From Thermodesulfobacteriota bacterium (GTDB taxonomy: Bacteria > Desulfobacterota_D > UBA1144 > Nemesobacterales > UBA2774): a stretch of 64,000 bases of DNA. The stretch covers positions 1 to 64,000 of the forward strand of contig JBFMCV010000008.1 of the NCBI GenBank assembly GCA_040754335.1. Reading direction: 5' to 3'. A program made the translations under genes and the position numbers. Below, piece after piece: positions 1-64,000 of this stretch. Each line of letters opens with the position of its first letter. Positions within the stretch are counted from its first letter, which is position 1. The notes below the pieces were generated by a model. That model had not been told where the DNA came from, searched no databases, and was given only the letters and a program-made list of their open reading frames with translations.

Positions 1-143
1 CGAAGGTACTAATCTGAACTCCCGGTTTTAAAACCTTAGGATGACACGAGTATCTCTCCGCCCCCGTAATATGGTCTTTTATATTTTAGACGTATTCCTT
101 ATCTGTTTTTAAGATACAAGGGTGACATATTAAAGTAGGGAAT

Positions 144-168
144 AAAAAAGGGAGCCGAACCGACTCCC
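144..168 (-). terminator. Rho-independent terminator
   Basis: Read on the minus strand, this is a GC-rich stem (GGGAG...CTCCC, with one internal mismatch and an AAC/GTT loop) followed by a run of six T. It lies about 40 bp after the micro-ORFs at 204-301 and would end their transcript. Confidence 0.75.
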
Positions 169-203
169 TCTGGTTTGTATGCTTCTTTTCGGCAGTAGCT
201 ATT

Positions 204-254
204 TTAGCTATTAATCGCGCTGAATACGGTTATCGATTCGGCGCTTTCGGACAT
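204..254 (-). CDS. Possible micro-ORF, 16 aa
   Basis: This minus-strand reading frame encodes 16 residues (MSESAESITVFSAINS). Its ATG overlaps the stop of the preceding micro-ORF as TGATG, the usual layout for translational coupling. Both peptides begin with MSES. One added base at the junction would join them into a single 32-residue frame, so this may be the second half of one small gene with a frameshift or a base error. No family is recognised. The terminator downstream supports a short transcription unit but does not prove translation. Confidence 0.25.
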   Translation of the reverse strand: MSESAESITVFSAINS

Positions 255-301
255 CACAAATTTTCCACCAACTTGTCCGGTGGAGTGTCACTCTCACTCA
301 T
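254..301 (-). CDS. Possible micro-ORF, 15 aa, strong RBS
   Basis: The ATG at 301 is preceded at good spacing by a near-perfect Shine-Dalgarno sequence (GGAGGTGATC on the minus strand, 305-314). The frame encodes MSESDTPPDKLVENL and stops inside the start of the next micro-ORF. The strong RBS and the downstream terminator argue that something is translated here. The product could be a small peptide, a leader peptide, or the N-terminus of a frameshifted small protein. No homologue is recognised. Confidence 0.35.
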   Translation of the reverse strand: MSESDTPPDKLVENL

Positions 302-394
302 AATGATCACCTCCAACTAAATAATATTATAGATGTTTGGAGGCGCATAGTCAATCGGAATTTCGATGCCTGTTTGTTGAGTGTGTAAAGACAA

Positions 395-528
395 TGGTGA
401 GATTCCCGATCGAGTCGGGAATGACAATAAATATAAATCCCCCTTACTCCCCCTTTTTCCAAGGGGGAAATCAACGGATAAAGCAAAAGACTAGATTGCC
501 GCGCTTCGCTCGCAATGACGGAAAACGG
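395..528. repeat. Dispersed intergenic palindromic modules
   Basis: Three modules that recur throughout the window lie side by side here: a self-complementary unit ending GGGAATGAC (399-425), a run of type CCCCCTTACTCCCCCTTTTTCC with its partial complement AAGGGGG, and a unit with GCTTCGCTCGCAATGAC (497-519). They form short imperfect hairpins. No gene is visible. Confidence 0.6.
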
Positions 529-936
529 TTAGGTGAATTCGTTGTAGAGGATTATGGCGACGAGGATGGATGTGAGTATGAGGAGCACGTCGCGCAGCGT
601 GAAGCCCCAGAACGTGCGGGCGGGGTCGGCGAGCCCGAGCGGGACCGGAAGGTGGTTCTCCCCGATGATCTCGTCTGCCTTGGGGGAATCGAGGGGGATC
701 ATGGCGTCACGACCGCAGCGGGGGCAGACGCAGAATTTGATTCTGAAGAGGGTGAGAGTGTAGAAGAAGGCGACCGCGAAGACGATGGTGGCCGGCAGCC
801 AGAGGTCTTGCTCGAAGACGCCTGCGAAGGCGAGGACGAAGGCGATCATCCAGAGGGCGGACTCCGTCTTGACGCTGCCGTGGGAGGTGCGGTCCTCGAA
901 GCCGATGTAGAGGCAGCACGTGCAGAGCTTTTTCAT
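529..936 (-). CDS. Two-half zinc-ribbon membrane protein (paralogue 1)
   Basis: This 135-aa protein belongs to a six-member local family. The chosen start (936) gives the MKKLCTCC N-terminus shared with the others; a longer frame upstream has no family match. It has CTCC near the N-terminus, two hydrophobic segments in the middle, then CPRC followed by MIPLDSPKA. A further hydrophobic segment lies at the C-terminus and is not seen in the other five. The two CxxC pairs probably form one zinc ribbon with both ends on the same side of the membrane. It is GC-richer than its relatives. Function unknown; all six lie on the minus strand next to the tape-measure genes. Confidence 0.7.
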   Translation of the reverse strand: MKKLCTCCLYIGFEDRTSHGSVKTESALWMIAFVLAFAGVFEQDLWLPATIVFAVAFFYTLTLFRIKFCVCPRCGRDAMIPLDSPKADEIIGENHLPVPLGLADPARTFWGFTLRDVLLILTSILVAIILYNEFT

Positions 937-1094
937 CGGGATAAGGATAACAGATGGGAGGAGATGGAGCCTGTGACGCTTTTGATTGCATAAAGGACAA
1001 AGAATGGTGAAAAGCGTTATTGTTATCCTTCTTTTCCTTGATGAAACACACATAGTGTGTTTTATCAAAAAGACTTCTCAGAATTTGAGAAATT

Positions 1095-1262
1095 AAAGTA
1101 CCCCTTCACCCTGTCTCTCTCCCACGCTGGAAAGAGGGAAATTAATGATGCACAAATTCTGTAATGTTGGGGGAATGGAAGAATGAGATCCTGAAACAAG
1201 TTCAGGATGACTGAAAAAGGATGAGATTGCCGCGGTTCCTTCGGAACCTCGCAAAGACATGA
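1095..1262. repeat. Dispersed intergenic palindromic modules
   Basis: It contains a CCCTCACCCT-like run, a unit built on GATCCTGAAACAAGTTCAGGATGAC (self-complementary CCTGAA/TTCAGG) and a unit with GATTGCCGCGG...CGCAAAGAC. These are degenerate copies of the modules at 11.5-12.4 kb and 54.5-55.2 kb. No gene is seen between 937 and 1286. Confidence 0.55.
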
Positions 1263-1286
1263 TGGATTGAAGCAGGTTGCGGAGGG

Positions 1287-1613
1287 CTATTGGATGACGG
1301 CGATGCGGTTGACGCTGATGACGATCTGTTCGGATTTTTTGGAGGACGGGGCGATAACGTAGAAATAACCGCTCAGGGTGGAGGAGAGGGTCGGGTTGAT
1401 TTCGACGGGATCGCCTATATCTTTCCACGTTACCGCGACGATCTTGCCCAGGACGGTCTTATTCTTGTCCGATTTCAGATAAGCTTTTTTGCCGACGTAT
1501 GTGCATTCCAGGATGTCCCTGTACTTGCAGACGTTATCGTAGGGGGCGGGTTCGGCGAAGGCCGGTGCCGTTAGAAAAAGCATTATGATGAGAACGAGCG
1601 TCAGTTTATTCAT
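1287..1613 (-). CDS. Small secreted protein of unknown function
   Basis: This protein of about 108 aa has a signal peptide (MNKLTLVLIIMLFLTAPAFA, probable cleavage after AFA). The mature part has two cysteines and reads like a small beta-rich domain (residues around VGKKAYLKSDKNKTVLGKIVAV resemble a small SH3-like barrel). The start at 1613 puts Met directly before the charged n-region; a TTG three codons earlier is possible. No family was recognised. It lies between two zinc-ribbon paralogues on the same strand, but nothing shows that it works with them. Confidence 0.7.
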   Translation of the reverse strand: MNKLTLVLIIMLFLTAPAFAEPAPYDNVCKYRDILECTYVGKKAYLKSDKNKTVLGKIVAVTWKDIGDPVEINPTLSSTLSGYFYVIAPSSKKSEQIVISVNRIAVIQ

Positions 1614-1684
1614 GAGAGACAAATTGTATTAAATGGTGGGAAGAAATCAAGGCGGTGTGCTTACATACATGATAATATTTATGT

Positions 1685-2059
1685 TCAGGATGTTTGCCAA
1701 GGATACCTGGCCTTTTCCTCTTTAATAGCTATGTCTTCTCTGATTATTTCTTCTACATTAAGGTGGTTGTCTTTGATAATCCTTTGAGCAAGGTCATGGT
1801 TAATTGGCAGCATCGTGTCATTGAGGCATTTAGGGCAAGTAGTGGATTTATCTTTTCTCGTAAACTTTTTGGAATAGTAATATAAGACCAACATGGCAGT
1901 GCTGAAAATTAGAAAAAAAATACCAGTCGCGGGTGAGCTAACCCAAAATATCAAAGTAACAATTCCGACAAAAATGCCCATCGATACAAGAAAAGTACTT
2001 GAGCTATTTTTATCTTCTATCTCGCAGGCGTGAAAACATTGAGTGCATAATTTTCTCAT
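1685..2059 (-). CDS. Two-half zinc-ribbon membrane protein (paralogue 2)
   Basis: A 124-aa member of the local family. It has MRKLCTQC at the N-terminus, two adjacent hydrophobic segments (about residues 25-65), then CPKC followed by MLPINHDLAQRIIKDNHL, and an acidic tail ending ARYPWQTS. Paralogue 4 ends with a similar tail (FPWETKS), which links these two copies. AT-rich composition contrasts with the GC-rich chromosome. The start of the next gene (2304) is about 245 bp upstream on the same strand, so the two may be co-transcribed. Confidence 0.75.
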   Translation of the reverse strand: MRKLCTQCFHACEIEDKNSSSTFLVSMGIFVGIVTLIFWVSSPATGIFFLIFSTAMLVLYYYSKKFTRKDKSTTCPKCLNDTMLPINHDLAQRIIKDNHLNVEEIIREDIAIKEEKARYPWQTS

Positions 2060-2076
2060 CGGGCGTCATTAGATGA

Positions 2077-2304
2077 TTACTCTTCATCAACTTTGAAATC
2101 GAGTTCTTTGATTAACAATTTGCCTCTTGGAGAGTCGGTGGGGATCAAGCTTTTCTTTTCACATATGGGACAGACATTGTCCAATTGCTCCGGTGGGAAT
2201 TTTTTAGCTTGACCAACAATTCCGGGGTATCCGCCAAATGCGAAGCCTGTAATCTTGTTTTTACCGTAACCTATATAGTGACATTCTGTGCAAATTTTGA
2301 GCAT
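2077..2304 (-). CDS. Two-half zinc-ribbon protein lacking the membrane part (paralogue 3)
   Basis: This protein is about 75 aa from the MLKICTEC start; seven more residues are possible upstream. The first CxxC (CTEC) is followed by YIGYGK. A short soluble linker replaces the membrane segments, and then come CPIC and LIPTDSPRGKLLIKELDFKV. It therefore keeps the ribbon and the C-terminal helix but lacks the TM hairpin. This may be a functional soluble variant or a shortened copy. The stop is 17 bp before the start of paralogue 2, so they look like a two-gene operon. Confidence 0.7.
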   Translation of the reverse strand: MLKICTECHYIGYGKNKITGFAFGGYPGIVGQAKKFPPEQLDNVCPICEKKSLIPTDSPRGKLLIKELDFKVDEE

Positions 2305-2423
2305 GTAATTATTATAATAATTCATGTGGAAATATCCAGTTTAGCAAGATCTATCGGATTCTTACTCAGTTAAGCAATGCGGTAGGGTGCTGGCGGGGTG
2401 AGGGATACCCTATATATAGGAGA

Positions 2424-2760
2424 TAAATCCACAAAATGAGAAATTTGAAAGGAGAAATACACAATTTGTGATTTAACAAGGGTGATAATCCACAAAAAGT
2501 GGAATTGAATCAACAAAATGTGAATTGGGAGAGGGTTGATCCAATATGTGTACTGGGAGAAAGCAAAATACACAAAACGTGGATTTGAGAGCCAGCTAAT
2601 ACACAAAAAGTGAATTCGGAAAGGGGGAAATCCACAAAATGTGAATTGAGAGCCGGTAAGTACACAAAACGTGGATTGATATGGGAGAAAATTCACAAAT
2701 TGTGATGCGGGGATAGGGTAAATCCACGAAATATGGAATTGAATTTACAAAATGTGGACT
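2424..2760. repeat. Palindrome array 1 (about 12 copies)
   Basis: About twelve copies of a 15-bp near-palindrome of consensus TCCACAAAATGTGGA are separated by roughly 6-27 bp of purine-rich sequence. Variants change the second base (TAC, TTC), the central bases (AAA, AAC, AAT) or one arm (GTGAA, GTGGA). The array lies directly 3' of zinc-ribbon paralogue 4 on the opposite side from its start. Spacers differ in length and sequence and no leader or cas gene is present, so it is not a CRISPR array. Confidence 0.8.
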
Positions 2761-2848
2761 GGGAAAGGATGGGTTGGTTATTGAGAGATTTTTGGGGTAG
2801 TGGATAGTTGGGAAGCTTCTTCCGGGATGGTGGGGTTGTTGAAATTGG

Positions 2849-3208
2849 TCAGGATTTGGTTTCCCAGGGGAATTTGTCTTCTTCCGGAAATTCTTCGGGA
2901 ATTGATAAGCCATGCATTTTGATAAATTCAATCGCCTCAGGTTTATCAAGCGCAATAAGTGTTTTCTTGCTATTACATTTTGTGCAGTTCCACTGATTTT
3001 TGTAAATATTCTGTCCAAGTATAACCGCCTCTATTAAAGCAAATAAGGCGATAATTGTAAAGAAGATGTTGAAGGAGTACAGAACCTGATCACGTAATAA
3101 TACAATGGAAATAGAAAATAGAATTATTGCAATTAAAAGCTTAGTCGGGAATAAGGAACTAGCCGGAAGCTTATAAATTTTTTTGCACTGAGTACATAAA
3201 ACTCGCAC
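2849..3208 (-). CDS. Two-half zinc-ribbon membrane protein (paralogue 4)
   Basis: A 119-aa protein with MRVLCTQCKKIYKLP at the N-terminus, two hydrophobic segments (about residues 26-67), then CTKC followed by LIALDKPEAIEFIKMHGL and a tail ending FPWETKS. It has the family layout with strongly AT-rich codon use. Palindrome array 1 follows its stop and palindrome array 2 lies upstream of its start, so it sits between two arrays. Function is unknown; a small membrane-anchored zinc-ribbon could be a regulator or adaptor. Confidence 0.75.
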   Translation of the reverse strand: MRVLCTQCKKIYKLPASSLFPTKLLIAIILFSISIVLLRDQVLYSFNIFFTIIALFALIEAVILGQNIYKNQWNCTKCNSKKTLIALDKPEAIEFIKMHGLSIPEEFPEEDKFPWETKS

Positions 3209-3289
3209 ATGAGTAGTATATAGAATAAAGAATTCGGAATCTAGTTAAATTGGCTGGAATTGTGAAGAGGATCATTGCGCCGCAAGAAA

Positions 3290-3556
3290 ATCCACAAAAT
3301 GTGGACTGGAATACACAAATTGTGGATTTGGAGTGGGGGTAATCCACAAAATGTGGATTACCAGGGCTGGAATGCACAAATTGTGGACCGAAAGGAAGAG
3401 AATTCACAAAATATGTAGCGACTATGAGGCAAATCCACAGAATGTGGATTGGAATACACAAAATGTGGATTTTAAGGGTAGGAAATACACAAATTGTGAA
3501 TCAATGATGGAGTAAATACACGAAACGTGGAATTGAATTTACAAATTGTGGATTTC
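3290..3556. repeat. Palindrome array 2 (about 10 copies)
   Basis: About ten copies of the 15-bp unit TCCACAAAATGTGGA and close variants (TACACAAATTGTGGA, TTTACAAATTGTGGA) occur here, several of them perfect palindromes. Spacing tends to alternate between short gaps (about 6 bp, CTGGAA-like) and longer gaps (14-20 bp). It lies immediately 3' of zinc-ribbon paralogue 5, just as array 1 does for paralogue 4. Confidence 0.85.
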
Positions 3557-3579
3557 GACTTGGAAAAATGATGGGCTGA

Positions 3580-3909
3580 TTATTGAGAAGTTTTGGGACT
3601 GGAGGTTTGTTGTTGGGCTGCTTCGGGAATTGTGAGGTTGTGTTCTTTGATCAAAACTTGAGCCTTATGGGAGTCTAAGGGGATTAGAGATTCGTTATTA
3701 CAGACAGGACATTTTTGACCATCTTGAAACAATCTTAGAAAACTACCAAATGCAAATATCGTAAATATGATACCAAGAATCAAGTAAAATGTGGAACTTA
3801 ATGAGAAACACAGCGCTGCCAGCGCAACGTTAAAAATAATAAGTCCAAATAGCTTCTTATTTAATTTTCCTTTTCCTGTGTAATAGCACGATGTACATAA
3901 CTTTTGCAT
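3580..3909 (-). CDS. Two-half zinc-ribbon membrane protein (paralogue 5)
   Basis: A 109-aa protein: MQKLCTSCYYTGKGK, two hydrophobic segments (about 22-60), then CPVC followed by SLIPLDSHKAQVLIKEHNL and a Gln/Ser/Thr-rich tail. It is transcribed divergently from the first tape-measure gene (start 3994), with only 84 bp between them. That is the same geometry as paralogue 6 and the second tape-measure gene. The shared promoter region suggests that each such gene travels with the 5' end of a tape-measure gene. Confidence 0.78.
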   Translation of the reverse strand: MQKLCTSCYYTGKGKLNKKLFGLIIFNVALAALCFSLSSTFYLILGIIFTIFAFGSFLRLFQDGQKCPVCNNESLIPLDSHKAQVLIKEHNLTIPEAAQQQTSSPKTSQ

Positions 3910-3993
3910 GACAAAACTATATCATATTGTAGTGAGAAAATCTAGTCTGGGAAACAAGTTATATCAATAAAGTTGTAAATATGAGGTAACAAA

Positions 3994-6246
3994 ATGGCAG
4001 AACTCAGCAAATTAGAATTACAGATAACCCTTAACGATGAGGGTCTGCGGGATTTTGAGGACCAAGGTGTCAAGGTCGCGGAAACCTTAAATAAGTCTTT
4101 TTCGGAACTAGATTCTACATTTATGATGCTTAATAGAAATGCATCTGAATTTAGCCGGAGTCTAAAACTTATAAATGGAAATAAATTAACCTTAAGTGGC
4201 TCGTTTTTAGAGTTAGAAAGTACCTTTAATAATTTGAATGATGATTCTGTGGAATTCGGACGAAGTCTGGAAACATTAATGAAGAATGGATCCACATTTG
4301 GGAACTCTATTAATCAATCTACTCGGGATGCAGGAGAGGAAGTCAAAAATTTACAAGAAGATGTTCAAGAATCGAAGTCAATTATTGACAGAATTTTTGA
4401 TAGCTTCGTTCTAAGACTTGCAATTGTATTGATTACGATATTTCAAGTCATTAAGGAAGTAATATCTGGTTTTAAAACAATTATTGCTATATTGAAATTT
4501 TTGAATGATCCAATCGGAACAACTAATAGGGTTTTTAACGAAACTAAAGACGCGATTATTCCACTTATCGATAAAAGCAAGAAATTTGTTGATGTTTTAA
4601 GGGGGTACGGAAAAGAAATAGTAACTACTATTGGTGCAACGGCATTATTCCAAGCTATCTTAACCGAATTATCATTCATTGCTGGGGGACTTGCAACAAT
4701 TACACTCCCCGAGTTAATTGTATTAACTGCTCTCTTGGGTGCAGGATATTTGCTTATTACCGGGAAATTGGATCAATATGGCAAAGTTGCTGAGGATGTT
4801 TTCAACAACCATGTGATACCACTGTTTCAAAACGCAAACAAAAACGCAGAAGAACTGAAACAAGGAATTAATCACGCAAACGATGCTTTGAAAAACTTAG
4901 AGAACCTACCTCAAGAATTGGGGCCTACTCCTGGTCCGCAGCAGAAGTTAATTCTTGAACCTATAGATCCTAAGATATTAGAAGAACAGAAAAGACAAAT
5001 TGAGGAACTGGAAAATTTTAAACGTAGACAGAATCAAGAGACCCTCGAGCTAATCAGGAAGAATGCAGCAGAACAAATAGAGATTAATAAGAATATCGCG
5101 GACAAGCAATCGGAGTTTAGTAAAAAAGCGACAGAAGATATAAAGAATAATATCGAAGAGCAAGCCCAAACTATTCAAGAAAAGGGACCAATCAAACTCC
5201 CGGACATTACAAACCCCAGAATAATCACAGACCCAAAGGAGTTGGAGCAATTTAATAAAGAGATTGAGGAATTGAGAAAGAGTAACGACGTAATAAATCA
5301 ACAGAGCAGTAATCTCTCTCTTCTTAATGGTGCTCTTGCGATGGCGGGTGAAGCATCGCTCAAGTTTGCTGGTGGTCAAGATGTTATGTCTGATGCGACT
5401 AATGGCGTATTGACGAGTGTGGTTAGCTTGAGGGAAAAGGGTATAGACCCACTGGCCGGACAGACAGATGAATTGACTGACAAGATGGAGACCGCAAGCG
5501 GACAGGTAGAGCAGGTTAAGGGGAAGTTTAACACATACGGCATTAGCCTTGGCGATGTAAATGATTTGAACAAAGTATTCGGCGTAACTCAGGACCAGGT
5601 AAATCAGTCTCTTGATGACGGAACTGTAGCGTTTGACAGTGCGGGCGCGAGTGCGGAGGAGTTTGGGGATACACTCGATCAGGTGCAAACCTCCGGTGGG
5701 TTCTTTGAGGGGATAAAGCAGGGGTTCATTGATTTTGTGGAGAATGTAGAGAGCAACAGCGAGCTTATGGCTGACTTTTTTGCCGATACGCTCTCGCAGA
5801 TGTCCCAGAGCTTTAGCGATCTGTTCTTTAACGTCCTGACAGGGAAATTCAAAGACCTGGCAGACTTGGCGAAGCAGGCTTTCGAGGCTATTCTCCGTGC
5901 GTTTCTCGATCTGGTTGCGGCCATAGTCACAAAGCAGATAGTTATAAGCATTGCGGGTGTATTCGGTTTTGGGAAGGAGTCCAGCGCGTCCCAGGGGCTT
6001 GATTTTGCCAAGCAGGTGTTTGGTATCTTTGAAGATGCCGGAAGCTTCTTCGGCACCGGAAGCGCTGCTGCCGGAGCCGGAGCAGCAGTGGCGGGTGCAG
6101 GCGGAGGAGCAATTGCTTCGGGGGCCGGACTAGGGGGATTTGCCGCAAGCGGCTTAAGCTCAGTAGGGACGGCAGGTTTTGGCGCAACGTCAGTTTTTGA
6201 TGTGGCTGCCGCGGGGGGAGGGGAGGAGTATAGACTGGCGGCGTGA
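3994..6246 (+). CDS. Tape-measure-like protein, C-terminally truncated
   Basis: This 750-aa protein has an ATG preceded by GAGGTAAC. Residues 1-130 are charged and helical. Two strongly hydrophobic regions follow (about 130-170 and 215-255), then a coiled-coil-like Glu/Lys/Gln-rich stretch (about 325-440). From about residue 535 to 655 it is closely similar to the protein at 7254-11300 (shared GGFFEGIKQGFIDFVE and FNV.TGKF motifs), at DNA level too. It then ends in a Gly/Ala-rich stretch, without the further 800 residues the second protein has. Tape measures set tail length and are threaded into the tail tube; this copy looks like a displaced 5' module rather than a full gene. The 5' part is much more AT-rich than the shared part. 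Confidence 0.7.
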   Translation: MAELSKLELQITLNDEGLRDFEDQGVKVAETLNKSFSELDSTFMMLNRNASEFSRSLKLINGNKLTLSGSFLELESTFNNLNDDSVEFGRSLETLMKNGSTFGNSINQSTRDAGEEVKNLQEDVQESKSIIDRIFDSFVLRLAIVLITIFQVIKEVISGFKTIIAILKFLNDPIGTTNRVFNETKDAIIPLIDKSKKFVDVLRGYGKEIVTTIGATALFQAILTELSFIAGGLATITLPELIVLTALLGAGYLLITGKLDQYGKVAEDVFNNHVIPLFQNANKNAEELKQGINHANDALKNLENLPQELGPTPGPQQKLILEPIDPKILEEQKRQIEELENFKRRQNQETLELIRKNAAEQIEINKNIADKQSEFSKKATEDIKNNIEEQAQTIQEKGPIKLPDITNPRIITDPKELEQFNKEIEELRKSNDVINQQSSNLSLLNGALAMAGEASLKFAGGQDVMSDATNGVLTSVVSLREKGIDPLAGQTDELTDKMETASGQVEQVKGKFNTYGISLGDVNDLNKVFGVTQDQVNQSLDDGTVAFDSAGASAEEFGDTLDQVQTSGGFFEGIKQGFIDFVENVESNSELMADFFADTLSQMSQSFSDLFFNVLTGKFKDLADLAKQAFEAILRAFLDLVAAIVTKQIVISIAGVFGFGKESSASQGLDFAKQVFGIFEDAGSFFGTGSAAAGAGAAVAGAGGGAIASGAGLGGFAASGLSSVGTAGFGATSVFDVAAAGGGEEYRLAA

Positions 6247-6267
6247 GGGAAAACATATATATAAGGT

Positions 6268-6425
6268 ATGGATTCCCGATCAGAGTCAGGAATGACAGAA
6301 AAAGCCTAAATCCTCCCAAACCCTCCTTTTAGATCCTAATTAGATCCCGGATCGGAGTCCGGGACACGGTTCAGGACAGGTGGAGGGAATTGAAAGAAGA
6401 GATAGATTTCTCCCTGCGGTCGAAA
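6268..6425. repeat. Dispersed intergenic palindromic modules
   Basis: Right after the truncated tape-measure gene come modules of the dispersed family: GATTCCCGATCAGAGTC..GGAATGAC, a CCTCCC/CCTCCTTTT run, GATCCCGGATCGGAGTCCGGGA and a GGTTCAGGACAGG piece, then a TTTCTCC..CGAAATGAC unit. Their arrival may mark the break that truncated the upstream gene. Confidence 0.55.
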
Positions 6426-6429
6426 TGAC

Positions 6430-6680
6430 GGAAAATCAACAAAATGTTGAATTTGGTGATTGGAATATGCATCTTGTTGATTAAGGAAGAGAAAAGATTG
6501 CAAAATGAAGGATTCGAAGGGGCAAAATCAACAAATTGAGGAATTTGGGAGTGGAATTATTCAAAAGACGAAATCAACAAAATGAAGAATTGTGAGGGCG
6601 AGAGTTGCATTTTGTTGATTGAGTATGGTGTTTAGTCAACAAAATGAAAGATTGTGGGGAAGAAAATTTACAAATTGCAA
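6430..6680. repeat. Palindrome array 3 (diverged unit)
   Basis: This array resembles arrays 1 and 2 but has a different core: TCAACAAAATGTTGA is a perfect palindrome at about 6433. The half-site AATCAACAAAATG recurs about five more times, in both orientations (the reverse form reads CATTTTGTTGATT or CATCTTGTTGATT). It lies immediately 3' of zinc-ribbon paralogue 6. Each array therefore has its own preferred core sequence while keeping position and general form. Confidence 0.7.
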
Positions 6681-6688
6681 TATTGGGA

Positions 6689-7075
6689 TTAAAGCTTGGG
6701 GGTTTCTAGTGAATTTGTGCTCGATTCGGTTTGAGTAATTGGAGAAGGATTTTCGCCAACTTTAAGGTCATATTTTTTGATTAAAATGATTGCTTCGGGG
6801 TTATCGAGAGGGAGCATTTCTTTATGGCCGCATTTTGGGCAGGTTTTGCCATTGGAGAAGTAATTTAGAAGATTGAACACCCCGAACATTATAAAAAAGT
6901 ATCCAACAACATGGTGCAGAGCTCCCTTTAGATCTAGAATCGACTCTCTAACGACAAATCCCAATCCTATCGCTATAGACAGAGCTGCTCCATAGATATT
7001 TGCGGTAAAGAAATCACTAAGTGTATCGTTTTTCCCCTTTCCTATATAATTGCAGATAGGGCATAGTCTCGACAT
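6689..7075 (-). CDS. Two-half zinc-ribbon membrane protein (paralogue 6)
   Basis: This protein is about 128 aa from the MSRLCPIC start; a start seven codons upstream (7096) is also possible. It has CPIC then NYIGKGK at the N-terminus, two hydrophobic segments, then CPKC followed by EMLPLDNPEAIILIKKYDLKV and a Ser/Thr-rich tail. It is divergent from the full-length tape-measure gene, with about 180 bp between the two starts. Together with paralogue 5 it shows a repeated unit: zinc-ribbon gene, palindrome array 3' of it, tape-measure 5' end on the other side. Confidence 0.78.
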   Translation of the reverse strand: MSRLCPICNYIGKGKNDTLSDFFTANIYGAALSIAIGLGFVVRESILDLKGALHHVVGYFFIMFGVFNLLNYFSNGKTCPKCGHKEMLPLDNPEAIILIKKYDLKVGENPSPITQTESSTNSLETPKL

Positions 7076-7253
7076 ATTAATATTATATCCATTCATGAAA
7101 TAAAATCTAGCTTAATGCTTAAATGAATAATCAGATCGAATCAAAACTTGTTTTCAATCATGCAGTGACCTTTTGAAATCTAAACTGAAAAAAGGAGAAT
7201 ATGGTTAACGATTCTATGGATTATGTATTGATTCGTTAGCTTATCTAACTACA

Positions 7254-10200
7254 ATGGCTACTCGTCCGACAATAGTAATTGGTATTGAATTCGATAAAAA
7301 GGATTACAGTGAATTTGAGAAAATGTTGCAAAAATTACAGAGCAATCTTCTAATAGCAACTGCTAGTGTAGGGGGAACGGGTAATCCGGTAGCTATAGGT
7401 GTAGTTGCAACAGCTGCACTTTATCTATTGTTTGAGTATGCGACTGAGAAGGTCTTAGATATGGCAATAGATGGTGTTATTAATTCGATACATGATACTT
7501 TAGAACGTCAAGATGTGATGAAGAGAGTCGATCAATCTAAGCTTGACTTAGATTTTGAAAATAAATTTGATTCATCACTAAAAAAGCTTAACGATCATGT
7601 AACACGGAAAATCGAATATTTCAAGCAAAACCCCATTGAGGTACAAGTAGATGAGATAGTTCAGTTCGCGTTAGATAATGACGGCGTTGTTCTACCATTC
7701 GAGGCAATTTTAGAAACCAAACCCGAAGATATCCAGATACTGTTTGATCAACAAGATATCGATGAGATAAATAATAGAGTCCAAGAGAAAATTAGCGAAA
7801 TTCAGCAGCAACAGTTTGAGTTACAGAAAGCATTAGAAATGATGTTACAACTACCGGATGAATCGGTAATACCAAATAAGAAAATAGAATTTAATGAAAT
7901 TATTCCTGAAGGCCTGCAAAATAAGCTGGAAGAGCAGAAGGGTATTATCAAGGACTATCATGCTGAATTGGAGATAGGAGAAAAAGTCGTATCAGAATAT
8001 GGAGGGAGTTTTAAGATTCTCGATGGTGCAATTGCGATGGCGGGTGAGGGGTTGGTTGCTGGTGCGGGGGCACAGAGTGAATTTGCAGAATCCACGAAAG
8101 GAACAGCGAATCAATTAAAGAATGAAGCCGAGAGGATAACAAATCTCGATCCGAATTTACAAGACTTAGCCAAGAGGAATGAAGATGTAGCTCTAGCTCA
8201 AGAACAGGTGAATCAAGCGGTGGGTGATGGTAGCACTACCTTTGATAACGCAAGCGACAGCGTGGAAGCATATAGCGATACTCTCGAGAAGGTTGAAAAT
8301 TCCGGAGGGTTCTTCGAGGGGATAAAGCAGGGCTTTATTGATTTTGTGGAGAGTGTGGAGAGCAACAGTGAGCTTATGGCTGACTTTTTTGCCAGTACAC
8401 TCTCGCAGATGTCACAGAACTTTAGTGAATTGTTCTTCAACGTCATTACTGGAAAGTTCGATGATTTGAAAGACCTCGCAAAGCAAGCGTTTGAGGCGAT
8501 TCTCAGATCGTTCCTGGATCTCGTCTCTGCAATAGCAACAAGACAGTTGGTGATAAGTATTGCCGGGGTGTTCGGAGTAGATACGAAGGGGGCGAGCGCC
8601 ACTGATGTGCTCGGGTTTGGGAAACAGGCGGCGGGCATAGGTGCTGATCTTGCCGGGATATTCGGAGGGGGAAGCGGAGCCGCCGGAAGTACAGCCATAG
8701 CAGGTGGGGCAACGTCACTGGGCACAGGTACTGTCGCCATTGGCAGCGGACTCGGAGGGATAAGCTCGGTAGGAACTGGAGCGGCTGTAGGAGCTACTTC
8801 TGTACTCGATGTCAGCGCAGCGGGCGGGGCACTCGGTGGAATATCTACGGTAGTTCCCGAAACAGGCGGTTTCCTCGCCGGTATAGGTGGCGTTGCGGGT
8901 GCTATTACCATAGTAGGAGCCGTGTTAGCCGCAGCCGCGCTGGCTTTCACAATAATCGCGCCCTTCCTTAAGAAGACACCCAGATTGGACATCGATTTCG
9001 ACTCGGTAAAGACAGAAGCGGGAAGGAGGGCCGCGTTAGTAAGCGAGCTGCTCGACGACGACTTCCTCAAGGACGAGATCATAGACATATCCGTCAAGCG
9101 GAAGGCGGGCCTCGGGCTCGGAGGGGACGAGGGGATAAAAGACGTGCTCGCCGATGCAATACAGGACGCAGTGAATAACCTGCTCGACATAATTAACAAA
9201 CTGCCCACGGACCTCGCGGACACGCTCACGGAAGAACTCCTGAACACCCCGCTCGATACGGAGACGGAGGTAGCCGGGGAGAGGCTCTTCGAGTTCGACG
9301 CAAAGGGCAAGAAGATAGGCGAGAAATTCAATCAGCTCATAAACGGGGAGATACAGGCGAAGTTCCTTTTTGCGGTGGACGGGTTCCTTCAAACCATGTT
9401 CGAATCGCTCGGGGTGCTGCCCGAGGCAGCGGAGGCGTTCCTCGACGAGAGGTTCGAGGAGTTTAAGAACGCGGGATCGAGAGAGGCGAGGGCGAAGGTG
9501 GGGCAGGAGCTGTTAGCCGATATAAATGCCTTCGTCGATGCGTTTAACATCGTTAGCGGCAATGTTAATGACGCGATAGGGCAGACGATACAGAGCATTA
9601 ACAGCCTTTCGAGTAAGCTCGGGTTCGATGCCGTGCCATCGATAGGAGAGCTGACCGAGAAACTCGGCGAACTGATCCAGAATGCGGAGCTGGACGCAGA
9701 GACCGTGCAGATGTATGCCGATCTCAGGAACGCGATAGTCCAGGGCATATCGGACATTATCAACTCCATAACGGGGCTCATAGGGAAGATAAGCCAGCTC
9801 AACTCGACCATAGTGAGTCTCGGCGGCTCGGCCGTGAACATCATCCCGTTCCTCGACGAGGCGCAGGCGAAGCTGGTCGATTTCTATACGACGAACGTAG
9901 GCAACCTGTCGTTAGGCGAGCAGGAGATGTTCCTCGACGAGCTGCTCGGCATAGCGAACGCGAAGCTCGCCGAGGAGCAGGCGGCGTTCCAGAGGGCGCA
10001 GGAGGCGCGGCAGAAGGCTGAAGAGGCGCAGAGGGCGAGGATAGAGAAGCGGATAGACAACCTGAATAAAGAGAAGGACAAGATAAACGAGGTATTTCAG
10101 GAGAGGATAGACGCGCTCAACGAGGAGCTGAGGATAGCGGAGGACTTCGCGCAGCTCACGGAGTCGATAAGGCAGACGCTCGATTCGATACTGTTCAGCC

Positions 10201-11300
10201 CGGAGAGCGTGCTCACGGGGGTGGAGCAGGTGAGCGCGCTCAAGACGAACATCGCCACTCTGCAGGCGCAGCTCGCGTCCACTACGGACCCGGAGAAGCA
10301 GCTCGATATAGCGGGGAGGCTGGAGGAGGCGTTCAAGACGCTGTTCGATACGGCGGGGGACGCGTTCGGCGTGAACTCGCCCGAGTTCGTCGCGATATTC
10401 GACCGGGTGACCGGGGGGTTGGAAAACCTTGCGGAATTCACCGAGGGAAGGGGGAGGAGCGTCGAGGAGATATCGGCCGAGATAGAAAGGCTCACGGCCG
10501 AGAACGAGGCTACGTTAAAGAGCATAGACGCGAAGATCGAGGCCGCGCAGGAGAGGCTCGCCAATATAGGGCAGTCGACGGCCGACAATACTTTCCACGC
10601 TTCCCAGGAGCTGACGGAGCTCTTCGAGTTCATAAGGACCGAGTACATGAGGATTTTAGAAGAAAGGTTCGCGCAGTTAGGTGAAGTGAGCGAGTTCGGC
10701 TTTGCGACGGAGACGGAGGGGTTAGGCGTGATCGCCGGGCTCGCCGACGAGAGCCTGACGGTGCTGAAGGGGATGGGCGAGGAGACTGTGAGCCAGACGG
10801 GCTACCTCTCGGAGATAGCGAAGAAGCTCGGGGCTCTTGCCGGATTCCAGCACGGGTCGGAGGGGTTCAGGGACTTCGGCAGGGGGACGCTCGCCGTGCT
10901 CCACGGGCTTGAAGCGGTGATAACGAAGAGGGACATCGCCGGCATACAGGAATCGATACTTCACCAAATAGCCGGCGCTGGAATAAGCGGGCTCGCCGGC
11001 AGGATAGCGGGGGAGGGGGACGGACGGGGCGGAATTATCCGGGAGGGCTTCTTCGCCGGGACGAGGCCCGGGGGAGGGTTCATACCGGGGATACCCGTGA
11101 ATATGACAGGGCCCGAGACGGGCGAGCCTCAGAACCATGTGACGGAGATGAACGTGGACATAAACGTGAACGTGAACGGCGGGTCGCAGGCGTCGATCGC
11201 GTCCCTTGCGGGGGAGATAGAGAACGTGATGGTGAGGAGCATAAGGCAGGGGAGGGTGAGGAAGGAGCTTCAGGAGGCGGCTGCGAGGAGGATTGCATGA
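7254..11300 (+). CDS. Phage tail tape measure protein
   Basis: This 1348-aa protein is the largest in the tail region and directly precedes the distal tail genes, as expected for a tape measure. Residues 1-340 are unrelated to the first tape-measure protein. Residues about 347-440 are the shared segment. A Gly/Ala/Val-rich hydrophobic region (about 470-580) follows, then long helical and coiled-coil stretches rich in Ala, Glu, Lys and Arg (about 870-1130). Near the end, GSEGFRDFGRGTLAVLHGLEAVI resembles the Gly-rich C-terminal motif common in tape measures. Codon use shifts within the gene: AT-rich before about 8.2 kb and strongly GC-rich after about 8.9 kb. That suggests a recombined 5' part on a resident 3' part. 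Confidence 0.85.
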   Translation: MATRPTIVIGIEFDKKDYSEFEKMLQKLQSNLLIATASVGGTGNPVAIGVVATAALYLLFEYATEKVLDMAIDGVINSIHDTLERQDVMKRVDQSKLDLDFENKFDSSLKKLNDHVTRKIEYFKQNPIEVQVDEIVQFALDNDGVVLPFEAILETKPEDIQILFDQQDIDEINNRVQEKISEIQQQQFELQKALEMMLQLPDESVIPNKKIEFNEIIPEGLQNKLEEQKGIIKDYHAELEIGEKVVSEYGGSFKILDGAIAMAGEGLVAGAGAQSEFAESTKGTANQLKNEAERITNLDPNLQDLAKRNEDVALAQEQVNQAVGDGSTTFDNASDSVEAYSDTLEKVENSGGFFEGIKQGFIDFVESVESNSELMADFFASTLSQMSQNFSELFFNVITGKFDDLKDLAKQAFEAILRSFLDLVSAIATRQLVISIAGVFGVDTKGASATDVLGFGKQAAGIGADLAGIFGGGSGAAGSTAIAGGATSLGTGTVAIGSGLGGISSVGTGAAVGATSVLDVSAAGGALGGISTVVPETGGFLAGIGGVAGAITIVGAVLAAAALAFTIIAPFLKKTPRLDIDFDSVKTEAGRRAALVSELLDDDFLKDEIIDISVKRKAGLGLGGDEGIKDVLADAIQDAVNNLLDIINKLPTDLADTLTEELLNTPLDTETEVAGERLFEFDAKGKKIGEKFNQLINGEIQAKFLFAVDGFLQTMFESLGVLPEAAEAFLDERFEEFKNAGSREARAKVGQELLADINAFVDAFNIVSGNVNDAIGQTIQSINSLSSKLGFDAVPSIGELTEKLGELIQNAELDAETVQMYADLRNAIVQGISDIINSITGLIGKISQLNSTIVSLGGSAVNIIPFLDEAQAKLVDFYTTNVGNLSLGEQEMFLDELLGIANAKLAEEQAAFQRAQEARQKAEEAQRARIEKRIDNLNKEKDKINEVFQERIDALNEELRIAEDFAQLTESIRQTLDSILFSPESVLTGVEQVSALKTNIATLQAQLASTTDPEKQLDIAGRLEEAFKTLFDTAGDAFGVNSPEFVAIFDRVTGGLENLAEFTEGRGRSVEEISAEIERLTAENEATLKSIDAKIEAAQERLANIGQSTADNTFHASQELTELFEFIRTEYMRILEERFAQLGEVSEFGFATETEGLGVIAGLADESLTVLKGMGEETVSQTGYLSEIAKKLGALAGFQHGSEGFRDFGRGTLAVLHGLEAVITKRDIAGIQESILHQIAGAGISGLAGRIAGEGDGRGGIIREGFFAGTRPGGGFIPGIPVNMTGPETGEPQNHVTEMNVDINVNVNGGSQASIASLAGEIENVMVRSIRQGRVRKELQEAAARRIA

Positions 11301-11479
11301 TCCCCTCCGTCACGGTTTTCAGCTCCGCTCACCGAGCTTCGCCGGACGAGTCGGGGGGACAAGAGGGGAGGGGGCTGCGCCTTCGGCTTCGCCTTCCCAA
11401 GGGGGGTGCAGGATGTCCGGCTTCGCCAAGAGGCTACACCGGGACAAGCAGGATGCAGGATGATCATCCCTCTTGACCC

Positions 11480-12430
11480 TTGCCTTATGTAATAGGGAGA
11501 TTTAAGACAAATCCACCCTTACCCTCCTTTACGAAAGGAGGGGACAAAAAAGGAAAGATGAGATTGCCGCGGTCGCATACTGCGCTCCCTCGCAAAGACA
11601 GAAACTGATAAATCCTCCCTGTCCTATTTTGGCTTAGGCTACGATCAGCCGGAAGTTAATTTCCTCAGTCGTCTTTGTTGGTATGGCGTCCGGATGCTCG
11701 CTCGTTCGCATCCGTTCTTTTTCTAAGGAGGGAAATAAAGAAAGGACAAAGACGAGATTCCCGATCGGATCCTGAAACAAGTTCAGGACAGGGTCGGGAA
11801 TGACGGGAATAAGGACCCGTTCATAGACCCTTCGACGGGCTTCCGGCTTCGTCGAGACTTCGCCGGACATGCAGGGCGAACGGGATTTGTTGGATGTATG
11901 AGTGAAATGTGACACCCCCATCCAAACCTTCCCCCTGTCTCGGGGGAAGGTCTTAGTGGTATCGCGGCTGGAAGCCGCTCCTACAAAAGTAAGGCAGGAC
12001 AAAAGATGAGATCCCCGGCCCGTCAGGGCGACGCCGCGGCAAGCCCGATCGGGGTTGGGAATGACGGGTATTAAATCCACCCTGACCCTCCTTTACGAAA
12101 GGAGGGGATTACAGAAAAGGCAAAAAGATTTCTCGGACAAGACTCGAAATGACGAGGTATGTTGGTTCGGTGCATGTCGCGGCTGGCCTGTCCTGAATAC
12201 TGAATCAAGTTCAGCACAAGCTTGTTTCAGGAAAGCCGCTCCTACGGATTTAAGATACGAGATGCTGAAATGAATTCAGCATGACAAGATTTTTAGATTC
12301 CCGATTAAGGCATTCGGGAATGACGGAAAAGGAAGAGACCCTGAAATAAATTCAGGGTGACAGATTATTATGAGGTACACCCTCACCCCTGCCCCTCTCC
12401 CCTCCTATAGAGGGAGAGGGAATTGAAAGT
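11480..12430. repeat. Dense cluster of dispersed intergenic modules
   Basis: About 1.1 kb between tape measure and next tail gene holds no credible coding frame. It is filled with recurring modules: CCACCCTTACCCTCCTTTACGAAAGGAGGGG, GATTGCCGCGG..CGCAAAGACAG, GGATCCTGAAACAAGTTCAGGACAGG, TCGCGGCTGGAAGCCGCTCCTAC, CCCGATCGGG..GGGAATGACGG, TTTCTC..CGAAATGACG, and GATGCTGAAATGAATTCAGCATGAC. Each can form a hairpin and many end in ATGAC. This is the richest such stretch in the left half of the window. Confidence 0.75.
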
Positions 12431-12444
12431 ATAAAGGACATGAA

Positions 12445-13242
12445 ATGGCGAACAGGAGAATGGCAAGGACATTTATGCCGGTGACGGTGCTCACGGCGAC
12501 GACGGAGGCGGCGAGCTTCCCGAAGGAGAATATCGTGGACCGGACGAGCCCGCAGAGGGCGTGGCGGTCGACGACGGTTGCGGCGGACCAGAGGGTAGTG
12601 ATCGACCTCGGAGCGGCGCAGACGGACGTTACGTGTTATCTCGACTGGGTGAACTTCGGCTCGTTCAAATACCAGGAGTCGGCTGACGGCTCGACGGGGT
12701 GGGCGGACGTGACTCCGGCACTGACCGTGGAGAAGGACCCGATGCACGGGATTTACCGGAGGACGGATGATATTACGATGTCGGGGAAGCGTTATCTCGG
12801 CATTCTAATCCCGGCGCAGGCTCCGGTCGATGGGACTGATTATTTCCGGATCGGCACGTTCTGCGCGCCTTCGCCCGTCGTCGAGCTCGACGCGGAGACG
12901 ACGGTCGAGTACCCGTTCGACGCGGCGCTCCCTGAATCATACATAGTCGAGAACAGGTTCCCGGGCGGAGGAGCGGAGAAGATCAGGCTCGGGGTGATGC
13001 AGCCGATGGTGATATCGTTCGCGCTCAAGACAGGGGCGATGCAGAACATAAAGGGGGCGTCTGTGGGGGAGATCGCCGACATGCTGAGGGACGGGACCGG
13101 TACGCTTTTTCTCGACTTCAACCTGGGGGAGACGTGGCAGGCGTATCTCGTGAGGAAGTCCGGGGAGCTGCGGGCGACGGTGAGCGCGCCGGCGGTGGGG
13201 ACGGCCGATTTCGGGACGGTGCTGTTCGAGGTGGTGGTGTAG
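12445..13242 (+). CDS. Probable phage distal tail protein
   Basis: This 265-aa protein is encoded just after the tape measure and before two further tail genes, the usual place of a distal tail or baseplate component. The N-terminal half (ENIVDRTSPQRAWRSTT, VVIDLGAAQTDVTCYLDWVNFGSF) looks like a beta-sandwich similar to those in phage tail-tip proteins. The C-terminal half is also beta-rich and ends VLFEVVV. There is no signal peptide and no catalytic motif. Start at 12445 fits the frame; a modest RBS (AAAGGAC) lies about 8 bp upstream. The assignment rests on position and fold-like character only. Confidence 0.6.
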   Translation: MANRRMARTFMPVTVLTATTEAASFPKENIVDRTSPQRAWRSTTVAADQRVVIDLGAAQTDVTCYLDWVNFGSFKYQESADGSTGWADVTPALTVEKDPMHGIYRRTDDITMSGKRYLGILIPAQAPVDGTDYFRIGTFCAPSPVVELDAETTVEYPFDAALPESYIVENRFPGGGAEKIRLGVMQPMVISFALKTGAMQNIKGASVGEIADMLRDGTGTLFLDFNLGETWQAYLVRKSGELRATVSAPAVGTADFGTVLFEVVV

Positions 13243-13411
13243 GGGAGAGAGGATCACGGATTAAAAATCAAAGCGATGAGTGACTGCGGGCCGTCCTGAA
13301 ATAAAATCAGGACAGGTTTCTGCGGTTACGGGAGAGGTGTATTGTGGATGCGGGCAACAGCGGTTCAATCGGGATAAGAATAGTAAAGATCAAGAGACCG
13401 GAGGGAAAGTA

Positions 13412-14071
13412 ATGCAGAAAGTAAAAATGCCGACAGCCAGGCAAATATCGGCACTCGAGCGCGTGATGAAAGGTGAACGCCTCGAATTATTCCAGAGCGC
13501 GTTCGATGTGCTTCATGACGGCAAGCGGGTAAAGGATAACCCGGAGACAGAATGGAGGGTGGATAATCTCCCATATCTTTACCGCGGGTTCGAGCGGGTC
13601 AACAGAGAAAGCCGAAGCAGCCGCAGCAGGCCGGCGGGAATAGTATCCGCAAGGGTAAAATCCGCGGATGCGGTCCTTGACTTGGGCCTCATCTCGGTCG
13701 ATGTGGTCACCAGCGCCGGCGTGAACTATGTAATAGACGCATTTCAAGGGGTGGGCGGTGCCGCGGTAGCGAACCTGAAATACCACGCGAGCGGGACGAG
13801 CAGCACGGCCGCGGGCACGTCCAATACGGCTCTGGGCACGGAGGTCGGCACTAGAGTTGCCGGGACACAAGCGGAGGGGGCCAGCGCGAATATTTACAAA
13901 ACAGTCGCGACACTGACGTATGGGTCATCGTTCAGTATCGTCGAGTGGGGGCTGTTCTCCGCATCCAGTTCCGGGACATTGTTCGACAGGATAGTGTTCT
14001 CGGCGATATCTGTGGATACGAGCACGGGGATTGAATTTTCGTTCGAATGGACGCTTAACGCGGGAGGGTGA
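13412..14071 (+). CDS. Phage tail-associated structural protein
   Basis: This 219-aa protein starts at 13412 after a GGAGGG RBS; a longer upstream frame is not needed. The N-terminal third is charged. The C-terminal two thirds (LKYHASGTSSTAAGTSNTALGTEVGTR, then VEWGLFSASSSGTLFDRIVFS) match a pattern I know from uncharacterised phage tail or fibre-region proteins, with Gly/Thr/Ser-rich beta structure. It ends 3 bp before the next gene's GTG, so the two are translated together. Probably part of the tail tip or a fibre-attachment protein. Confidence 0.6.
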   Translation: MQKVKMPTARQISALERVMKGERLELFQSAFDVLHDGKRVKDNPETEWRVDNLPYLYRGFERVNRESRSSRSRPAGIVSARVKSADAVLDLGLISVDVVTSAGVNYVIDAFQGVGGAAVANLKYHASGTSSTAAGTSNTALGTEVGTRVAGTQAEGASANIYKTVATLTYGSSFSIVEWGLFSASSSGTLFDRIVFSAISVDTSTGIEFSFEWTLNAGG

Positions 14072-14074
14072 TAA

Positions 14075-17000
14075 GTGGCTTTTCCTGTCGTAGAATCATT
14101 TACACAACATGCGTTTACGAGCGATTCAACAACACATAACGTGACTATGCCCTCCCCCGTTAATGCGGGGGAGCTCTTAATAGCCTTTATTTGTGTTGAC
14201 GGGAGCGCTACGATCAGCACGCCTTCCGGCTGGGTATTGCTGGATGATCAGCTTGCCTCTAATGGAACATCGTTCCGTGCCGGGGTGTTCCTAAGAGCGG
14301 CTGACGGCAGTGAAGGCGGCACAAACGTCAACTTCGCCACATCAAGCGCCGAAGAAGCCTCTGTGCACCTTTATCGCGTTTCGAACTGGCACGGTACGAT
14401 CGGTCTCGGAGTTAACGGCGATGTAGCGACTGACGCGAATACGGAAGAGCTCACCGCCAATCCGCCAAATGTTAGCCCGTTCTGGGGCGCCGAGGATACG
14501 CTGTGGCTGGCGTTTTTCGGCGCGTCCGACTCGAACGTTACCGGTGTGGACTCTTATCCTGCAAATTTTACTCACGGCGTGTTTACCCATACGGGATTCG
14601 ATACCTCAAGCACGCAAATAGCATCCTGTCGCAGAGAGCTAAATCAACCAAGCAATAACCCCGACGCATTTGATTTTTCCGGTGGCGGAACTGCGCGCTG
14701 GGTAGCGTATACGATTGCCGTCAGACCCGCGGAATTTACTGCTGTACCGAAGTCAGTTTCAGGCGCTTCCACAAACTCCGGTGTGTTAAGCACGCGTATC
14801 TCGGTGGTGAAAGCTCTAACCGGCGTATCCGTAAATTCAGGCTCACTGGCGAGTTTTGTTAACCGCATACAGGCAATCGCGGGCGCGGCTGCGAACGCAG
14901 GGGCGTTGGCAAAGAAGGTGCTGAAAGCCATTGCCGGGACTTCGGCTGATACAGGCGAGCTGGCGGCGGACGATCTATTCTCCGCACGATGGTCTTTTGA
15001 ACATCTCGAGGCGGCGGTTACGCACGGGTTTCCAACCGTCTACGTGGAGGTTAATGACGGTGCAATGCCTTCGGGGGCGTTCCCGGCGGGTACGTTCTTT
15101 GAAAGGCGGATACTGGAAGTACCCCGGCTTGAGGAAGTTGAATTAGATTCCCGGTTCGGCATATCCGGGTTTCGACGCACTACGCTAGTCCTTGACAACA
15201 CCGACGGGTATTTTAACGCAAGGGATATGCAAGGCATGTATATCCGCATGTTCTTTGTCAATGCCGAAGGTACGGCATACAAGGAGTTCAAGGGGCAGGT
15301 CGTTGACTGGACGCTATCTCACAGGGTAACGCTCAATATAGAGGATGTCGATGCGATAACACTCACTCAGGACTTTCCGAAACGGTCGCTCAACGAGTTA
15401 GTCGAGGCGGAGAAGATCGCCGACGCGGGGTTCGAGGACGTGGTTATCGCTAACGACCTCGGCAAGCCCGTACCTATCATCTTTGGCAGGGCGATAAAGG
15501 TTCCATTGCTATATGTGAAGGCAGACGAGGCCAGCCGAGAGTATGACTATATAATCGGAGAGGGGATAGGGCTGAACGATAATCCGTTTCAGGAAGTATT
15601 TACGGTCTACAGGAATGACCAGGCGCTCGACGAGATAAACGGAGATGTGGCTGCGGCTACTTCGACTACGCTAACCCTTGAGACAGCGGATAAACGTCCG
15701 GATAGCTGGTACAGGTACTGGTGGGTGGAAATAACGGCAGGCACGGGTGTGGGACAAATAAGATATGTCACCGCTTATGACTCCGCGAATAACAGAATAA
15801 CGATAAGCTCCGCATGGTCAGTAACACCTAATACGGGAAGTGATTACAAGCTCTCCGAATGGCGGTTCTACGACGGCTCGCAGGTATCGCCCTATGCCGG
15901 ATATGCATTCATACGCTTTAAGAAGCGAATGGGGGTATCGGGAAGGACTGACCCCCTATATGCGGACGTGAACGGGCTGAGTGATGAGACGAATCCCGTG
16001 AGGGCGATACAAAGCCTCCTGGGCAATCCCGACTGGGGATTAGGCATAGACGTGGATACGGCCTCGTTTAATACAGCGGCGGGGCTATCGGCCATATCAT
16101 CGATGCTGTGCGAGGGGGTGATTGCCGATACGACGGGGGCTGTTGACGTATTCCGGGAGTTATTAGGATTCCGGGATATGGTTTTATCGAAGGACGACAC
16201 GATACGGATAGCGGTAGACCAGGCGAAGGTAAGCAGTATCAACCTCGGCCTCGGGGATGAAACGGGATGGAATAACATACTGACGGGAAGCCCGGAGATA
16301 TTCCATATCCATCCGAATGAAAAGGTGCGGAACCTCAAGGTCAAGTACCGGAAGAATAATAAAGAGAATGACGTATATCTGCACGAATTAGAAAGACAAT
16401 CGAGTACAAACGGTATTGATACAACCGTCAATCTGCCCTTTATTTATGAACATGCAACCGCTGACAGGTGGCTTGACTACAAGCGCAAGCGGTTACTGGC
16501 TGCAGTGAAGCGGCTATCCCTCGGCATAGGTCAGGAGGGGCAGGAGATATTGAGGGGCGACCTTGCGACGGTAACAATAGCCACTCTCGGCATGAACGCC
16601 CAGTCATGGGAGGTAACGGGGGCGAGCGTAACCCCGGCGGGGGAGAACACGGTAAGTCTCGTACCGTACTCGGCAAGCCCGTATACATACGTTCCGATAA
16701 CGAGTGAGGGCGGGACGCTCCCGGTCGATGAGTCGTTCGACATACCGCCCGATTATGACAAGTCGATTCCCGATCCCGTGAGCGGGGTGTCCGTAACGAT
16801 GTCGATGGGGATAGTGGGATTTACGGCTCATCCCTTCGCCACGATAACATGGACGGCCCCGGAGGATAACTACGGCGGGGCGGTGATAAGCACGAAGCTG
16901 CACTCGGACGCGACGACATTATTCCGGGTAGTGGGTACGTACACTGGCACGACGGCGAGGATAGAGGGGTTAGTTCCAGGGCAGCTCTATGATTTTCTGA

Positions 17001-17806
17001 TCGAGTCTCTCAACGTGACCGGGGAATTAAAAGGGCTCGGAGTCACGGTCAACAACGGCGGCGCGGGATATATCGCCGGAGGGGATTCGACCGCGCCTGG
17101 AACATGGACGCATAATCTAACAGGGGGGGCGAAATTTGGCAAGCTTTTCTGGACATGGAATAAGCATCCTGAAGCAGATGTCGCCTACTACGAGGCTGAA
17201 TTAAACACGTCGACGAGCGGAGGAGTGCTTGGAAAAGAAATTATCCCACACTTGAACGACGTGGATTTCAAGCCGCGATATGAGATCGAGATCCAGACAG
17301 GAGATTTAACCAATCCTATAACTAGGGCACTACGAATTAGAGCCGTGGATCACTCGGGCAATAAAAGCGGATGGACAACACCTCTGATCGCAGCGAGCAC
17401 GGGCGATGTTGGGAGAGACGACCTTCACAATAACGCCACGATGGATATTGAAATAGCGACGGCGCCCGGTGAGCAACCGGGAATAAATCAGACACAGAGT
17501 GTCTGGTATGAAGTTATATCTGTTACAATATCGACGGACAGGACTGGGGTAGTAAAAGTCCATTATACAGGACAGTTTACAGGCTCCGGTAACGGCTATG
17601 CTGTAAGGCTTCTACGCGGCTCGACAGTTCTGCGGACGTTTTCCAATATCTCTGTCGAAGGAAAATACCCCGTGAGTTTAAACTATGTGGAAAGTATCGG
17701 AGCTGGTACAAAAACATATAAAATTGAAACAAGAAATACGGTAGCAGGCGGAATCGGTTTAGGATTGTTGAATAATTCTTTATCGGTCCAAGGAGATTTT
17801 AAGTGA
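14075..17806 (+). CDS. Phage tail hub / host-specificity (tip) protein
   Basis: A 1243-aa protein with a GTG start 3 bp after the previous gene. Residues 1-215 form a Ser/Thr/Gly-rich domain as seen in phage receptor-interacting proteins. About residues 224-295 contain four short repeats of the pattern SG.S.NSG.L or AG.SA.TGEL. The middle (300-880) has long beta-rich stretches with tail-hub character (LDNTDGYFNARDMQGMYI, VVDWTLSHRVTLNIEDVDAITL). A fibronectin type III-like domain lies at about 895-985, followed by a beta-rich C-terminus ending SLSVQGDFK. This is the layout of lambda J-like tail-tip proteins. It would contact the host surface and probably sets host range. Confidence 0.72.
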   Translation: MAFPVVESFTQHAFTSDSTTHNVTMPSPVNAGELLIAFICVDGSATISTPSGWVLLDDQLASNGTSFRAGVFLRAADGSEGGTNVNFATSSAEEASVHLYRVSNWHGTIGLGVNGDVATDANTEELTANPPNVSPFWGAEDTLWLAFFGASDSNVTGVDSYPANFTHGVFTHTGFDTSSTQIASCRRELNQPSNNPDAFDFSGGGTARWVAYTIAVRPAEFTAVPKSVSGASTNSGVLSTRISVVKALTGVSVNSGSLASFVNRIQAIAGAAANAGALAKKVLKAIAGTSADTGELAADDLFSARWSFEHLEAAVTHGFPTVYVEVNDGAMPSGAFPAGTFFERRILEVPRLEEVELDSRFGISGFRRTTLVLDNTDGYFNARDMQGMYIRMFFVNAEGTAYKEFKGQVVDWTLSHRVTLNIEDVDAITLTQDFPKRSLNELVEAEKIADAGFEDVVIANDLGKPVPIIFGRAIKVPLLYVKADEASREYDYIIGEGIGLNDNPFQEVFTVYRNDQALDEINGDVAAATSTTLTLETADKRPDSWYRYWWVEITAGTGVGQIRYVTAYDSANNRITISSAWSVTPNTGSDYKLSEWRFYDGSQVSPYAGYAFIRFKKRMGVSGRTDPLYADVNGLSDETNPVRAIQSLLGNPDWGLGIDVDTASFNTAAGLSAISSMLCEGVIADTTGAVDVFRELLGFRDMVLSKDDTIRIAVDQAKVSSINLGLGDETGWNNILTGSPEIFHIHPNEKVRNLKVKYRKNNKENDVYLHELERQSSTNGIDTTVNLPFIYEHATADRWLDYKRKRLLAAVKRLSLGIGQEGQEILRGDLATVTIATLGMNAQSWEVTGASVTPAGENTVSLVPYSASPYTYVPITSEGGTLPVDESFDIPPDYDKSIPDPVSGVSVTMSMGIVGFTAHPFATITWTAPEDNYGGAVISTKLHSDATTLFRVVGTYTGTTARIEGLVPGQLYDFLIESLNVTGELKGLGVTVNNGGAGYIAGGDSTAPGTWTHNLTGGAKFGKLFWTWNKHPEADVAYYEAELNTSTSGGVLGKEIIPHLNDVDFKPRYEIEIQTGDLTNPITRALRIRAVDHSGNKSGWTTPLIAASTGDVGRDDLHNNATMDIEIATAPGEQPGINQTQSVWYEVISVTISTDRTGVVKVHYTGQFTGSGNGYAVRLLRGSTVLRTFSNISVEGKYPVSLNYVESIGAGTKTYKIETRNTVAGGIGLGLLNNSLSVQGDFK

Positions 17807-18195
17807 TACATTACGCTATCGTTAACGAATATGGAGAAGTCGAAGGTCAATATTGTAAGATCGGCGCGTCGACGAATCCGAATGCCTTTGTAATGTTGGA
17901 AGTGCCGCCTGGACGAAAGAAGGTTTTATTAACGCAAGAAGAATACCAAATATTAATGTGTGAATATGACGAAGAAAAATTAGTGCATAAATGCAAGATT
18001 GATTTGCTTGAATCAAAAATAATTGCTATGACTGATGCTGAAGTTGATGAGGTTGTTAACCGTCGTCCCGAGTGGGCACGTGATATTGAAATGCCCAATG
18101 GCAAAATTAAGAGGGAGAAAAAAGACGGCACAATATGGGAGGTGCTCCCGGATAATAGATTAACTCCCTGGGTTATAGAAGAGAATAGTAAATAG
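17803..18195 (+). CDS. Small tail-region protein, possibly fibre-related
   Basis: This 130-aa protein's GTG start overlaps the stop of the tail-hub gene (GTGA), so it is translationally coupled to it. It is soluble and has no signal peptide. The N-terminus (IHYAIVNEYGEVEGQY) and the acidic middle (VLLTQEEYQILMCEYDEEKL) resemble small proteins encoded after tail fibres, such as fibre chaperones or tip caps. No family is confidently recognised. Composition is AT-richer than the hub gene's 5' part, like the final 700 bp of that gene, suggesting that the hub 3' end and this gene moved in together. Confidence 0.55.
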   Translation: MIHYAIVNEYGEVEGQYCKIGASTNPNAFVMLEVPPGRKKVLLTQEEYQILMCEYDEEKLVHKCKIDLLESKIIAMTDAEVDEVVNRRPEWARDIEMPNGKIKREKKDGTIWEVLPDNRLTPWVIEENSK

Positions 18196-18216
18196 CTAAT
18201 CCGAAAATAATAATCA

Positions 18217-18288
18217 GGGTCGCGGCGCATTATAAGCAGGACAACATCCTCCTTTACCTCCTTTACACGCGCCGCGGCCCTTTTTTAT
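18217..18288 (+). terminator. Terminator-like hairpin with long loop
   Basis: GGGTCGCGGCGC pairs with GCGCCGCGGCCC about 40 bases later (one mismatch), followed by a run of six T. The stem is strong and the T run clear, but the loop is unusually long and contains two CCTCCTTTAC repeats. It separates the tail genes from the lysis genes and could end the tail transcript. Confidence 0.65.
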
Positions 18289-18293
18289 AGCCA

Positions 18294-18893
18294 ATGAATC
18301 TAGCATGTCTGGAAAAATTTACAAGTGATTTTGTCATACGGCTCATGCCGCAGGCGAACAAGACGTACGTGAGGCGCTACTGGCCCGCGGTCTACATGGC
18401 GCTCGACGAAGCGGACCTCGACTACGAGGAGATGATGCTCATGGCGCTCGCCACGATCGCCGCCGAAGCCGGGGACTTCGACATAACGGTGAGGGAGTAT
18501 GTCTCCCGCTATAACACGTCCGAAGCGGCGAGTGCTGCCGCGCACTACTTCGATATGTATGACGGACGCACCGACCTCGGCAATCAAGGGAAGCCCGACG
18601 GGTATAAATACAGGGGCGGAGGAGCCGTGCAGCTCACAGGCAGATACAACTACCGCGAGATAGGGAAGGATCTGGGGCTGCCTCTCGAGGAAAAGCCCGA
18701 GCTCATAGAGAACCCGGTCGTCTCGGCGCGTGCGCTCGCATTGTTCCTGAGCAGGAGAAAGATGGATATAAACGCCGCGCTCCATAACAGGGACTACGGT
18801 AAGGCGCGGAGGCTCGTCAACGGGGGCGCGCACGGGCTCGATGAATTTCAATCTACGTACCTACGGGGGATGAGGTTAATTGGAAAGGGTTAA
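18294..18893 (+). CDS. Endolysin, GH19 chitinase-like muramidase
   Basis: A 199-aa protein with the GH19-type lysozyme fold used by many phages to cut peptidoglycan glycan chains. The probable catalytic Glu lies in IAAEAGDF (about residue 57). The family hallmark YKYRGGGAVQLTGRYNY follows at about residues 103-119, with a late NGGAHGLDEF motif matching the substrate-cleft loop. There is no signal peptide, so release through a holin is expected. The next gene overlaps its end and encodes a small TM protein. The length is typical for single-domain phage GH19 lysins. Confidence 0.85.
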   Translation: MNLACLEKFTSDFVIRLMPQANKTYVRRYWPAVYMALDEADLDYEEMMLMALATIAAEAGDFDITVREYVSRYNTSEAASAAAHYFDMYDGRTDLGNQGKPDGYKYRGGGAVQLTGRYNYREIGKDLGLPLEEKPELIENPVVSARALALFLSRRKMDINAALHNRDYGKARRLVNGGAHGLDEFQSTYLRGMRLIGKG

Positions 18894-19113
18894 GGAAAGC
18901 GCGAAAAGCATTCTGAACTCACAGTACAACAAGGCCGTTTACTCGGGCGCGGTGGGGGCGGCGGTGGATTTCCTGTTCGGGCTGCTGGCTGAGTTCCACA
19001 TAGACGTATCTGCCGGGCTCCAGACGAAGACACTCATCCTGGCGATGGCGCTCACGGCGCTGCTGGTGAAGAACAGGGAGAAAGAGGCTGAGGGGGATTC
19101 CGGGCGGGTGTAA
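18880..19113 (+). CDS. Small membrane protein, holin candidate
   Basis: This 77-aa protein has a TTG start (MERVKES) that overlaps the endolysin gene by 14 bp. It has a short charged N-terminus and two hydrophobic segments (about residues 21-40 and 49-64) joined by a short loop (HIDVSAGLQTK). A strongly charged C-terminus follows (KNREKEAEGDSGRV). That is the class II holin layout, and overlap with the endolysin fits a lysis cassette. Holins share little sequence, so the call rests on topology and position. Confidence 0.6.
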   Translation: MERVKESAKSILNSQYNKAVYSGAVGAAVDFLFGLLAEFHIDVSAGLQTKTLILAMALTALLVKNREKEAEGDSGRV

Positions 19114-19234
19114 GTGGATAAGATAAATTGGGATACATACCTTGTATATAGTGTATTTCCTTATGCCCTTCGACTTTGCTCCGTCTGTACCAAATGCGTT
19201 GCCAGACAAGCAGGACAGGCTCCTACTCGGGGTT

Positions 19235-19360
19235 GGCAGGTTTAAAAGATGAGATGCTGAACTAAATTCAGCATGACAGATTTTTTTAAAGTACACCCCT
19301 CATCCCGATCCCGGATCGGAGTCCGGGACAGGCTTTCCCCCGCCTCGGGGGAAGGAAAAA
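19235..19360. repeat. Dispersed intergenic palindromic modules
   Basis: Units GATGCTGAACTAAATTCAGCATGAC, CATCCCGATCCCGGATCGGAGTCCGGGAC and CCCCCGCCTCGGGGGAAGG lie in the 280-bp gap between the holin candidate and the next gene. They interrupt what would otherwise be a continuous late-gene cluster. No gene is seen here. Confidence 0.55.
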
Positions 19361-19397
19361 ACGAATAACAAAATAAATATGGAGGAAGGAGGAAATT

Positions 19398-19724
19398 ATG
19401 TGGAAGGAATTGCTGAAGATTGCGCCTGACCTGATCCCGATAATCATACAGACGGTGATCGACGTGGAGAAGGTCGTCACCGGGATCAAGCGCGGCGATA
19501 TAAGGAAGTCGAGGGTGATGAGCATCGTCGGGAACATTCTCGATACCAAGGACTATTTCCTCGGCAGGACGCCCGAGGGGCAGCTCCAGTTCCTGAACCT
19601 GGTCTCGATGTTCGTCGATACGATTGTATCTACGTTCAATTACACGGGGCTGTTCGGGACGAGCGACAAGCTCGATTTCACTCCGATACCGGAGGGAAAG
19701 GAGGGGCAAAATGAGGGGGATTAG
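19398..19724 (+). CDS. Phage-region protein of unknown function
   Basis: A 108-aa protein with a strong RBS (GGAGGAAGGAGG) before ATG 19398. The N-terminus is amphipathic to hydrophobic (LLKIAPDLIPIIIQTVIDVEKVV), and a second moderately hydrophobic segment is near FLNLVSMFVDTIVSTF. It could be a membrane-associated lysis-region protein, but I recognise no family. The gene overlaps the next one by 14 bp, showing that it belongs to the same translated series. Confidence 0.55.
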   Translation: MWKELLKIAPDLIPIIIQTVIDVEKVVTGIKRGDIRKSRVMSIVGNILDTKDYFLGRTPEGQLQFLNLVSMFVDTIVSTFNYTGLFGTSDKLDFTPIPEGKEGQNEGD

Positions 19725-20181
19725 CTTACTGATTGCGGCAATCGCCGTCCTGACGGCGGCTTCGTGCGCATGGAAGGATATGACGCCTGCGACTGAAATA
19801 GTCTACGAAGGGGATCTCACAGGGAACGTAACAGTCACGTACCCGTCGGCGGAGAAGGTGCTCGAAATATGCATCATGACCAAGGCGTGCATGGGGTTAA
19901 GCGAATACAGTTACGCGCTTCCGAAGATACGAGGCATGAAGGGCGGGAACGCTGTCGAGTGCGGAGGGACGCTCAGGAAGGGGTGCTACGAGGCTGCGGA
20001 TAACGGCGACGCGCGGGGCGGTTTGGTTATCGTGCCCGAGGGGGGGGATATCGACATCATCGCGCACGAGTGCGTCCACCACTGGCTCTACATGCACACC
20101 GGAGACCTCGATCCGAAACATGAATCGGGACTCTTCCTTACGTGCGGGGGGAGCTACATGCTTGACGAGGGCAGTGAATGA
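19711..20181 (+). CDS. Phage-encoded lipoprotein with HExxH metalloprotease motif
   Basis: A 156-aa protein from ATG 19711 (RBS GGAGGGAAAGGAGGG). It has a lipoprotein signal ending TAAS-C (Cys about residue 18), predicting lipidation. The mature part has several cysteines and, at about residues 113-118, IIAHECVHHWLYMHTGD, which fits the HExxH zinc-protease signature. This signature is unusual between a holin candidate and spanin-like genes. It might process envelope proteins during lysis, or be a moron gene that alters the host surface. No specific peptidase family can be named. The stop overlaps the start of the next gene (ATGA). Confidence 0.65.
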   Translation: MRGISLLIAAIAVLTAASCAWKDMTPATEIVYEGDLTGNVTVTYPSAEKVLEICIMTKACMGLSEYSYALPKIRGMKGGNAVECGGTLRKGCYEAADNGDARGGLVIVPEGGDIDIIAHECVHHWLYMHTGDLDPKHESGLFLTCGGSYMLDEGSE

Positions 20182-20444
20182 TAGGTTCGATTATCGCGAG
20201 CGTCCTCGGCTGGCTTGTCGGCAAGATAGTTGGGAAAAAGAAGGAGAGCGAGATCGAGGAGAGGTATGCCGAGGCGAGGAAAGAGAGCGCCGAGCTCCGG
20301 GCGGAGAACGCCGGGCTTCGTGTTGTAGGAGAGATTGAGGACGAGGAAGCGGAAGTTAGGAAGGAATGGGAGGAGGCGGAAGAGAAGAATGACATTCGCA
20401 AAAAGTATGAAATTCTCAAGCGTGATTTTGGCGGCGGCGATTAA
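20178..20444 (+). CDS. Rz-like inner-membrane spanin candidate
   Basis: This 88-aa protein has one N-terminal TM segment (MIGSIIASVLGWLVGKIVG) followed by a long Glu/Lys/Ala/Arg-rich coiled coil. This is the topology of i-spanins, which connect to an outer-membrane partner to fuse the envelope during lysis. It starts within the end of the HExxH lipoprotein gene (ATGA overlap). Its 3' end overlaps the following lipoprotein gene in another frame, the classic Rz/Rz1 arrangement. Spanins diverge quickly, so evidence is topology and nesting rather than sequence. Confidence 0.55.
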   Translation: MIGSIIASVLGWLVGKIVGKKKESEIEERYAEARKESAELRAENAGLRVVGEIEDEEAEVRKEWEEAEEKNDIRKKYEILKRDFGGGD

Positions 20445-20724
20445 CCTCTCGGCGTGCGCCGCGCCAAGGGTGATCACGCCCGAAATAAGCCGGGAGAGCT
20501 ACGAAGCGCTCAAGGAATCCCAGCCCGACTGCAAGATGCAGATAGGCGCGCTCGAAGCGGCCCGCGAATTGCCGGACCCGCTTACGGCATGTCCCATCGT
20601 GAGCGACGACCTTATCCTGGACGCGCTCTACTGCTACAGGAGTGTCTGGAAGCATTGGGAGAACGCATACCGCGTTCTCGACACCGAACTGGACGCAGCT
20701 CAGATGGGAGGCGGTGTGAAATGA
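20407..20724 (+). CDS. Rz1-like lipoprotein (outer-membrane spanin candidate)
   Basis: A 105-aa protein from MKFSSVILAAAINLSAC; a start at 20389 is also possible. The lipobox is LSA-C (Cys about residue 17). The mature protein is charged, with cysteines at several positions, and is not notably Pro-rich as many o-spanins are. Its 5' end overlaps the Rz-like gene by 38 bp in a different frame. An outer-membrane spanin is the best guess from that overlap; a general phage lipoprotein is the alternative. The stop overlaps the next start (ATGATG). Confidence 0.5.
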   Translation: MKFSSVILAAAINLSACAAPRVITPEISRESYEALKESQPDCKMQIGALEAARELPDPLTACPIVSDDLILDALYCYRSVWKHWENAYRVLDTELDAAQMGGGVK

Positions 20725-21125
20725 TGGACGGAAAGCTTTTAGAGCTGGGCGTGGGGTTCATCGCCGCTCTCATGGTCATACGCGAGGTGCTGGGGTTCCT
20801 CGAAAAGAAGAAGAACGGCTCTGCGGGCCATAGCTTTATAATGAACGAGCACGTGAACGACGTTAAGGGGACCGTGTCCGCGATAAAGGACAAGGTGGAC
20901 GACCTCCACGAGTGGCACAACAAGACGGACGCGGACGGAATACCGCTCTGGTACGTGAGGCGCTCGCTCGAGGAATCCATCAGGGAGCTCGGGGAGAAGA
21001 TCTATCTACAGATAGAGATACAGACGGAGATTCTCAGGCACATGGAGAAGATGGAGGAGTATTACAGGAGCAAGTCGAGGAAGGAGGGGAGCAATGGAAG
21101 TGATGTCGCCGGTTCCCAGTCTTAA
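20721..21125 (+). CDS. Phage-region membrane-anchored coiled-coil protein
   Basis: This 134-aa protein starts at ATG 20721, overlapping the previous stop. It has an N-terminal TM segment (LLELGVGFIAALMVIREVLGFL), a basic KKKNG turn, then a charged helical domain with coiled-coil potential (VNDVKGTVSAIKDKVDDLHEW, later LEESIRELGEKIYLQIEIQ). Similar small proteins occur near phage lysis genes, but no function is assigned. It could be part of the lysis apparatus or a superinfection factor. Confidence 0.5.
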   Translation: MMDGKLLELGVGFIAALMVIREVLGFLEKKKNGSAGHSFIMNEHVNDVKGTVSAIKDKVDDLHEWHNKTDADGIPLWYVRRSLEESIRELGEKIYLQIEIQTEILRHMEKMEEYYRSKSRKEGSNGSDVAGSQS

Positions 21126-21294
21126 CGAGCTGATACTTAGCTTCCACACGGGGAAGCCTTATCTGATGTGGATACACTTCGACCCGAGATACGGGGAGCA
21201 GCCGTGCGCCTTGTGCAGGATCCCTTGCCGCACGCTTCTGATGACCTCGCCCACGGCGGGGATATGCGATGCGTGCTGGGGGAGGGGAAGGTGA
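21094..21294 (+). CDS. Small Cys-rich (zinc-binding) phage protein
   Basis: A 66-aa protein with a strong RBS (GGAGGGGAGC), overlapping the previous gene by 32 bp in another frame. CALC..PC and CDAC (at about residues 38-60) form a probable zinc site of CxxC...CxxC type. It is unrelated in sequence to the left-end zinc-ribbon family, though the motif class is similar. The function may be DNA or protein binding. It is the last plus-strand gene of the tail and lysis series. Confidence 0.6.
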   Translation: MEVMSPVPSLNELILSFHTGKPYLMWIHFDPRYGEQPCALCRIPCRTLLMTSPTAGICDACWGRGR

Positions 21295-21319
21295 TGAATT
21301 GTCTACCGAGATCTTCATT

Positions 21320-21358
21320 AAGGATTAGGGGGATAGAATGATTCTATCCCCCATCCTT
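21320..21358. terminator. Long perfect inverted repeat, probable bidirectional terminator
   Basis: GGGGGATAGAAT and ATTCTATCCCCC flank a single base, extended by AAGGAT/ATCCTT. It lies between two converging genes, the end of the phage plus-strand series and the minus-strand YjzC-like gene. There is no clear T run, so function is inferred from the strong stem and position. Confidence 0.6.
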
Positions 21359-21368
21359 CTACTAGCAA

Positions 21369-21539
21369 TTACATGCTAGTCTTGTGTCTTGTCCGGTCGA
21401 CAAGAACATACACCTGGCCGGGGCGTGGTGTTGGGGGGAATTTCTCCCCTTTAACCAAAGTGACCTCGTAACCAGTCGTCGTGTTCCGGTATTGACCGGA
21501 TACCGGGACTATATCGCCCGGTCTGAAATACTGAGACAT
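21369..21539 (-). CDS. YjzC-like small protein
   Basis: This 56-aa protein starts at ATG 21539 with GGAGACG upstream. It carries the pattern of the YjzC family: an N-terminal FRPGDIVPVSGQYR, then EVTLVKGEKFPPTPRPGQ and a C-terminal YVLVD. The family is small, soluble and of unknown role, best known from Firmicutes and from some phage and transposon neighbourhoods. Here it lies just outside the phage lysis genes on the other strand. Confidence 0.7.
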   Translation of the reverse strand: MSQYFRPGDIVPVSGQYRNTTTGYEVTLVKGEKFPPTPRPGQVYVLVDRTRHKTSM

Positions 21540-21655
21540 GGTTCGTCTCCTAATTCAGTCCATTTTTGGATTTGTTGGAATTTGAAAAAGGTGTTAAAAT
21601 CAAGAAATACATCATGAACCTTTTTCCATCCAACAGATGGACCGAGGTTTTTATA

Positions 21656-21688
21656 GGGGCGTGCTCGAACACGCCCCTTTATTTTTTT
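21656..21688 (+). terminator. Strong terminator hairpin
   Basis: GGGGCGTG and CACGCCCC enclose a CTCGAA loop and are followed by TTTATTTTTTT on the plus strand. The T run also contains the stop codon of the minus-strand gene at 21679. On the minus strand the stem is followed by TATAAAAA, so it may serve mainly the plus strand. Confidence 0.75.
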
Positions 21689-22044
21689 ACCTCATTTATC
21701 ACTAAATATTCGTTCTCACTATCCCAACTACAGTCGAATTTTTTGCTTTTTCTCTTCCCGTCTGGCTCAAGTTTAAAATCAGATATAAAATTTTTCGCGT
21801 TCAGATAGTAAAAATTTGAGCCCTCTCTTCCGATGAGTTTTAACCCAAGAGCATCATTATGAGTGGTTGGCTTAATGATTAACCGATTATTTTCTGTATC
21901 TAGGCCAATTCGGGCGTATCTCTTATCTTTAAAATAAGTGTCGATGGTGTATTTACTCAATGATATAAGGTTCTTAGATATGCGTATCTGGGCTTTGTTA
22001 GGAGAAGTTCCACGACCGGGGATGTACCATTGCTCAAAACTCAT
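21679..22044 (-). CDS. Hypothetical protein, 121 aa
   Basis: A soluble protein without signal peptide or TM segment. Alternating charged and hydrophobic residues (YARIGLDTENNRLIIKP, YYLNAKNFISDFKL) suggest a beta-rich fold. I recognise no family. It is AT-rich, like the left part of the phage element, and sits at its right edge beside the YjzC-like gene. A small frame (22056-22169) lies just upstream on the same strand. The start ATG 22044 is the first in frame. Confidence 0.6.
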   Translation of the reverse strand: MSFEQWYIPGRGTSPNKAQIRISKNLISLSKYTIDTYFKDKRYARIGLDTENNRLIIKPTTHNDALGLKLIGREGSNFYYLNAKNFISDFKLEPDGKRKSKKFDCSWDSENEYLVINEVKK

Positions 22045-22055
22045 TATATCGCCTC

Positions 22056-22169
22056 TTATTTTTCCGCGATTATTCGAAATTGAACTTCGTCATTCATACA
22101 TTCTATAATACTGTATTCTTCATTAATATCAAGTCCATTGTAGGCAAATCGTGTATTTCTTAAAATCAT
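22056..22169 (-). CDS. Possible small ORF, 37 aa
   Basis: This frame (MILRNTRFAYNGLDINEEYS...) ends 11 bp before the start of the gene at 21679-22044 and has similar AT-rich codon use. No clear RBS precedes its ATG and no family is recognised. It may be a short upstream member of the same operon or a chance frame. The rest of 22170-22408 shows no gene. Confidence 0.3.
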   Translation of the reverse strand: MILRNTRFAYNGLDINEEYSIIECMNDEVQFRIIAEK

Positions 22170-22408
22170 GGTTAAGGTCTATTTTTTAATTAGACAAATC
22201 AGATGACTTCGGTTTATTGCCTAGGAATGGTTCCGGCTTGATTTTGCAGTAACACACATACCGATCATTGATGGAATACGCTACTGATCTTTCAAAATGA
22301 GATTTAGGTAGAATTAATATAATGATACGAGTAACATATGATACATCCTGGAAGGGGGAGGTGACGTCGTAGGAGTGGTCTATTCAGCAGGAAGCGGGCG
22401 CGAGATTT

Positions 22409-23014
22409 CTAAGTAGACGGCATATCGGCGTGCGTTTGCGCCGGTTCCGCCGGAAGCGCTGCCATCCGCCACCTCACATACATGACGATCGCGATATGGA
22501 CGAGAATCGCGAAAGCGATGGCGATGATCTGGTCCGCCATGGTGACACCTGATGTGCGCGACATGACAATCAGTGCATAGAGTCCAACCGGCAGAAAGAG
22601 CAGCACGGCTGTAACGAGTCCCGGATTATAGCTGCGCTTTGCCAGGGCCCCGAGAATGTGAACCAGGGCGTTGATCAGGGTTAGATAGACGGCGATCAAT
22701 CCCAGACCGAGATCGACGAAGCGCGCGAGATAGAGTGCGATCATATTAACCACCCACACGCAGCCGATGTTGATTACTACTACCGCCTCGGTTGATAGCA
22801 CTTCCCGTCCATTGGCCATGACGCCGTTCACGTACCTTCGAAAGCGATCGCCGTGGTGCTCTTCGACCTGGTGGATCATGTAGACGGGCAGCTGCAAGTA
22901 GACGAGCAGCAGAGGCAGACTGAGCGTCCGCGCTAATAGCGGCACGAGCGCAAGCAAGAACAGTCCGGCAATAAGACCGGTATACATCCAATTGTGAAAA
23001 AACCAGCGCTTCAT
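22409..23014 (-). CDS. HXXEE-motif integral membrane protein
   Basis: A 201-aa protein with about five or six TM segments. Near residue 48 it has HQVEEHHG (H48, E51, E52), the signature of the HXXEE family of membrane proteins of unknown function (PF13787). The clustered His and Glu suggest a metal site or proton-linked chemistry at the membrane. An RBS (AAAAAAGAGGTAA) precedes ATG 23014. It is flanked by dispersed repeats and has no evident operon partner. Confidence 0.8.
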   Translation of the reverse strand: MKRWFFHNWMYTGLIAGLFLLALVPLLARTLSLPLLLVYLQLPVYMIHQVEEHHGDRFRRYVNGVMANGREVLSTEAVVVINIGCVWVVNMIALYLARFVDLGLGLIAVYLTLINALVHILGALAKRSYNPGLVTAVLLFLPVGLYALIVMSRTSGVTMADQIIAIAFAILVHIAIVMYVRWRMAALPAEPAQTHADMPST

Positions 23015-23219
23015 CGTTATTACCTCTTTTTTAGTCCCTATATATCGGTCAACTCAGGCGCACCGAAAAAAGTATATATCCCTTTTTGCATGGTTGTATT
23101 ACGTTCTTCAGGCGTGGGTATTCGCGATGCGTGCCTGGGGAGGGGGAGGTGACATTGCTCGACGGGCTCCCATCTTCGTCAAGGCTACACAGGACAGACT
23201 GAACTAATGGGGAAATGAT

Positions 23220-23345
23220 AGATTTCTCACGTACGTTCGAAATGACGGAGTAAAAAAAGAAAATCCTCCCTATCCCTCCTTTTTCTAAGGAGGGAATTAA
23301 AGGCAAAGACAAACAAAAGATTTCTCGCGTTGCTCGAAATGACAG
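23220..23345. repeat. Dispersed intergenic palindromic modules
   Basis: TTTCTC..CGAAATGACGG, CCTCCCTATCCCTCCTTTTTCTAAGGAGGG and TTTCTCGCGTTGCTCGAAATGACAGG occur in sequence. The gap 23015-23368 holds nothing else recognisable. Confidence 0.55.
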
Positions 23346-23368
23346 GTTGATTTAATTACGGTTGAAGT

Positions 23369-24676
23369 CTAAACGTTCGGCTCGTCGGTGCCTAGAAGCT
23401 GAGTGAGTTTGTTTCGGATCGCCCGTGTGCACACAGCGCAGAAACGCTTCTTCCCGAAGTCGCGCATGAGACAATTCTTCTCGGGCCTGAACACGCTGCA
23501 GGACTTGTAAAGCGCTCCCTCGAACAGCCCTACCGTGCCTTCCGGTACGGGATGGTTAAAAGGCCCGCCGCCTGAACATTGATTCCTCGACGTAGGGACA
23601 GGCGTCGCCGGCGCAATCAGGTCCCTCCATTTTATTTGGGAGAGCTGTGTTTTTGCGGTCACGTTCGGATAATTTTCCGGATTAAAATCTACATACGGAA
23701 TTTCGTACTCGTCCGCAAGATTGAAAAAACTGTGCCCGAGCTCATGGATGCCGATGAGCGGGGACTGGGGGTTGGTCGAGAATACGGCTACTTCTCCGCC
23801 CGACCCGCCGTATATCCCGCTGTTGACCATAGCGAAAGCGACATGCGCCTCAGGTATCCAGTTGCTCCAGACCTTCTTGGCGGTCGTCCTGTCGACGACG
23901 AGAAGGCGCTTGTTGTTCAGTGCGCCGCAGAAGCTCGCATTGAGATATGTCCTCACGTCTACGGGCGGCGCCCCTCCCTGGCACTGCGCCGGCAGGTCTG
24001 CTCCGCTGTCGGTCGAAGCAATCTTTACGATGTAAACATTGGTCTTTAGCCAGAATTCATTGAAGGGCGGGAAATTTTTGAAAAAGTTTATGAATTTGTC
24101 AGTATCGGTAATAAACTTAGGCATCTCCTCAGCCCTGTAGCCTTCGGCGAGTATGGCGATAGTCCAGCATTCGCTGTCGCTCCCGTGATCGACGATCTTC
24201 TCCTTCCCGAGAATCGTCCCGTTCTCCACTCTTGCTGCGACAGCTATCGGCGGGAGTATTACTTCCGCGGGGTCGATCGTGAATGTGAACGACTGCCTAG
24301 CTATTCTAAAAAACAGCTCCGCCTGGAGAGGCTTGTTTATGATCTCGAGCGTGAAGACGATACCCGGGTCGGGAATCAGGACCGAGAAGGTCGGGTCGGG
24401 GTCTTTGAGGGTTTCGTAACTGATCGGGCTCTCCGCCCCGTCGCCGTAGGACTCTGTTTCGGTGCGGAAGGGATTCTGCAGTCTCTGAATATAGAAAACG
24501 TTGTTTTCCCGGTCGGTTAACTTGACGTAATAACCGTTATACTCGTCCATCTCTTCTATCGGATCGGACGGGGGAGGAAGTATATCGACCCGGGTCTGGG
24601 ATTCGAGAATAATATTGTAGTTCCCGTATCTGAAGTCGAGCCTGAGGCTCTTCCTCCATTTCCTGTTGCCGGTCAT
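23369..24676 (-). CDS. M64 family (IgA-peptidase-like) metallopeptidase
   Basis: A 435-aa protein. At about residues 310-325 it has IHELGHSFFNLADEYE, the HExGH...DEY zinc-binding signature of peptidase family M64. Upstream, SECWTIAILAEGYRAEEMPKF and FKNFPPFNEFWLKTNVYIVKIASTDSGAD are the usual M64 landmarks. The N-terminal 140 residues form a separate beta-rich region (FRYGNYNIILESQTRVD). Six or more cysteines lie near the C-terminus. No clear signal peptide is seen at this start (MTGNRKWRKSLR), though the family is normally exported. Substrate unknown. Confidence 0.85.
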   Translation of the reverse strand: MTGNRKWRKSLRLDFRYGNYNIILESQTRVDILPPPSDPIEEMDEYNGYYVKLTDRENNVFYIQRLQNPFRTETESYGDGAESPISYETLKDPDPTFSVLIPDPGIVFTLEIINKPLQAELFFRIARQSFTFTIDPAEVILPPIAVAARVENGTILGKEKIVDHGSDSECWTIAILAEGYRAEEMPKFITDTDKFINFFKNFPPFNEFWLKTNVYIVKIASTDSGADLPAQCQGGAPPVDVRTYLNASFCGALNNKRLLVVDRTTAKKVWSNWIPEAHVAFAMVNSGIYGGSGGEVAVFSTNPQSPLIGIHELGHSFFNLADEYEIPYVDFNPENYPNVTAKTQLSQIKWRDLIAPATPVPTSRNQCSGGGPFNHPVPEGTVGLFEGALYKSCSVFRPEKNCLMRDFGKKRFCAVCTRAIRNKLTQLLGTDEPNV

Positions 24677-24789
24677 CTGTGCCTTTTCCGAAATCGCTTC
24701 TCAAGACAATAATACGATATGCATGTGCAAGTGTAAATACTGAGCGGCGTCTGTGAACTGCGCCGGTGGTGGGGGAGGGGGAGGCTAGG

Positions 24790-24990
24790 AACGGACGAGA
24801 TTGCCGCGCTTCGCTCGCAATGACAGATGGATCATCCCTCGCCCTCCTTTTACATCCTGAAACAATCCTGAAACCAGTTCAGGACATGGTTCAGGACAGG
24901 CGGAGGGAATTAAAAGAGTCAAGGAATCGCGGCTGGAAGCCGCTCCTACAAAGAATCGGATGGGATTCCGGATTGAATCCGGAATGACGA
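24790..24990. repeat. Dispersed intergenic palindromic modules
   Basis: GATTGCCGCGCTTCGCTCGCAATGACAG, CCCTCGCCCTCCTTTT, CATCCTGAAACAATCCTGAAACC with TTCAGGACATGGTTCAGGACAGG, TCGCGGCTGGAAGCCGCTCCTAC and GATTCCGGATTGAATCCGGAATGACG fill the 330-bp gap. A shorter block at 25720-25805 repeats the FTTCAGG-type and GCCGCTCCTAC units in the same order, suggesting copying as a composite. Confidence 0.6.
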
Positions 24991-25007
24991 ATTGATTGGG
25001 ATCAGAC

Positions 25008-25436
25008 TCACTCAACGACCGGCGAGCAGGCGAAGTCCAGATTGCCCGCCGTGCCTGAGAAATTGCCGTCGCCGGGGTATTCCTCAATTGTAAAAACTTC
25101 GCTCCCCAGGTTTTCCCCGTTAAACGGGTTCCTCATCACGCAGTCCATGGCGAAGCAGTCTATCGCCTCGCATTTCCGGGGATTGATCCTTACCAGCTGC
25201 TCGGGCGGCGGGACGGGGTCGTCGATCGGGAACGACAGCACGCAGTCGAACCTGTTGCAGACCATCTGAAGCCCGTCCGTCGGGCAGTCCAGGAAGCCGA
25301 AGAGGATGTCCGGGTCGTCCTGCAAGCGCACGCAGTCGTCACTGCCACCTCCGTCGCAGGCGGAAATGAGGAGGGCGGCGATTAGTATAACGCCGAGTTT
25401 TTTTATTGAGCTGGGGAATAGTGGAACCCTTCTCAT
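25008..25436 (-). CDS. Cys-rich lipoprotein of unknown function
   Basis: This 142-aa protein starts at MRRVPLFPSS. A basic n-region is followed by LGVILIAALLISAC, a lipobox with Cys at about residue 25. The mature part is acidic, with Pro-rich linker and about ten cysteines (DCVRLQ, DCPTDG, CNRFDC, CEAIDCFAMDC), probably disulphide-bonded. No family is recognised. Longer upstream frames run through repeat sequence and are not credible. Its cysteine style recalls the lipoprotein at 45893-46408. Confidence 0.65.
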   Translation of the reverse strand: MRRVPLFPSSIKKLGVILIAALLISACDGGGSDDCVRLQDDPDILFGFLDCPTDGLQMVCNRFDCVLSFPIDDPVPPPEQLVRINPRKCEAIDCFAMDCVMRNPFNGENLGSEVFTIEEYPGDGNFSGTAGNLDFACSPVVE

Positions 25437-25827
25437 ATAACTAATTATATGTGAGTTGGAGCCTGTAATACAACTGTTGGCGGAGGTATTCCTCGGCGTT
25501 ACGTCCCTCGATAGGCTTCCGTCTTCGTTAATACTTCGCAGGGCGAACGTATGGGTCATTGGAAGTCCAACCCATTCATACTTCGACAAGCTCAGTACGA
25601 ACGGGTTGGGTTGCGTTATCGGTATTTGCGGAAGAGTTACTGCGTACGCAGATTCTGCGCCTCAGGACGAAGGGGTTTGGATGGTTAGTTAGTGAAAAGT
25701 AACACCCTCACCCCAGCCCTGAAACAATCCTGAAACCAGTTCAGGACATGGTTCAGGACAGGCGGAGGGAATTAAAAGAGTCAAGGAATCGCGGCAAGAT
25801 GCCGCTCCTACGGAATATGAAGGCGAC
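25437..25827. other. Intergenic region with repeats, no gene
   Basis: It includes fragments such as CATTCATACTTCGACAAGCTCAGTACGAACGGGTTGGGT (a common dispersed module in environmental genomes), CCTGAAACAATCCTGAAACC..TTCAGGACAGGCGGAGGG and GCGGCAAGATGCCGCTCCTACGG. No coding frame or RNA gene was recognised. Confidence 0.5.
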
Positions 25828-26397
25828 TTAACCCTTCCCGCACAAGGTGCATTCGTCCATCATCCCGACCTCGCCCCTGAGCTTCCCGTCCTTCCCTAAG
25901 GAGAGTTTGCAGCACTCGATGAACATCTCCTTTATCATCTCCCGCCCCCTCTGAATCCTTGACTTGAGTCCCGAGTACGAGATGTCCATCTCTTCCGCGA
26001 TCTCCTTCTGGCTCTTCCCCTCCACGTCGCTCATCACGAGGGGCTCCCTGTATTTCTCCGGCAGCCTCTCTATGAACGCTCCGAGACATTTTTCTATCCC
26101 CGAAAGCGGGTCGTCTACGCCGCCCGTTTCCGGGACAGTCGTATCTTCATCGAACTCCTTGTCCGGGAGCCGTTTCTTTCTGTAGTAATCGTTGAGCGTG
26201 TTCTCCGTTATCCTGTATAGCCACGAGGAGAGCTTCTTACTCTCGCGGAGGTGCGACAGGTGGGCGTGGATCTTCATGAATATGTCCTGCATGAGGTCCT
26301 CTGCGTCTGCCTTGTTGCGCAGCTTTCTCAGGAGATGTGACCTTATCCTCCCCGAAAATTCCTCCCATATCTGAGCGCTTTCTCGTGTGTTATCCAT
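25828..26397 (-). CDS. ECF-type sigma-70 factor (SigZ-like)
   Basis: A 189-aa protein from MDNTRESAQIW. Region 2 (IRSHLLRKLRNKADAEDLMQDIFMKI) binds the -10 element and core polymerase. Region 4 (LPEKYREPLVMSDVEGKSQKEIAEEMDIS, then a helix-turn-helix ending SRIQRGREMI) reads the -35. The C-terminus carries DECTLCGKG, a Cys motif seen in SigZ-like sigma factors and a possible metal or redox switch. No anti-sigma gene is adjacent. Upstream on the same strand is a metallothionein-like gene, so metal or redox control is a reasonable inference. Confidence 0.88.
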   Translation of the reverse strand: MDNTRESAQIWEEFSGRIRSHLLRKLRNKADAEDLMQDIFMKIHAHLSHLRESKKLSSWLYRITENTLNDYYRKKRLPDKEFDEDTTVPETGGVDDPLSGIEKCLGAFIERLPEKYREPLVMSDVEGKSQKEIAEEMDISYSGLKSRIQRGREMIKEMFIECCKLSLGKDGKLRGEVGMMDECTLCGKG

Positions 26398-26614
26398 AAT
26401 AGTTGAATTGGGTAACAATCCCCCCCATCCTTCTCATATGTATGGCGCTTCGTATATCAGTACCTGATTTGCTACAACGACAGCGCGTCCTGCTTCTCAC
26501 TTGCTCGAAGCAGTTCCCCCCATCGTGGGGGGAAGGAACCGTAAGGGACGGACGCATACCTTATATTATATGCCATCTGAAAGGCATGCGCCTGCGGTCT
26601 AATTCCAATGAGGA

Positions 26615-26731
26615 TCAGCCGCACTCGCATCCGGTGCATGTGCATTCGAATACGACCTTGCAGCACGTATTTTCTCCGCACCTGCATTCAACTTTCTCGG
26701 TATCCTCTTTCTTTACTTCCTTCTCAGCCAT
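26615..26731 (-). CDS. Metallothionein-like Cys-rich small protein
   Basis: This 38-aa protein has a strong RBS (AAAAGGAGG) 7 bp before ATG 26731. The N-terminal half is charged (MAEKEVKKEDTEK). The C-terminal half holds eight cysteines in CRCG.NTCC..VFECTCTGCECG, the spacing of small metal-thiolate proteins. It would bind zinc, copper or cadmium in the cytoplasm. It lies upstream of the ECF sigma gene on the same strand with a gap of 217 bp. Too small for a firm family name. Confidence 0.65.
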   Translation of the reverse strand: MAEKEVKKEDTEKVECRCGENTCCKVVFECTCTGCECG

Positions 26732-26875
26732 GTCGGGCCTCCTTTTTGTATTTTCTACCATTATAGACGGGGAGGGGTGCGAAAAGACGCAAAATCAATA
26801 AAATTTGCCGTGTTCCTGCCCTCTTACGTCTTTACTCCTACGCGCTACGGTTATACTAATTCCGGGAGGCCGTAC

Positions 26876-27712
26876 ATGGCAGAAACGGAGTTAAAGAAAG
26901 AATATGCGCTCAGCGACACCGAGAACGAGAAGAAGAGGCTCGAGCAGCAGTCGCGCATAATCATCCAGACGACCAGGCGTATATTCGACCTTGCGGGGAT
27001 CGCGCGCGGGATGAGGGTGCTCGAGCTCGGCACCGGTGCGGGGGACGTGGCGCTCCTGCTCGCGGAGATGGTGGGGCCCGTAGGGGAGGTCGTGAGCATA
27101 GAGAGGAACCCCGAGATACTGGAGACCGCAAAAAAGCGCGCCGAGCGGGGAGGATACAAGAACATCAGATTCATCAGCGGCGACGTGAGCGCGGCCGAGC
27201 CCGAGGGCGTGTTCGACGCTCTTGCCGGGCGCGCCGTGCTTATGTACGTGCCCGGGCCTGCCGGGGTGCTCAAGTCGCTGCTCCGTCACGTGAGGCCCGG
27301 GGGCGTGGTCGTCTTTCAGGAGGTGGATTTCACCATACGTCCCGTGGCAATACCGCCGCTGCCGCTCTTCATGAAGTGCTGGGACCTGCTCTACGCTGCT
27401 ATGGAAAAGTCCGGGACGGAGATGCAGATGGGGTTCAAGCTCCTTCCGGTGTTCAAGGAGGCGGGGCTGCCCGAGCCTGCGATGCACATGGACGCCTTCG
27501 TGGGCGGGCCGGGGTCTGCCGGACTCGACTGGTTCGTGAGCACGATAAAGAGCCTCGTGCCCATGATGGAGAAGCTGGGCGTGGCGACCGCAGGCGAGGT
27601 CGGAATCGATACGCTAAAGGAGAGGCTCATAGCCGAGGCCGCCGGGAGCGGTACCTCCGACTGGCTCGGGATGTCGAACACGTGGATAAGCGCGTGGACG
27701 AGGAAGCCATGA
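26876..27712 (+). CDS. SAM-dependent methyltransferase
   Basis: A 278-aa protein starting at 26876 (RBS GGGAGG). The class I Rossmann fold is clear: motif I VLELGTGAGDVALLLAEMVG (about residues 48-67), acidic motif II VVSIERNPE, then FISGDVSA, and a motif near LLRHVRPGGVVVFQEVDF. The N-terminal helix (RLEQQSRIIIQTTRRIF) and the C-terminal half match UbiE-like or methyltransferase-11/25 enzymes. Substrate is unknown. It stands alone, with the small secreted peptide gene following. Confidence 0.82.
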   Translation: MAETELKKEYALSDTENEKKRLEQQSRIIIQTTRRIFDLAGIARGMRVLELGTGAGDVALLLAEMVGPVGEVVSIERNPEILETAKKRAERGGYKNIRFISGDVSAAEPEGVFDALAGRAVLMYVPGPAGVLKSLLRHVRPGGVVVFQEVDFTIRPVAIPPLPLFMKCWDLLYAAMEKSGTEMQMGFKLLPVFKEAGLPEPAMHMDAFVGGPGSAGLDWFVSTIKSLVPMMEKLGVATAGEVGIDTLKERLIAEAAGSGTSDWLGMSNTWISAWTRKP

Positions 27713-27828
27713 ATCATTGAAGAAAATTACGCACGCGGTGATGGAGCTCCGGCGCTGATATAAAAAAACTGGCAATTCCGCCGATCATGAGATAGACTTT
27801 AAATACAAAAAAGCAGGAGGTAGGCAAC

Positions 27829-27981
27829 ATGAAAAAGGTACTGTTTGCGTTGACTATTACACTGGGGATCGCGCTCGGCGGGATCGTATTGACGACTTCA
27901 AACGTGCTCGCCTGCGGCGGAAAGGACAAGGGCACGACGTCCGAGCAGCCGACGGATTCGGGTGATTCGACCCAGTCCTGA
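27829..27981 (+). CDS. Small secreted or anchored peptide, 50 aa
   Basis: ATG 27829 follows a good RBS (AGGAGG). The N-terminus is a signal sequence (MKKVLFALTITLGIALGGIV) and ends near VLACGGKDKG, so cleavage after VLA or lipidation at the Cys are both possible. The rest is a short Ser/Thr/Asp/Gln tail. A strong terminator follows at 28022, making this a complete single-gene unit. No family is recognised. Confidence 0.65.
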   Translation: MKKVLFALTITLGIALGGIVLTTSNVLACGGKDKGTTSEQPTDSGDSTQS

Positions 27982-28021
27982 GCCCTGTCTGACCGGAAGA
28001 AATAATCAAATATGCAGAATA

Positions 28022-28057
28022 CCCCGGAGCGCCCTCGCGGGCGTTCCGGGTTTTTTT
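28022..28057 (+). terminator. Rho-independent terminator
   Basis: CCCCGGAGCGCCC pairs with GGGCGTTCCGGG (one G-U-type mismatch), with a TCGC loop and a run of seven T. It ends the small-peptide unit and isolates the peptide-modification cluster that starts at 28189. Confidence 0.9.
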
Positions 28058-28188
28058 GTTTATGATGGCGGCTAACCGAAATTTTCTCCGGGCGGCGGTT
28101 GAGGCTCCCCCGGCCTTGAAACGGGGCCCGGAATTCGGGATAATAACCTGTCTGTTCTGAAATTAATCCAATAGCGGGGCGTACTCAA

Positions 28189-28446
28189 ATGAGCGAATAT
28201 CCGAAAATCGCCGAAGGCATAGACATAAACGAGGTCGAAGACGGCTACGTCATCTACCAGAGCGAGAAGGACAAGGTGCACTATCTCAACAAGACCGCGG
28301 TGCTCGTGCTCGAAGCATGCACGGGGAAAAATTCTGCGGCGGACATCACCGCGATCGTGAGGGAGGCGTATCAGCTCACGGAGGACCCGGAAAAGGAAGT
28401 CGCCGACTGCCTCGACACTCTAATTCAGGAAGGGCTCGTTAAATAA
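28189..28446 (+). CDS. PqqD-like peptide-binding protein
   Basis: An 85-aa protein. It has the PqqD/RRE features: GIDINEVEDGYVIYQSEKDKVHYLNKTAVLVLEACTGKNS, then a helix (ADITAIVREAYQLTEDPEKEVADCLDTLIQEGL). PqqD-like proteins bind the leader of a peptide substrate and hand it to modifying enzymes. It is the first gene of a cluster with an HprK-like kinase, glycosyltransferases and many leader-bearing small genes, so it is the likely recognition factor for that shared leader. Its stop touches the kinase frame. No obvious RBS beyond weak purines. Confidence 0.85.
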   Translation: MSEYPKIAEGIDINEVEDGYVIYQSEKDKVHYLNKTAVLVLEACTGKNSAADITAIVREAYQLTEDPEKEVADCLDTLIQEGLVK

Positions 28447-29279
28447 TTTACGAACGCGGATACACGCTCCTAGACACCGCATTCACCATACGTACGGACG
28501 GCGAGGAGGCGGCGCGGCTTCTTGATTTCGTAGTGCACGAAGCCGAGCAGGACTTTCCCGTCACGAAAGAGTCGGTGTACGATTTGAACCTCAGGGACGG
28601 CGGGTGTGAAATCCTGAAAAACGGCGAGCTCGCGCATTCCTCGGACGACATCCACAAGTCGATATTCAACCTCCAGTGGCTCATGCACAAGGAGGCTCTC
28701 GCCGGGATAACGGACCGTATCCGCATTCACGCAGGCTGCGGGGAATGGGAGGGGAAGAGGTTCCTCGTCGTCGGGGACAAGGGGGCGGGGAAGACCACTC
28801 TCATGGTCACTCTGCTGCTGGCTGGTTTCCGCGTGGTAGGGGACGAGCTCGCGCTCGTCAGGGACGGGAAGGCCTTGCCGTTCCCTCGGCGGTTCAACAT
28901 AAAGGAAGAGAGCACGCGCCTCCTCACGCAGCTGAAACCGCTCTTCGAGACGCTCCCCTACAACATGACCTACTATAACCACAGGATGTATTCCCTCTCC
29001 CCTCACGACGTCGGCCGCGAATGGAAGATCGACGAGGGCGAGGTGCGCGCCGTATTCTATCTCGTGCCCAACCACGGCGGGGAAACGCGCATCGAGGAGT
29101 GCCCGAAGTACATGATGGTGAACAGGGTCATGCCGATGAGCTTCCTCTCGGAGGAGGACGACCACATGAAGATCGGGCACTTATGCAGGATGATAGACAA
29201 CGCCGAGTGCTATACCATTTATATAGGCGGCCTGGAAGGCGCGGTCTCCGGTTTACAGGAAAAAATGTCCGTGATATAA
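28446..29279 (+). CDS. HprK-like peptide/protein kinase
   Basis: The coding frame runs 277 aa from 28446. It has a P-loop (LVVGDKGAGKTTLMVTLLLAG) and the downstream DELALV acidic motif typical of HPr kinase-like enzymes. Relatives phosphorylate RiPP precursors in paeninodin-type clusters. The frame is clearly coding upstream of the first usual start (GTG 28533), with GYTLLDTAFTIRTDGEEAARLL. No ATG, GTG or TTG lies between the PqqD stop and that GTG; only ATA or ATT codons are available. So either a rare ATT start is used, or a frameshift links it to PqqD, or GTG 28533 is used and part of the N-terminus is lost. Confidence 0.75.
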   Translation: MYERGYTLLDTAFTIRTDGEEAARLLDFVVHEAEQDFPVTKESVYDLNLRDGGCEILKNGELAHSSDDIHKSIFNLQWLMHKEALAGITDRIRIHAGCGEWEGKRFLVVGDKGAGKTTLMVTLLLAGFRVVGDELALVRDGKALPFPRRFNIKEESTRLLTQLKPLFETLPYNMTYYNHRMYSLSPHDVGREWKIDEGEVRAVFYLVPNHGGETRIEECPKYMMVNRVMPMSFLSEEDDHMKIGHLCRMIDNAECYTIYIGGLEGAVSGLQEKMSVI

Positions 29280-29318
29280 TGGGGATAAGAGGTTATCAAA
29301 ATAGCGGGTGGGCGCACG

Positions 29319-29942
29319 ATGAGCGACAAAAAATTTCTGGACGGTATTAACCCCGAAAGGCGGGAGTTCCTGGAAAAAGTAACCAAAGGAGCTTTCATCA
29401 TCCCGACCGTGATCTCCGTGATGATGCTTGACCAGAAGCTCAACCTCACGACTGCCAACGCACAGAGCAACGACTTTGCTCCAGGTCCTTGTTTGTCTTT
29501 CGAGACTCTGATTTCTACACCGCTCGGCAAATTGCCGGTATTCACACTAAAACCCGGAATGCTCGTATATACGCTTGATGCGGACGGCGTCAGGACGGCA
29601 ATGCCGCTCGAGCTCGTATCGAAGGCATTGGTTCCCGCAAGCCATACGCTTTGCCGCCTTGTCCTCGACGACGGCAGGGAAGTGCGCGTGTCGGCCGGGC
29701 ATCCTACCGCTGACAAAAGGAAAATCGGCGATCTCGTTCCCGGGGATATCATCGACGGCTCGGTCGTCATATCTGCCGAAAAGGTCCTTTACTCTGCTGG
29801 CTTCACGTACGACCTGCTCCCTTCCGGGGATACGGGCTATTACTGGGCCGACGGCGTCCTTATGGCAAGCACACTTTCGCCAGGCTTCGGATTCATCGTC
29901 CGGAGGCCCGGTCGGCGGGAAGAGCCGCGCGTTTCCGCCTGA
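29319..29942 (+). CDS. Leader-bearing Hint-domain protein (RiPP-like precursor fused to Hint)
   Basis: A 207-aa protein. Residues 1-50 are the shared leader: charged start, NPERREFLEKVTKG, hydrophobic core (AFIIPTVISVMML), then NLTTANAQS. After NDFAPGP, Cys58 begins a Hint domain: LSFETLISTPLGKLPVFTLKPGMLVYTLD (block A-like), and REVRVSAGHPT with S125-A-G-H128 matching the block B TxxH site, followed by GDIIDGSVV. The end (YYWADGVLMASTL) lacks the His-Asn of splicing inteins. Cys58 and His128 suggest N-terminal thioester chemistry like hedgehog proteins. The leader could instead act as a Tat signal (RRxFL, ANA cleavage). It is next to the kinase and heads the precursor family. Confidence 0.8.
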   Translation: MSDKKFLDGINPERREFLEKVTKGAFIIPTVISVMMLDQKLNLTTANAQSNDFAPGPCLSFETLISTPLGKLPVFTLKPGMLVYTLDADGVRTAMPLELVSKALVPASHTLCRLVLDDGREVRVSAGHPTADKRKIGDLVPGDIIDGSVVISAEKVLYSAGFTYDLLPSGDTGYYWADGVLMASTLSPGFGFIVRRPGRREEPRVSA

Positions 29943-30112
29943 GCGCGATACCGGCGCATCCGAATATTCAATTATCCATTGCCCGGCCGCAGCGGCATTA
30001 CGGATTTCTCCGTATGCACGCCCGGTCTTCCGTAATGATTTTATAAATTATAGTTTCGGACGGTTTATGTGTCCCGCCTCTCCGGTTATTATTAAGCGGA
30101 GGTGAAGCGGAC

Positions 30113-31234
30113 TTGAGCGATATTGTCTTTTCAGCATCCATGATAGTCAGGAACGAGGAGAAATTCCTCGAAGGCTGCCTCGAATCCATAAAGGACGTCG
30201 TCGACGAAATAGTCGTAGTCGACACCGGGTCGAAGGACGCCACGAAGGAGATCGCCGCCCGGTTCGGGGCCAGGCTGTTCGATTTCCCCTGGACGGGCGA
30301 TTTCTCCGCCGCCCGCAACTACGCGCTTGACCGCTGCCGGGGCGAATGGATCCTATACATAGACGCCGACGAGAGGCTCGGGCCCGTGAGCAGGGATGAG
30401 GTCAGGCGGCTGCTGTCGGACAAGCAGAAAGTCGTCTACACGGTCAGGTTCCACCCGATAGGCGGCTACACCGCCTACAAGGAATACCGCATATTCAGGA
30501 ACGACCCACGGATACGTTTCCAGGGCGTGATACACGAGTCGATGCTTTCCTCCGTCATGGCGATGGGTTACGAAGAAGGGCTTGGAATAGGCGAGAGCCC
30601 GCTCGCGATCCACCATACGGGTTACGACGGCGACCTCATGCACAAGCACAGGCGGAACCTCTCCATGCTCGTGAAGCAGATCGAGCGGGAGCCCCGGAGG
30701 ATGTACCTCAGGTGGCAGCTCGGGGTCGCTCAAAAAGGGCTCGGCGACAGGGATGCGGCCGAAAAGACGTGGATGGAAGCCATAGAGATGACGCGCGGCA
30801 AGGAAGCCGTCACCCACGAGGACAGCCACGCCTACTATGAAATGATATGTCTCATTAACGAGAGAGGTGGAGACCCCTCGTGCATTCTCGACGAGGCCCT
30901 GACGCTATTCCCCGATAATTATCTCCTGATCTGGACGAAGGCGGTCAAGCTTGCGCAGGGAGGGCGATTCGATGAAGCCGTTCCGCTTTTCGAAAAGCTC
31001 GTCTCGGTCGACCCCGACGCGCTCGTCGACGGTCCACTTTCTTACAACACAGCCATATTCAGGGAGCTTTCGTACGAGCCTTTAGCGGCCTGCTTTTTCA
31101 AGCTCGGCAGGTACGGCGAGAGCGAAAGGTACTACGCGCTCGCTTCGGGATGCGACCCGGACAACCTCGAATACCGGACGAAGCTCAAGTTCCTGCGCGC
31201 GCTGCTCGAAAAATCCCGGACCCGACATGGATGA
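30113..31234 (+). CDS. GT2 glycosyltransferase with TPR repeats (copy A)
   Basis: A 373-aa protein with TTG start after RBS GGAGGTGAAG. N-terminal GT-A fold: SASMIVRNEEKFLEGCLESI, VVVDTGSKDATKEIA, and a DXD site in ILYIDADERLGP (about residues 77-88). From about residue 190 on there are TPR-like helices (LRWQLGVAQKGLGDRDAAEKT, LLIWTKAVKLAQGGRFDEAVPLFEKLV). The same GT2+TPR layout occurs in peptide S-glycosyltransferases of the SunS type. That and the surrounding leader peptides suggest that it may sugar-modify those peptides. Copy B at 35192 is a close paralogue. Confidence 0.82.
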   Translation: MSDIVFSASMIVRNEEKFLEGCLESIKDVVDEIVVVDTGSKDATKEIAARFGARLFDFPWTGDFSAARNYALDRCRGEWILYIDADERLGPVSRDEVRRLLSDKQKVVYTVRFHPIGGYTAYKEYRIFRNDPRIRFQGVIHESMLSSVMAMGYEEGLGIGESPLAIHHTGYDGDLMHKHRRNLSMLVKQIEREPRRMYLRWQLGVAQKGLGDRDAAEKTWMEAIEMTRGKEAVTHEDSHAYYEMICLINERGGDPSCILDEALTLFPDNYLLIWTKAVKLAQGGRFDEAVPLFEKLVSVDPDALVDGPLSYNTAIFRELSYEPLAACFFKLGRYGESERYYALASGCDPDNLEYRTKLKFLRALLEKSRTRHG

Positions 31235-31958
31235 CAAGCCTCTCATATCATGCCTCTGCATCACGCGCGGAAGGACGAAGCTCCTCGAAAGGGCGGTTCA
31301 GTCCTTCAGGGATCAGACATATCCCAACAAAGAGCTCCTGCTCCTCTACCAGACCGACGACGAAGAGACGGCGGAATACGTGCGATCGATGGAAGACAAT
31401 AATCTCATGCTGGTCGAGGTGCCCTCTTCCGAAAAATTTAATCTGGGGAGATTTAGAAACCGCTCCATTAGCGAGTGCCGCGGGGATTATTTCTGCCAGT
31501 GGGACGACGACGACTGGTCTCACCGCGACAGGCTTTCTTTCCAGATGGACGTCATCGAATCGAGCGGGTTGCCGGCATGCCTCCTGTTTCACTGGCTTAT
31601 GTACGACGAGCGAACGGGTAAATCGTATCTGTCCAACAGGAGACCGTGGGAGGGGTCGCTTCTCTGTAAGAAATCGATACTCGGCGACGATCTGAGATAC
31701 GAGGAAGTAGTGAAGCATGAGGATACGTATCTGGTTACCGAGCTCTTCAAGCGGAGCCTTGTTTTCCCTGTGATGATGCCCAAGCTCTACATATACGTTT
31801 ATCACGGTGACAACTTATGCACGAGAGAGCATTGGGAGAAAATATTCAGGGCTTCAACGGAACTCTCCGCCGACTCTACATCGATAATCAAAGGCATACT
31901 CGATGGAAAATATACGGGGGAGGAGGCGTCGCGCCTGCTGGACGGAATCGAGAAATAA
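31227..31958 (+). CDS. GT2 glycosyltransferase
   Basis: A 243-aa protein overlapping the previous gene by 8 bp. GT-A motifs: ISCLCITRGRTKLLERAVQSFRDQTYPNKELLLLY, then YFCQWDDDDWSHRDRLSFQ, in which DDDD is the metal and nucleotide-sugar site. Unlike copies A and B it lacks TPR repeats. It may add a second sugar, or act as a partner to the next gene. The overlap with copy A shows they are produced together. Confidence 0.85.
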   Translation: MDDKPLISCLCITRGRTKLLERAVQSFRDQTYPNKELLLLYQTDDEETAEYVRSMEDNNLMLVEVPSSEKFNLGRFRNRSISECRGDYFCQWDDDDWSHRDRLSFQMDVIESSGLPACLLFHWLMYDERTGKSYLSNRRPWEGSLLCKKSILGDDLRYEEVVKHEDTYLVTELFKRSLVFPVMMPKLYIYVYHGDNLCTREHWEKIFRASTELSADSTSIIKGILDGKYTGEEASRLLDGIEK

Positions 31959-31981
31959 GACAGCCAAGACATTTTGAGAAC

Positions 31982-33727
31982 ATGGCCATACCAAGAATAA
32001 TTCACCAGACGTTCAGGAGCGGCGATATACCCGGTAAATTCGGCCGGTTCAGGGAGCACCTTATATCCCTGCACCCCGGATGGGAGTATAAATTCTACGA
32101 CGACGAGGCGTGCAGGGGCGCGGTCGAAAAATTCTTCCCCGCGTTCCTGCCCGTATACGACCGGGCGTCCGTGATACAGAAGAGCGATATCTTCCGCGTC
32201 ATAGTCGTTTACGGGGAGGGCGGATTTTACCTCGATATGGACATGGAGTGCCTTAACCCGCTTGATCCGCTGTGCGAATTCAGGTGCGTTTTCGGTGAGG
32301 AGTCTACTCTTTCCGGGGAATACGCCCTCAGGCTCGGGCACAGGGACAGGCTCCGTGTCGCGAACTATATGTTCGGCAGCGAGCCCGGCCACCCTTTCCT
32401 GCTCCGCATACTGAGGAAGATGGCCGGGGAGTCACGCCGCGACATACTCGCGGAGAACGACGTCCTCGAATCGACGGGTCCCGGGCTCGTCACCACTGTA
32501 TATCACGACTGGAAGGATAAGCTAAGGGACGTGGTGCTGCTGCGCAACCTGGACCGCGCGTGCCCGGTGACGGGACACGTCGCCTGTCATTTCGGATACT
32601 ACGCCAGACACCACCACATGGCGTCCTGGAGGTGGGAGCATAAAAACGGCTCGCCCCAGTATGCCGACGCTATAAGGGTGAAACCGGCTGAAGCCGACGT
32701 CGAGCGATTATTCCGGTATATAGATTCTAAACTCAATGGAGCGCAAGTATCCGATGATATATATGTGCTGCGGACGTATGACGACAAGGCTTACGACGGC
32801 TTGACTAATGTATTCAGCCGTTCCAGTCCTGTCGGGATCGTGGTAAAGGACACTAAGAGTCTATCCGGCAAGAAGGTATTGGTCTGCGGCGTCCCGCACT
32901 GCTACGTCTACAGGCTTTCCAGGCAGAATGTTAATGTCGCGTATACGACGTTTGAGTCAAATGCAATCCCCAGTTTCTGGGTCGAATCGCTTAATGCCGA
33001 CTACGCCCGATGCATAGTCCCACACGAATATATAAAGGAGGTATTCATCGCATCGGGGGTGCGGATACCTGTCACGGTCATACAGCAGGGTTTTACGAGG
33101 TACCGGAGGAATGTCCGAATCAAACCGCAGAGCGGTGTCTTCCGTATTGGGTTCCTCGGCGTGCCCTATAACAGGAAAAATTTATTTAAAGTATATCAGG
33201 CGTGTGTGAATCTCCTTGGATCGATACCGGGGCTCAGGCTCGTTGTTCATTCCGCGTTAAAGTATTCCGGTATATACACACCGGAAGTCTACCTCATGGA
33301 GAATTCCCCCTTCGTCGAGTGGACATGGGGCGCAAAGGACGAGGAATGGACTTCGGAATGGCTCAGCCGGCTCTCCTGTTACATCTTCCCTTCGAGCGGG
33401 GAGGGATGGTCGTTCACGCCCCGCGAGAGCCTTTATCTCGGCATACCGACGTTATTGTCCGATATACCCGTGCATAAGGAGATTATCGAGTCCGGATTCT
33501 GCAGGGCCATACCCGTGAGCGGAAAGGAGGAGGCGAAATACGAAGGGAACACCTACGGCCAGTGGGACAGGGTCAGCGTGAACGATATCGAGGAAGCGAT
33601 ATGGGACGTATACCGGAATTACGGGAGCTACCTCATACGCGCCTTGCAAGGGGGCAGGTGGATAGAGAATAAATGGACGAACGAGAGCTCTCAGCAGATG
33701 CTTCTCGAATTCATGCGCTCCCTCTAA
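31982..33727 (+). CDS. Two-domain glycosyltransferase (GT32-like + GT4-like)
   Basis: A 581-aa protein from MAIPRIIHQTF. Domain 1 (about 1-230) has RIIHQTFRSGD, KFYDDEACR and the DXD motif in GGFYLDMDMECL, as in GT32/capsular mannosyl- and glycosyltransferases. Domain 2 (about 270-580) has GT-B features: FESNAIPSFWVESLNADYARCIVPHEY, then WTWGAKDEEWTSEWLSRLSCYIFPSSGEGWSFTPRESLYLGIPTLLSD, the usual GT4 donor-site region. A single chain with two different GT folds suggests adding two sugars in sequence. Weak RBS; starts farther upstream are possible but lack homology. It ends the first half of the cluster. Confidence 0.8.
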   Translation: MAIPRIIHQTFRSGDIPGKFGRFREHLISLHPGWEYKFYDDEACRGAVEKFFPAFLPVYDRASVIQKSDIFRVIVVYGEGGFYLDMDMECLNPLDPLCEFRCVFGEESTLSGEYALRLGHRDRLRVANYMFGSEPGHPFLLRILRKMAGESRRDILAENDVLESTGPGLVTTVYHDWKDKLRDVVLLRNLDRACPVTGHVACHFGYYARHHHMASWRWEHKNGSPQYADAIRVKPAEADVERLFRYIDSKLNGAQVSDDIYVLRTYDDKAYDGLTNVFSRSSPVGIVVKDTKSLSGKKVLVCGVPHCYVYRLSRQNVNVAYTTFESNAIPSFWVESLNADYARCIVPHEYIKEVFIASGVRIPVTVIQQGFTRYRRNVRIKPQSGVFRIGFLGVPYNRKNLFKVYQACVNLLGSIPGLRLVVHSALKYSGIYTPEVYLMENSPFVEWTWGAKDEEWTSEWLSRLSCYIFPSSGEGWSFTPRESLYLGIPTLLSDIPVHKEIIESGFCRAIPVSGKEEAKYEGNTYGQWDRVSVNDIEEAIWDVYRNYGSYLIRALQGGRWIENKWTNESSQQMLLEFMRSL

Positions 33728-33789
33728 GCGGCCGATAACAGCAGGAAAATATAATCCGCTTAACTAGTCCGGAATTGTACGAATATTGC

Positions 33790-33818
33790 TTGTTTATTAA
33801 TCCAAAATATGATATATT
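33790..33818 (+). promoter_or_regulatory. Candidate sigma-70 promoter for precursor genes
   Basis: TTGTTT and TATATT are 17 bp apart in an AT-rich stretch ending about 31 bp before the precursor gene at 33849. The surrounding cluster is GC-rich, so this AT-rich island is itself suggestive. It would allow the precursors to be expressed more strongly than the upstream enzymes. Confidence 0.4.
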
Positions 33819-33848
33819 TTCGGAAAACCTGACTATGGAGGATGGTCC

Positions 33849-34025
33849 ATGAGCGAAAAGAAAATATTCGACGGCGTCAACCCCGAAAGGCGCGAGTTCC
33901 TCGAAAAAGTGACCAAAGGCGCGTTCATCATCCCTACGGTGATCTCCGTGATGATGCTCAACCAGAGGCTCAACCTCACGACGGCCAACGCCCAGAGCAA
34001 CGACGGCGGCGTAGGCGGGGGATAG
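33849..34025 (+). CDS. Leader-bearing precursor peptide 1, 58 aa
   Basis: ATG 33849 with GGAGG upstream. The leader (MSEKKIFDGVNPERREFLEK, hydrophobic core with IIPTVISVMML, LNLTTANAQS) is nearly identical to the first 50 residues of the Hint protein. The tail after ANAQS is only NDGGVGGG. As with the other copies, either the tail is the modified product released from the leader, or the whole is a Tat-exported peptide cleaved after ANA. In the same direction as the enzymes. Confidence 0.8.
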   Translation: MSEKKIFDGVNPERREFLEKVTKGAFIIPTVISVMMLNQRLNLTTANAQSNDGGVGGG

Positions 34026-34110
34026 AGTCCTGTTCCATCCGTGTGTTTTACGTTATAGCTGCTAATGCATATGATTGATATTTAATACTGGAGTTGAAGG
34101 AGAATCACGC

Positions 34111-34278
34111 ATGGACGATAAGAAATTCCTAGACGGCGTTAACCCCGAAAGGCGCGAGTTCCTCGAAAAAGTGACCAAGGGCGCGTTCATCATCCCGACA
34201 GTGATTTCCGTGATGATGCTCAACCAGAAACTCAACCTCACGACGGCCAACGCCCAGAGCAATATGACTGTTCCGTAA
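34111..34278 (+). CDS. Leader-bearing precursor peptide 2, 55 aa
   Basis: ATG 34111, RBS AAGGAGAA. Leader MDDKKFLDGVNPERREFLEK and the same core and ANAQS. The tail is NMTVP, the only copy with Met-Thr-Val. At DNA level the leader is close to precursors 1 and 3 with mostly synonymous changes, which indicates selection on the leader protein sequence. Confidence 0.8.
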   Translation: MDDKKFLDGVNPERREFLEKVTKGAFIIPTVISVMMLNQKLNLTTANAQSNMTVP

Positions 34279-34365
34279 ACGGCGCTGCCGGGGCTAAAAG
34301 TTGTATCTGCTATTACCCCAGCTGCCCGCGCGCTGTAATTCGAATCTCAGAAAGGAGGGTGTCCG

Positions 34366-34527
34366 ATGAGCCAGAAGAAATACCTAGACGGCGTCAACCC
34401 CGAGAGACGCGAGTTCCTCGAAAAAGTGACCAAGGGCGCGTTCATCATCCCTACGGTGATCTCCGTGATGATGCTCAACCAGAGGCTAAACCTCACGACG
34501 GCCAACGCCCAGAGCAACGATACCTGA
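34366..34527 (+). CDS. Leader-bearing precursor peptide 3, 53 aa
   Basis: ATG 34366 after a strong RBS (AAAGGAGGGTG). Leader MSQKKYLDGVNPERREFLEK with identical core. The tail after ANAQS is only NDT, the shortest in the set. If the tail is the product it would be a few residues long; a larger function would have to lie in the leader itself. A glycosyltransferase relic begins 2 bp after its stop. Confidence 0.78.
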   Translation: MSQKKYLDGVNPERREFLEKVTKGAFIIPTVISVMMLNQRLNLTTANAQSNDT

Positions 34528-34528
34528 T

Positions 34529-34625
34529 CCCGGTCATTGTTATCCTTTTGCGCTCAAGCGCTAACCTGTAAACCGGGAATACCGGACGAAGCCGAGGTTC
34601 GTATCCGCGCTCCTCAAGAAACCCT
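34529..34625 (+). pseudogene. Relic of GT2+TPR glycosyltransferase 3' end
   Basis: Translated in frame, this reads HCYPFALKR-stop-PVNREYRTKPRFVSALLKKP, matching the last 30 residues of copy B (RCYSLALERDPANLEYRTKHRLVSALLGKK). At DNA level the stretch 34571-34620 differs from 36241-36290 at about 8 of 50 positions. A stop codon interrupts it. This is the 3' scar of a glycosyltransferase gene lost by deletion, or copied along with the following precursor. Confidence 0.85.
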
Positions 34626-34758
34626 TAACCGTCGGCCGGTATGACCTTGTCTTATTGACCCCACGCATTAATTTGTAATGGATGCGTCAAAGGTTGCAAT
34701 CCGGCGCCATTTTATATATCATAGAGCATAGAGTCAATTCCCCAATGAGGTTAAAACG

Positions 34759-34947
34759 ATGGACGAGAGCAAGAAGTCTTCTAAAAGATACCTCGATGAT
34801 ATGAACCCCGAAAGGCGTGAGTTCTTGGAGAAACTCACGAAAGGCGCGTTCGTCATCCCGACCGTGCTGTCCGTTATGATGCTTAACCAGAAGCTCAACC
34901 TGAATACCGCGAACGCGCAGAGCCAAGATCTAACGAGTCCGCCTTAA
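34759..34947 (+). CDS. Leader-bearing precursor peptide 4, 62 aa
   Basis: ATG 34759, RBS GAGG. It has the longer N-terminus MDESKKSSKRYLDDMNPERR, shared only with precursor 5. Core FVIPTVLSVMML, then LNTANAQS and a tail QDLTSPP. The 70 bp before it match the 70 bp before precursor 5 (36345-36414). With the relic upstream, this shows that the block glycosyltransferase end, spacer and precursor was duplicated. Confidence 0.82.
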   Translation: MDESKKSSKRYLDDMNPERREFLEKLTKGAFVIPTVLSVMMLNQKLNLNTANAQSQDLTSPP

Positions 34948-35191
34948 TAGTTTTGTACTTTTACCGAGGCTTTAATTGCACCCTCTCAAGTGCCAAAGTG
35001 CACTCGTGAGGTGTAGGTCTTTACCCCGCAATGTTCTTCCCAATGCTAATCAAAACCGCAGGGCAGGCAAAAACTCCTTATACATGAGAGAAGCCGCCCG
35101 GTCACCCCTGGGTATCCCACCGAATCCATCCCGCCCGTCCTCTTTTTAATCAGTCCCTACCGGTTATAATTATTTTCCGGGTTAAGCACAA

Positions 35192-36304
35192 TTGAGCAAT
35201 TTATTCCTTTCAGCCGCCATGATAGTGCGAAACGAGGAGCGTTTCGTCGAAGACTGCCTGAAATCGCTCAAAGGCGTTGCGGATGAAATAGTCGTAGTCG
35301 ATACGGGATCGACCGACAGGACTAAGGAGATCGCTGCCGGTTACGGCGCCAGGGTATTCGATTTCCCGTGGATAGACGACTTCTCGGCCGCACGGAACGA
35401 ATCGCTCGAACATTGCCGCGGGGAATGGATAATCTACATCGACGCCGACGAAAGGCTCGGTCCAATCGATAAAGAAGCGGTCAGGGCCGACCTCTCGCGT
35501 CCGGGGTTCGCAGCGTTTACCGTGAAATACCGTCCAATTTCGTGGTTCACTACATTCAGGGAATACAGGATATTCAGGAACGACCCCAGGATAAGGTTTG
35601 AAGGGATAATTCACGAGACCGTGGTCCCGTCTGTTATGAAGGTCTGCGAGGAGGACGGGCTTGCGATAGGGGACTCGGTCTTGGTAGTAGACCACATAGG
35701 CTACGACGGCGATCTGGGACGCAAGCACAGGCGGAATCTGCCGCTGCTCCAGAGGCATGTCGCTAACCTCCCGGAAAACATATTCCTGAGATACAGGCTG
35801 GGGGCGGTGCTCAAGGGGTTAGGCGATACCGAAGGGGCGGAGAGGGAATGGCGGAGGGCGATCGAGACCGTCCGCCGTAGCGATAATCTCATACCCAGGG
35901 ACAGCATGTCGTATTACGACCTGATACGTCTCCTCCTCGATAAGGGTGAGGACGTTACCCCGCTCCTTGAAGAGGCCGAGGCGCTTTTCCCGGACAATTA
36001 CCTGATAATGTGGGCAAAGGGGATGGTGCTCATGCACGGGGGGAGGTTTGATGAGGCGGTCTCTATCTTCGGTCGGCTCACGTCCATCGACCCGGATAAA
36101 CTCGACCCCGGCAGGATCTCGTACGACAGGAGGATATTCAGCGAGTTCTCGTACGAGCCCATGGGGACTTGCTTTTTCAAGCTGGGCAGGCTTGCCGAGA
36201 GCGAGCGCTGTTATTCCCTTGCTCTGGAGCGCGACCCTGCAAACCTGGAATATCGGACGAAGCACAGGCTCGTATCCGCGCTGCTCGGGAAAAAAACCGG
36301 ATAG
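35192..36304 (+). CDS. GT2 glycosyltransferase with TPR repeats (copy B)
   Basis: A 370-aa paralogue of copy A with the same motifs: SAAMIVRNEERFVEDCL, VVVDTGSTDRTKEIA, DXD in IIYIDADERLGPID, and TPR-like helices after about residue 190. TTG start in the same sequence context as copy A (TTGAGCxA). Two closely related enzymes in a cluster with different precursor tails suggest divided substrates or sugars. It is followed by three more precursors, mirroring copy A in the first half. Confidence 0.82.
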   Translation: MSNLFLSAAMIVRNEERFVEDCLKSLKGVADEIVVVDTGSTDRTKEIAAGYGARVFDFPWIDDFSAARNESLEHCRGEWIIYIDADERLGPIDKEAVRADLSRPGFAAFTVKYRPISWFTTFREYRIFRNDPRIRFEGIIHETVVPSVMKVCEEDGLAIGDSVLVVDHIGYDGDLGRKHRRNLPLLQRHVANLPENIFLRYRLGAVLKGLGDTEGAEREWRRAIETVRRSDNLIPRDSMSYYDLIRLLLDKGEDVTPLLEEAEALFPDNYLIMWAKGMVLMHGGRFDEAVSIFGRLTSIDPDKLDPGRISYDRRIFSEFSYEPMGTCFFKLGRLAESERCYSLALERDPANLEYRTKHRLVSALLGKKTG

Positions 36305-36414
36305 CCGGCTTGACCGGATTTCCTTATGAATCCGGAATTGCTGATAATTCAGTTGCAATCAGGCGAAGTTTTATTTATCATTGTATCCAACAAATTCCTA
36401 AAGAGGCTCAACTG

Positions 36415-36609
36415 ATGGACAAGAATAAGAAGTCTTCAAAAAGATTCTTCGACGATATAAGTCCCGACAGGCGCGATTTCCTGGAAAAGCTGACCAAGGG
36501 CGCGTTCATCATCCCGACGGTCATATCCGTGATGATGCTAAACCAGAAGCTCAATATATCGACCGCGAACGCGCAGAGTACGGATGGGATGTCTCCGACC
36601 TCGAATTAA
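36415..36609 (+). CDS. Leader-bearing precursor peptide 5, 64 aa
   Basis: ATG 36415, RBS AGAGG. N-terminus MDKNKKSSKRFFDDISPDRR with RRDFLEK in place of RREFLEK. Core FIIPTVISVMML, NISTANAQS, and a longer tail TDGMSPTSN. Precursor 6 has nearly the same tail (TDEMSPTSN), so the 3' parts are recent copies while the 5' ends differ. Confidence 0.82.
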   Translation: MDKNKKSSKRFFDDISPDRRDFLEKLTKGAFIIPTVISVMMLNQKLNISTANAQSTDGMSPTSN

Positions 36610-36684
36610 TGTATTTCAATTGTTTGCGGCGACGGCTGCATAGAATACTAATTCGAGTAAAAACATTGTGTGAGGAGCTGAAAG

Positions 36685-36864
36685 ATGAGCAACAAAAAAT
36701 TCCTCGACGATATAAATCCCGACAGGCGCGAGTTCATAGAGAAGATTACCAAAGGCGCATTTCTGATACCCACTGTGCTGTCGGTAATGATGCTAAATCA
36801 GAAGCTCAATATATCGACCGCGAACGCGCAGAGTACGGATGAGATGTCTCCAACTTCGAATTAA
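36685..36864 (+). CDS. Leader-bearing precursor peptide 6, 59 aa
   Basis: ATG 36685, RBS GAGGAGCTGA. Leader MSNKKFLDDINPDRREFIEK, core FLIPTVLSVMML, NISTANAQS and tail TDEMSPTSN. Its 5' flank is repeated before precursor 7 and its 3' end matches that of precursor 5, so it is a mosaic of its two neighbours, as expected from unequal crossing-over or gene conversion. Confidence 0.82.
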   Translation: MSNKKFLDDINPDRREFIEKITKGAFLIPTVLSVMMLNQKLNISTANAQSTDEMSPTSN

Positions 36865-36940
36865 CGTATTTCGAAGGTTTATTGCAACGGTTTCAATAGA
36901 ATACCAATTCGAGTAAAAACATTGTGTGAGGAGCTGAAAG

Positions 36941-37114
36941 ATGAGCGACAAAAAATTCCTCGACGATATAAATCCCGACAGGCGCGAGTTCCTGGAAAAG
37001 GTGACCAAGGGCGCGTTCGTCGTCCCGGCCGTCATATCCGTGATGATGCTCGACCAGAAGCTCAACCTCACGACTGCCAACGCCCAGAGCAACGACGCCG
37101 TAACTCCTGGCTGA
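36941..37114 (+). CDS. Leader-bearing precursor peptide 7, 57 aa
   Basis: ATG 36941, RBS GAGGAGCTGA identical to precursor 6. Leader MSDKKFLDDINPDRREFLEK, core FVVPAVISVMML, NLTTANAQS and tail NDAVTPG. It is the only copy with VVPAV in the core. The 195 bp before the nucleotidyltransferase hold no further copy. Confidence 0.82.
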   Translation: MSDKKFLDDINPDRREFLEKVTKGAFVVPAVISVMMLDQKLNLTTANAQSNDAVTPG

Positions 37115-37308
37115 TTTTTCATCCGCGTTTCTGGCAGCTGGATTAACTGCTTTCTGTCGGACCTTTCCGTCCGGCATATCGTTCGTTTTATCTCACAAAA
37201 CTGCGTAATTCCCGATCTATACATCTCACTCGAAATATTCAAGCTTGTTACTGCCTCCCGTATTGGAGATAATAATCACAATACGAGTATGCGCGGTGTA
37301 ATCCCCTC

Positions 37309-38562
37309 ATGAAAAAAGGGAAAGGCTACGGAGGGTGCTGGCCCACACCGGAGCAGGAGCTCCTTCTCAGGGCCTCCCTGCTCGATGGCTCTGGGGCTGT
37401 AGGCGCTTTCCGTGAGTGGAAGGCCACGTCCGACATCGATACCGTGGACCCCGGCTCCTACAGGCTCTTCCCTCTTTTGTACAAGAATCTCTTATCGCAC
37501 GGTGTAGACGACCCGCTCATGAACATTTTCAGGTGGGTCTATGAGAGGACGCTCTCCAACAACGGTACGCTCTACGAAAGGCTCGCGGGACTGCTCTCCG
37601 AATTCAACGCCCGCGGGATGCCGGCCGTTCTCGTCAAAGGCTCCGCTCTCGCGCTCCTGTATTACGGCGACCCCGGCCTCCGCCCGATGATGGACGCCGA
37701 CATCCTCGTGCCCGCCCGGAGGGTGCGCGAGGCGATAGATATGATCACGGCCCTCGGGTGGCGGTCGTCCGTAACCCCGCTCAAGGGCATTTCCGATGCG
37801 AGGCTCCTCTCGAGGCTCGGATGGACTCCGGGGGAAAGGGACGTCAGGGATTACACGGAGGAATACTTCTCGGTCAGGCACGGGCAGGACTTCACGAACC
37901 CCGCGCGGTTCACGATTGACCTCCACTGGCACCTCCTCCACGGGTACAACCGTCCCGACGCCGACGACCTTTTCTGGAAAGGGGCGCGGAATATCAGCGT
38001 GGAAGGAGTTCCGGCGCTCGCGCTCGACCCCGCCGACCAGCTTCTCCAGGTATGCTCGCACGGGGTCGCGTGGAACACCGTGCCGCCGATAAGGTGGGTG
38101 GCCGACGCGGCTGCGATTATTCGTAAAGAAGGGGAGGGGCTCGACTGGGAGAGGCTCATTCACGCAGCGGTGAGGCACGGAAAGGTCCTCCCCGTGAGGG
38201 AAGCGCTCGGTTATCTCGGCCGCTTCCTCGATAAGCCCCTGCCGGACGTCGTCCTCGGGGAGCTCGGCTCCCTGCCCGTATCCGGGGCCGGGCGTTTCGA
38301 ATACCTCGTGAGGACGAGGCCCCCGGGAGTGCTCGACGGGCTGGTCGAGCTCAGGTTCCTCTGGAGGGCCTATTCGAGCGAGAACGGCGGTAAGAATATA
38401 TTTGCGAGGATTTACGGATTCCCCGAATTCCTGGAGCACGTTTTCGGCATGGGGAGCGCCTGGCACCTCGTCCTCTATTCAGGGTATGAATTGGTGCGCC
38501 GAACGGGGAAGATTATCGGCTCTGCTGCGGAGAGGGTCCTGGGAAAGCGCGCGTCTGACTGA
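37309..38562 (+). CDS. Nucleotidyltransferase family 5 protein
   Basis: A 417-aa protein. The nucleotidyltransferase core is near residues 105-135: MPAVLVKGSALALLYYGD, then RPMMDADILVPARRVREA, with D-A-D as the likely metal-binding pair. Downstream, FTIDLHWHLLHGYN and LQVCSHGVAWNTVPPIRWVADAAAI are typical of this family. Related enzymes occur with HprK-like kinases in lasso-peptide clusters, where they are reported to extend phosphorylation. Here it would act with the HprK-like gene at 28446 on the same precursors. Last gene of the cluster. Confidence 0.82.
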   Translation: MKKGKGYGGCWPTPEQELLLRASLLDGSGAVGAFREWKATSDIDTVDPGSYRLFPLLYKNLLSHGVDDPLMNIFRWVYERTLSNNGTLYERLAGLLSEFNARGMPAVLVKGSALALLYYGDPGLRPMMDADILVPARRVREAIDMITALGWRSSVTPLKGISDARLLSRLGWTPGERDVRDYTEEYFSVRHGQDFTNPARFTIDLHWHLLHGYNRPDADDLFWKGARNISVEGVPALALDPADQLLQVCSHGVAWNTVPPIRWVADAAAIIRKEGEGLDWERLIHAAVRHGKVLPVREALGYLGRFLDKPLPDVVLGELGSLPVSGAGRFEYLVRTRPPGVLDGLVELRFLWRAYSSENGGKNIFARIYGFPEFLEHVFGMGSAWHLVLYSGYELVRRTGKIIGSAAERVLGKRASD

Positions 38563-38800
38563 ACCGAGCTATACATACCGATCAAGAGTAATCCCGCCGC
38601 CATTCTAACAATGATTCCTTCCCCCTTGAGGGACGGTTCTGAGCGTGCGCAGGAACCGGTCGGACTTACAACGAAACTTATGTAGCTAATCAGCTTCAGG
38701 CTCAATGCCGCTTAAACCAAATCAAGCGAAGGATGGGGGTGTACCTAATTCAATAAATCAAATAACAGCTGTTCATCCCTGCTAGTCGATGACGGCAAGC

Positions 38801-39565
38801 CTACTTCGCGTTCCATCCGCCGTCGATCGATATCATGTTCCCGGTCATGAACCCCACGTTGTCGTCGCAGAGAAAGAGCACCGTGCGGGCGACTTCGTCG
38901 GGCTTGCCGAACCTACCTATCGGGTGGAGGGACAGGAGGAAGCTCTCCGCAGCCTGCCTGTCGTCGACCTTACCCAGAAACTCGTCCACCACCATCGGCG
39001 TTTCTATCGTCCCCGGGCACACCGCGTTCACCTTTATCCCCTTGTCGGCATACTCGAGCGCCATGGTCTTCGTCAGGTTGGTAACAGCCCCCTTGGACGC
39101 CGTATATGCGGCGAGTCCCGGGAACCCGTTCAGTCCGCCTACGGAGGAGTTATTCACTATTGAGCCGCCACCGTTCTCTAACATATTCGGTATAGCGTAT
39201 TTGGACATGAAGTACGTCCCCTTCACGTTCGTATCGAATATCTTTTCCCAGGTCTCCGTATCCGTCTCGTGAGTCGTGCCCGGATAGAGCACTCCCGCGT
39301 TGTTGAACAGTATGTCTACGCTTCCGTATTTTCCGACCGTGTAATCGACCGCAGCCTTGCAGTCGTCCTCGTTCGATACGTCGCATACGACGTAGTCTAT
39401 CGCGAGCCCTTCTCTCCTGGCCTCTTCCGCGGTCTCTTTTAACTTCGCTTCTCTCCTTCCCGTGATGACTACGTTTGCGCCCTCACGCGCGAAGAGGAGC
39501 GCGGTTTCCTTTCCTATGCCGGTCCCTCCGCCGGTGATGAGTGCGGTTTTATTTGCGAGCTTCAT
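38801..39565 (-). CDS. Short-chain dehydrogenase/reductase (copy 1)
   Basis: A 254-aa classical SDR. TGGGTGIGK (NAD(P) binding, about residues 12-20), NNAGVLYPG, catalytic Ser in SSVGG and YTASKGA (Tyr-x-x-x-Lys), and an INPVCPGTIETPM-like stretch (VNAVCPGTIETPM). RBS AAGGAGAGTGA. Last gene of a three-gene minus-strand operon with a PPOX protein and a second SDR to which it is about 65% similar. Substrate unknown. Confidence 0.92.
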   Translation of the reverse strand: MKLANKTALITGGGTGIGKETALLFAREGANVVITGRREAKLKETAEEARREGLAIDYVVCDVSNEDDCKAAVDYTVGKYGSVDILFNNAGVLYPGTTHETDTETWEKIFDTNVKGTYFMSKYAIPNMLENGGGSIVNNSSVGGLNGFPGLAAYTASKGAVTNLTKTMALEYADKGIKVNAVCPGTIETPMVVDEFLGKVDDRQAAESFLLSLHPIGRFGKPDEVARTVLFLCDDNVGFMTGNMISIDGGWNAK

Positions 39566-39708
39566 GGCGTCACTCTCCTTGATTTTTTTGTTATAAAGGA
39601 TTAGATGAAGTGCTGTGGAATTGGATGCAGGGATTTTTCCGGTTGCCGAAATGTCTTGAAATTAGCCGTCCGGGATCGGCGCACGCAAGCAAGATTGTAC
39701 GTGACGGC

Positions 39709-40104
39709 TCACGTGAGCTTGTATACGTGCTCGGGCTTGATCTTGAATATGATCCGCTTCTCGTCCTTCCGCGTGCGCGGGTACGCGTCGAGATTGAGAT
39801 ATTTCTTCGCCATCCTGTTTATGTGCTCCTCGGCTCCTTCACGAGTCACCCCCTCCACTCTCCCCCTTATCATGACCTGCCTGTAAGGGTTTCCCGCATC
39901 CGATATGGTTACGGCGACGCGGGGGTCCCTTCTCATGTTGTCGGCTTTCACGCGCCCCTCTGCGGTGTTGATGAGTATATGCTCCCCGTCCGAATCCACC
40001 CACGTGACGCTCACCTGAGGCGACCCGTCCGGCATGAGAGTGGCGAGGGACGCAAAATTCTTCCCATCCGTAGATAGCTTGTAAACGAATTCGTCGATCT
40101 TCAT
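39709..40104 (-). CDS. Pyridoxamine 5'-phosphate oxidase-like (PPOX) protein
   Basis: A 131-aa split-barrel protein with the PPOX-class pattern: FASLATLMPDGSPQVSVTWVD, HILINTAEGRVKADNMRRDPRVAVTI, and RGRVEGVTREGAEEHINRMAKKYL. The length fits F420- or FMN-dependent family members. RBS AAAAGGAGTG. It lies between two SDR genes in the same direction, so a redox role with them is possible. Cofactor cannot be decided from sequence by eye. Confidence 0.88.
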   Translation of the reverse strand: MKIDEFVYKLSTDGKNFASLATLMPDGSPQVSVTWVDSDGEHILINTAEGRVKADNMRRDPRVAVTISDAGNPYRQVMIRGRVEGVTREGAEEHINRMAKKYLNLDAYPRTRKDEKRIIFKIKPEHVYKLT

Positions 40105-40141
40105 CGTGACACTCCTTTTCTATTTCTCTTTATCTCCCCTT

Positions 40142-40903
40142 TTATTTAGCGCACCAGCCGCCGTCTATGGTGAGCATCTGGCCCGTGATGAACCCCGCCT
40201 TCTCCCCCGCAAGGAAAAGCACGGCGTGCGCGACCTCGCTCGCTTTGGCGAGACGCCCCATGGGATGAAGCGACCTCATGAACCTCATGCCCTCCTCCTC
40301 GCCGACCCTCTTCAGATAACCCTCCGTAACGAGCGGCGTCATAGTCGTGCCGGGACAAACGGCGTTCACCGTGATCCCCTTGTCCGCGTACTCAAGCGCC
40401 ATGCTCTTCGTTAGCTGCACGAGGGCGCCCTTCGACGCCGTGTAAGCGGCCAGGGCCGGGAACCCTTTCATACCCACGATCGATGCGTTGTTCACTATGC
40501 GTCCCTCCCTCCTCCCGAGCATGTGCGCGAGCGCGAATTTGCTCATGAGCCATGCGCCCCTCACGTTAATGTCGAACGTCTTCTCCCATACGTGGGCGGG
40601 AGTCTCGTGCGTCGTACCCGGATAAAGCACGCCCGCGTTATTAAACAGCACGTCCACCTTCCCGAACTTGACCGCAGCGTAATCGACAGCCGCCCTGCAG
40701 TCCTCTTCCCTGGATACGTCGGACGTTATGTAGTCTATATCCAGTCCCTTCCCCGCAGCCTCGGATTTCGCCTCCCTCAGCTTTTCCTCCCTCCTGCCCG
40801 TAATGAGGACGTCCGCCCCTTCCTCCGCGAACAGCAGCGCCGTTTCCTTTCCTATCCCCGTTCCGCCCCCCGTGACAATAACGCTCTTTCCTTTAAATCT
40901 CAT
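40142..40903 (-). CDS. Short-chain dehydrogenase/reductase (copy 2)
   Basis: A 253-aa SDR with TGGGTGIGK, NNAGVLYPGTTHE, the catalytic YTASKGAL and VNAVCPGTTMTPLV. The motif NNAGVLYPGTTHET is identical in copy 1, so the two arose by duplication. It is the first gene of the operon SDR2-PPOX-SDR1. Confidence 0.92.
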   Translation of the reverse strand: MRFKGKSVIVTGGGTGIGKETALLFAEEGADVLITGRREEKLREAKSEAAGKGLDIDYITSDVSREEDCRAAVDYAAVKFGKVDVLFNNAGVLYPGTTHETPAHVWEKTFDINVRGAWLMSKFALAHMLGRREGRIVNNASIVGMKGFPALAAYTASKGALVQLTKSMALEYADKGITVNAVCPGTTMTPLVTEGYLKRVGEEEGMRFMRSLHPMGRLAKASEVAHAVLFLAGEKAGFITGQMLTIDGGWCAK

Positions 40904-41069
40904 TTATCTCTGATTATCTATGTTTATCATCATTTATATACAGTCATATGCATATGCAATATAATATCTCATTTTTTGGGATAGTTGCATAAATTTTTAC
41001 GGTTCCGGAATATATACGGTCATGAACTGCGTACCGGTTTGAAAAGCGTGCCGGTTCATGGTGGAGGTT

Positions 41070-41489
41070 TCAATCCGTATCCGGCTGCGGGACGCCCCGC
41101 CTCTTCCACTCCCCCGTCAGCACAGTCTTTCTCTTCCCGCACCCGTCGCCGAGCGGGATGAACGAGAGGACGTCGTGCTTTACGAGGAACCTGTACCTGC
41201 CCGCGCCTCCGCACGAGGGGTCCTCGAACGTTATATCCCGTCCTGAAATCTTGTATTTACCCGCCGACCTCTCGTGTCCCCTGACTTCTCCGTTAAAGGT
41301 GAATTCGAATGTATAACCCGGCCCGAAGGTTAGCGAGCCCTCGAACGAGCCTTCTTCGCTCATTATGTGCCTTTCCCATGTCCCGCCGATTTGAGACCCT
41401 ATATCCGCGGAATCCCCGCAGCTGAAAGCGGCAAGCGCAAGCAGAAATACCGCAAGCGCGGACGATACCCCTCGTTTCCTCGTGCCCAC
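41070..41489 (-). CDS. Lipoprotein of unknown function
   Basis: A 139-aa protein with a signal ending ALAAFSC (lipobox, Cys about residue 24). The mature part (GGTWERHIMSEEGSFEGSLTFGPGYTFEFTFNGEV...GKYKISGRDITFED) is beta-rich and looks like a lipocalin-type or copper-resistance-type small barrel. Four cysteines. No family is assigned. It stands alone and divergent from the bufferin operon with 200 bp between them. Confidence 0.65.
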   Translation of the reverse strand: MGTRKRGVSSALAVFLLALAAFSCGDSADIGSQIGGTWERHIMSEEGSFEGSLTFGPGYTFEFTFNGEVRGHERSAGKYKISGRDITFEDPSCGGAGRYRFLVKHDVLSFIPLGDGCGKRKTVLTGEWKRRGVPQPDTD

Positions 41490-41689
41490 GTATAAAGTCT
41501 AACAGCAAAACGCAGGCTCCGAACCCCCGGTAAATTATAAGCCCGCCGGTCCTCATTCGTGTACCAGCCATAATATCATGTGTCGCGGTCTTGTGAAAAA
41601 TTGTTGTTTATTAATGTTTTTTGTTTATCTTTTTATCATAAATCCGGCTCCGTGCGGACCGGAGGTAAATAAAAGTAAAGGAGGGCGTT

Positions 41690-41983
41690 ATGAGCGTAAT
41701 CAACAATATCAAAAAAGGCGCTACCCTGGCAGGTATCGCTTCTGCGTTATTTATGGTCGGAGTCAGCGCGAGCGCTGACGTCCCGGCGCAGCCGGCGTCG
41801 TGGGAGAAATGCGCGGGTATAGCGAAAGCGGGTAAGAACGACTGCGGCTCTCTCGACGGCAAGCACGACTGCGCGGGCAAAGCGGCGTCGGACTCGAGCC
41901 CGAACGAATGGGTTTATGTCCCGGCGGGCACATGTGAAAAAATCACCGGCGGCAAAGTCGCAGGCACTGAGCCCGCGAAATAA
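41690..41983 (+). CDS. bufA1: Bufferin precursor (DUF2282)
   Basis: A 97-aa secreted precursor: signal peptide ([19 protein letters not shown]), then a DUF2282 core with four cysteines: [26 protein letters not shown], and VPAGTCEKI. Family members are modified on cysteines by the DUF692 (MNIO) enzyme and secreted to sequester copper. RBS AAAGGAGGGCG. The modification genes bufB and bufC follow at once (10 bp gap). The leader function is carried by the signal peptide. Confidence 0.92.
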
Positions 41984-41993
41984 CGGCCAGGCA

Positions 41994-42839
41994 ATGCTCG
42001 AAACGAACGGAAGCTCGCGCGCTGGTAATCTCAGGGCGGGCATAGGTCTCCGCGAGCCTCATTTGAGGCGGATCATGGAGGACAAGCCCGGCATAGACTG
42101 GCTCGAGATAATCGCGGACAACATCATCGATGCGGACGAGACGACGCTTTCGAGGCTGGATGAGCTGAGGCGCGACTACGCGCTTAGCCTCCACAGCGTA
42201 GGCACCTCGATCGGGTCCGTGGACCCGCTCAACTTCGATTACCTGAAGAGCCTGAAAAGGCTCATAGACAGGCTCGACCCGTTTTCCGTCTCCGAGCACC
42301 TATGCTGGTCGGGCGCGCACGGGGTACATCTCCACGACCTGTTCCCCCTCCCGATGACCGAAGAGACCGTAAGGCACGTAGCCGGACGCATAGAGCGGAT
42401 ACAGGATTTCTTCGGGCGGAGGATATTGATCGAGAACGTTTCGGCTTATACCGAGTTCGAAGAGTCCGAGATGAGCGAGCCCGAGTTCATCACGCGCATT
42501 GCGAGGACGAGCGGGAGCGGCATCCTGCTCGACGTCAACAACATCTTCATCAACTCCTATAATTTCGGCCTCGACGCATTGGAATACGTGGAAAATATCC
42601 CCGGCGATCTCGTGGGCGAGATCCACCTCGGCGGCGGAGAGCAGAGGGACGGCTATATACTGGACGCCCATAACTCGAGGATATGGGACGAGGTGTGGGA
42701 CCTTTACGGGCGCGCAGTCTCACGCTTAGGCGCGGTGCCGACTCTGATAGAGTGGGACAACGACATCCCCGGCCTCGAAGTGCTGCTCGACGAAGCGGAT
42801 AAGGCGAATAGAATCATCGAGTCGATATGCGGGACCTAG
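41994..42839 (+). CDS. bufB: MNIO (DUF692) bufferin-modifying enzyme
   Basis: A 281-aa TIM-barrel protein of the MNIO family, which uses iron to modify cysteines of the precursor. Landmarks: GIGLREPHLRRIMEDKPGIDWLEII, LSLHSVGTSIGS, SVSEHLCWSGAHGVHLHDLFPLP, ILIENVSAY, LLDVNNIFINSYNFG, and HLGGGEQRDGYILDAHNSRIWDEVWDLY. His, Glu, Asp and Asn in these segments are the expected iron ligands. Start taken at ATG 41994; the reading frame extends upstream into bufA1. The stop overlaps bufC. Confidence 0.93.
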   Translation: MLETNGSSRAGNLRAGIGLREPHLRRIMEDKPGIDWLEIIADNIIDADETTLSRLDELRRDYALSLHSVGTSIGSVDPLNFDYLKSLKRLIDRLDPFSVSEHLCWSGAHGVHLHDLFPLPMTEETVRHVAGRIERIQDFFGRRILIENVSAYTEFEESEMSEPEFITRIARTSGSGILLDVNNIFINSYNFGLDALEYVENIPGDLVGEIHLGGGEQRDGYILDAHNSRIWDEVWDLYGRAVSRLGAVPTLIEWDNDIPGLEVLLDEADKANRIIESICGT

Positions 42840-43612
42840 CTGGCATACAAAAGGAATTTTTAGACAGTATCCTGGGCGGCGATACCGGGACTGCGGGGCC
42901 GCACACGCCGTCCGGCTCTTCCGGAGGCGGAAAGTTTTCTGCCGCGCCCTACAGGGACCTCGTCGCAACCAACCACCTGAACGCGCTTAAGGACGTATAC
43001 CCCGTTTGCCTGAGGCTCCTGGGGGAGGGCTATTTCTCGTTCCTGGCCTGGAATTATTTGAAGGACAGGCCGACGAACGACCCCGATCTCAACCGCTACG
43101 GCCACGATTTTCCGGATTTCCTGGAGCACGAAGCCCGGGTGCGGGACGAGCTTAAAGGTCTCGGCTACCTGCCCCAAGTCTCGCGGTTCGAATGGGGCCT
43201 GTATGCGGCGTCCCGTAAAGGTGCGGCCGCCGTCCCGCTCGAGGAAATGGTTTCCAAACTGACGAACTTCGGAGACAGGGACACGGTCTTCTTCCGCCTG
43301 AACCCGTCCCTCTCCCTTATGGAATTCGGCTGCCCCGTCGTACGTATCTGGGAAGAGAACCGCCGCGAGGAAGTCGGCGGGATCGCGCTCGATGAAGCAA
43401 GGGAGTATGTCGTCGTATGGAACGGTAACGGGGACGTTCTTTATAAAACCGTGGATGACGATGCTTACGGATTGCTGAGGCGCATTCGGGAGGGCGTGTC
43501 GTTCTGCGAGCTGAACAGAATTTACAAGGACCGGGAGCAGGAGCTCGAACGCCTCATCGCGCTGTCGATATCAAGCGGCTGGATTGTGGATGTCGAGGAC
43601 GCGGTCCGGTAA
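42827..43612 (+). CDS. bufC: DUF2063 bufferin partner protein
   Basis: A 261-aa protein overlapping bufB by 13 bp. N-terminal DUF2063 features: GIQKEFLDSILGG, ATNHLNALKDVYPVCLRLLGEGYFSFLAWNYL, LNRYGHDFPDFLEHE. Such proteins bind the bufferin precursor and present it to the MNIO enzyme. The C-terminal half is a separate domain (AREYVVVWNGNGDVLYKTVDDDAYGLL). It completes a standard bufA-bufB-bufC operon. Confidence 0.9.
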   Translation: MRDLAGIQKEFLDSILGGDTGTAGPHTPSGSSGGGKFSAAPYRDLVATNHLNALKDVYPVCLRLLGEGYFSFLAWNYLKDRPTNDPDLNRYGHDFPDFLEHEARVRDELKGLGYLPQVSRFEWGLYAASRKGAAAVPLEEMVSKLTNFGDRDTVFFRLNPSLSLMEFGCPVVRIWEENRREEVGGIALDEAREYVVVWNGNGDVLYKTVDDDAYGLLRRIREGVSFCELNRIYKDREQELERLIALSISSGWIVDVEDAVR

Positions 43613-43639
43613 AGGCAGCCCTTCAGTTCTCATTTGCGA

Positions 43640-43850
43640 AAGACGAAAATAAAAAGAGAGATCGCCACGGCTACCTTGCAGCCTCGCGAAGACAAAGAAT
43701 GGTGTCATTGCGAGGACGATTCCGAGCGAGTAAGGAATCGGTCACTTTAGGCAAATTGCGAAGAAGTGACTGTTCTTAGCTGAACGCTAACTGCAAAACG
43801 ATTCAAAGCGACCGCGGCAATCCCGTATTTTCATTCCCTCATTATAATCC
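43640..43850. repeat. Dispersed intergenic palindromic modules
   Basis: GAGATCGCCACGGC, GTGTCATTGCGAGGACGATTCCG..GGAATCG and TTAGGCAAATTGCGAAG..GTGACTGTTC segments occur here. The last type also appears in degenerate form at 54650 and 63840. No gene is present in the 240-bp gap. Confidence 0.5.
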
Positions 43851-43852
43851 TT

Positions 43853-45718
43853 CTACGGCACAGTCGTAATCCTTCCCTCTCCGCCTTCGGGATACTGCGC
43901 AGCCGAAATTACTCCGCCGAGTCCGCCCTGGGCTACAGGATCGACAATATAGTTGAACAAAGCCTTCTGATATACGACGCCCAATGTGGTAAATGGCGCT
44001 CCCCTGAAAGGATACATGTCCCCGCCCCTCGCGGAGAAGTCGATAGTAGCTATGTCTATCGGACCGCCCGGCTGTACGACTCCGCCTGTAACAATCACCG
44101 TGCCGTCGTCGAGCACGATTTCTTTCACCTTCGTTCCCGGGGTTACGACGTTCAGGTCAGCATCCAGCACCTGCGCCGTGCCCGCGGGGTCGTAGACCAT
44201 GGAGAACCCAGCGATCTGCGCGAAGCGTCCGTCCGCGACAGGGGTGGCGGAGACCGCATTTTCCATTATCTCCTTAAACTGGTCCCTGGGGATCGCAGGC
44301 ACGATCGATACGAAGTTCGTGAACGGAAATATATCGAACGTCGTGAGCTCCGTTATAGGGCCTGCGGGTATGAGCGTATTGTTCCTTATTCCGCCCCCGT
44401 TCTGGAGAGCGACGTCCGGAAGGGGCATCCCGAAAGCCGGTGCGAGGAGCGTCGCCTGGTAGAGCAGGGCGTCAGCTACCAGGTTCCCCTCGTTCGTCTC
44501 CATAGTCCTTACGCCGGGGTCGCGTCTTCCTTCGAGCGCCACTTCGCTCGTCGCGATCACGTTAGCCGCGAGGCCGTCGACGTAATCCTGCACGGGGTCT
44601 ACCACGTTCGCCTGTATGAAGGGGTCGGGCGAAACGGCGTCGGGATTGGCCCCTCCCGCCACCCTCACGAGTCCGCTATTTTCGTCTACCTTTATGACTT
44701 TCCCTTTTTTATTGAATGCGACTATCAGTCTTCCCACATATTTGTAGTCCCCCGCCGTGGTAACGACAGGTATCTCCGCGCCGTCCGCTCCGGTCGCGGT
44801 CAGGGGGTAGGGGCCGAACGCGTTCGCCGGGTCGTCTCCCGGCACGAGCAGGTCTCCTTCTTCCGCCAGAAGCTCGTCTCCCCCGCCTGCGATCATTATG
44901 TCGACGTTCCTGAGCTCGGATGCGAGGGCGAGGTCTTCGTTCACGTCCTGCAGGTGGCTTATGAAGATGATTTTATTAATCTTGAATTTAGTGAGCTTGT
45001 CTATCTCTTTCTGCACTAGCTCGGCTACGTTCTCGAGCACTATGACGTCTCTCGGGCTCGATATGAAAGGCAGCTCCGGAGTAGTCGCGCCGACTATGCC
45101 GAACGCCTCGCCTTCCCTGAACACCACCGTCCTCTTCACTATGATTCCGTCGTCAACGAGCGCGTCGAGCCCCGGCTCCTCGGAGAAATCGAGGTTCGCC
45201 GATACGAAGGGCGGAGGGTTCTTGAACCCGAGTATGAAGTCCTCGAGCGTGTCCGGGCCGAAGTCGAACTCGTGGTTGCCGAGCGCCATCGCGTCGTAAC
45301 CTATCTTGTTTAGCGCGATCGAATCGTAGTAGGGGACTCCTTTCTGCTGGCTCGCGTTGAATTCGGGCCCAGCCAGGAAATTGTCGCCCGAATTGAGCGT
45401 CAGAACTATCCTCTTTTTGGCGAAATTCTTGTCCCCCTCCTTCCGGAGCTTCTTAACGAGAGTTGCGAACCTGGCAACGCCGCCGAAATCCTCGAGGCCC
45501 ACGCCGGCGTTAATAAGCTGCGATTCCCCGTCGTTGTTGTGGAGTATCGTCAGCCAGAAATCTACCTTGTTGTCGTTTCCTCCGTGATGCGAGCCGTGGC
45601 GTGCATCTACGACTGCCTCTTCAGCCCAGCTTGCAGATACAATTAACAAACACACTGCAAGTATGGCGCCTAAATACGTAAATCCTCTCAATGCTTCCCT
45701 TAAGCTGTTCATGACCAT
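43853..45718 (-). CDS. 5'-nucleotidase / UshA-type metallophosphatase
   Basis: A 621-aa secreted protein; signal peptide (about residues 12-32, ending SWAEE). N-terminal metallophosphatase domain: LTILHNNDGESQL, LNSGDNFLAGPEFN, ALGNHEFDFGPDT, and SHLQDVNEDLAL, with Asp, His and Asn metal ligands. The C-terminal 5'-nucleotidase domain has LQNGGGIRNNTLIP and TFDIFPFTNF. It cleaves extracellular nucleotides or related phosphoesters in the periplasm. It may start at Met45712 instead. Single gene. Confidence 0.9.
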   Translation of the reverse strand: MVMNSLREALRGFTYLGAILAVCLLIVSASWAEEAVVDARHGSHHGGNDNKVDFWLTILHNNDGESQLINAGVGLEDFGGVARFATLVKKLRKEGDKNFAKKRIVLTLNSGDNFLAGPEFNASQQKGVPYYDSIALNKIGYDAMALGNHEFDFGPDTLEDFILGFKNPPPFVSANLDFSEEPGLDALVDDGIIVKRTVVFREGEAFGIVGATTPELPFISSPRDVIVLENVAELVQKEIDKLTKFKINKIIFISHLQDVNEDLALASELRNVDIMIAGGGDELLAEEGDLLVPGDDPANAFGPYPLTATGADGAEIPVVTTAGDYKYVGRLIVAFNKKGKVIKVDENSGLVRVAGGANPDAVSPDPFIQANVVDPVQDYVDGLAANVIATSEVALEGRRDPGVRTMETNEGNLVADALLYQATLLAPAFGMPLPDVALQNGGGIRNNTLIPAGPITELTTFDIFPFTNFVSIVPAIPRDQFKEIMENAVSATPVADGRFAQIAGFSMVYDPAGTAQVLDADLNVVTPGTKVKEIVLDDGTVIVTGGVVQPGGPIDIATIDFSARGGDMYPFRGAPFTTLGVVYQKALFNYIVDPVAQGGLGGVISAAQYPEGGEGRITTVP

Positions 45719-45892
45719 ATTCCCCCTATGGAAAATTTTTTATTGAGACTATCAGCCGGGATTTAATTCCCGGTTAAGCGGGTTTTAACGGCGCGTTAAG
45801 ACCGGCGGTACTGCTCGGCACACGTCTGTATCGGTATATAGACCAATCCTAAAAATATTTGCTATAATTTATTTGTTATGGCGTGTAGATGC

Positions 45893-46408
45893 ATGAAAGC
45901 GCTGATATCTCTGGTTTTGATCATTGCGGCCGGGCTTGCGTTCATATCCTGTGACGACGACGGCGTAGGCGATTGCTTCGGGGTGAACCTCGAAGGGTCT
46001 TTCTGCGTCGCCGAGGACATACTAGCGATAGGGCAGGAGGACGGGCTTGCCTGCTTCAACTGCGAGGGGCAGGAGTCGGGCGAATTCTTCAACCTTGCGT
46101 GGCAGAAAGGCCTCCTCGCGGGCACTCCCAACCCCGGCACGATATTCTCGTTCCTGAACGAGCCCGAGCTGTGGATAGCCGAATTCACCGACTGCGGGAC
46201 GCTCACTCTCTTCGATACGTTCCAGAACGAGTTCGGAAGGTTCGTCAAGGGGGATTTCGCGGGGACTCTCGGAGATATCGACGCGTTCCAGATAGACAAG
46301 CTCTCCCTCTTCATCGACATACCGGGCGTGAGATCCGAAGAAGCCGTATGCGGTTTCTGCGCCAACTCCACGCCGCCCCAGTGCTTCGACGTCATAGTCG
46401 TCGATTAG
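45893..46408 (+). CDS. Cys-rich lipoprotein of unknown function
   Basis: A 171-aa protein starting at MKALISLVLIIAAG, with lipobox FIS-C (about residue 20). The mature part has a Cys pattern (DCFGVN..FCVAED, CFNCEG, DCGTL, CGFCANS, CFDVIV) indicating disulphides. Middle region (LSLFIDIPGVRSEEAV) may bind a ligand. No family recognised. Its style is like the lipoproteins at 25008 and 52130. Confidence 0.7.
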   Translation: MKALISLVLIIAAGLAFISCDDDGVGDCFGVNLEGSFCVAEDILAIGQEDGLACFNCEGQESGEFFNLAWQKGLLAGTPNPGTIFSFLNEPELWIAEFTDCGTLTLFDTFQNEFGRFVKGDFAGTLGDIDAFQIDKLSLFIDIPGVRSEEAVCGFCANSTPPQCFDVIVVD

Positions 46409-46420
46409 AGGTCGGCTGTA

Positions 46421-46798
46421 TCACCTGCTCCCGTTCACGAGCGGGACGAGGTCGTAGCGCGCGCCGTTTATGGTTACCGCGCCCGGCTCATCGACGATGA
46501 GCCTTACCCTGAACCGTTTGGGCCCGCTGCCGTTCAGGCTCAATTCCGGGATGTCAAACTTTTGAGAGCGGCCGTTCTCTATTATCTCGAAGTAGGCCTC
46601 TCTCGTGTAGCTGTCCCTGTGGCGTACGAGCACCCTGCCGCGGGAGACGTGAAGGACGATGCAGTCCGCGGTGTCGCTGAGCTTGTGGGAAAGAGGGCAG
46701 TACTCCGTATGAGTCCCGCTTAAATACCGGAACGCGTATAGCCCCGTGATTATGACCCCGAACGAGAGAGCGAGCGCAATCCCCTTCTTCCGTGACAA
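46421..46798 (-). CDS. Membrane-anchored protein of unknown function
   Basis: A 125-aa protein. A basic start (MSRKKG) and TM segment (IALALSFGVIITGLYAFRYL) anchor it; the rest is outside, probably periplasmic. Residues 35-125 form a beta-rich domain with two cysteines. Converges on the lipoprotein at 45893 with only 12 bp between stops. No family recognised. Confidence 0.6.
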   Translation of the reverse strand: MSRKKGIALALSFGVIITGLYAFRYLSGTHTEYCPLSHKLSDTADCIVLHVSRGRVLVRHRDSYTREAYFEIIENGRSQKFDIPELSLNGSGPKRFRVRLIVDEPGAVTINGARYDLVPLVNGSR

Positions 46799-46929
46799 TT
46801 CCCTTTTCTGCCTTAATTTGTGTGTTTGCTCCCCGGCCGGGCGAGCCGGGTAACCCCATAGAGGGAAGAATATAAACGACCTGCGGGATTTTTCCAGTGG
46901 GGGATTCGTTACCCGTAATTTAATCCATC

Positions 46930-47030
46930 CCGTTCGCCCTGAGCCTGTCGAAGGGCAACGGAGATTTAATAATGCTAAATCCTCCCTAACCCTCCTTTTT
47001 CAAAGGAGGGGATTAAAAGAATTTTCCCCG
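46930..47030. repeat. Dispersed intergenic palindromic modules
   Basis: CCCGTTCGCCCTGAGCCTGTCGAAGGGC and AATCCTCCCTAACCCTCCTTTTTCAAAGGAGGGG are found between the membrane protein and the OmpA-type gene. Both are copies of modules seen elsewhere in the window. Confidence 0.55.
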
Positions 47031-47044
47031 TTATTGTGACGATG

Positions 47045-47611
47045 CTACGGCATCTGGTCCTGTATATCGATCTCGATGCGCCTGTTCTGTGCGCGTCCCG
47101 CGGGCGTGCTGTTGTCGGCTACCGGGTGGTACGGCCCGAACGACACCGCGGCGAGATAGTTCGGGTCTATCCCCTGTTCCGCCAGATAGCGCACGACTGA
47201 GATCGCGCGCCCCGCAGCGAGGTCCCAGTTGGTCGGGAAGCGGCCCGCGAGCGGCTCCAATATAGGAAGGTCATCCGTAAATCCCTGTATTACGATATAT
47301 TTGCCCTGAGCCTGCTGAAGCGCGGGCACGATCTGGTCGAGCGTCTGGCGTCCCTCTGAGTGAAGCTCCCACCCGCCCTCTTTGAACAGTATCTCGTTCA
47401 CGAGCGTAACCTGTAGCTGGTCCTGGAGCTGCTGTATCTCCACCTGGTCAGCCGCGACCTGAGCCGCGAGCACGGTATTCAGCTGCTGATATACCGAGTT
47501 GAGGTATGCGAGCTGCTGTGTCTCGGCGACCTGCTGGTCGTACGTGCTCTGCGAGACGCAGCCAGCCGCGAGCGCGAGCGCGAATACGAATATTAGTTTT
47601 GCCTTCTTCAT
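47045..47611 (-). CDS. OmpA-family peptidoglycan-binding lipoprotein
   Basis: A 188-aa protein. Lipobox ALAAG-C (about residue 18). Next, a Gln/Ala-rich coiled coil (about 25-70), then an OmpA C-terminal domain: LFKEGGWELHSEGRQTLDQIVPAL, IVIQGFTDDLPI, NWDLAAGRAISVVRYLAEQGIDPNYLAAVSFG and NRRIEIDI. It anchors the outer membrane to peptidoglycan. The D and R of the binding site are present. RBS GAGGGAGAAATG. Single gene. Confidence 0.92.
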   Translation of the reverse strand: MKKAKLIFVFALALAAGCVSQSTYDQQVAETQQLAYLNSVYQQLNTVLAAQVAADQVEIQQLQDQLQVTLVNEILFKEGGWELHSEGRQTLDQIVPALQQAQGKYIVIQGFTDDLPILEPLAGRFPTNWDLAAGRAISVVRYLAEQGIDPNYLAAVSFGPYHPVADNSTPAGRAQNRRIEIDIQDQMP

Positions 47612-47705
47612 TTCTCCCTCCTGATATGCGTTGTTAAACGGAATTATAAACCCAAAACCTTTTTCGTTACAAGCTCTATGTGAACGGTGTTTTATTATCG
47701 GGGTG

Positions 47706-47728
47706 AGAAAAAGGGGGCCGGAGCCCCC
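47706..47728 (-). terminator. Rho-independent terminator
   Basis: GGGGGC and GCCCCC stem with CCGG-type loop followed, on the minus strand, by TTTTT. It lies 30 bp after the IPTL-CTERM gene and ends its transcript. Confidence 0.85.
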
Positions 47729-47759
47729 TCAGATGATTTCATCGTAATGCCGTCTTGAT

Positions 47760-48230
47760 TCAAGCCGCTGCTTTTCTTCTTCTCGCGGCGATTAGTCCGG
47801 CGATTCCCAATGTGCCAGCCGTCGCGATCAATCCCCACTCCGAGAGCGTCGGGATGCCGCGGGTTAACAGGCTGCATCTGTCGATCAGCTGCTGTCTGCA
47901 GCTAATGTAATCTTCCGGAAGCAGCTGCAGCTCTACGGGATCTTGGCCATCGGTATTGATAGCGCAGAAGAACTCGCCCGCATTGACCTCCTCAACCTCG
48001 TAATCTGTATTCGGGGGACCGTTCAGAGATATCAACACAGTAGTCGGGTTTAGAAAAAATTCGCTGTCGCTGCCGAGACTCCCGCCGGGACATAATAAAT
48101 CAATGATATCGCTGCCGCTTAATCCGTTTTGCAGGGTCGATATGTCGCACGGACAAACCGGCTCCTGAGCGGACGCATAAAAAGGAAGAAACGATACAGT
48201 CAGTAATAACATCAAGAAATAACTTCTCAT
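47760..48230 (-). CDS. IPTL-CTERM sorting-domain protein
   Basis: A 156-aa secreted protein: signal peptide (LLLTVSFLPFYASA), a Cys-containing mature part (CPCDISTLQ, LLCPGG, CRQQLIDRC), and at the C-terminus IPTLSEWGLIATAGTLGIAGLIAARRRKAAA-type tail (I-P-T-L-S-E-W-G, TM, basic cluster). IPTL-CTERM tails direct sorting and cleavage by an exosortase-like system. No sortase gene is in this window, so it must be elsewhere. An RBS (GGAGG) precedes the start. Confidence 0.88.
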   Translation of the reverse strand: MRSYFLMLLLTVSFLPFYASAQEPVCPCDISTLQNGLSGSDIIDLLCPGGSLGSDSEFFLNPTTVLISLNGPPNTDYEVEEVNAGEFFCAINTDGQDPVELQLLPEDYISCRQQLIDRCSLLTRGIPTLSEWGLIATAGTLGIAGLIAARRRKAAA

Positions 48231-48442
48231 TGTGTATCCTCCGTGAATATAATTGCTTGACGATATTGTTAAAATGCTTCGATTTTAACACAGTTTTGAA
48301 ATATAAATCAAGAGCGCCCCGTTAGGGGACAAATCAATGCGTCACTATGGAAACGGAGATTTAGACTATACTATATTATCAACGTAAGACGGGTCTTCAT
48401 TGTTTGTTAACATTCATCGGATATTATCGGATAAGCGTTGAT

Positions 48443-50314
48443 ATGAAATTTTCAGCCAATACCCGAATTGCCGTTGTTCTCCTGATAACCTTGGCTTTGT
48501 CTTTCGCGTTTTCCTGCGGCCAGCCCGAGGACGAGGAGGAGGCTTTGGAGGCCGCTCGGGAGACCGTCCCTTCCCCTGCGCCCGAACCTGAGGCGTTAGC
48601 TCCCGAGCCCGAGACCGAGGCGGCCGGGGATTCCCCGCCGAAGCTCGTGGTTGGCATAATAGTCGACCAGATGGCGTACGATTTCCTGGAAAGGTTCGCA
48701 GGCAAATACGGCGAGGACGGCTTCAGGAGGCTCGCCGGCGACGGGTTCATCTTCAGGAACGCGAAATTCAACTTCGTGCCTACGACGACCTGCCCAGGGC
48801 ACGCGTCCATATACGCGGGCGCTCCCCCTTCCGTGCACGGCATAATCGGGAACCACTGGTTCGTCCGGGCGCCCGAAAACGACGAGGTCTACTGCGCGCG
48901 CGACGCGTCGGTGAGTCTCGTAGGGGGCGGCGGGGACGAAGACGAAAAAGCGGGGCAGCTATCCCCCCGGAAAATGCTTTCCTCGACTGTCACAGACGAG
49001 CTGAGGCTCGCGACCGGAATGAAATCGAAAGTAATAGGCATAGGGCTCAAGGACAGGGCTGCCATAATGCCCGCAGGGCATCTCGGGAACGCCGCTTACT
49101 GGCTCGACGACGAGAGCGGCGGGTGGGTCACGAGCACTTATTATTACCGCGATGAAAAAATGTCCCGGGGCGCGAAGCCCGAGCTCCCCGGCTGGGTCGC
49201 CGATTTCAATGAAAAATATCCGGCCGGGAAATACGCGGACATGCCCGGCAGGGACGGCGTCTGGAACACCCTCTACGATATATCGACATACACCGAGAGC
49301 CTGCCCGACGACAACGCATACGAGAAATCATTAAGAGGCAGGGACGAAAAAACGGGGGAGTACAGGAAGCCCGTCTTCCCGTACGTATTGGAGGACGTGC
49401 TCGCCGAGAATCCTGACGAGACGAAGGGACAGTACGGGAGGCTCATAAAGGCGACGCCTTTCGGGAACTCGATCACCAAGGACTTCGCCGCGGCCGCGAT
49501 AAAGGGGGAACAGCTCGGACAGGACGACGTCACTGATTTTCTCGCGGTGAGCTTCTCGTCGACCGATATAATCGGGCATTACTACGGCCCGAGGTCCGTG
49601 GAGGTCGAGGACGCGTATCTCAGGCTCGATCTCGACATCGCGGACCTCCTGAATACTCTCGACACCGAGGTCGGCGAGGACAACTACCTCGTCTTCCTCA
49701 CAGCCGACCACGGGGTAGGGGACGTGCCCCTTTATCTGGAGGATGCCGGGATCCCCGCCGGATATTTCATCGACGACGACCAGGTAAGGGACAGGCTCAA
49801 CAGCTACCTCGGGAAAGAGTTCAGGCTGGGAGGCATCAGGTTCGTCCTCTCGTACAGCAACCAGCAGGTCTACCTCGACCGCGACCTGATAGAAGAGAAG
49901 CTCGGGCTCCCTCTCGCGGACGTCGAAAGCAAGGCCGCGTCCTATCTCATGAAGCTCGACGGGGTCGCGGATGTCGTGACGTCTTCAGAGCTTAACTCCG
50001 AGGACTTTACTTCAGGCGCGAGGATGCTCGTCGAGAACGGCTACAACAGGAAGCGGTCGGGCGACGTCATTGTTATAATGGAGCCCGCGTGGATCGAATA
50101 CAAGGAAAGGTTCGGGAAGAAAGGCGCTACGCACGGCGCGCCTTACGATTACGACACGCACGTGCCGATAATATTCTACGGGCGTCACATAAAGACTGGG
50201 GAGTCGATGAGGCCCGTGTACGTAACCGACATCGCGCCCACTGTCTCGGCGCTCCTCAAAATACCCTACCCGAACGGCGCGACCGGGAACCCGCTCACTG
50301 AGTTGTTCGAGTAG
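48443..50314 (+). CDS. PafA-like alkaline phosphatase lipoprotein
   Basis: A 623-aa protein from ATG 48443. Signal with lipobox (AFS-C, about residue 26), then an acidic Pro/Glu linker. Catalytic domain: VVGIIVDQMAYDFL (metal Asp), the nucleophile Thr in NFVPTTTCPGHASIYAG, GIGLKDRAAIMPAGH, SFSSTDIIGHYYGP and LTADHGVGDVP. This is the layout of PafA-type alkaline phosphatases, which hydrolyse phosphate monoesters at the cell surface or in the periplasm. Single gene. Confidence 0.9.
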   Translation: MKFSANTRIAVVLLITLALSFAFSCGQPEDEEEALEAARETVPSPAPEPEALAPEPETEAAGDSPPKLVVGIIVDQMAYDFLERFAGKYGEDGFRRLAGDGFIFRNAKFNFVPTTTCPGHASIYAGAPPSVHGIIGNHWFVRAPENDEVYCARDASVSLVGGGGDEDEKAGQLSPRKMLSSTVTDELRLATGMKSKVIGIGLKDRAAIMPAGHLGNAAYWLDDESGGWVTSTYYYRDEKMSRGAKPELPGWVADFNEKYPAGKYADMPGRDGVWNTLYDISTYTESLPDDNAYEKSLRGRDEKTGEYRKPVFPYVLEDVLAENPDETKGQYGRLIKATPFGNSITKDFAAAAIKGEQLGQDDVTDFLAVSFSSTDIIGHYYGPRSVEVEDAYLRLDLDIADLLNTLDTEVGEDNYLVFLTADHGVGDVPLYLEDAGIPAGYFIDDDQVRDRLNSYLGKEFRLGGIRFVLSYSNQQVYLDRDLIEEKLGLPLADVESKAASYLMKLDGVADVVTSSELNSEDFTSGARMLVENGYNRKRSGDVIVIMEPAWIEYKERFGKKGATHGAPYDYDTHVPIIFYGRHIKTGESMRPVYVTDIAPTVSALLKIPYPNGATGNPLTELFE

Positions 50315-50375
50315 AAAACCCCTTGTCCGATGTCGCTATCAATAAAAAAGTGAGGCGGTATGGCGGTTGCCCGGA

Positions 50376-50969
50376 TTATTTCTTCCTCGCCTCGCTCCCG
50401 TCGAACCTGAAGCTCCCGACTATCTCCTCGAACTTGTTTGTTAAGCTCGAATACACGGGATAGCACGTGAATATAGCCCTCTTGCCGTCGTCGACGAAAT
50501 AGATCGAGTATATCTCGTCCCCCTCGTCCATCCCTTCCCCGACCTTCTGCCATACCTTCTTCGCCTTCTTGCCGCCTATCGTGAAGTCGTCGATCTTCGT
50601 TATGTCCTTGGTCCGCGTGATGAGCTCTGCGAGCGTGCCGCCGTAACCGGGAAATATCCTGGCCTCTATCTTGAGCGTGTCCGCCGGGAAGTAGTGGTAG
50701 CTCCTTATGCGCGGGTCGTCGTCCCTGTAACTCTGGATCGAAAAGTAGTTCCCCGCGTCCTTCTCCGACTCCCCGAGGGTCTCGTATTCCTCCATGTACG
50801 TCACGAGCTGCCAGCCCTCCGGGTACTCGATCGAAAACCCGTGCCTGCTCTTGTAGGTCTCGTTCTGCGGAGGCTTCTTCGCGCCCTCGTCCTCGCCGGC
50901 GGCCGGGCACAGGACTGCGGGCAAAATGAGAAGCGCGCCGAAGATAAGCACGTATTTGAGGTCCCTCAT
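50376..50969 (-). CDS. Secreted protein of unknown function (PsbP-like)
   Basis: A 197-aa protein with a signal peptide (VLIFGALLILPAVLCPAAG). The mature region FSIEYPEGWQLVTYMEEYETLG followed by a beta-rich domain and GSFRF at the end resembles PsbP/DUF1795-like folds that begin with a Y-P-x-x-W motif. It likely binds a ligand in the periplasm. Followed 10 bp upstream by the small gene at 50980; the two form an operon. Confidence 0.65.
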   Translation of the reverse strand: MRDLKYVLIFGALLILPAVLCPAAGEDEGAKKPPQNETYKSRHGFSIEYPEGWQLVTYMEEYETLGESEKDAGNYFSIQSYRDDDPRIRSYHYFPADTLKIEARIFPGYGGTLAELITRTKDITKIDDFTIGGKKAKKVWQKVGEGMDEGDEIYSIYFVDDGKRAIFTCYPVYSSLTNKFEEIVGSFRFDGSEARKK

Positions 50970-50979
50970 GTTACCACGC

Positions 50980-51249
50980 TCACCCGCCGTAGACGAACAT
51001 CATCATTTTCTCATATTTCTTGTCGCAAAGCATCAGGTTTCGTCCGCCCCCCAGAGATTTCACCTCTTCTATCGCGTCCTTGATGGGGACCGTCCTGACG
51101 TTGTCCTTGTCGAGCACGATCTCCACCTCGTCCGCTTCCGGGAAGAGCGAGCGCAGCTTTATCGCGGCCTGCCGGTACTGGAGCCAGTCACCTTCCCCTT
51201 CGAGCGACCACTCGATCGCCCCCTTCGACCATATCTCTATCCTGAGCAT
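50980..51249 (-). CDS. Small cytoplasmic protein, 89 aa
   Basis: No signal peptide. The pattern (MLRIEIWSKGAIEWSLEGEGDWLQYRQAAIKLRSLFPEADEVEIV) suggests an alpha/beta fold. Its C-terminus has LGGGRNLMLCDKKYEKMMMF. No family recognised. It is the first gene of the two-gene unit with 50376-50969. The gap 51250-51584 upstream contains no recognised gene. Confidence 0.55.
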   Translation of the reverse strand: MLRIEIWSKGAIEWSLEGEGDWLQYRQAAIKLRSLFPEADEVEIVLDKDNVRTVPIKDAIEEVKSLGGGRNLMLCDKKYEKMMMFVYGG

Positions 51250-51584
51250 GTTATAACCGGTCTTCCCCTCCAGTCATTGCGCGCTTGTAAAGCAGCTGCT
51301 TCGGCTCCGGCTCGAATCAATCCTCTTAATTTCTGAAACTTGATTACGGAGTCCCTGTATAGTCCCAAAATTTAACACAGAATTAATAAAAAATAAGGAC
51401 TATCTAGGCATATTGAGAAATGCAAAACTCTGTTTTAGGTAGGTTTTTCTCATTGATTTTTAAGCGCGATAGAGGATTGCGGCCCGGGATGCCCGTGCCG
51501 CGCGAGGGATCGCCCCAATATGCCGATAAGGGGTTATTGATACTTAAACCGGCGATAAAACATTCTGGTTACGGGGGGTGTAAC

Positions 51585-52097
51585 ATGAAAGTAATTTTTC
51601 AATGTTTAGTCTTTGGCGTGTTATTGCTGTCGATTATTTTTTTACCGGGTCAAGCTCAGGTAGTCGAACAAAAACCGTATTCTCCCGGAAAAATGAAGTT
51701 TCCTTCTCCCAAAGGTCCCTCCGGGTTTTTATTCCTGAAAGGAAGCGTGAAAAACGGGTCGGCCGCGGAGCTCGAAAAATTCTTCAGGCAGGAGATGATG
51801 CCTGTAATAGCGAATAGTAAAGAAGTCAGAAGCATGAAGGTATTCAGCAGCAAAGACGATAAAAATTCAACTTACATCGTTCTTCTGGAATTGAAGCAGG
51901 GTTTCGCCGTATCCTCCAATTCGGGCGCAAAGGTTTTAACCGCCGGCAAGACACCGCAGGAAGCGTCCGCTCTCCTCAACCGGTTCTCCAGATATTTTGA
52001 TTCTGTTTACATATCCACGGTAGAGTTCGCTTCGCGTCCTGAACTCTCGATTACTCCGGGCATAGCGGGGACTGTACAGGCAAACAAAAAACAATAA
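51585..52097 (+). CDS. Secreted protein with ABM-like or dimeric alpha/beta character
   Basis: This 170-aa protein starts at ATG 51585 (GGGGGGTG upstream). It has a signal peptide (LVFGVLLLSIIFLPGQA). The mature part (SAAELEKFFRQEMMPVIANSKEVRSMKVFSSKDDKNSTYIVLLELKQGF) resembles small antibiotic-biosynthesis-monooxygenase-like domains, though that is a weak impression. A longer upstream frame gives no match. It is 32 bp from the next lipoprotein gene and in the same direction. Confidence 0.6.
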   Translation: MKVIFQCLVFGVLLLSIIFLPGQAQVVEQKPYSPGKMKFPSPKGPSGFLFLKGSVKNGSAAELEKFFRQEMMPVIANSKEVRSMKVFSSKDDKNSTYIVLLELKQGFAVSSNSGAKVLTAGKTPQEASALLNRFSRYFDSVYISTVEFASRPELSITPGIAGTVQANKKQ

Positions 52098-52129
52098 TAA
52101 AATTACGACTCGTTTAACGGGGGTGGGTT

Positions 52130-52861
52130 ATGAGATATATTATACGGTTAGTAATTGTTCCTGTGGTCCTTTCTCCATTAATGTTTCTGGCCTCGTGCTG
52201 CGACGAAGAACCGGCTGTACTGAATGTATATGTAGGGAATCTCTCGGAGCGCGAATGCAAGGAATTGCAAGGCTCCGTCAACGACAACGCCGACGACATA
52301 GTCTTCACCTGCAAAGGGGATGAAGTGACCCTATGCTGGGGAGGGACTGTCTCGTCAATCGAGCCCGGCATAGGCTCGGTGAGCTCCCCGGGAATCTCCC
52401 ATCAGACAGTGACCTCCGATACTGATTTTGTAGCCAAGCCTCCTAGCGGCAGCTGCGCCTCTTCGGCCAGTGTTACGGTTAATGTCGTTACGGAAGATAC
52501 TCCGAGCACCTGGGACGGCAAATTCGATTCTAAATGTAGTAAAATCGAGTTCGAGATAAACAAGGAATTTATCAGTGAAAGCATCAAAGCCAAGGATATC
52601 ACCGCCTTATGGGCGCCGGTCTTGAACTTAGATGGAGGAGGTACTTTCACATGTTCTACTCCGCCGTTTTTAGACGGGTTCCATGTGGAAGAAGTATTCG
52701 GATTTCCAATTTCACAGCCATTCATAACCGAAGCTTTTTCGAGAAAATTAAAAGCGGTGGGGAACTGGCAGTTCGTTTGGAAAGCCAATTGCAACGGATT
52801 TGTAATCAAGTGCGATCCGTTTGTGAATTTCCCCTTTGATCTGACGCTTACTTGTGATTAA
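52130..52861 (+). CDS. Cys-rich lipoprotein of unknown function
   Basis: A 243-aa protein. Lipobox MFLAS-C (Cys at about residue 23). Several cysteines in the mature part (ECKEL, FTCKGDEVTLCWGG, SKCSKIEF, FTCSTPP, ANCNGFVIKCD, LTC). The region VTLCWGGTVSS may be an immunoglobulin-like beta strand set. No family recognised. A GC-rich hairpin follows its stop. Confidence 0.65.
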   Translation: MRYIIRLVIVPVVLSPLMFLASCCDEEPAVLNVYVGNLSERECKELQGSVNDNADDIVFTCKGDEVTLCWGGTVSSIEPGIGSVSSPGISHQTVTSDTDFVAKPPSGSCASSASVTVNVVTEDTPSTWDGKFDSKCSKIEFEINKEFISESIKAKDITALWAPVLNLDGGGTFTCSTPPFLDGFHVEEVFGFPISQPFITEAFSRKLKAVGNWQFVWKANCNGFVIKCDPFVNFPFDLTLTCD

Positions 52862-52925
52862 GGGAGGGAAGCGGCAAAGTAACCTGGTCTGCTCTTCATG
52901 TCCTGAATGCCCGGTTATCCGCTCA

Positions 52926-52966
52926 GGGGGTGGGGCGTTTCCCGCCCGTTTCTCTGACCCCACCCC
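52926..52966 (+). terminator. Possible terminator hairpin
   Basis: GGGGTGGGG pairs with CCCCACCCC across a 20-base loop that contains a second short stem. No T run follows, so it would be an inefficient or Rho-assisted terminator. Confidence 0.4.
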
Positions 52967-53132
52967 GCATGTGTTATTTGCCGAAAATCCGGCTCACGGA
53001 CCTGTTACGGGGCCGGGTCAACTCGGTAGTTACCCGGTTATTATCATCTATTTAACTCATGATATATCCAATCTGATTAATAATGATTAGTATTAATCAT
53101 AGAATGCGAATCTTATATTCCCCTGAAAAATG

Positions 53133-53160
53133 TTGACAACATAAAGTGGTATTGTAGAAT
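53133..53160 (+). promoter_or_regulatory. Sigma-70 promoter of the riboswitch transcript
   Basis: TTGACA (perfect -35) and TAGAAT (-10, five of six) are 16 bp apart. Transcription would begin near 53167, just before the c-di-GMP aptamer. Confidence 0.8.
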
Positions 53161-53170
53161 GGTAATTAGC

Positions 53171-53252
53171 TAGAAGGGCAAACCATTTGAAAGAATGGGA
53201 CGCAAAGTCACAGGCCTAAGAACTTCCCGTTTACGGCGGCTGGATTGCTATA
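53171..53252 (+). ncRNA. Cyclic di-GMP-I (GEMM-I) riboswitch
   Basis: The aptamer core is clear: GAAGGGCAAACC, a P2 hairpin CCATT-TGAAAG-AATGG with a GAAA tetraloop, then GGGACGCAAAGTC, and GGCCTAAG of the second stem, closing with GGCTGG. These conserved blocks have the order and spacing of class I c-di-GMP riboswitches. The leader then continues about 95 bases to the gene at 53347, so that gene is probably controlled by c-di-GMP. Confidence 0.92.
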
Positions 53253-53346
53253 GTGAACCTGAATAAGTCGAACGACTGCTCTCGCCTTCCCTGAATTACC
53301 CCTTTGCTCCCCGTCACCCGAACCGGTCTGCCCGGGCGACTGGATC

Positions 53347-54009
53347 ATGACTAACGCTTTCTTACTGGTTATAACGCCGCATAAGATTACCTACAGCGGG
53401 ATCAGAAGCACTCTTGATCCTGAAATAATCAATCTTGATATCGTCTGGGCGGAAGATTATTTATGCCTGTTAAATACTCTCAAGAAGCCGGATATATCGC
53501 TGTTTATCGTGGATTGTACGGGAAAACCCCGGGATTACCTCGAAATAATTACGGTTATCAAGGAAAAAATCCCGGGTGCTAAAATCTTGTCGATTATCGA
53601 AGCGGAGAATCCTGATACGGAGCTTAAACTGCTTTCAATAGGCGCAAGGGGAATAATAACGGAAAATACAGGGTTTAATCTCTTTAACAAGGCCGTGCTG
53701 GAAGTTCTTGAGGGGAATATGTGGATCAGGAGAAAAATCCTTGAACGATTTGTCGAGAAAACGCTGTATTTCGAGGAATTCTGTTTTGAATTATTTGAAA
53801 ATCGCTTCAGCCGGCTGTCTGCAAAAGAAATCGAGATATTAAGGCTGGCGTCCGTAGGTTTAACGAACATAGAGATAGCCGTTAGCTTGTTCCTGACTGA
53901 AAAAACCGTTAAGAATTATTTGACTCATATTTATAAAAAACTTCATATTCGCGGCAGATCGGAGATAAATACGAAGGTCAAACCGCTTTACAGCTTTCTC
54001 GATCAATAA
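53347..54009 (+). CDS. LuxR-family response regulator
   Basis: A 220-aa protein. N-terminal receiver-like domain (LLVITPHKITYSGIRS, ISLFIVDCTGK with an Asp at the phosphoacceptor place, ISIIEAENPDTELKLLSIGARGIIT). C-terminal LuxR helix-turn-helix: RLSAKEIEILRLASVGLTNIEIAVSLFLTEKTVKNYLTHIYKKLHI. It probably activates or represses genes in response to a sensor kinase not found here. The c-di-GMP-I riboswitch in its leader adds second-messenger control. Receiver sequence is somewhat divergent. Confidence 0.88.
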   Translation: MTNAFLLVITPHKITYSGIRSTLDPEIINLDIVWAEDYLCLLNTLKKPDISLFIVDCTGKPRDYLEIITVIKEKIPGAKILSIIEAENPDTELKLLSIGARGIITENTGFNLFNKAVLEVLEGNMWIRRKILERFVEKTLYFEEFCFELFENRFSRLSAKEIEILRLASVGLTNIEIAVSLFLTEKTVKNYLTHIYKKLHIRGRSEINTKVKPLYSFLDQ

Positions 54010-54086
54010 ACCCTGAATAGAGGAACGGTAAGTCATCGGTATACCCGGAGGCTTGAGCCGGGCGCGCTTCGCGGGTGAGGCGCTGT

Positions 54087-54422
54087 TTACTTCTCCGCGT
54101 TAAACGCGCGGCTCACGACCTCCCTCAGGTCCTTGAAATAGATAACTTCCCTGTCCCTGAAGTTGAGGCACCCCTTCCCGCTCCTTACCGCGGGATGTTT
54201 CTCGGCGTATGGGGCTATGTGCTCCTCCGAGCACGTGTACAGGGAGACGTAGCTCTTCTGGTTCGCGACCGCGACCCACCTGTCCCCTACCTCGAAGGTG
54301 GGCATGTTATATTTCATGGATATTCTGGCGCCGGGGAACCACGACCGTATGCTCCCCAGTATTTCTTCCATCCTCCCCCGCCTCTTGGCCGGGACCTTCG
54401 CCATGTATTCGTCGATGGTCAT
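54087..54422 (-). CDS. DUF1801 (YdhG-like) domain protein
   Basis: A 111-aa protein. The pattern TIDEYMAKVPAKRRGRMEEILGSIRSWFPGARISMKYNMPTFEVGDRWVAVANQKSYVSLYTC and GKGCLNFRDREVIYFKDL matches the DUF1801 family of small alpha/beta proteins. Function in bacteria is unknown; related frataxin-like folds have been suggested. RBS present. Converges on the LuxR gene. Confidence 0.85.
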   Translation of the reverse strand: MTIDEYMAKVPAKRRGRMEEILGSIRSWFPGARISMKYNMPTFEVGDRWVAVANQKSYVSLYTCSEEHIAPYAEKHPAVRSGKGCLNFRDREVIYFKDLREVVSRAFNAEK

Positions 54423-54462
54423 TTTTATGCCCCTTCGGAAATAAATATATTATAACTATTTA

Positions 54463-55190
54463 ATTCCCTCCCCCTAGAGGGGGGGAGGGTTAGGGTGGGG
54501 GTGTACCTTATTATTTCTGTCATTCCCGACCCTGAATAGATCCCGTATTTTGAGGATTAACGACAATTGACCGAGGAATAGATTCATTGTTGCACTTGGT
54601 GAAGGGCGACCAATTTATTTTGACTTCGATAGAGCATCCCGAGCGCATAAACGTCCTAGTATTCAGCCGGCAGTGACCGGATTGTTATGGCTTCGTCAGG
54701 TTGCTCTCAGGTATTGGCATTGTTGCAATCAACCAGCAGTGACCAGTTGCTCACTCGTTCGCAACTGTTGCTTGTTCGAATCAGTTGCTCGCTCGAAATT
54801 GTAATACGGGACATGGTTCAGGGCAGGCACCGATCGGGAATCTCGTCTTTCCATTCTCATTCCTCCCTTTGGCAAAGGGAGGTTAGGAGGGATTTTTATT
54901 TTGTCTTTTCTTCTTCAATCCTGCGTCCTGTATCCTATTCGTAGGAGCGGCTTTCCTGAATAGATCCTGAAATAAATCCTGAAACAAGTTCAGGACGGCG
55001 TTCAGGACATGGTTCAGGACAGGCCAGCCGCGACCATCCGAAGGCCCTCACCCTACCTTGTCATTTCGAACTTGTTTCAGAGTCTCATCTTTGTGTTTTC
55101 ATTCCCTCCTTTGTAAAGGAGGGGTAGGGAGGATTTAAATCACTGTAATCAATCCGGCTGATATCTAGTCACCCTCATCAACTCATTACC
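54463..55190. repeat. Dense cluster of dispersed intergenic modules
   Basis: Runs here include CCCTCCCCCTAGAGGGGGGGAGG, GTCATTCCCGACCCTGAATAGATCC, CCTGAAATAAATCCTGAAACAAGTTCAGGACGGCG with TTCAGGACATGG, AGGAGCGGCTTTCCTGAAT, and CCTCCTTTGTAAAGGAGGGG. The gap 54423-55439 (about 1 kb) holds no credible gene. With 11480-12430, it is one of two major module clusters. Confidence 0.7.
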
Positions 55191-55439
55191 CCCGCGATTC
55201 GAGCTCCTTCGCGAGAGGCTCCGCGTGAACCGAGCGCGCGGACGTGAGATCGACGATCGGGAATATCCTCGCCTGCCAGTGCTTGCTTAAAGTTCCATAA
55301 ATGATATAAAAAGTGATAATACGTACCTGGACGGTATAATTTTATCCGGGCAGGAATTCCCGCGATCCGTGTCGGCTCATAGAAAATTATGAAGAATCTA
55401 GCTTAAAAGCGCGCCGTTTAGGTAATATAGTAACTGCGA

Positions 55440-56015
55440 ATGAGTAAAGGGAGATTGGAAGCGTTCAGCGATGGCGTCATCGCTATAATAATCACCATCA
55501 TGGTGCTGGAACTGACGATACCGCATGAGGCCGGTCTGGGTGCGCTCCGCCCGCTGATACCGAAATTCCTGAGTTACGTGCTCAGTTTTATTTTCATCGG
55601 GATATACTGGAACAACCACCATCATCTTCTGCAGGCGGTCCGGCAGGTTAACGGCCGTATCCTGTGGGCTAATATGAACCTGTTATTCTGGCTGTCGCTG
55701 ATCCCTTTCGCTACCGGGTGGATGGGTGAAAACCGCTTCGCAGCCTGGCCGGTCGCACTTTATGGCGCGGTCTTGTTATCAGCTGCGATCGCATATGTTA
55801 TCCTCACCCGCATTCTCATAATCTACCAGGGCGCGGACTCCATTTTAGCGACAGCGGTCGGCCGGGACTTCAAGGGAAAAGCATCTCTTGTGCTATACGC
55901 TGCGGCAATATCGCTTTCCTTTGTGAATTCGTGGCTTGCCTGTGCCCTGTACGTCCTGGTCGCTGCCATGTGGCTGATCCCTGACCGCCGCATCGAGAAA
56001 GCGCTCGCCGGATAA
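55440..56015 (+). CDS. TMEM175-like potassium channel (DUF1211)
   Basis: A 191-aa protein with about six TM segments. The N-terminal hallmark LEAFSDGVIAIIITIMVLEL (FSDGV motif lines the pore) is characteristic of the family; later, YWNNHHHLL and FWLSLIPFATGWMGEN match it too. Bacterial members conduct K+. Single gene, GC-rich, no partner evident. Confidence 0.9.
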   Translation: MSKGRLEAFSDGVIAIIITIMVLELTIPHEAGLGALRPLIPKFLSYVLSFIFIGIYWNNHHHLLQAVRQVNGRILWANMNLLFWLSLIPFATGWMGENRFAAWPVALYGAVLLSAAIAYVILTRILIIYQGADSILATAVGRDFKGKASLVLYAAAISLSFVNSWLACALYVLVAAMWLIPDRRIEKALAG

Positions 56016-56147
56016 GAAACTACTCCGGCAAACCCCGTAAGATACCGTACTTTCCCCGCGCGCGCGGAATATACCGCGACGACTTAATAAAAGATGGGAT
56101 TGTCCCGACCTGCTCGGTATAATATTATCCGGGCAAGCGCCCGCATT

Positions 56148-56867
56148 ATGAACCGCCTCATCGCCACACTGGGATTCGTCCTTCTCCTTGCAGTCTTCCT
56201 ACTCATATTCTTCGAAGAGGGATACATCCGCTTCAACTATCCGAGCGAAGAGAAATATCCTGTCCGCGGGATAGACATTTCACACCACCAGACGGAGATA
56301 GACTGGGGGATACTGGAGCGAGCCGGCCTCGATTTCGTGTTCATAAAGGCGACCGAGGGCGGGGACCACAAGGACACGAAGTTCGGCGAGTACTGGAAGA
56401 GGGCGGGGGAGCTCGGGCTCACGAGAGGCGCATACCACTTCTTCACTTTCTGCAAGTCGGGCAGGGAGCAGGCGGAGAATTATATCGCGGCCGTTCCGGC
56501 CGGAGCCGGGCTCCTTCCCCCCGTGATCGACGTCGAATACGGCGGCAACTGCAGCGCCCGTCCCGCAAAGGAAGATCTGATCAGGGAGATCGTCGAGTTC
56601 TCGGACATCGTCGAGCGGAAATACGGCAGCCGCCCGCTCATCTATACGACGAACCAGTCCTACAGGGATTTTATCTCGGGCGGGCTTCCGGGCTACAGGA
56701 TATGGATAAGGGACATATACAGGACGCCGCATCTCCCCGACGGCAGGGAATGGACCTTCTGGCAGTATACCGACAGGGGGAGGCTCTGGGGTATAAAGGG
56801 GTTCGTCGATCTCGACGTCTTCGGCGGCACCCGCGAGGAGTTCTCTGTTCTCCTCTCTCGCAACTAG
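56148..56867 (+). CDS. GH25 lysozyme (muramidase)
   Basis: A 239-aa protein from MNRLIATLG; a start 18 codons upstream (56094) is possible. Signal-anchor (LGFVLLLAVFLLIFF), then GH25 barrel: VRGIDISHHQTEIDW (catalytic Asp), FVFIKATEGG, YHFFTFCKSGREQAENYI, PPVIDVEYGGNC (second acidic residue), LIYTTNQSY and FWQYTDRG. It cleaves peptidoglycan. It is not near the phage genes, so it is probably a host cell-wall enzyme. Confidence 0.9.
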   Translation: MNRLIATLGFVLLLAVFLLIFFEEGYIRFNYPSEEKYPVRGIDISHHQTEIDWGILERAGLDFVFIKATEGGDHKDTKFGEYWKRAGELGLTRGAYHFFTFCKSGREQAENYIAAVPAGAGLLPPVIDVEYGGNCSARPAKEDLIREIVEFSDIVERKYGSRPLIYTTNQSYRDFISGGLPGYRIWIRDIYRTPHLPDGREWTFWQYTDRGRLWGIKGFVDLDVFGGTREEFSVLLSRN

Positions 56868-56941
56868 GGTATTACAAGTGATGCGCAGGGTATCTTCAGG
56901 AAAAATCGGGCTGCCGGTAGCTATGTCGCGCCCGGTAAGGA

Positions 56942-57742
56942 TCAGACCGCCAGGTTCTCGCCCGCAGATTTCCCGGAAGCGGCCAGTTCCTTGGCGGCGT
57001 TCGTTATCCTGCTGATCTTCCTGTACTCGTGAGTCTCGGGAGAGACTTTGCAGAGGAAGTCCTCGACCGCATCGTCGTGCCCGCTCTTTTTCTTCTTGAA
57101 TGACACGGTGCAGAGTATCTCTTTCCCGCCAGAGCCGTAGACGGCATGCGTGCCGGGCTCCTCAACGAGCTCGTCTTCCGGCGATTCGGACTGTCTGCCG
57201 TGCTTCCGAATCTCTTCCTTCACGTTACGGAGCCTGCTTATCCACGCCTTCGAATAGGGTGGCTCGACCGTAAGGTCGTGTGGCGTGAGCACCGTATTTA
57301 TCTCCCCGGTATCGATGTCTATCTCCTGGAGCGAATGCCACTCCAGGCCCGTGAACCTGTGCCCCCTCCTGACGACGCGGAACACGTTCACGAGTATTTT
57401 CGATACGCGCGGGCATAGGAGCACGTCTTCGTAGGACAGCTCGTCCGTTTCAGGAGTCAGCCGCCTGTAGGTATCGTCCGCGATGTGCCTCGCGTATATG
57501 CTCTTGAGTCCGTAACCGTCGCCGAGGCTCTTGTGGAAATGCGCGAGGAATTGCTTGCTCTCGGGCTCGTAGTAGAGTCCCAGGAAACGGTTCTCGGAAG
57601 GTATGCCTATTGTCCCCCACTGGTTGACCATGTATCTTCCGACCTGCTGTGGATTTTTAACCGCCGCCCCCGGCGAGACCCGTTCGCGCCGGAAACAGCT
57701 CACATATCCAATGCTAATAAATGTGCCAATGACCCACTTCAA
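56942..57742 (-). CDS. Protein of unknown function, 266 aa
   Basis: Soluble, charged, no clear signal peptide (MKWVIGTFISIGYVSC is only moderately hydrophobic). Middle regions (YYEPESKQFLAHFHKSLGDGYGLKSIYARHIADDTYRRL) have no family I recognise. The real start may be internal (MVNQWGTIGIPSENRF, about residue 38). Single gene. Confidence 0.5.
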   Translation of the reverse strand: MKWVIGTFISIGYVSCFRRERVSPGAAVKNPQQVGRYMVNQWGTIGIPSENRFLGLYYEPESKQFLAHFHKSLGDGYGLKSIYARHIADDTYRRLTPETDELSYEDVLLCPRVSKILVNVFRVVRRGHRFTGLEWHSLQEIDIDTGEINTVLTPHDLTVEPPYSKAWISRLRNVKEEIRKHGRQSESPEDELVEEPGTHAVYGSGGKEILCTVSFKKKKSGHDDAVEDFLCKVSPETHEYRKISRITNAAKELAASGKSAGENLAV

Positions 57743-57945
57743 TTATAATACAAAACCTTCATAAAATGGAAGAGGTGGCGTGAAATCGCCGGAAGAAATC
57801 CGTCCCGGTTCGCGCGCTTCGGGAATTCCCTCGAAAGGCGCAAGTCTTCGGCAGTGATAACGAGTCGGGAGAGCCCCCCGAAATTCCTGCTGATGCGGGT
57901 TCCGGAAAACGGTATAATATTGCCGTTGAGAGGAGAAAGATATCC

Positions 57946-58680
57946 ATGCAATGGCAAGCAAGATCGGTAAGGTCATACAATCACATCCCGGTTTGGGCGC
58001 TGGTTATAGGAGCGCTCATGCTCTCCGCGTGCGCGGGGGCGGGGACTACGCGCACGAACGTCGCCGCGAGCGGGGTGGACGGCGATTCCAGGCCCGAGGT
58101 CATAAACGACGAGGTGCTGGAGATGGAGAAGAAATACTACGTGGCGGGGGTCCTTGACACCTACAACTCCCTCGCCTCGGAGCCGCTCAGGCAGAGGGCC
58201 TACAGGGACGAGGTCATAAACGGGCGCATATACGTCATAGATTACTACTACAACAAGTTCAGGAGCTCCATGCGCGGTGAGAAACCGGACACCAACATCG
58301 TGACCGATATCGCGGTGCTCGGCCTCGACGCAGCCGACGCGATAAACCCCGCCAAGAGGGCGAAGGACATCCTCCTCGCCATTTCTGGCGGGCTGACCGG
58401 CCCGCAGTCGTCTATCGACAAGGAAGATTTCTACGAGGAAGCGCTCCCGGCATTCATATCCAAGATGGATTCGCTCAGGCTCGAGAGGCTCGTGCTCATA
58501 AGACAGAGAATGAAGTACGGGACTGACGGTGAGAACCCCTATACTCTGGGCGCCGCCATGATAGACGTGAACAACTACTTTCAGGCTGGGACGATTTCGG
58601 GCGCTATACTCGGCATAACCAAATCTTCAGGGGTAGCCGCGAACGAAGCGGAAAAGGAGCTCGGCGGCATGTCGCGCTGA
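57946..58680 (+). CDS. Lipoprotein of unknown function
   Basis: This 244-aa protein has a basic start and a TM-like signal (VWALVIGALMLSAC), with Cys about residue 29 as lipobox. The mature region is acidic and helical (LEMEKKYYVAGVLDTYNSLASEPLRQRAYRDEVINGRIYVIDYYYNKF) and has DIAVLGLDAADAINPAKRAKDILLAISGGL. No family recognised. The long helices suggest an envelope structural role. Confidence 0.6.
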   Translation: MQWQARSVRSYNHIPVWALVIGALMLSACAGAGTTRTNVAASGVDGDSRPEVINDEVLEMEKKYYVAGVLDTYNSLASEPLRQRAYRDEVINGRIYVIDYYYNKFRSSMRGEKPDTNIVTDIAVLGLDAADAINPAKRAKDILLAISGGLTGPQSSIDKEDFYEEALPAFISKMDSLRLERLVLIRQRMKYGTDGENPYTLGAAMIDVNNYFQAGTISGAILGITKSSGVAANEAEKELGGMSR

Positions 58681-58893
58681 GCGTCTCCGGCCGCATGCTT
58701 GCTGCAACTGTTACAAACTTCCGGGGATTACGGGGTCCTGCGGATTACCAGCCGCCTTCCGGTTGTGTCGACGTAATAATCCGCTCACCCGCGTTTCAAC
58801 AGAGCGCTGCCCGGATGGACAAATCCCGTTTCCGCTACATCTTTGCCTTTAGACTGTAAAACAAAAACCCCAACCCGTACGTATAATAAATTA

Positions 58894-58985
58894 AGGAAAT
58901 AGTCCTGAAGAGCCCCGGAAGATTTCGGATCCCTGCCAAGAGGACCCTAGTCTTCAGTTGACGGGGCTCAGGTTGTAACAACCGG
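58894..58985 (+). ncRNA. Candidate structured RNA with pseudoknot-like pairings
   Basis: CTGAAGA (58905-58911) can pair with TCTTCAG (58951-58957), and GCCCCG (58912-58917) with CGGGGC (58962-58967). The order A-B-A'-B' gives an H-type pseudoknot, or two alternative helices. CCGGAAGATTTCGG forms a small internal hairpin and GGTTGTAACAACC a 3' hairpin. A TATAAT lies at 58882-58887. No known RNA family is recognised and no coding frame is credible. Confidence 0.35.
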
Positions 58986-59324
58986 TTATCTATCATTATA
59001 GCAAAGTTTGAATTTTTTTGCATCTTTTTTTATTTCGGAAAAAATCGGGTCCGGGCGCGGGTTCCGCCGGTCGCGGACAGGTCGGAAGTAAAGCAGGAAA
59101 ATCGGCACAGGCTGCCGGGTTGAAGCAATAATTCCAGTGAACAAAGCCTCTTACAAGGCTGCTTAATGAGGCAGCCGGGATCAAGGCGGATTTGCCGGCG
59201 GGTTGTCAGGGGATGCAGGTGGCTTATTCCGGACGGTTTTTGCGTGTGACGGGGAAAAATAAATTTCCCTTCCGCTTGCTGGTTCAGCCCTGCGCCCGGC
59301 ATCCGCGTGGCTCACCCGTGATTA

Positions 59325-59738
59325 TCACTCCATGACCGGGGTCGCTCCCAGGACCTGTATGGCGAGCGGGTTCATGAACTGCGAGCCTCCGCCGAAGGGA
59401 TACCCGGCCTCGAGGTATGTGTCTTTGCTGTGAGGCGGGAGGGTGATCGGGAGCACTCCGGTTTCCTGGTTTATTATTCCCCCGGCCCCTCCGGCCGTGT
59501 CTGACGTGTACGTTACCCTCACCTTCACGCCCGTGTACGCGAGGTCGGACGTGTTCTCTATGGTCAGGCCCTGAATTATGGCGACCCCTCCCCACGTGGC
59601 GTAGACCGACCATTCGGAAATGTTGATATACCACTCGGGGTGCGTCTTCATCGAATCGGGCAGGTACTCCTCCCCGCGCGCGCGGAATGCGGCGAGGGAG
59701 AGGATAAACATGGCTGCGATGATCAACGTTCTCTTCAT
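59325..59738 (-). CDS. Secreted protein of unknown function
   Basis: A 137-aa protein with a signal peptide (TLIIAAMFILSLAAFRARG). The mature part (YINISEWSVYATWGGVAIIQGLTIENTSDLAYTGVKVRVTYTS) reads like a beta-sandwich (FxLYD-like) domain that handles ligands or assembles in the envelope. RBS upstream. Single gene. Confidence 0.6.
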   Translation of the reverse strand: MKRTLIIAAMFILSLAAFRARGEEYLPDSMKTHPEWYINISEWSVYATWGGVAIIQGLTIENTSDLAYTGVKVRVTYTSDTAGGAGGIINQETGVLPITLPPHSKDTYLEAGYPFGGGSQFMNPLAIQVLGATPVME

Positions 59739-59862
59739 GCCTGATAGTATATGCCGTGGCTAAGCCGGGAGCAATTGTTATGCGGGCTTTCCTTATGTAA
59801 TATAAACCGGGCGGCAGCGGGGCGCGAAAGTATGACATCCAAACCCGGGAAGGAGAATTGAT

Positions 59863-60165
59863 ATGGCGGAGCTTACCGAAAGGGAGAAGGAGTTCGAGCT
59901 TTTCGGCATGGGCATAGACGACCTCGAGAACCTCTTGAGGACGAGGTCTCAGCAGCAGAACATCCCTGTCACGCGCATACTGATAGACTGGCTCGAATTG
60001 GCGCAGTATCAGCTCGAGGACAGGTACCGGAACGTTCACCACATAATCAACCGCCTCATTTACGTGCTGCAGAGCGGAATGGTCGTCGACAACGTAGAAA
60101 AGATCGGGAAAGAAGAAGCGCCCGAGGTCGAGAAAGAAAAGCCCGCGAAGAAGAAAAAAGACTGA
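59863..60165 (+). CDS. Small charged helical protein
   Basis: A 100-aa soluble protein. First helix ELTEREKEFELFGMGIDDLENLLRTR, second part QLEDRYRNVHHIINRLIYVLQSG, then an extremely basic/acidic Lys-Glu tail (EEAPEVEKEKPAKKKKD). The tail may be nucleic-acid or protein interacting. No family recognised. RBS GGAGAATTG (AAGGAGA). Confidence 0.6.
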   Translation: MAELTEREKEFELFGMGIDDLENLLRTRSQQQNIPVTRILIDWLELAQYQLEDRYRNVHHIINRLIYVLQSGMVVDNVEKIGKEEAPEVEKEKPAKKKKD

Positions 60166-60329
60166 CTGTCTTATAACCTCCCCGCTGCGGAACGGTATCA
60201 GGTCCTCCGCAGTAGTCTGCCCCGTCTCCGCGCCTCCCTGATTTCTCCCGATTTCGGGATTTCCGTCCGGTCATGATTTTTTAACCCTCTATTGTTATGT
60301 ATCATTTCCGCTATGCATGGTGCGCTCGC

Positions 60330-61508
60330 ATGAACGTGAACGTAGGGAATAACCGGGCCCTCAGGTTCGTCCTTCTCCTCGGGGCGGTGAGCCTTTTCGG
60401 TGACATGACCTATGAGGCCGCCCGCAGCATCATCGGCCCCTACCTCGCCCTCCTCGGGGCGAGCGCGGCTGCCGTCGGAGTGGTCGCGGGCCTGGGCGAG
60501 TTCATAGGCTACGGGTTCAGGGTAGTATCGGGACTCGTGAGCGACCGCACGCACAGGTACTGGACGATCACGATCGCGGGCTACGTTATCAGCCTCGCGG
60601 CGGTGCCGGCTCTCGCGCTCACGGGCAACTGGCCCGCTGCCGCCGTGCTCATGATGGCCGAGCGTTTCGGGAAGGCCGTCAGGAACCCCGCCCGCGATGC
60701 CATGCTCTCCCACGCGGCACACGAAATGGGGCGCGGGTGGGCCTTCGGCATACACGAGGCGATGGACCAGGTGGGCGCGATCATAGGCCCGGCGATAGTG
60801 GCGGGGGTGCTCGCGTGGAAGGGGAGCTACGCCTACGGGTTCGGGGTGCTCTTGATCCCGGCGCTCATTGCCCTCGCCGTCCTCGTCGCGGCGAGGGTCA
60901 TATACCCGCATCCCCGCTCGCTCGAGCCGTCATTCGACGTTTCCAAGGCCGGGGGGTTCCGTCCTGTGTTTTGGCTCTACCTCGCTTCGATAGCGTTTAT
61001 CGCCCTCGGGTTCGCCGATTTCCCGCTTGCGGCGTTCCATATCAAGACCGCCGGGGTGATTGCGGACGAATGGATACCTCTCCTCTATGCGGGCGCTATG
61101 GGTGTTGACGCGCTCAGCGCGCTCGTCCTCGGACGTCTCTACGATACGAAAGGCATGACAGTTCTCTTTGTCGCGGTCTCTGCGACCGCACTCTCTGCCC
61201 CGCTCGTATTCCTCTCCGGGGCCGGGCTTCTCGCAGCCGGCATGGCGCTCTGGGGCATAGGGATGGGAGCTCAGGAATCTATAATCCGCGCCGTTGTCGC
61301 GGACATCACGCCCGCCGACAGGCGCGCCACCGCCTACGGACTCTTCAACGCGGGCTTCGGGTTCGCCTGGTTCGCCGGAAGCTCGGTCATGGGAGTGCTC
61401 TACGGAAAGACAGTCACCGGCATGGTCGCGTTCTCCGTCCTTGCGCAGCTCGCGTCGCTTCCCCTTCTCTTTTTAGTCCGCAGGCGGCTCGCGGGTGAAA
61501 ACGGGTGA
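60330..61508 (+). CDS. MFS transporter
   Basis: A 392-aa protein starting at MNVNVGNNRALRFV; a longer start (60297) is possible. About 11-12 TM segments. MFS landmarks: FGDMTYEAARSIIGPYLALLGASAAAVG and the loop GLVSDRTHRYW between TM2 and TM3, followed by FGKAVRNPARDAMLSHA. This subfamily (often annotated MFS transporter, RND- or drug-like) has no known substrate here. Single gene. Confidence 0.88.
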   Translation: MNVNVGNNRALRFVLLLGAVSLFGDMTYEAARSIIGPYLALLGASAAAVGVVAGLGEFIGYGFRVVSGLVSDRTHRYWTITIAGYVISLAAVPALALTGNWPAAAVLMMAERFGKAVRNPARDAMLSHAAHEMGRGWAFGIHEAMDQVGAIIGPAIVAGVLAWKGSYAYGFGVLLIPALIALAVLVAARVIYPHPRSLEPSFDVSKAGGFRPVFWLYLASIAFIALGFADFPLAAFHIKTAGVIADEWIPLLYAGAMGVDALSALVLGRLYDTKGMTVLFVAVSATALSAPLVFLSGAGLLAAGMALWGIGMGAQESIIRAVVADITPADRRATAYGLFNAGFGFAWFAGSSVMGVLYGKTVTGMVAFSVLAQLASLPLLFLVRRRLAGENG

Positions 61509-61618
61509 GCACCCGCGGGCGTTCGATATTCGGCAATAGATATTCAAATACTCGATTCATCGCTCCCCCGAGGGCGTGTCCGGAAGAGGGGTCAAGCCCC
61601 GCCGCCGGGTTGGGACCT

Positions 61619-61744
61619 ACGGCCCGGATCTCCCGGGACGCTTATCCTGAAGAGTAGGGAGGTCAGGATATCGTCGGGCTTTCCGCGGCCGTTGTTGGCG
61701 TGACAGCTTTGACAAGAGTTGTTTTTGAAGACGGGTCCCAAACC
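61619..61744 (-). pseudogene. Fragment of DUF1111 (DHOR) di-haem oxidoreductase
   Basis: The reading GLGPVFKNNSCQSCHANNGRGKPD...SLLFRISVPGD matches the haem-binding core of the DHOR family (CxxCH within GLGPVF...SCxxCH...GRG). The full protein is about 400-500 residues; only about 42 are left, and the flanks do not continue the family. It is a relic of a lost gene. Confidence 0.7.
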
Positions 61745-62164
61745 CGGACAGACGGGGGAGGGTGAGGTAACAAAAATTAATTCGTGCTCTCCTTCCCTTC
61801 TTCGTGTTTCTTGCTCATTCATCGGCGTGCCCCGCTGCCGTCATTAAATCCATCCACCGCTCCGCTATTATAATGATATTGAACATCGTTATCAATATAA
61901 TATCAGATAGTGACTCGTTGTCAATGCTGCATATCATACGGCGGGATGCCGTGGAGGATATATGACCCTCGCCGCTGTATTTTCCCATACACCTCTTGCC
62001 GTACTTTTACGTACAATCATTTCCCCCTCCTGAGAGCCAAGTCCTGACTCATTCCGTAACAGTTAGTAATTACACGATATTATCACGCTTGCCTCGCTGG
62101 CATGGGCATTGCAAATATGCATGCGCATAGACCGATTCAAACTCGCACTGGGAGGTGTAGAACG

Positions 62165-62686
62165 ATGAAAAGGTTCTTGGTTTTTACGGCAGCGGGATTA
62201 ATGCTCACAGGAGCAGGTCTCGGAGCTCTCCCGGGAACGGGAGCTAAGGCCCAGGAACATGGGAGTTACGAGGACTACCAGGCTCAGCCGCAATACAACG
62301 TTCAGGATACGGGCGCTATGGAGAGTGAATTCGCGAACGAGATGAAGGGAGCGCGCGCCCAGCAGGACCCGAACGAGATGGAGCGGCGCCAGTACATTCC
62401 GCGGTTCATGGAAGGGTCTTCGGGTACGGTGCTGGGGACCGTCACCCTCGTCGGGGATGACGAAATGAGAATAGTCGAGAGCGGCACGGGCATCGAGCAT
62501 GAGATAAAGATCACGGAAGCCCAGCAGAAGCAGCTCACGACAGGTTTTAACATAAGCGCCGAGCTCGAGAACGGGAGGCTCGTGAGCTTCGTAGAAGAGG
62601 GAGTGCCGCCCGACGTAGAGAAGATAGTTTACGACGCTGAAAATCTGCCGACGGATAATATACTCGAGCAGCGATCGGCGTTTTGA
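62165..62686 (+). CDS. Secreted protein with small beta domain (copy 1)
   Basis: A 173-aa protein from ATG 62165 (RBS GGGAGG). Signal peptide (LVFTAAGLMLTGAGLGALPGTGAKA). A Gln/Glu-rich linker is followed by the domain GTVLGTVTLVGDDEMRIVESGTGIEHEIKITEAQQKQLTTGFNISAELENGRLVSF, and PPDVEKIVYDAENLPTDNILEQ. It looks like a small OB-like barrel. Copy 2 at 63099 has the same domain; the pair, with terminators, is a local duplication. Confidence 0.7.
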   Translation: MKRFLVFTAAGLMLTGAGLGALPGTGAKAQEHGSYEDYQAQPQYNVQDTGAMESEFANEMKGARAQQDPNEMERRQYIPRFMEGSSGTVLGTVTLVGDDEMRIVESGTGIEHEIKITEAQQKQLTTGFNISAELENGRLVSFVEEGVPPDVEKIVYDAENLPTDNILEQRSAF

Positions 62687-62816
62687 GAACGGGCCTGCGG
62701 TCCGTCTTTCATCACGATGTAGAGCGTCGCGGGGTTCCTTACCCCGGGGGACCTGCGGCGCATATTAATTCGGGATAACAGGTTAACCGGAAATGGGACA
62801 GGGAGCGCTTTGCAAA

Positions 62817-62860
62817 GAAAGCCCGTATCATTCCTGCGGAGGATGCGGGCTTTCATCTTT
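62817..62860 (+). terminator. Rho-independent terminator (copy 1)
   Basis: GAAAGCCCGTATC and GATGCGGGCTTTC pair around the loop ATTCCTGCGGAG. A short run of T follows (ATCTTTTC). The same hairpin follows copy 2. Confidence 0.75.
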
Positions 62861-63098
62861 TCGCTCACGAGAAGATTTCCGCGGGCAAGATGCCTTTGTT
62901 CGTACTGTTAAATTACCTACACATTAAACCGTCCGTATTCGTACAATTGACCTGCGTTCACTTCAGGAAATGAATTCGTATTCTCCTAAGCATCTGTAAT
63001 TACGTCCTGTTTCTCCCCGGTCTCATGCGGCATACGCCTTGCACTTATATCCGTAAAGAAGGTCATTGTTTTTATCTAAAAACAGGAGGTGAAAAAAA

Positions 63099-63530
63099 AT
63101 GAGAAAGATAATGACCATGTTTTTCAGCGTAATGCTTTTCACTTTCGTGGGGTTGGGCGTTATGGGTAATGCGGCTGAAGATCCGAGCGGTGCCGAAAGC
63201 ATGCAGCAAAGCTCTCAGTACATGCAGGAACAGCAGCCGATGACCACCGAGGGTGCACAAAGCATACGTGGGACCATCACTCTCGTTGGTAATGACCAGA
63301 TAAATGTCAAGGAGACTGCTACCGGAATGGAGCATCAGATCCGCGTAAACGAGACCCAGGAAGCAGAGCTCACGACAGGATACGACATTACCGCACTGGT
63401 GGAGAACGGGAAGCTCGTCTCCTATACGCTTGAGGGTGTTCCGCCGAATGTGAAGGAGATAGTCTACACGGCTAGGAACCTTCCGGACGAGAACATTCTG
63501 GAGCAGCAGCCGCAGCCGAGAATGTTCTGA
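63099..63530 (+). CDS. Secreted protein with small beta domain (copy 2)
   Basis: A 143-aa paralogue of the protein at 62165. Signal peptide (MFFSVMLFTFVGLGVMGNA), Gln/Met-rich linker, then IRGTITLVGNDQINVKETATGMEHQIRVNETQEAELTTGYDITALVENGKLVSYTLEGVPPNVKEIVYTARNLPDENILEQ. RBS AGGAGGTG. Tails differ (copy 2 ends QPQPRMF). Confidence 0.7.
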   Translation: MRKIMTMFFSVMLFTFVGLGVMGNAAEDPSGAESMQQSSQYMQEQQPMTTEGAQSIRGTITLVGNDQINVKETATGMEHQIRVNETQEAELTTGYDITALVENGKLVSYTLEGVPPNVKEIVYTARNLPDENILEQQPQPRMF

Positions 63531-63700
63531 GTCCCTGTTAAGGGAACGCCGGCAAGTCGGCTCTTATGTATGAATTTGCTCGTTGGATGACACGGCGGGG
63601 TTGCCGCTTTGGAGAACAAAGAGCGGCACCGCAGTGCATATTAAACGGGCGCAGCATTGAAAAGTTATATCGGAAGCGGGACAGGGAGCGCTTTTCGAGG

Positions 63701-63744
63701 GAAGCCCGTATCATTCCTGCGGAGGATACGGGCTTCGTATTTTT
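63701..63744 (+). terminator. Rho-independent terminator (copy 2)
   Basis: A 12-bp perfect stem GAAGCCCGTATC / GATACGGGCTTC around the same loop ATTCCTGCGGAG, then GTATTTTTG. The preceding ACAGGGAGCGCTTT also matches copy 1. Confidence 0.85.
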
Positions 63745-63745
63745 G

Positions 63746-64000
63746 TTCTGGCTATATGCTGCCGTGCGAGGCTGCTTTTCCTTCTGACATTGCAGAATTG
63801 GCGGCGGATCAGAAACGCAAATAAATTTCCTACCCCTTGAGGGACGATTGCAAGCAACAGTTCTGAGCAGGCGTAAGAACTGGTCACTTCCGGCTGATTA
63901 CTATTTAGGGTCTGTTTATGGTAATTGGGATATTAATATGAATTGCGCAATCGGTCGCCTCGTAACAAAGGCACAGAAGCACATTAACTACCTGCTCAAT
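63746..64000. other. Right end, no gene recognised
   Basis: CCCCTTGAGGGACGATTG..AACAGTTCTGAGCAGGCGTAAGAACTGGTC resembles CCCCTTGAGGGACGGTTCTGAGCGTGCGCAGGAACCGGTC at about 38627. This appears to be another dispersed element. No coding frame is credible. Confidence 0.4.

Follow-up and report, generated by a model that had tools for sequence, protein, structure and literature searches.

A candidate LPP-like pathway for peptide modification and export in Candidatus Dadabacteria

What is made by a gene cluster in which eight small genes with a common leader lie among a PqqD-like protein, an HprK-like kinase, four glycosyltransferases and an NTP_transf_5 protein? The cluster occupies positions 28189–38562 of the 64,000-nucleotide stretch of DNA analysed here (the window), and its host is a Candidatus Dadabacteria. 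An open reading frame (ORF) check and a profile search of the window confirmed the inventory of the original prediction (PqqD, kinase, two GT2+TPR enzymes, a GT2, a two-domain glycosyltransferase, a family 5 nucleotidyltransferase and eight leader genes), with all genes found where they had been placed and on one strand (Table 1). The start of the kinase gene at 28533 is uncertain, with the frame open for approximately 30 codons upstream. We assign a probability of roughly 0.6 to the reading that the cluster encodes an RiPP pathway like that of the linear polyphosphorylated peptides (LPPs), with its chemistry, export and function deduced from sequence. The cluster probably adds phosphate and sugars to tiny peptides, and the shared leader looks like a docking handle for the modifying enzymes combined with an export signal.

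Table 1. Features of the cluster with their positions in the window and the matches on which the assignments are based.
Feature	Position	Strand	Evidence
PqqD-like discrete RiPP recognition element (RRE)	28189..28446	+	PF05402 E 1.2e-9
HprK-like peptide Ser kinase (predicted)	28533..29279	+	TIGR04352 E 2e-16
Precursor with C-terminal Hint domain	29319..29942	+	Leader identity; PF13403 E 7.5e-4 (below cut-off)
Leader of Hint-fused precursor	29319-29462		
Core of Hint-fused precursor, QSNDFAPGP	29463-29489		
Hint domain of the same precursor	from 29490		Begins at Cys58
GT2+TPR glycosyltransferase 1 (GmaR/SunS-like)	30113..31234	+	PF00535 + TPR
GT2 glycosyltransferase, overlapping GT2+TPR gene 1	31227..31958	+	PF00535 E 7e-12
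Two-domain glycosyltransferase (Gly_transf_sug with DXD motif + GT1)	31982..33727	+	PF04488 E 4e-11, PF00534 E 7e-7
Precursor peptide, core QSNDGGVGGG	33849..34025	+	Shared leader
Precursor peptide, core QSNMTVP	34111..34278	+	Shared leader
Precursor peptide, core QSNDT	34366..34527	+	Shared leader
Precursor peptide, core QSQDLTSPP	34759..34947	+	Shared leader
GT2+TPR glycosyltransferase 2	35192..36304	+	PF00535 E 7e-22 + TPR
Precursor peptide, core QSTDGMSPTSN	36415..36609	+	Shared leader
Precursor peptide, core QSTDEMSPTSN	36685..36864	+	Shared leader
Precursor peptide, core QSNDAVTPG	36941..37114	+	Shared leader
NTP_transf_5 protein	37309..38562	+	PF14907 E 1.9e-39; compared with PsmN/LppN-type transferases

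Over 37 codons, the leaders had a dS of 0.89 and a dN of 0.065. The dN/dS of 0.073 indicated that the leader genes encode real peptides and ruled out chance or pseudogene repeats as their origin. Residues invariant among the eight leaders include R14, R15, F17, F26, P29, V31, Q39, L41, T45, A46, N47, A48, Q49 and S50. All eight genes carry the leader as described originally, but RRxFLEK reads RREFIEK in the gene at 36685 and PTV reads PAV in that at 36941. The ANAQS motif, which had been called invariant, proved so in part: ANA and S are constant in relatives, but Q varies (Q/A/N/V/M/E). The cores are 5–18 residues long, and in some copies a Hint domain follows a core of normal length. The Ser near the core start was invariant in all 26 cores and was the sole universal hydroxyl acceptor. 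N-x-T sequons were present in some cores but not in most, and N-glycosylation was not adopted as a reading.

The closest known system is that of the LPPs, reported from Bacillota only, in which an RRE, an HprK-like kinase and an NTP transferase act with a leader of the form YxxPxV...HQxIxFET (Popov et al. 2026, PMC13381572). The LPP core starts with AQSN (AQSNWK in LppA), the Ser of which is phosphorylated by LppK (PMC13381572). The window leaders read FxxPxV...NQKLNLTTANAQSN, and FxxPxV[IL]-SVMML-NQKLNLTT-ANA-QS aligns to YxxPxVLxHQxIxFETxxS with F for Y and insertions of four and two residues. Both leaders appear to have an aromatic-xxPxV motif, Q, two hydrophobic residues and T before AQSN, and the phosphorylated Ser of the LPPs would correspond to the invariant Ser here. 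Both systems have the discrete RRE, the kinase and the NTP transferase, lack a macrolactam cyclase and lie in surroundings rich in glycosyltransferases. The combination had been considered unrecognised, but it is in part known: the RRE, kinase, NTP transferase and FxxPxV...NQxL..TT..AQSN-type leader follow the LPP plan. LPP clusters encode a dedicated SpI-like (SipW-type) leader peptidase and an MsbA-like ABC exporter (PMC13381572), whereas a scan of the ORFs of the Dadabacteria cluster revealed no dedicated peptidase or exporter. Further differences are the location outside Bacillota, the RR[ED]F[LI] and AxA motifs of the leader, the short cores (45 residues in LPPs), the eight precursors plus Hint-fused forms, and the four glycosyltransferases inside the cluster. 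New relative to the LPPs are the RRE motif within a Tat-like leader, the missing peptidase and exporter, the short cores, the Hint fusions and the kinase-linked leaders elsewhere. A search of a limited literature collection found no papers on an RRE with twin arginines, on HPr kinase with PqqD and exopolysaccharide, or on Hint domains with RiPPs.

Phosphorylated lasso peptides of the paeninodin/pseudomycoidin type (PadeK, PsmK, PsmN; PMC9266682) also share the RRE (B1), HprK-like kinase and NTP transferase. Unlike these, the cluster contains neither a B2 protease nor a C cyclase (macrolactam synthetase), and its Ser lies at core position 2 instead of the C-terminus. A lasso peptide was ruled out by the lack of B2 and C enzymes and of a C-terminal Ser acceptor, with only one of the 26 cores ending in Ser or Thr.

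The enzyme assignments were examined by profile scores and conserved residues. The PqqD protein scored 38.8 bits with PF05402 (cut-off 23.4), and L33, N34, A37 and G46 were conserved in 13/13 homologues. In the kinase, H66, G86, K87 and R119 were present in 15/15 homologues and D104-E105 in 14/15; its best PDB relatives were solved HPr kinases. The NCBIfam HPr-rel-A systems (TIGR04352, TIGR04353) likewise combine an HprK-related kinase A with a PqqD-like protein and are detectably similar, but the cluster proteins score under the curated cut-offs (59.9 against 200 bits and 27.8 against 35 bits, respectively). In the NTP_transf_5 protein, G111, R125, D129, D131, G150, W223 and D243 were conserved in 12/12 homologues, and its structure model resembles the nucleotidyltransferases MenT1 and ANT(2'')-Ia. 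Active-site residues are thus kept in both the kinase and the NTP_transf_5 protein. Among solved structures, the flagellin O-GlcNAc transferase GmaR (22ao, E 4e-32) came nearest to the GT2+TPR protein examined, ahead of the sublancin S-glycosyltransferase SunS (7msp, E 7e-17). The GT2 domain is common to all, but the cores to be modified here are short, contain Ser and have no Cys, and the SunS-type model TIGR04195 gave 69 bits against a cut-off of 350. The analogy to SunS drawn originally is thus weak, and SunS-type S-glycosylation was ruled out as the main chemistry, since none of the 21 free cores examined contained Cys. As for anti-phage defence, PADLOC gave a weak P-loop match alone (mad8, E 0.002), and this candidate was rejected.

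By motif homology to lasso and LPP systems, the RRE would bind the leader at F26-x-x-P29-x-V31 by beta-strand addition and would then offer the kinase the invariant ANAxS Ser for phosphorylation, at the same position as in LppA. The NTP_transf_5 protein may then add a hexose or a nucleotide-linked group to the phosphate, as PsmN attaches hexose to phospho-Ser (PMC9266682); this step is doubtful because no effect of LppN could be detected in the host used for the LPPs (PMC13381572). The GT2+TPR enzymes, the GT2 and the Gly_transf_sug/GT1 protein would build a short glycan on the core. The leader would double as a twin-arginine signal whose hydrophobic core is hidden by the RRE until modification is complete, after which the peptide would exit via Tat and housekeeping signal peptidase I would cut after ANA. 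No dedicated peptidase or exporter would then be needed.

The likeness of the leader to a twin-arginine signal peptide had been overlooked in the first reading. The leader shows RR[ED]F[LI], a moderately hydrophobic core, a basic residue in the c-region and an AxA end, as in Tat-type signals, and the RRE-binding-type FxxPxV motif sits inside the hydrophobic core. The genome encodes TatC, and one S26 signal peptidase (signal peptidase I) was found, on contig C6. Tat signal peptides have proofreading chaperones of the TorD/DmsD type. Those systems share with the cluster the twin arginine, the hydrophobic core, AxA and the predicted binding of that core, ahead of export, by a protein of the cytosol; here, however, the predicted binder is an RRE with the PqqD fold and the bound motif is the RiPP-type FxxPxV. 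We tentatively propose, at somewhat less than even odds, an RiPP-like class spanning several phyla, in which the leader is a twin-arginine signal with an RRE-binding motif, the RRE acts as both docking module and Tat proofreading chaperone, coupling completed Ser phosphorylation/glycosylation to export, and the leader is removed by housekeeping signal peptidase I.

Alternatively, the leader might combine RRE binding with a membrane anchor, without a Tat signal; the modified peptides would remain in the inner membrane, forming short tails that bear glycans, or be freed by an unknown peptidase, and RR...AxA would be coincidental or serve Sec/YidC insertion. The curated Tat models are in keeping with this, as TIGR01409 matched none of the 20 family leaders and TIGR02811 weakly matched four (best E 0.03), as are the missing exporter and cores short enough for a plausible uncleaved single-span anchor. 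Yet RR was invariant in all 20 family leaders, RR/KR recurs with AxA-like ends in other phyla, and the hydropathy of the leader resembles that of twin-arginine signals from the same or related genomes. Leaders of three more distant loci (L171, L133 and L117) also drew matches from Tat models (L171 with TIGR02811 formate_TAT, E 8e-4), and we consider the anchor unlikely. PF10518 matched 2 of 14 leaders of relatives outside the family, weakly (best E 0.03).

The distribution of the cluster supported the claim of a single pathway, in which the modification itself is predicted. Over the extent covered by the contigs, the cluster was syntenic in five further genomes from the host's GTDB family, and in all six genomes leader and enzyme set occurred together wherever the contig reached. 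The sole exception was a ninth, Hint-fused leader copy, which lies apart from all the enzymes on contig C3 of the genome that contains the window. The leader was thus confined to enzyme-bearing loci bar one orphan, so a spread of leaders without enzyme neighbours, which the original prediction had named as evidence against the pathway, was not found. A leader search of named genomes yielded six loci, five in Candidatus Dadabacteria and one in Thermodesulfobacteriota DHS20C13 (same GTDB family); leader sequence alone gave nothing new in other phyla. In other bacteria, small ORFs with RR/KR and [YF]xxPx[VILM] were found within 3 kb and on the same strand of HprK 10 times, against 1.4 expected (P 3e-6). 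An independent phylum contained two more Tat-like leaders near HprK; such a leader was present in 2/5 of its HprK + PqqD + NTP_transf_5 cassettes, and the L166 cassette had a lasso-like leader without twin arginines. The related kinases of other phyla that have a similar leader next to them fell in clusters on the kinase tree, where the leader trait took 4 changes against 15.3 with shuffled labels (0/500 as low). The sister of the window group on this tree was L133, the GT2+TPR enzyme of which is 35% identical over 364 aa.

The likeliest role is that of a phosphoglycopeptide, either exported or tied to the membrane, with a link to surface polysaccharide. An improbable alternative is that the peptide is a primer, its modified Ser starting a longer surface polysaccharide made by the four glycosyltransferases instead of a small natural product. 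Four such enzymes without an RiPP cyclase or exporter would suit a primer, as would the HprK, PqqD or NTP_transf_5 genes near Wza/Wzc-type polysaccharide export genes at six related loci (L077, L080, L082, L117, L124, L137) and the location of LPP clusters in capsule loci (PMC13381572). Within the cluster, however, no Wza, Wzc, Wzx or Wzy gene was seen, the variation among the eight cores suggests that the peptide itself is under selection, and Hint-fused cores would be odd primers. That the glycosyltransferases form an unrelated surface-glycan locus, leaving PqqD, kinase, NTP_transf_5 and leaders as the peptide pathway, is likewise improbable. Glycosyltransferases are missing from most of the distant HprK + PqqD + NTP_transf_5 cassettes that have Tat-like leaders, but the other genomes of the family keep the glycosyltransferases in the same order, with leader genes between them, and L133, from another phylum, groups leader, HprK, PqqD, GT2+TPR and NTP_transf_5.

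An LPP-like pathway here would extend LPP logic to a Gram-negative phylum and, via related leaders, to further phyla, possibly explaining HprK + PqqD + NTP_transf_5 cassettes of unknown function. The related clusters in other phyla hint at an undescribed route for making and exporting modified peptides. RRE gating of Tat export becomes a testable question, and the minimal, nearly leader-only precursors, of which this one cluster has eight, are well suited to biochemistry.

Compared by its Hint profile, the domain of the precursor at 29319 also resembled the intein CatC (E 3e-9). An AlphaFold model of the leader-Hint protein had a pLDDT of 41 and was set aside. In five proteins, the C-terminal Asn for full splicing was absent, the domain ending in A[ND]G[VI]xxx[ST]TL-type sequence without HN, and the N-terminal Cys1 and the block-B His (HPTA) were invariant. 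In fused copies, self-cleavage of the domain at Cys1 would release a core no different in length from the others.

On the forward strand, the cluster read PqqD, HprK-like kinase, leader-Hint, GT2+TPR, GT2, Gly_transf_sug/GT1, four leader genes, a second GT2+TPR, three leader genes and NTP_transf_5. The leader (the shared N-terminal part of the eight precursors) was present in six of the 16 genomes searched in the window's GTDB family. Gene order was the same across the contigs of these six genomes, as far as each extends; the cluster ends were lost at contig breaks in G001, G003 and G007. In genome G002, a window-type NTP_transf_5 was found on a short contig, with the contig end adjoining the gene. 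High-scoring homologues of PqqD and the kinase were confined to leader-bearing genomes. The original prediction of one pathway was not refuted, since the leader travels with the enzyme set, as far as contigs extend, rather than being widespread without it; the sole exception was a further leader-Hint copy elsewhere in the genome from which the window comes. This orphan lacked PqqD, kinase or GT neighbours, and its product is presumably modified in trans. The window's organism is Candidatus Dadabacteria. A search of named genomes with the leader family returned six loci, five of them titled Candidatus Dadabacteria and the sixth Thermodesulfobacteriota DHS20C13, whose matching genome (G012) belongs to the window's GTDB family.

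Twenty-nine positions were invariant across all eight window leaders, and the paralogues differed mainly silently (dS 0.89, dN 0.065). With a dN/dS ratio of 0.073, the leader genes are therefore selected peptides, not repeats. Kept in 20 family leaders were RR, F17, F26, P29, V31, S33, MML, Q39, L41, T45, ANA and S50. The leader carried RR[ED]F[LI], a hydrophobic core, a basic c-region residue and AxA. Its core was about as hydrophobic as those of twin-arginine signals (mean hydropathy over 17 residues of 1.8–1.9, versus 1.0–1.7 for signals of the same or related genomes). Because the window leaders matched curated Tat models weakly, we keep to calling the leader a likely Tat signal. TatC and one S26 signal peptidase were encoded in the genome; no peptidase or exporter gene was found within the cluster. 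A weak likeness to TIGR04117 (Cys-Xaa-Xaa-Xaa repeat radical SAM target) in 9 of 20 leaders (best E 0.025) may reflect a common logic.

Discrete RiPP recognition elements (RREs) bind leaders of lasso peptides and of linear polyphosphorylated peptides (LPPs) of Bacillota through [Y/W]xxPx[L/V/I/F/A] (PMC13381572). The window's F26-x-x-P29-x-V31 fits this motif, with F as the first aromatic residue, and the PqqD-like protein is the predicted RRE. The LPP leader has HQxIxFET followed by the core AQSNWK, the Ser of which is phosphorylated by the HprK-like LppK (PMC13381572); a similar stretch, NQKLNLTTANAQSN, lies downstream of F26-x-x-P29-x-V31 in the window leaders. The Ser was invariant in 26/26 cores (the residues after ANA), free cores contained no Cys, and a terminal Ser or Thr occurred in one of the 26, which points to the invariant Ser as the predicted acceptor. 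N-x-T sequons were present in some family cores (NDT, NMT, NQT, NIT); they may have arisen by chance or may mark N-glycosylation. In Hint-fused copies, 5–9 residues separated ANA from the Hint Cys1 (free cores, 5–18), and one segment, ESNMTVP|C, nearly equalled the free core QSNMTVP. Cys1 and the block-B His were invariant and the C-terminal Asn was absent; we infer self-cleavage at Cys1, not splicing, as the predicted Hint activity.

Since two tested LPP features, the SpI peptidase and the MsbA exporter, were not in the window cluster, it was not filed as an LPP. We call the putative pathway one that works like the LPP pathway, kept apart from LPPs proper, and the cluster a new LPP-like variant whose leader resembles a Tat signal.

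The GT2+TPR proteins were nearest to GmaR, the flagellin O-GlcNAc transferase, and next to SunS. H66, K87 and D104-E105 were conserved in the kinase and nearly reproduce the His-Lys-Asp-Asp residues found in lasso kinases (PMC9266682). NTP_transf_5 kept its G-R-DxD core, and its structure model (pLDDT 66) was similar to nucleotidyltransferases. In the phosphorylated lasso peptide system, PsmN, annotated as a nucleotidyltransferase, puts a hexose on phospho-Ser (PMC9266682); the LPP NTP transferase LppN was silent in its host (PMC13381572).

The kinase family was searched for across the whole domain and about 50 loci were then inspected, which revealed small ORFs with RR/KR and [YF]xxPx[VILM] next to kinase genes. 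In all, 10 such ORFs lay on the same strand as a kinase gene and no more than 3 kb from it, versus 1.4 expected from the remaining parts of the same DNA (P 3e-6), with a pattern derived from part of the tested set; a fresh phylum was therefore searched. Among its five kinase, PqqD and NTP_transf_5 cassettes, two had a Tat-like leader (L171, L174) and one (L166) a lasso-like leader without twin arginines; no such leader was seen in the remaining two. On the kinase tree (n=68), the leader trait required 4 changes versus 15.3 with shuffled labels (0/500 shuffles as low). Locus L133 was sister to the window group, and its cluster included a GT2+TPR enzyme (35% identity over 364 residues). Two tandem proteins with clear twin-arginine signals adjoined this related cluster.

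Locations of the cluster, neighbouring genes and small ORFs beside related kinases
Feature	Location	Strand	Details
Cluster	window 28189-38562	+	
Orphan leader-Hint gene	G000:C3:307581-307733 (L009 9105-9839)	-	
Small protein	window 27829-27981	+	50 aa, signal-like N-terminus
Protein with a peptidase M64 domain (IgA peptidase family)	window 23372-24676	-	PF09471 E 1.3e-38
Bufferin-like operon	window 41690-43612	+	DUF2282 peptide, MbnB/TglH/ChrH-family enzyme (PF05114 E 1.5e-97), DUF2063 protein
Tandem proteins	L133 11055-14137	+	478 aa each; MKRRRFLK, MQRREFIQ
Small ORF, sister family in window's phylum	L077		RRRLLQIGVYSIPAVLL
Small ORF, sister family in window's phylum	L083		RRRLLKIGIYSVPAIMF
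Small ORF, other phylum	L115		KREFLKKLVKTCAYSVPVIL
Small ORF, other phylum	L117		RRRFLKTGLVGIGLLPYVAPLV
Small ORF, other phylum	L126		RREIIKKATKTGVFIIPTMM
Small ORF, other phylum	L133		KRAFLKKVAAATVFTVPVV

Wza/Wzc-like polysaccharide export genes were close to HprK, PqqD or NTP_transf_5 at six related loci (L077, L080, L082, L117, L124, L137), and capsule loci adjoin LPP clusters (PMC13381572), which by analogy suggests the cell surface as the product's place.

A second HprK-like, NTP_transf_5 and glycosyltransferase locus in the same genus (L073 in G002, L074 in G003) had no recognisable leader peptide. Two loci in the window's phylum (L075, L076) combined PqqD-like, HprK-like and NTP_transf_5 genes with a putative ABC transporter pair; no leader peptide was seen there, and this looks like a different system. 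The small protein upstream of PqqD was kept in two same-genus genomes (85–92% identity). The bufferin-like operon, 3 kb downstream, constitutes a second RiPP-type cluster.
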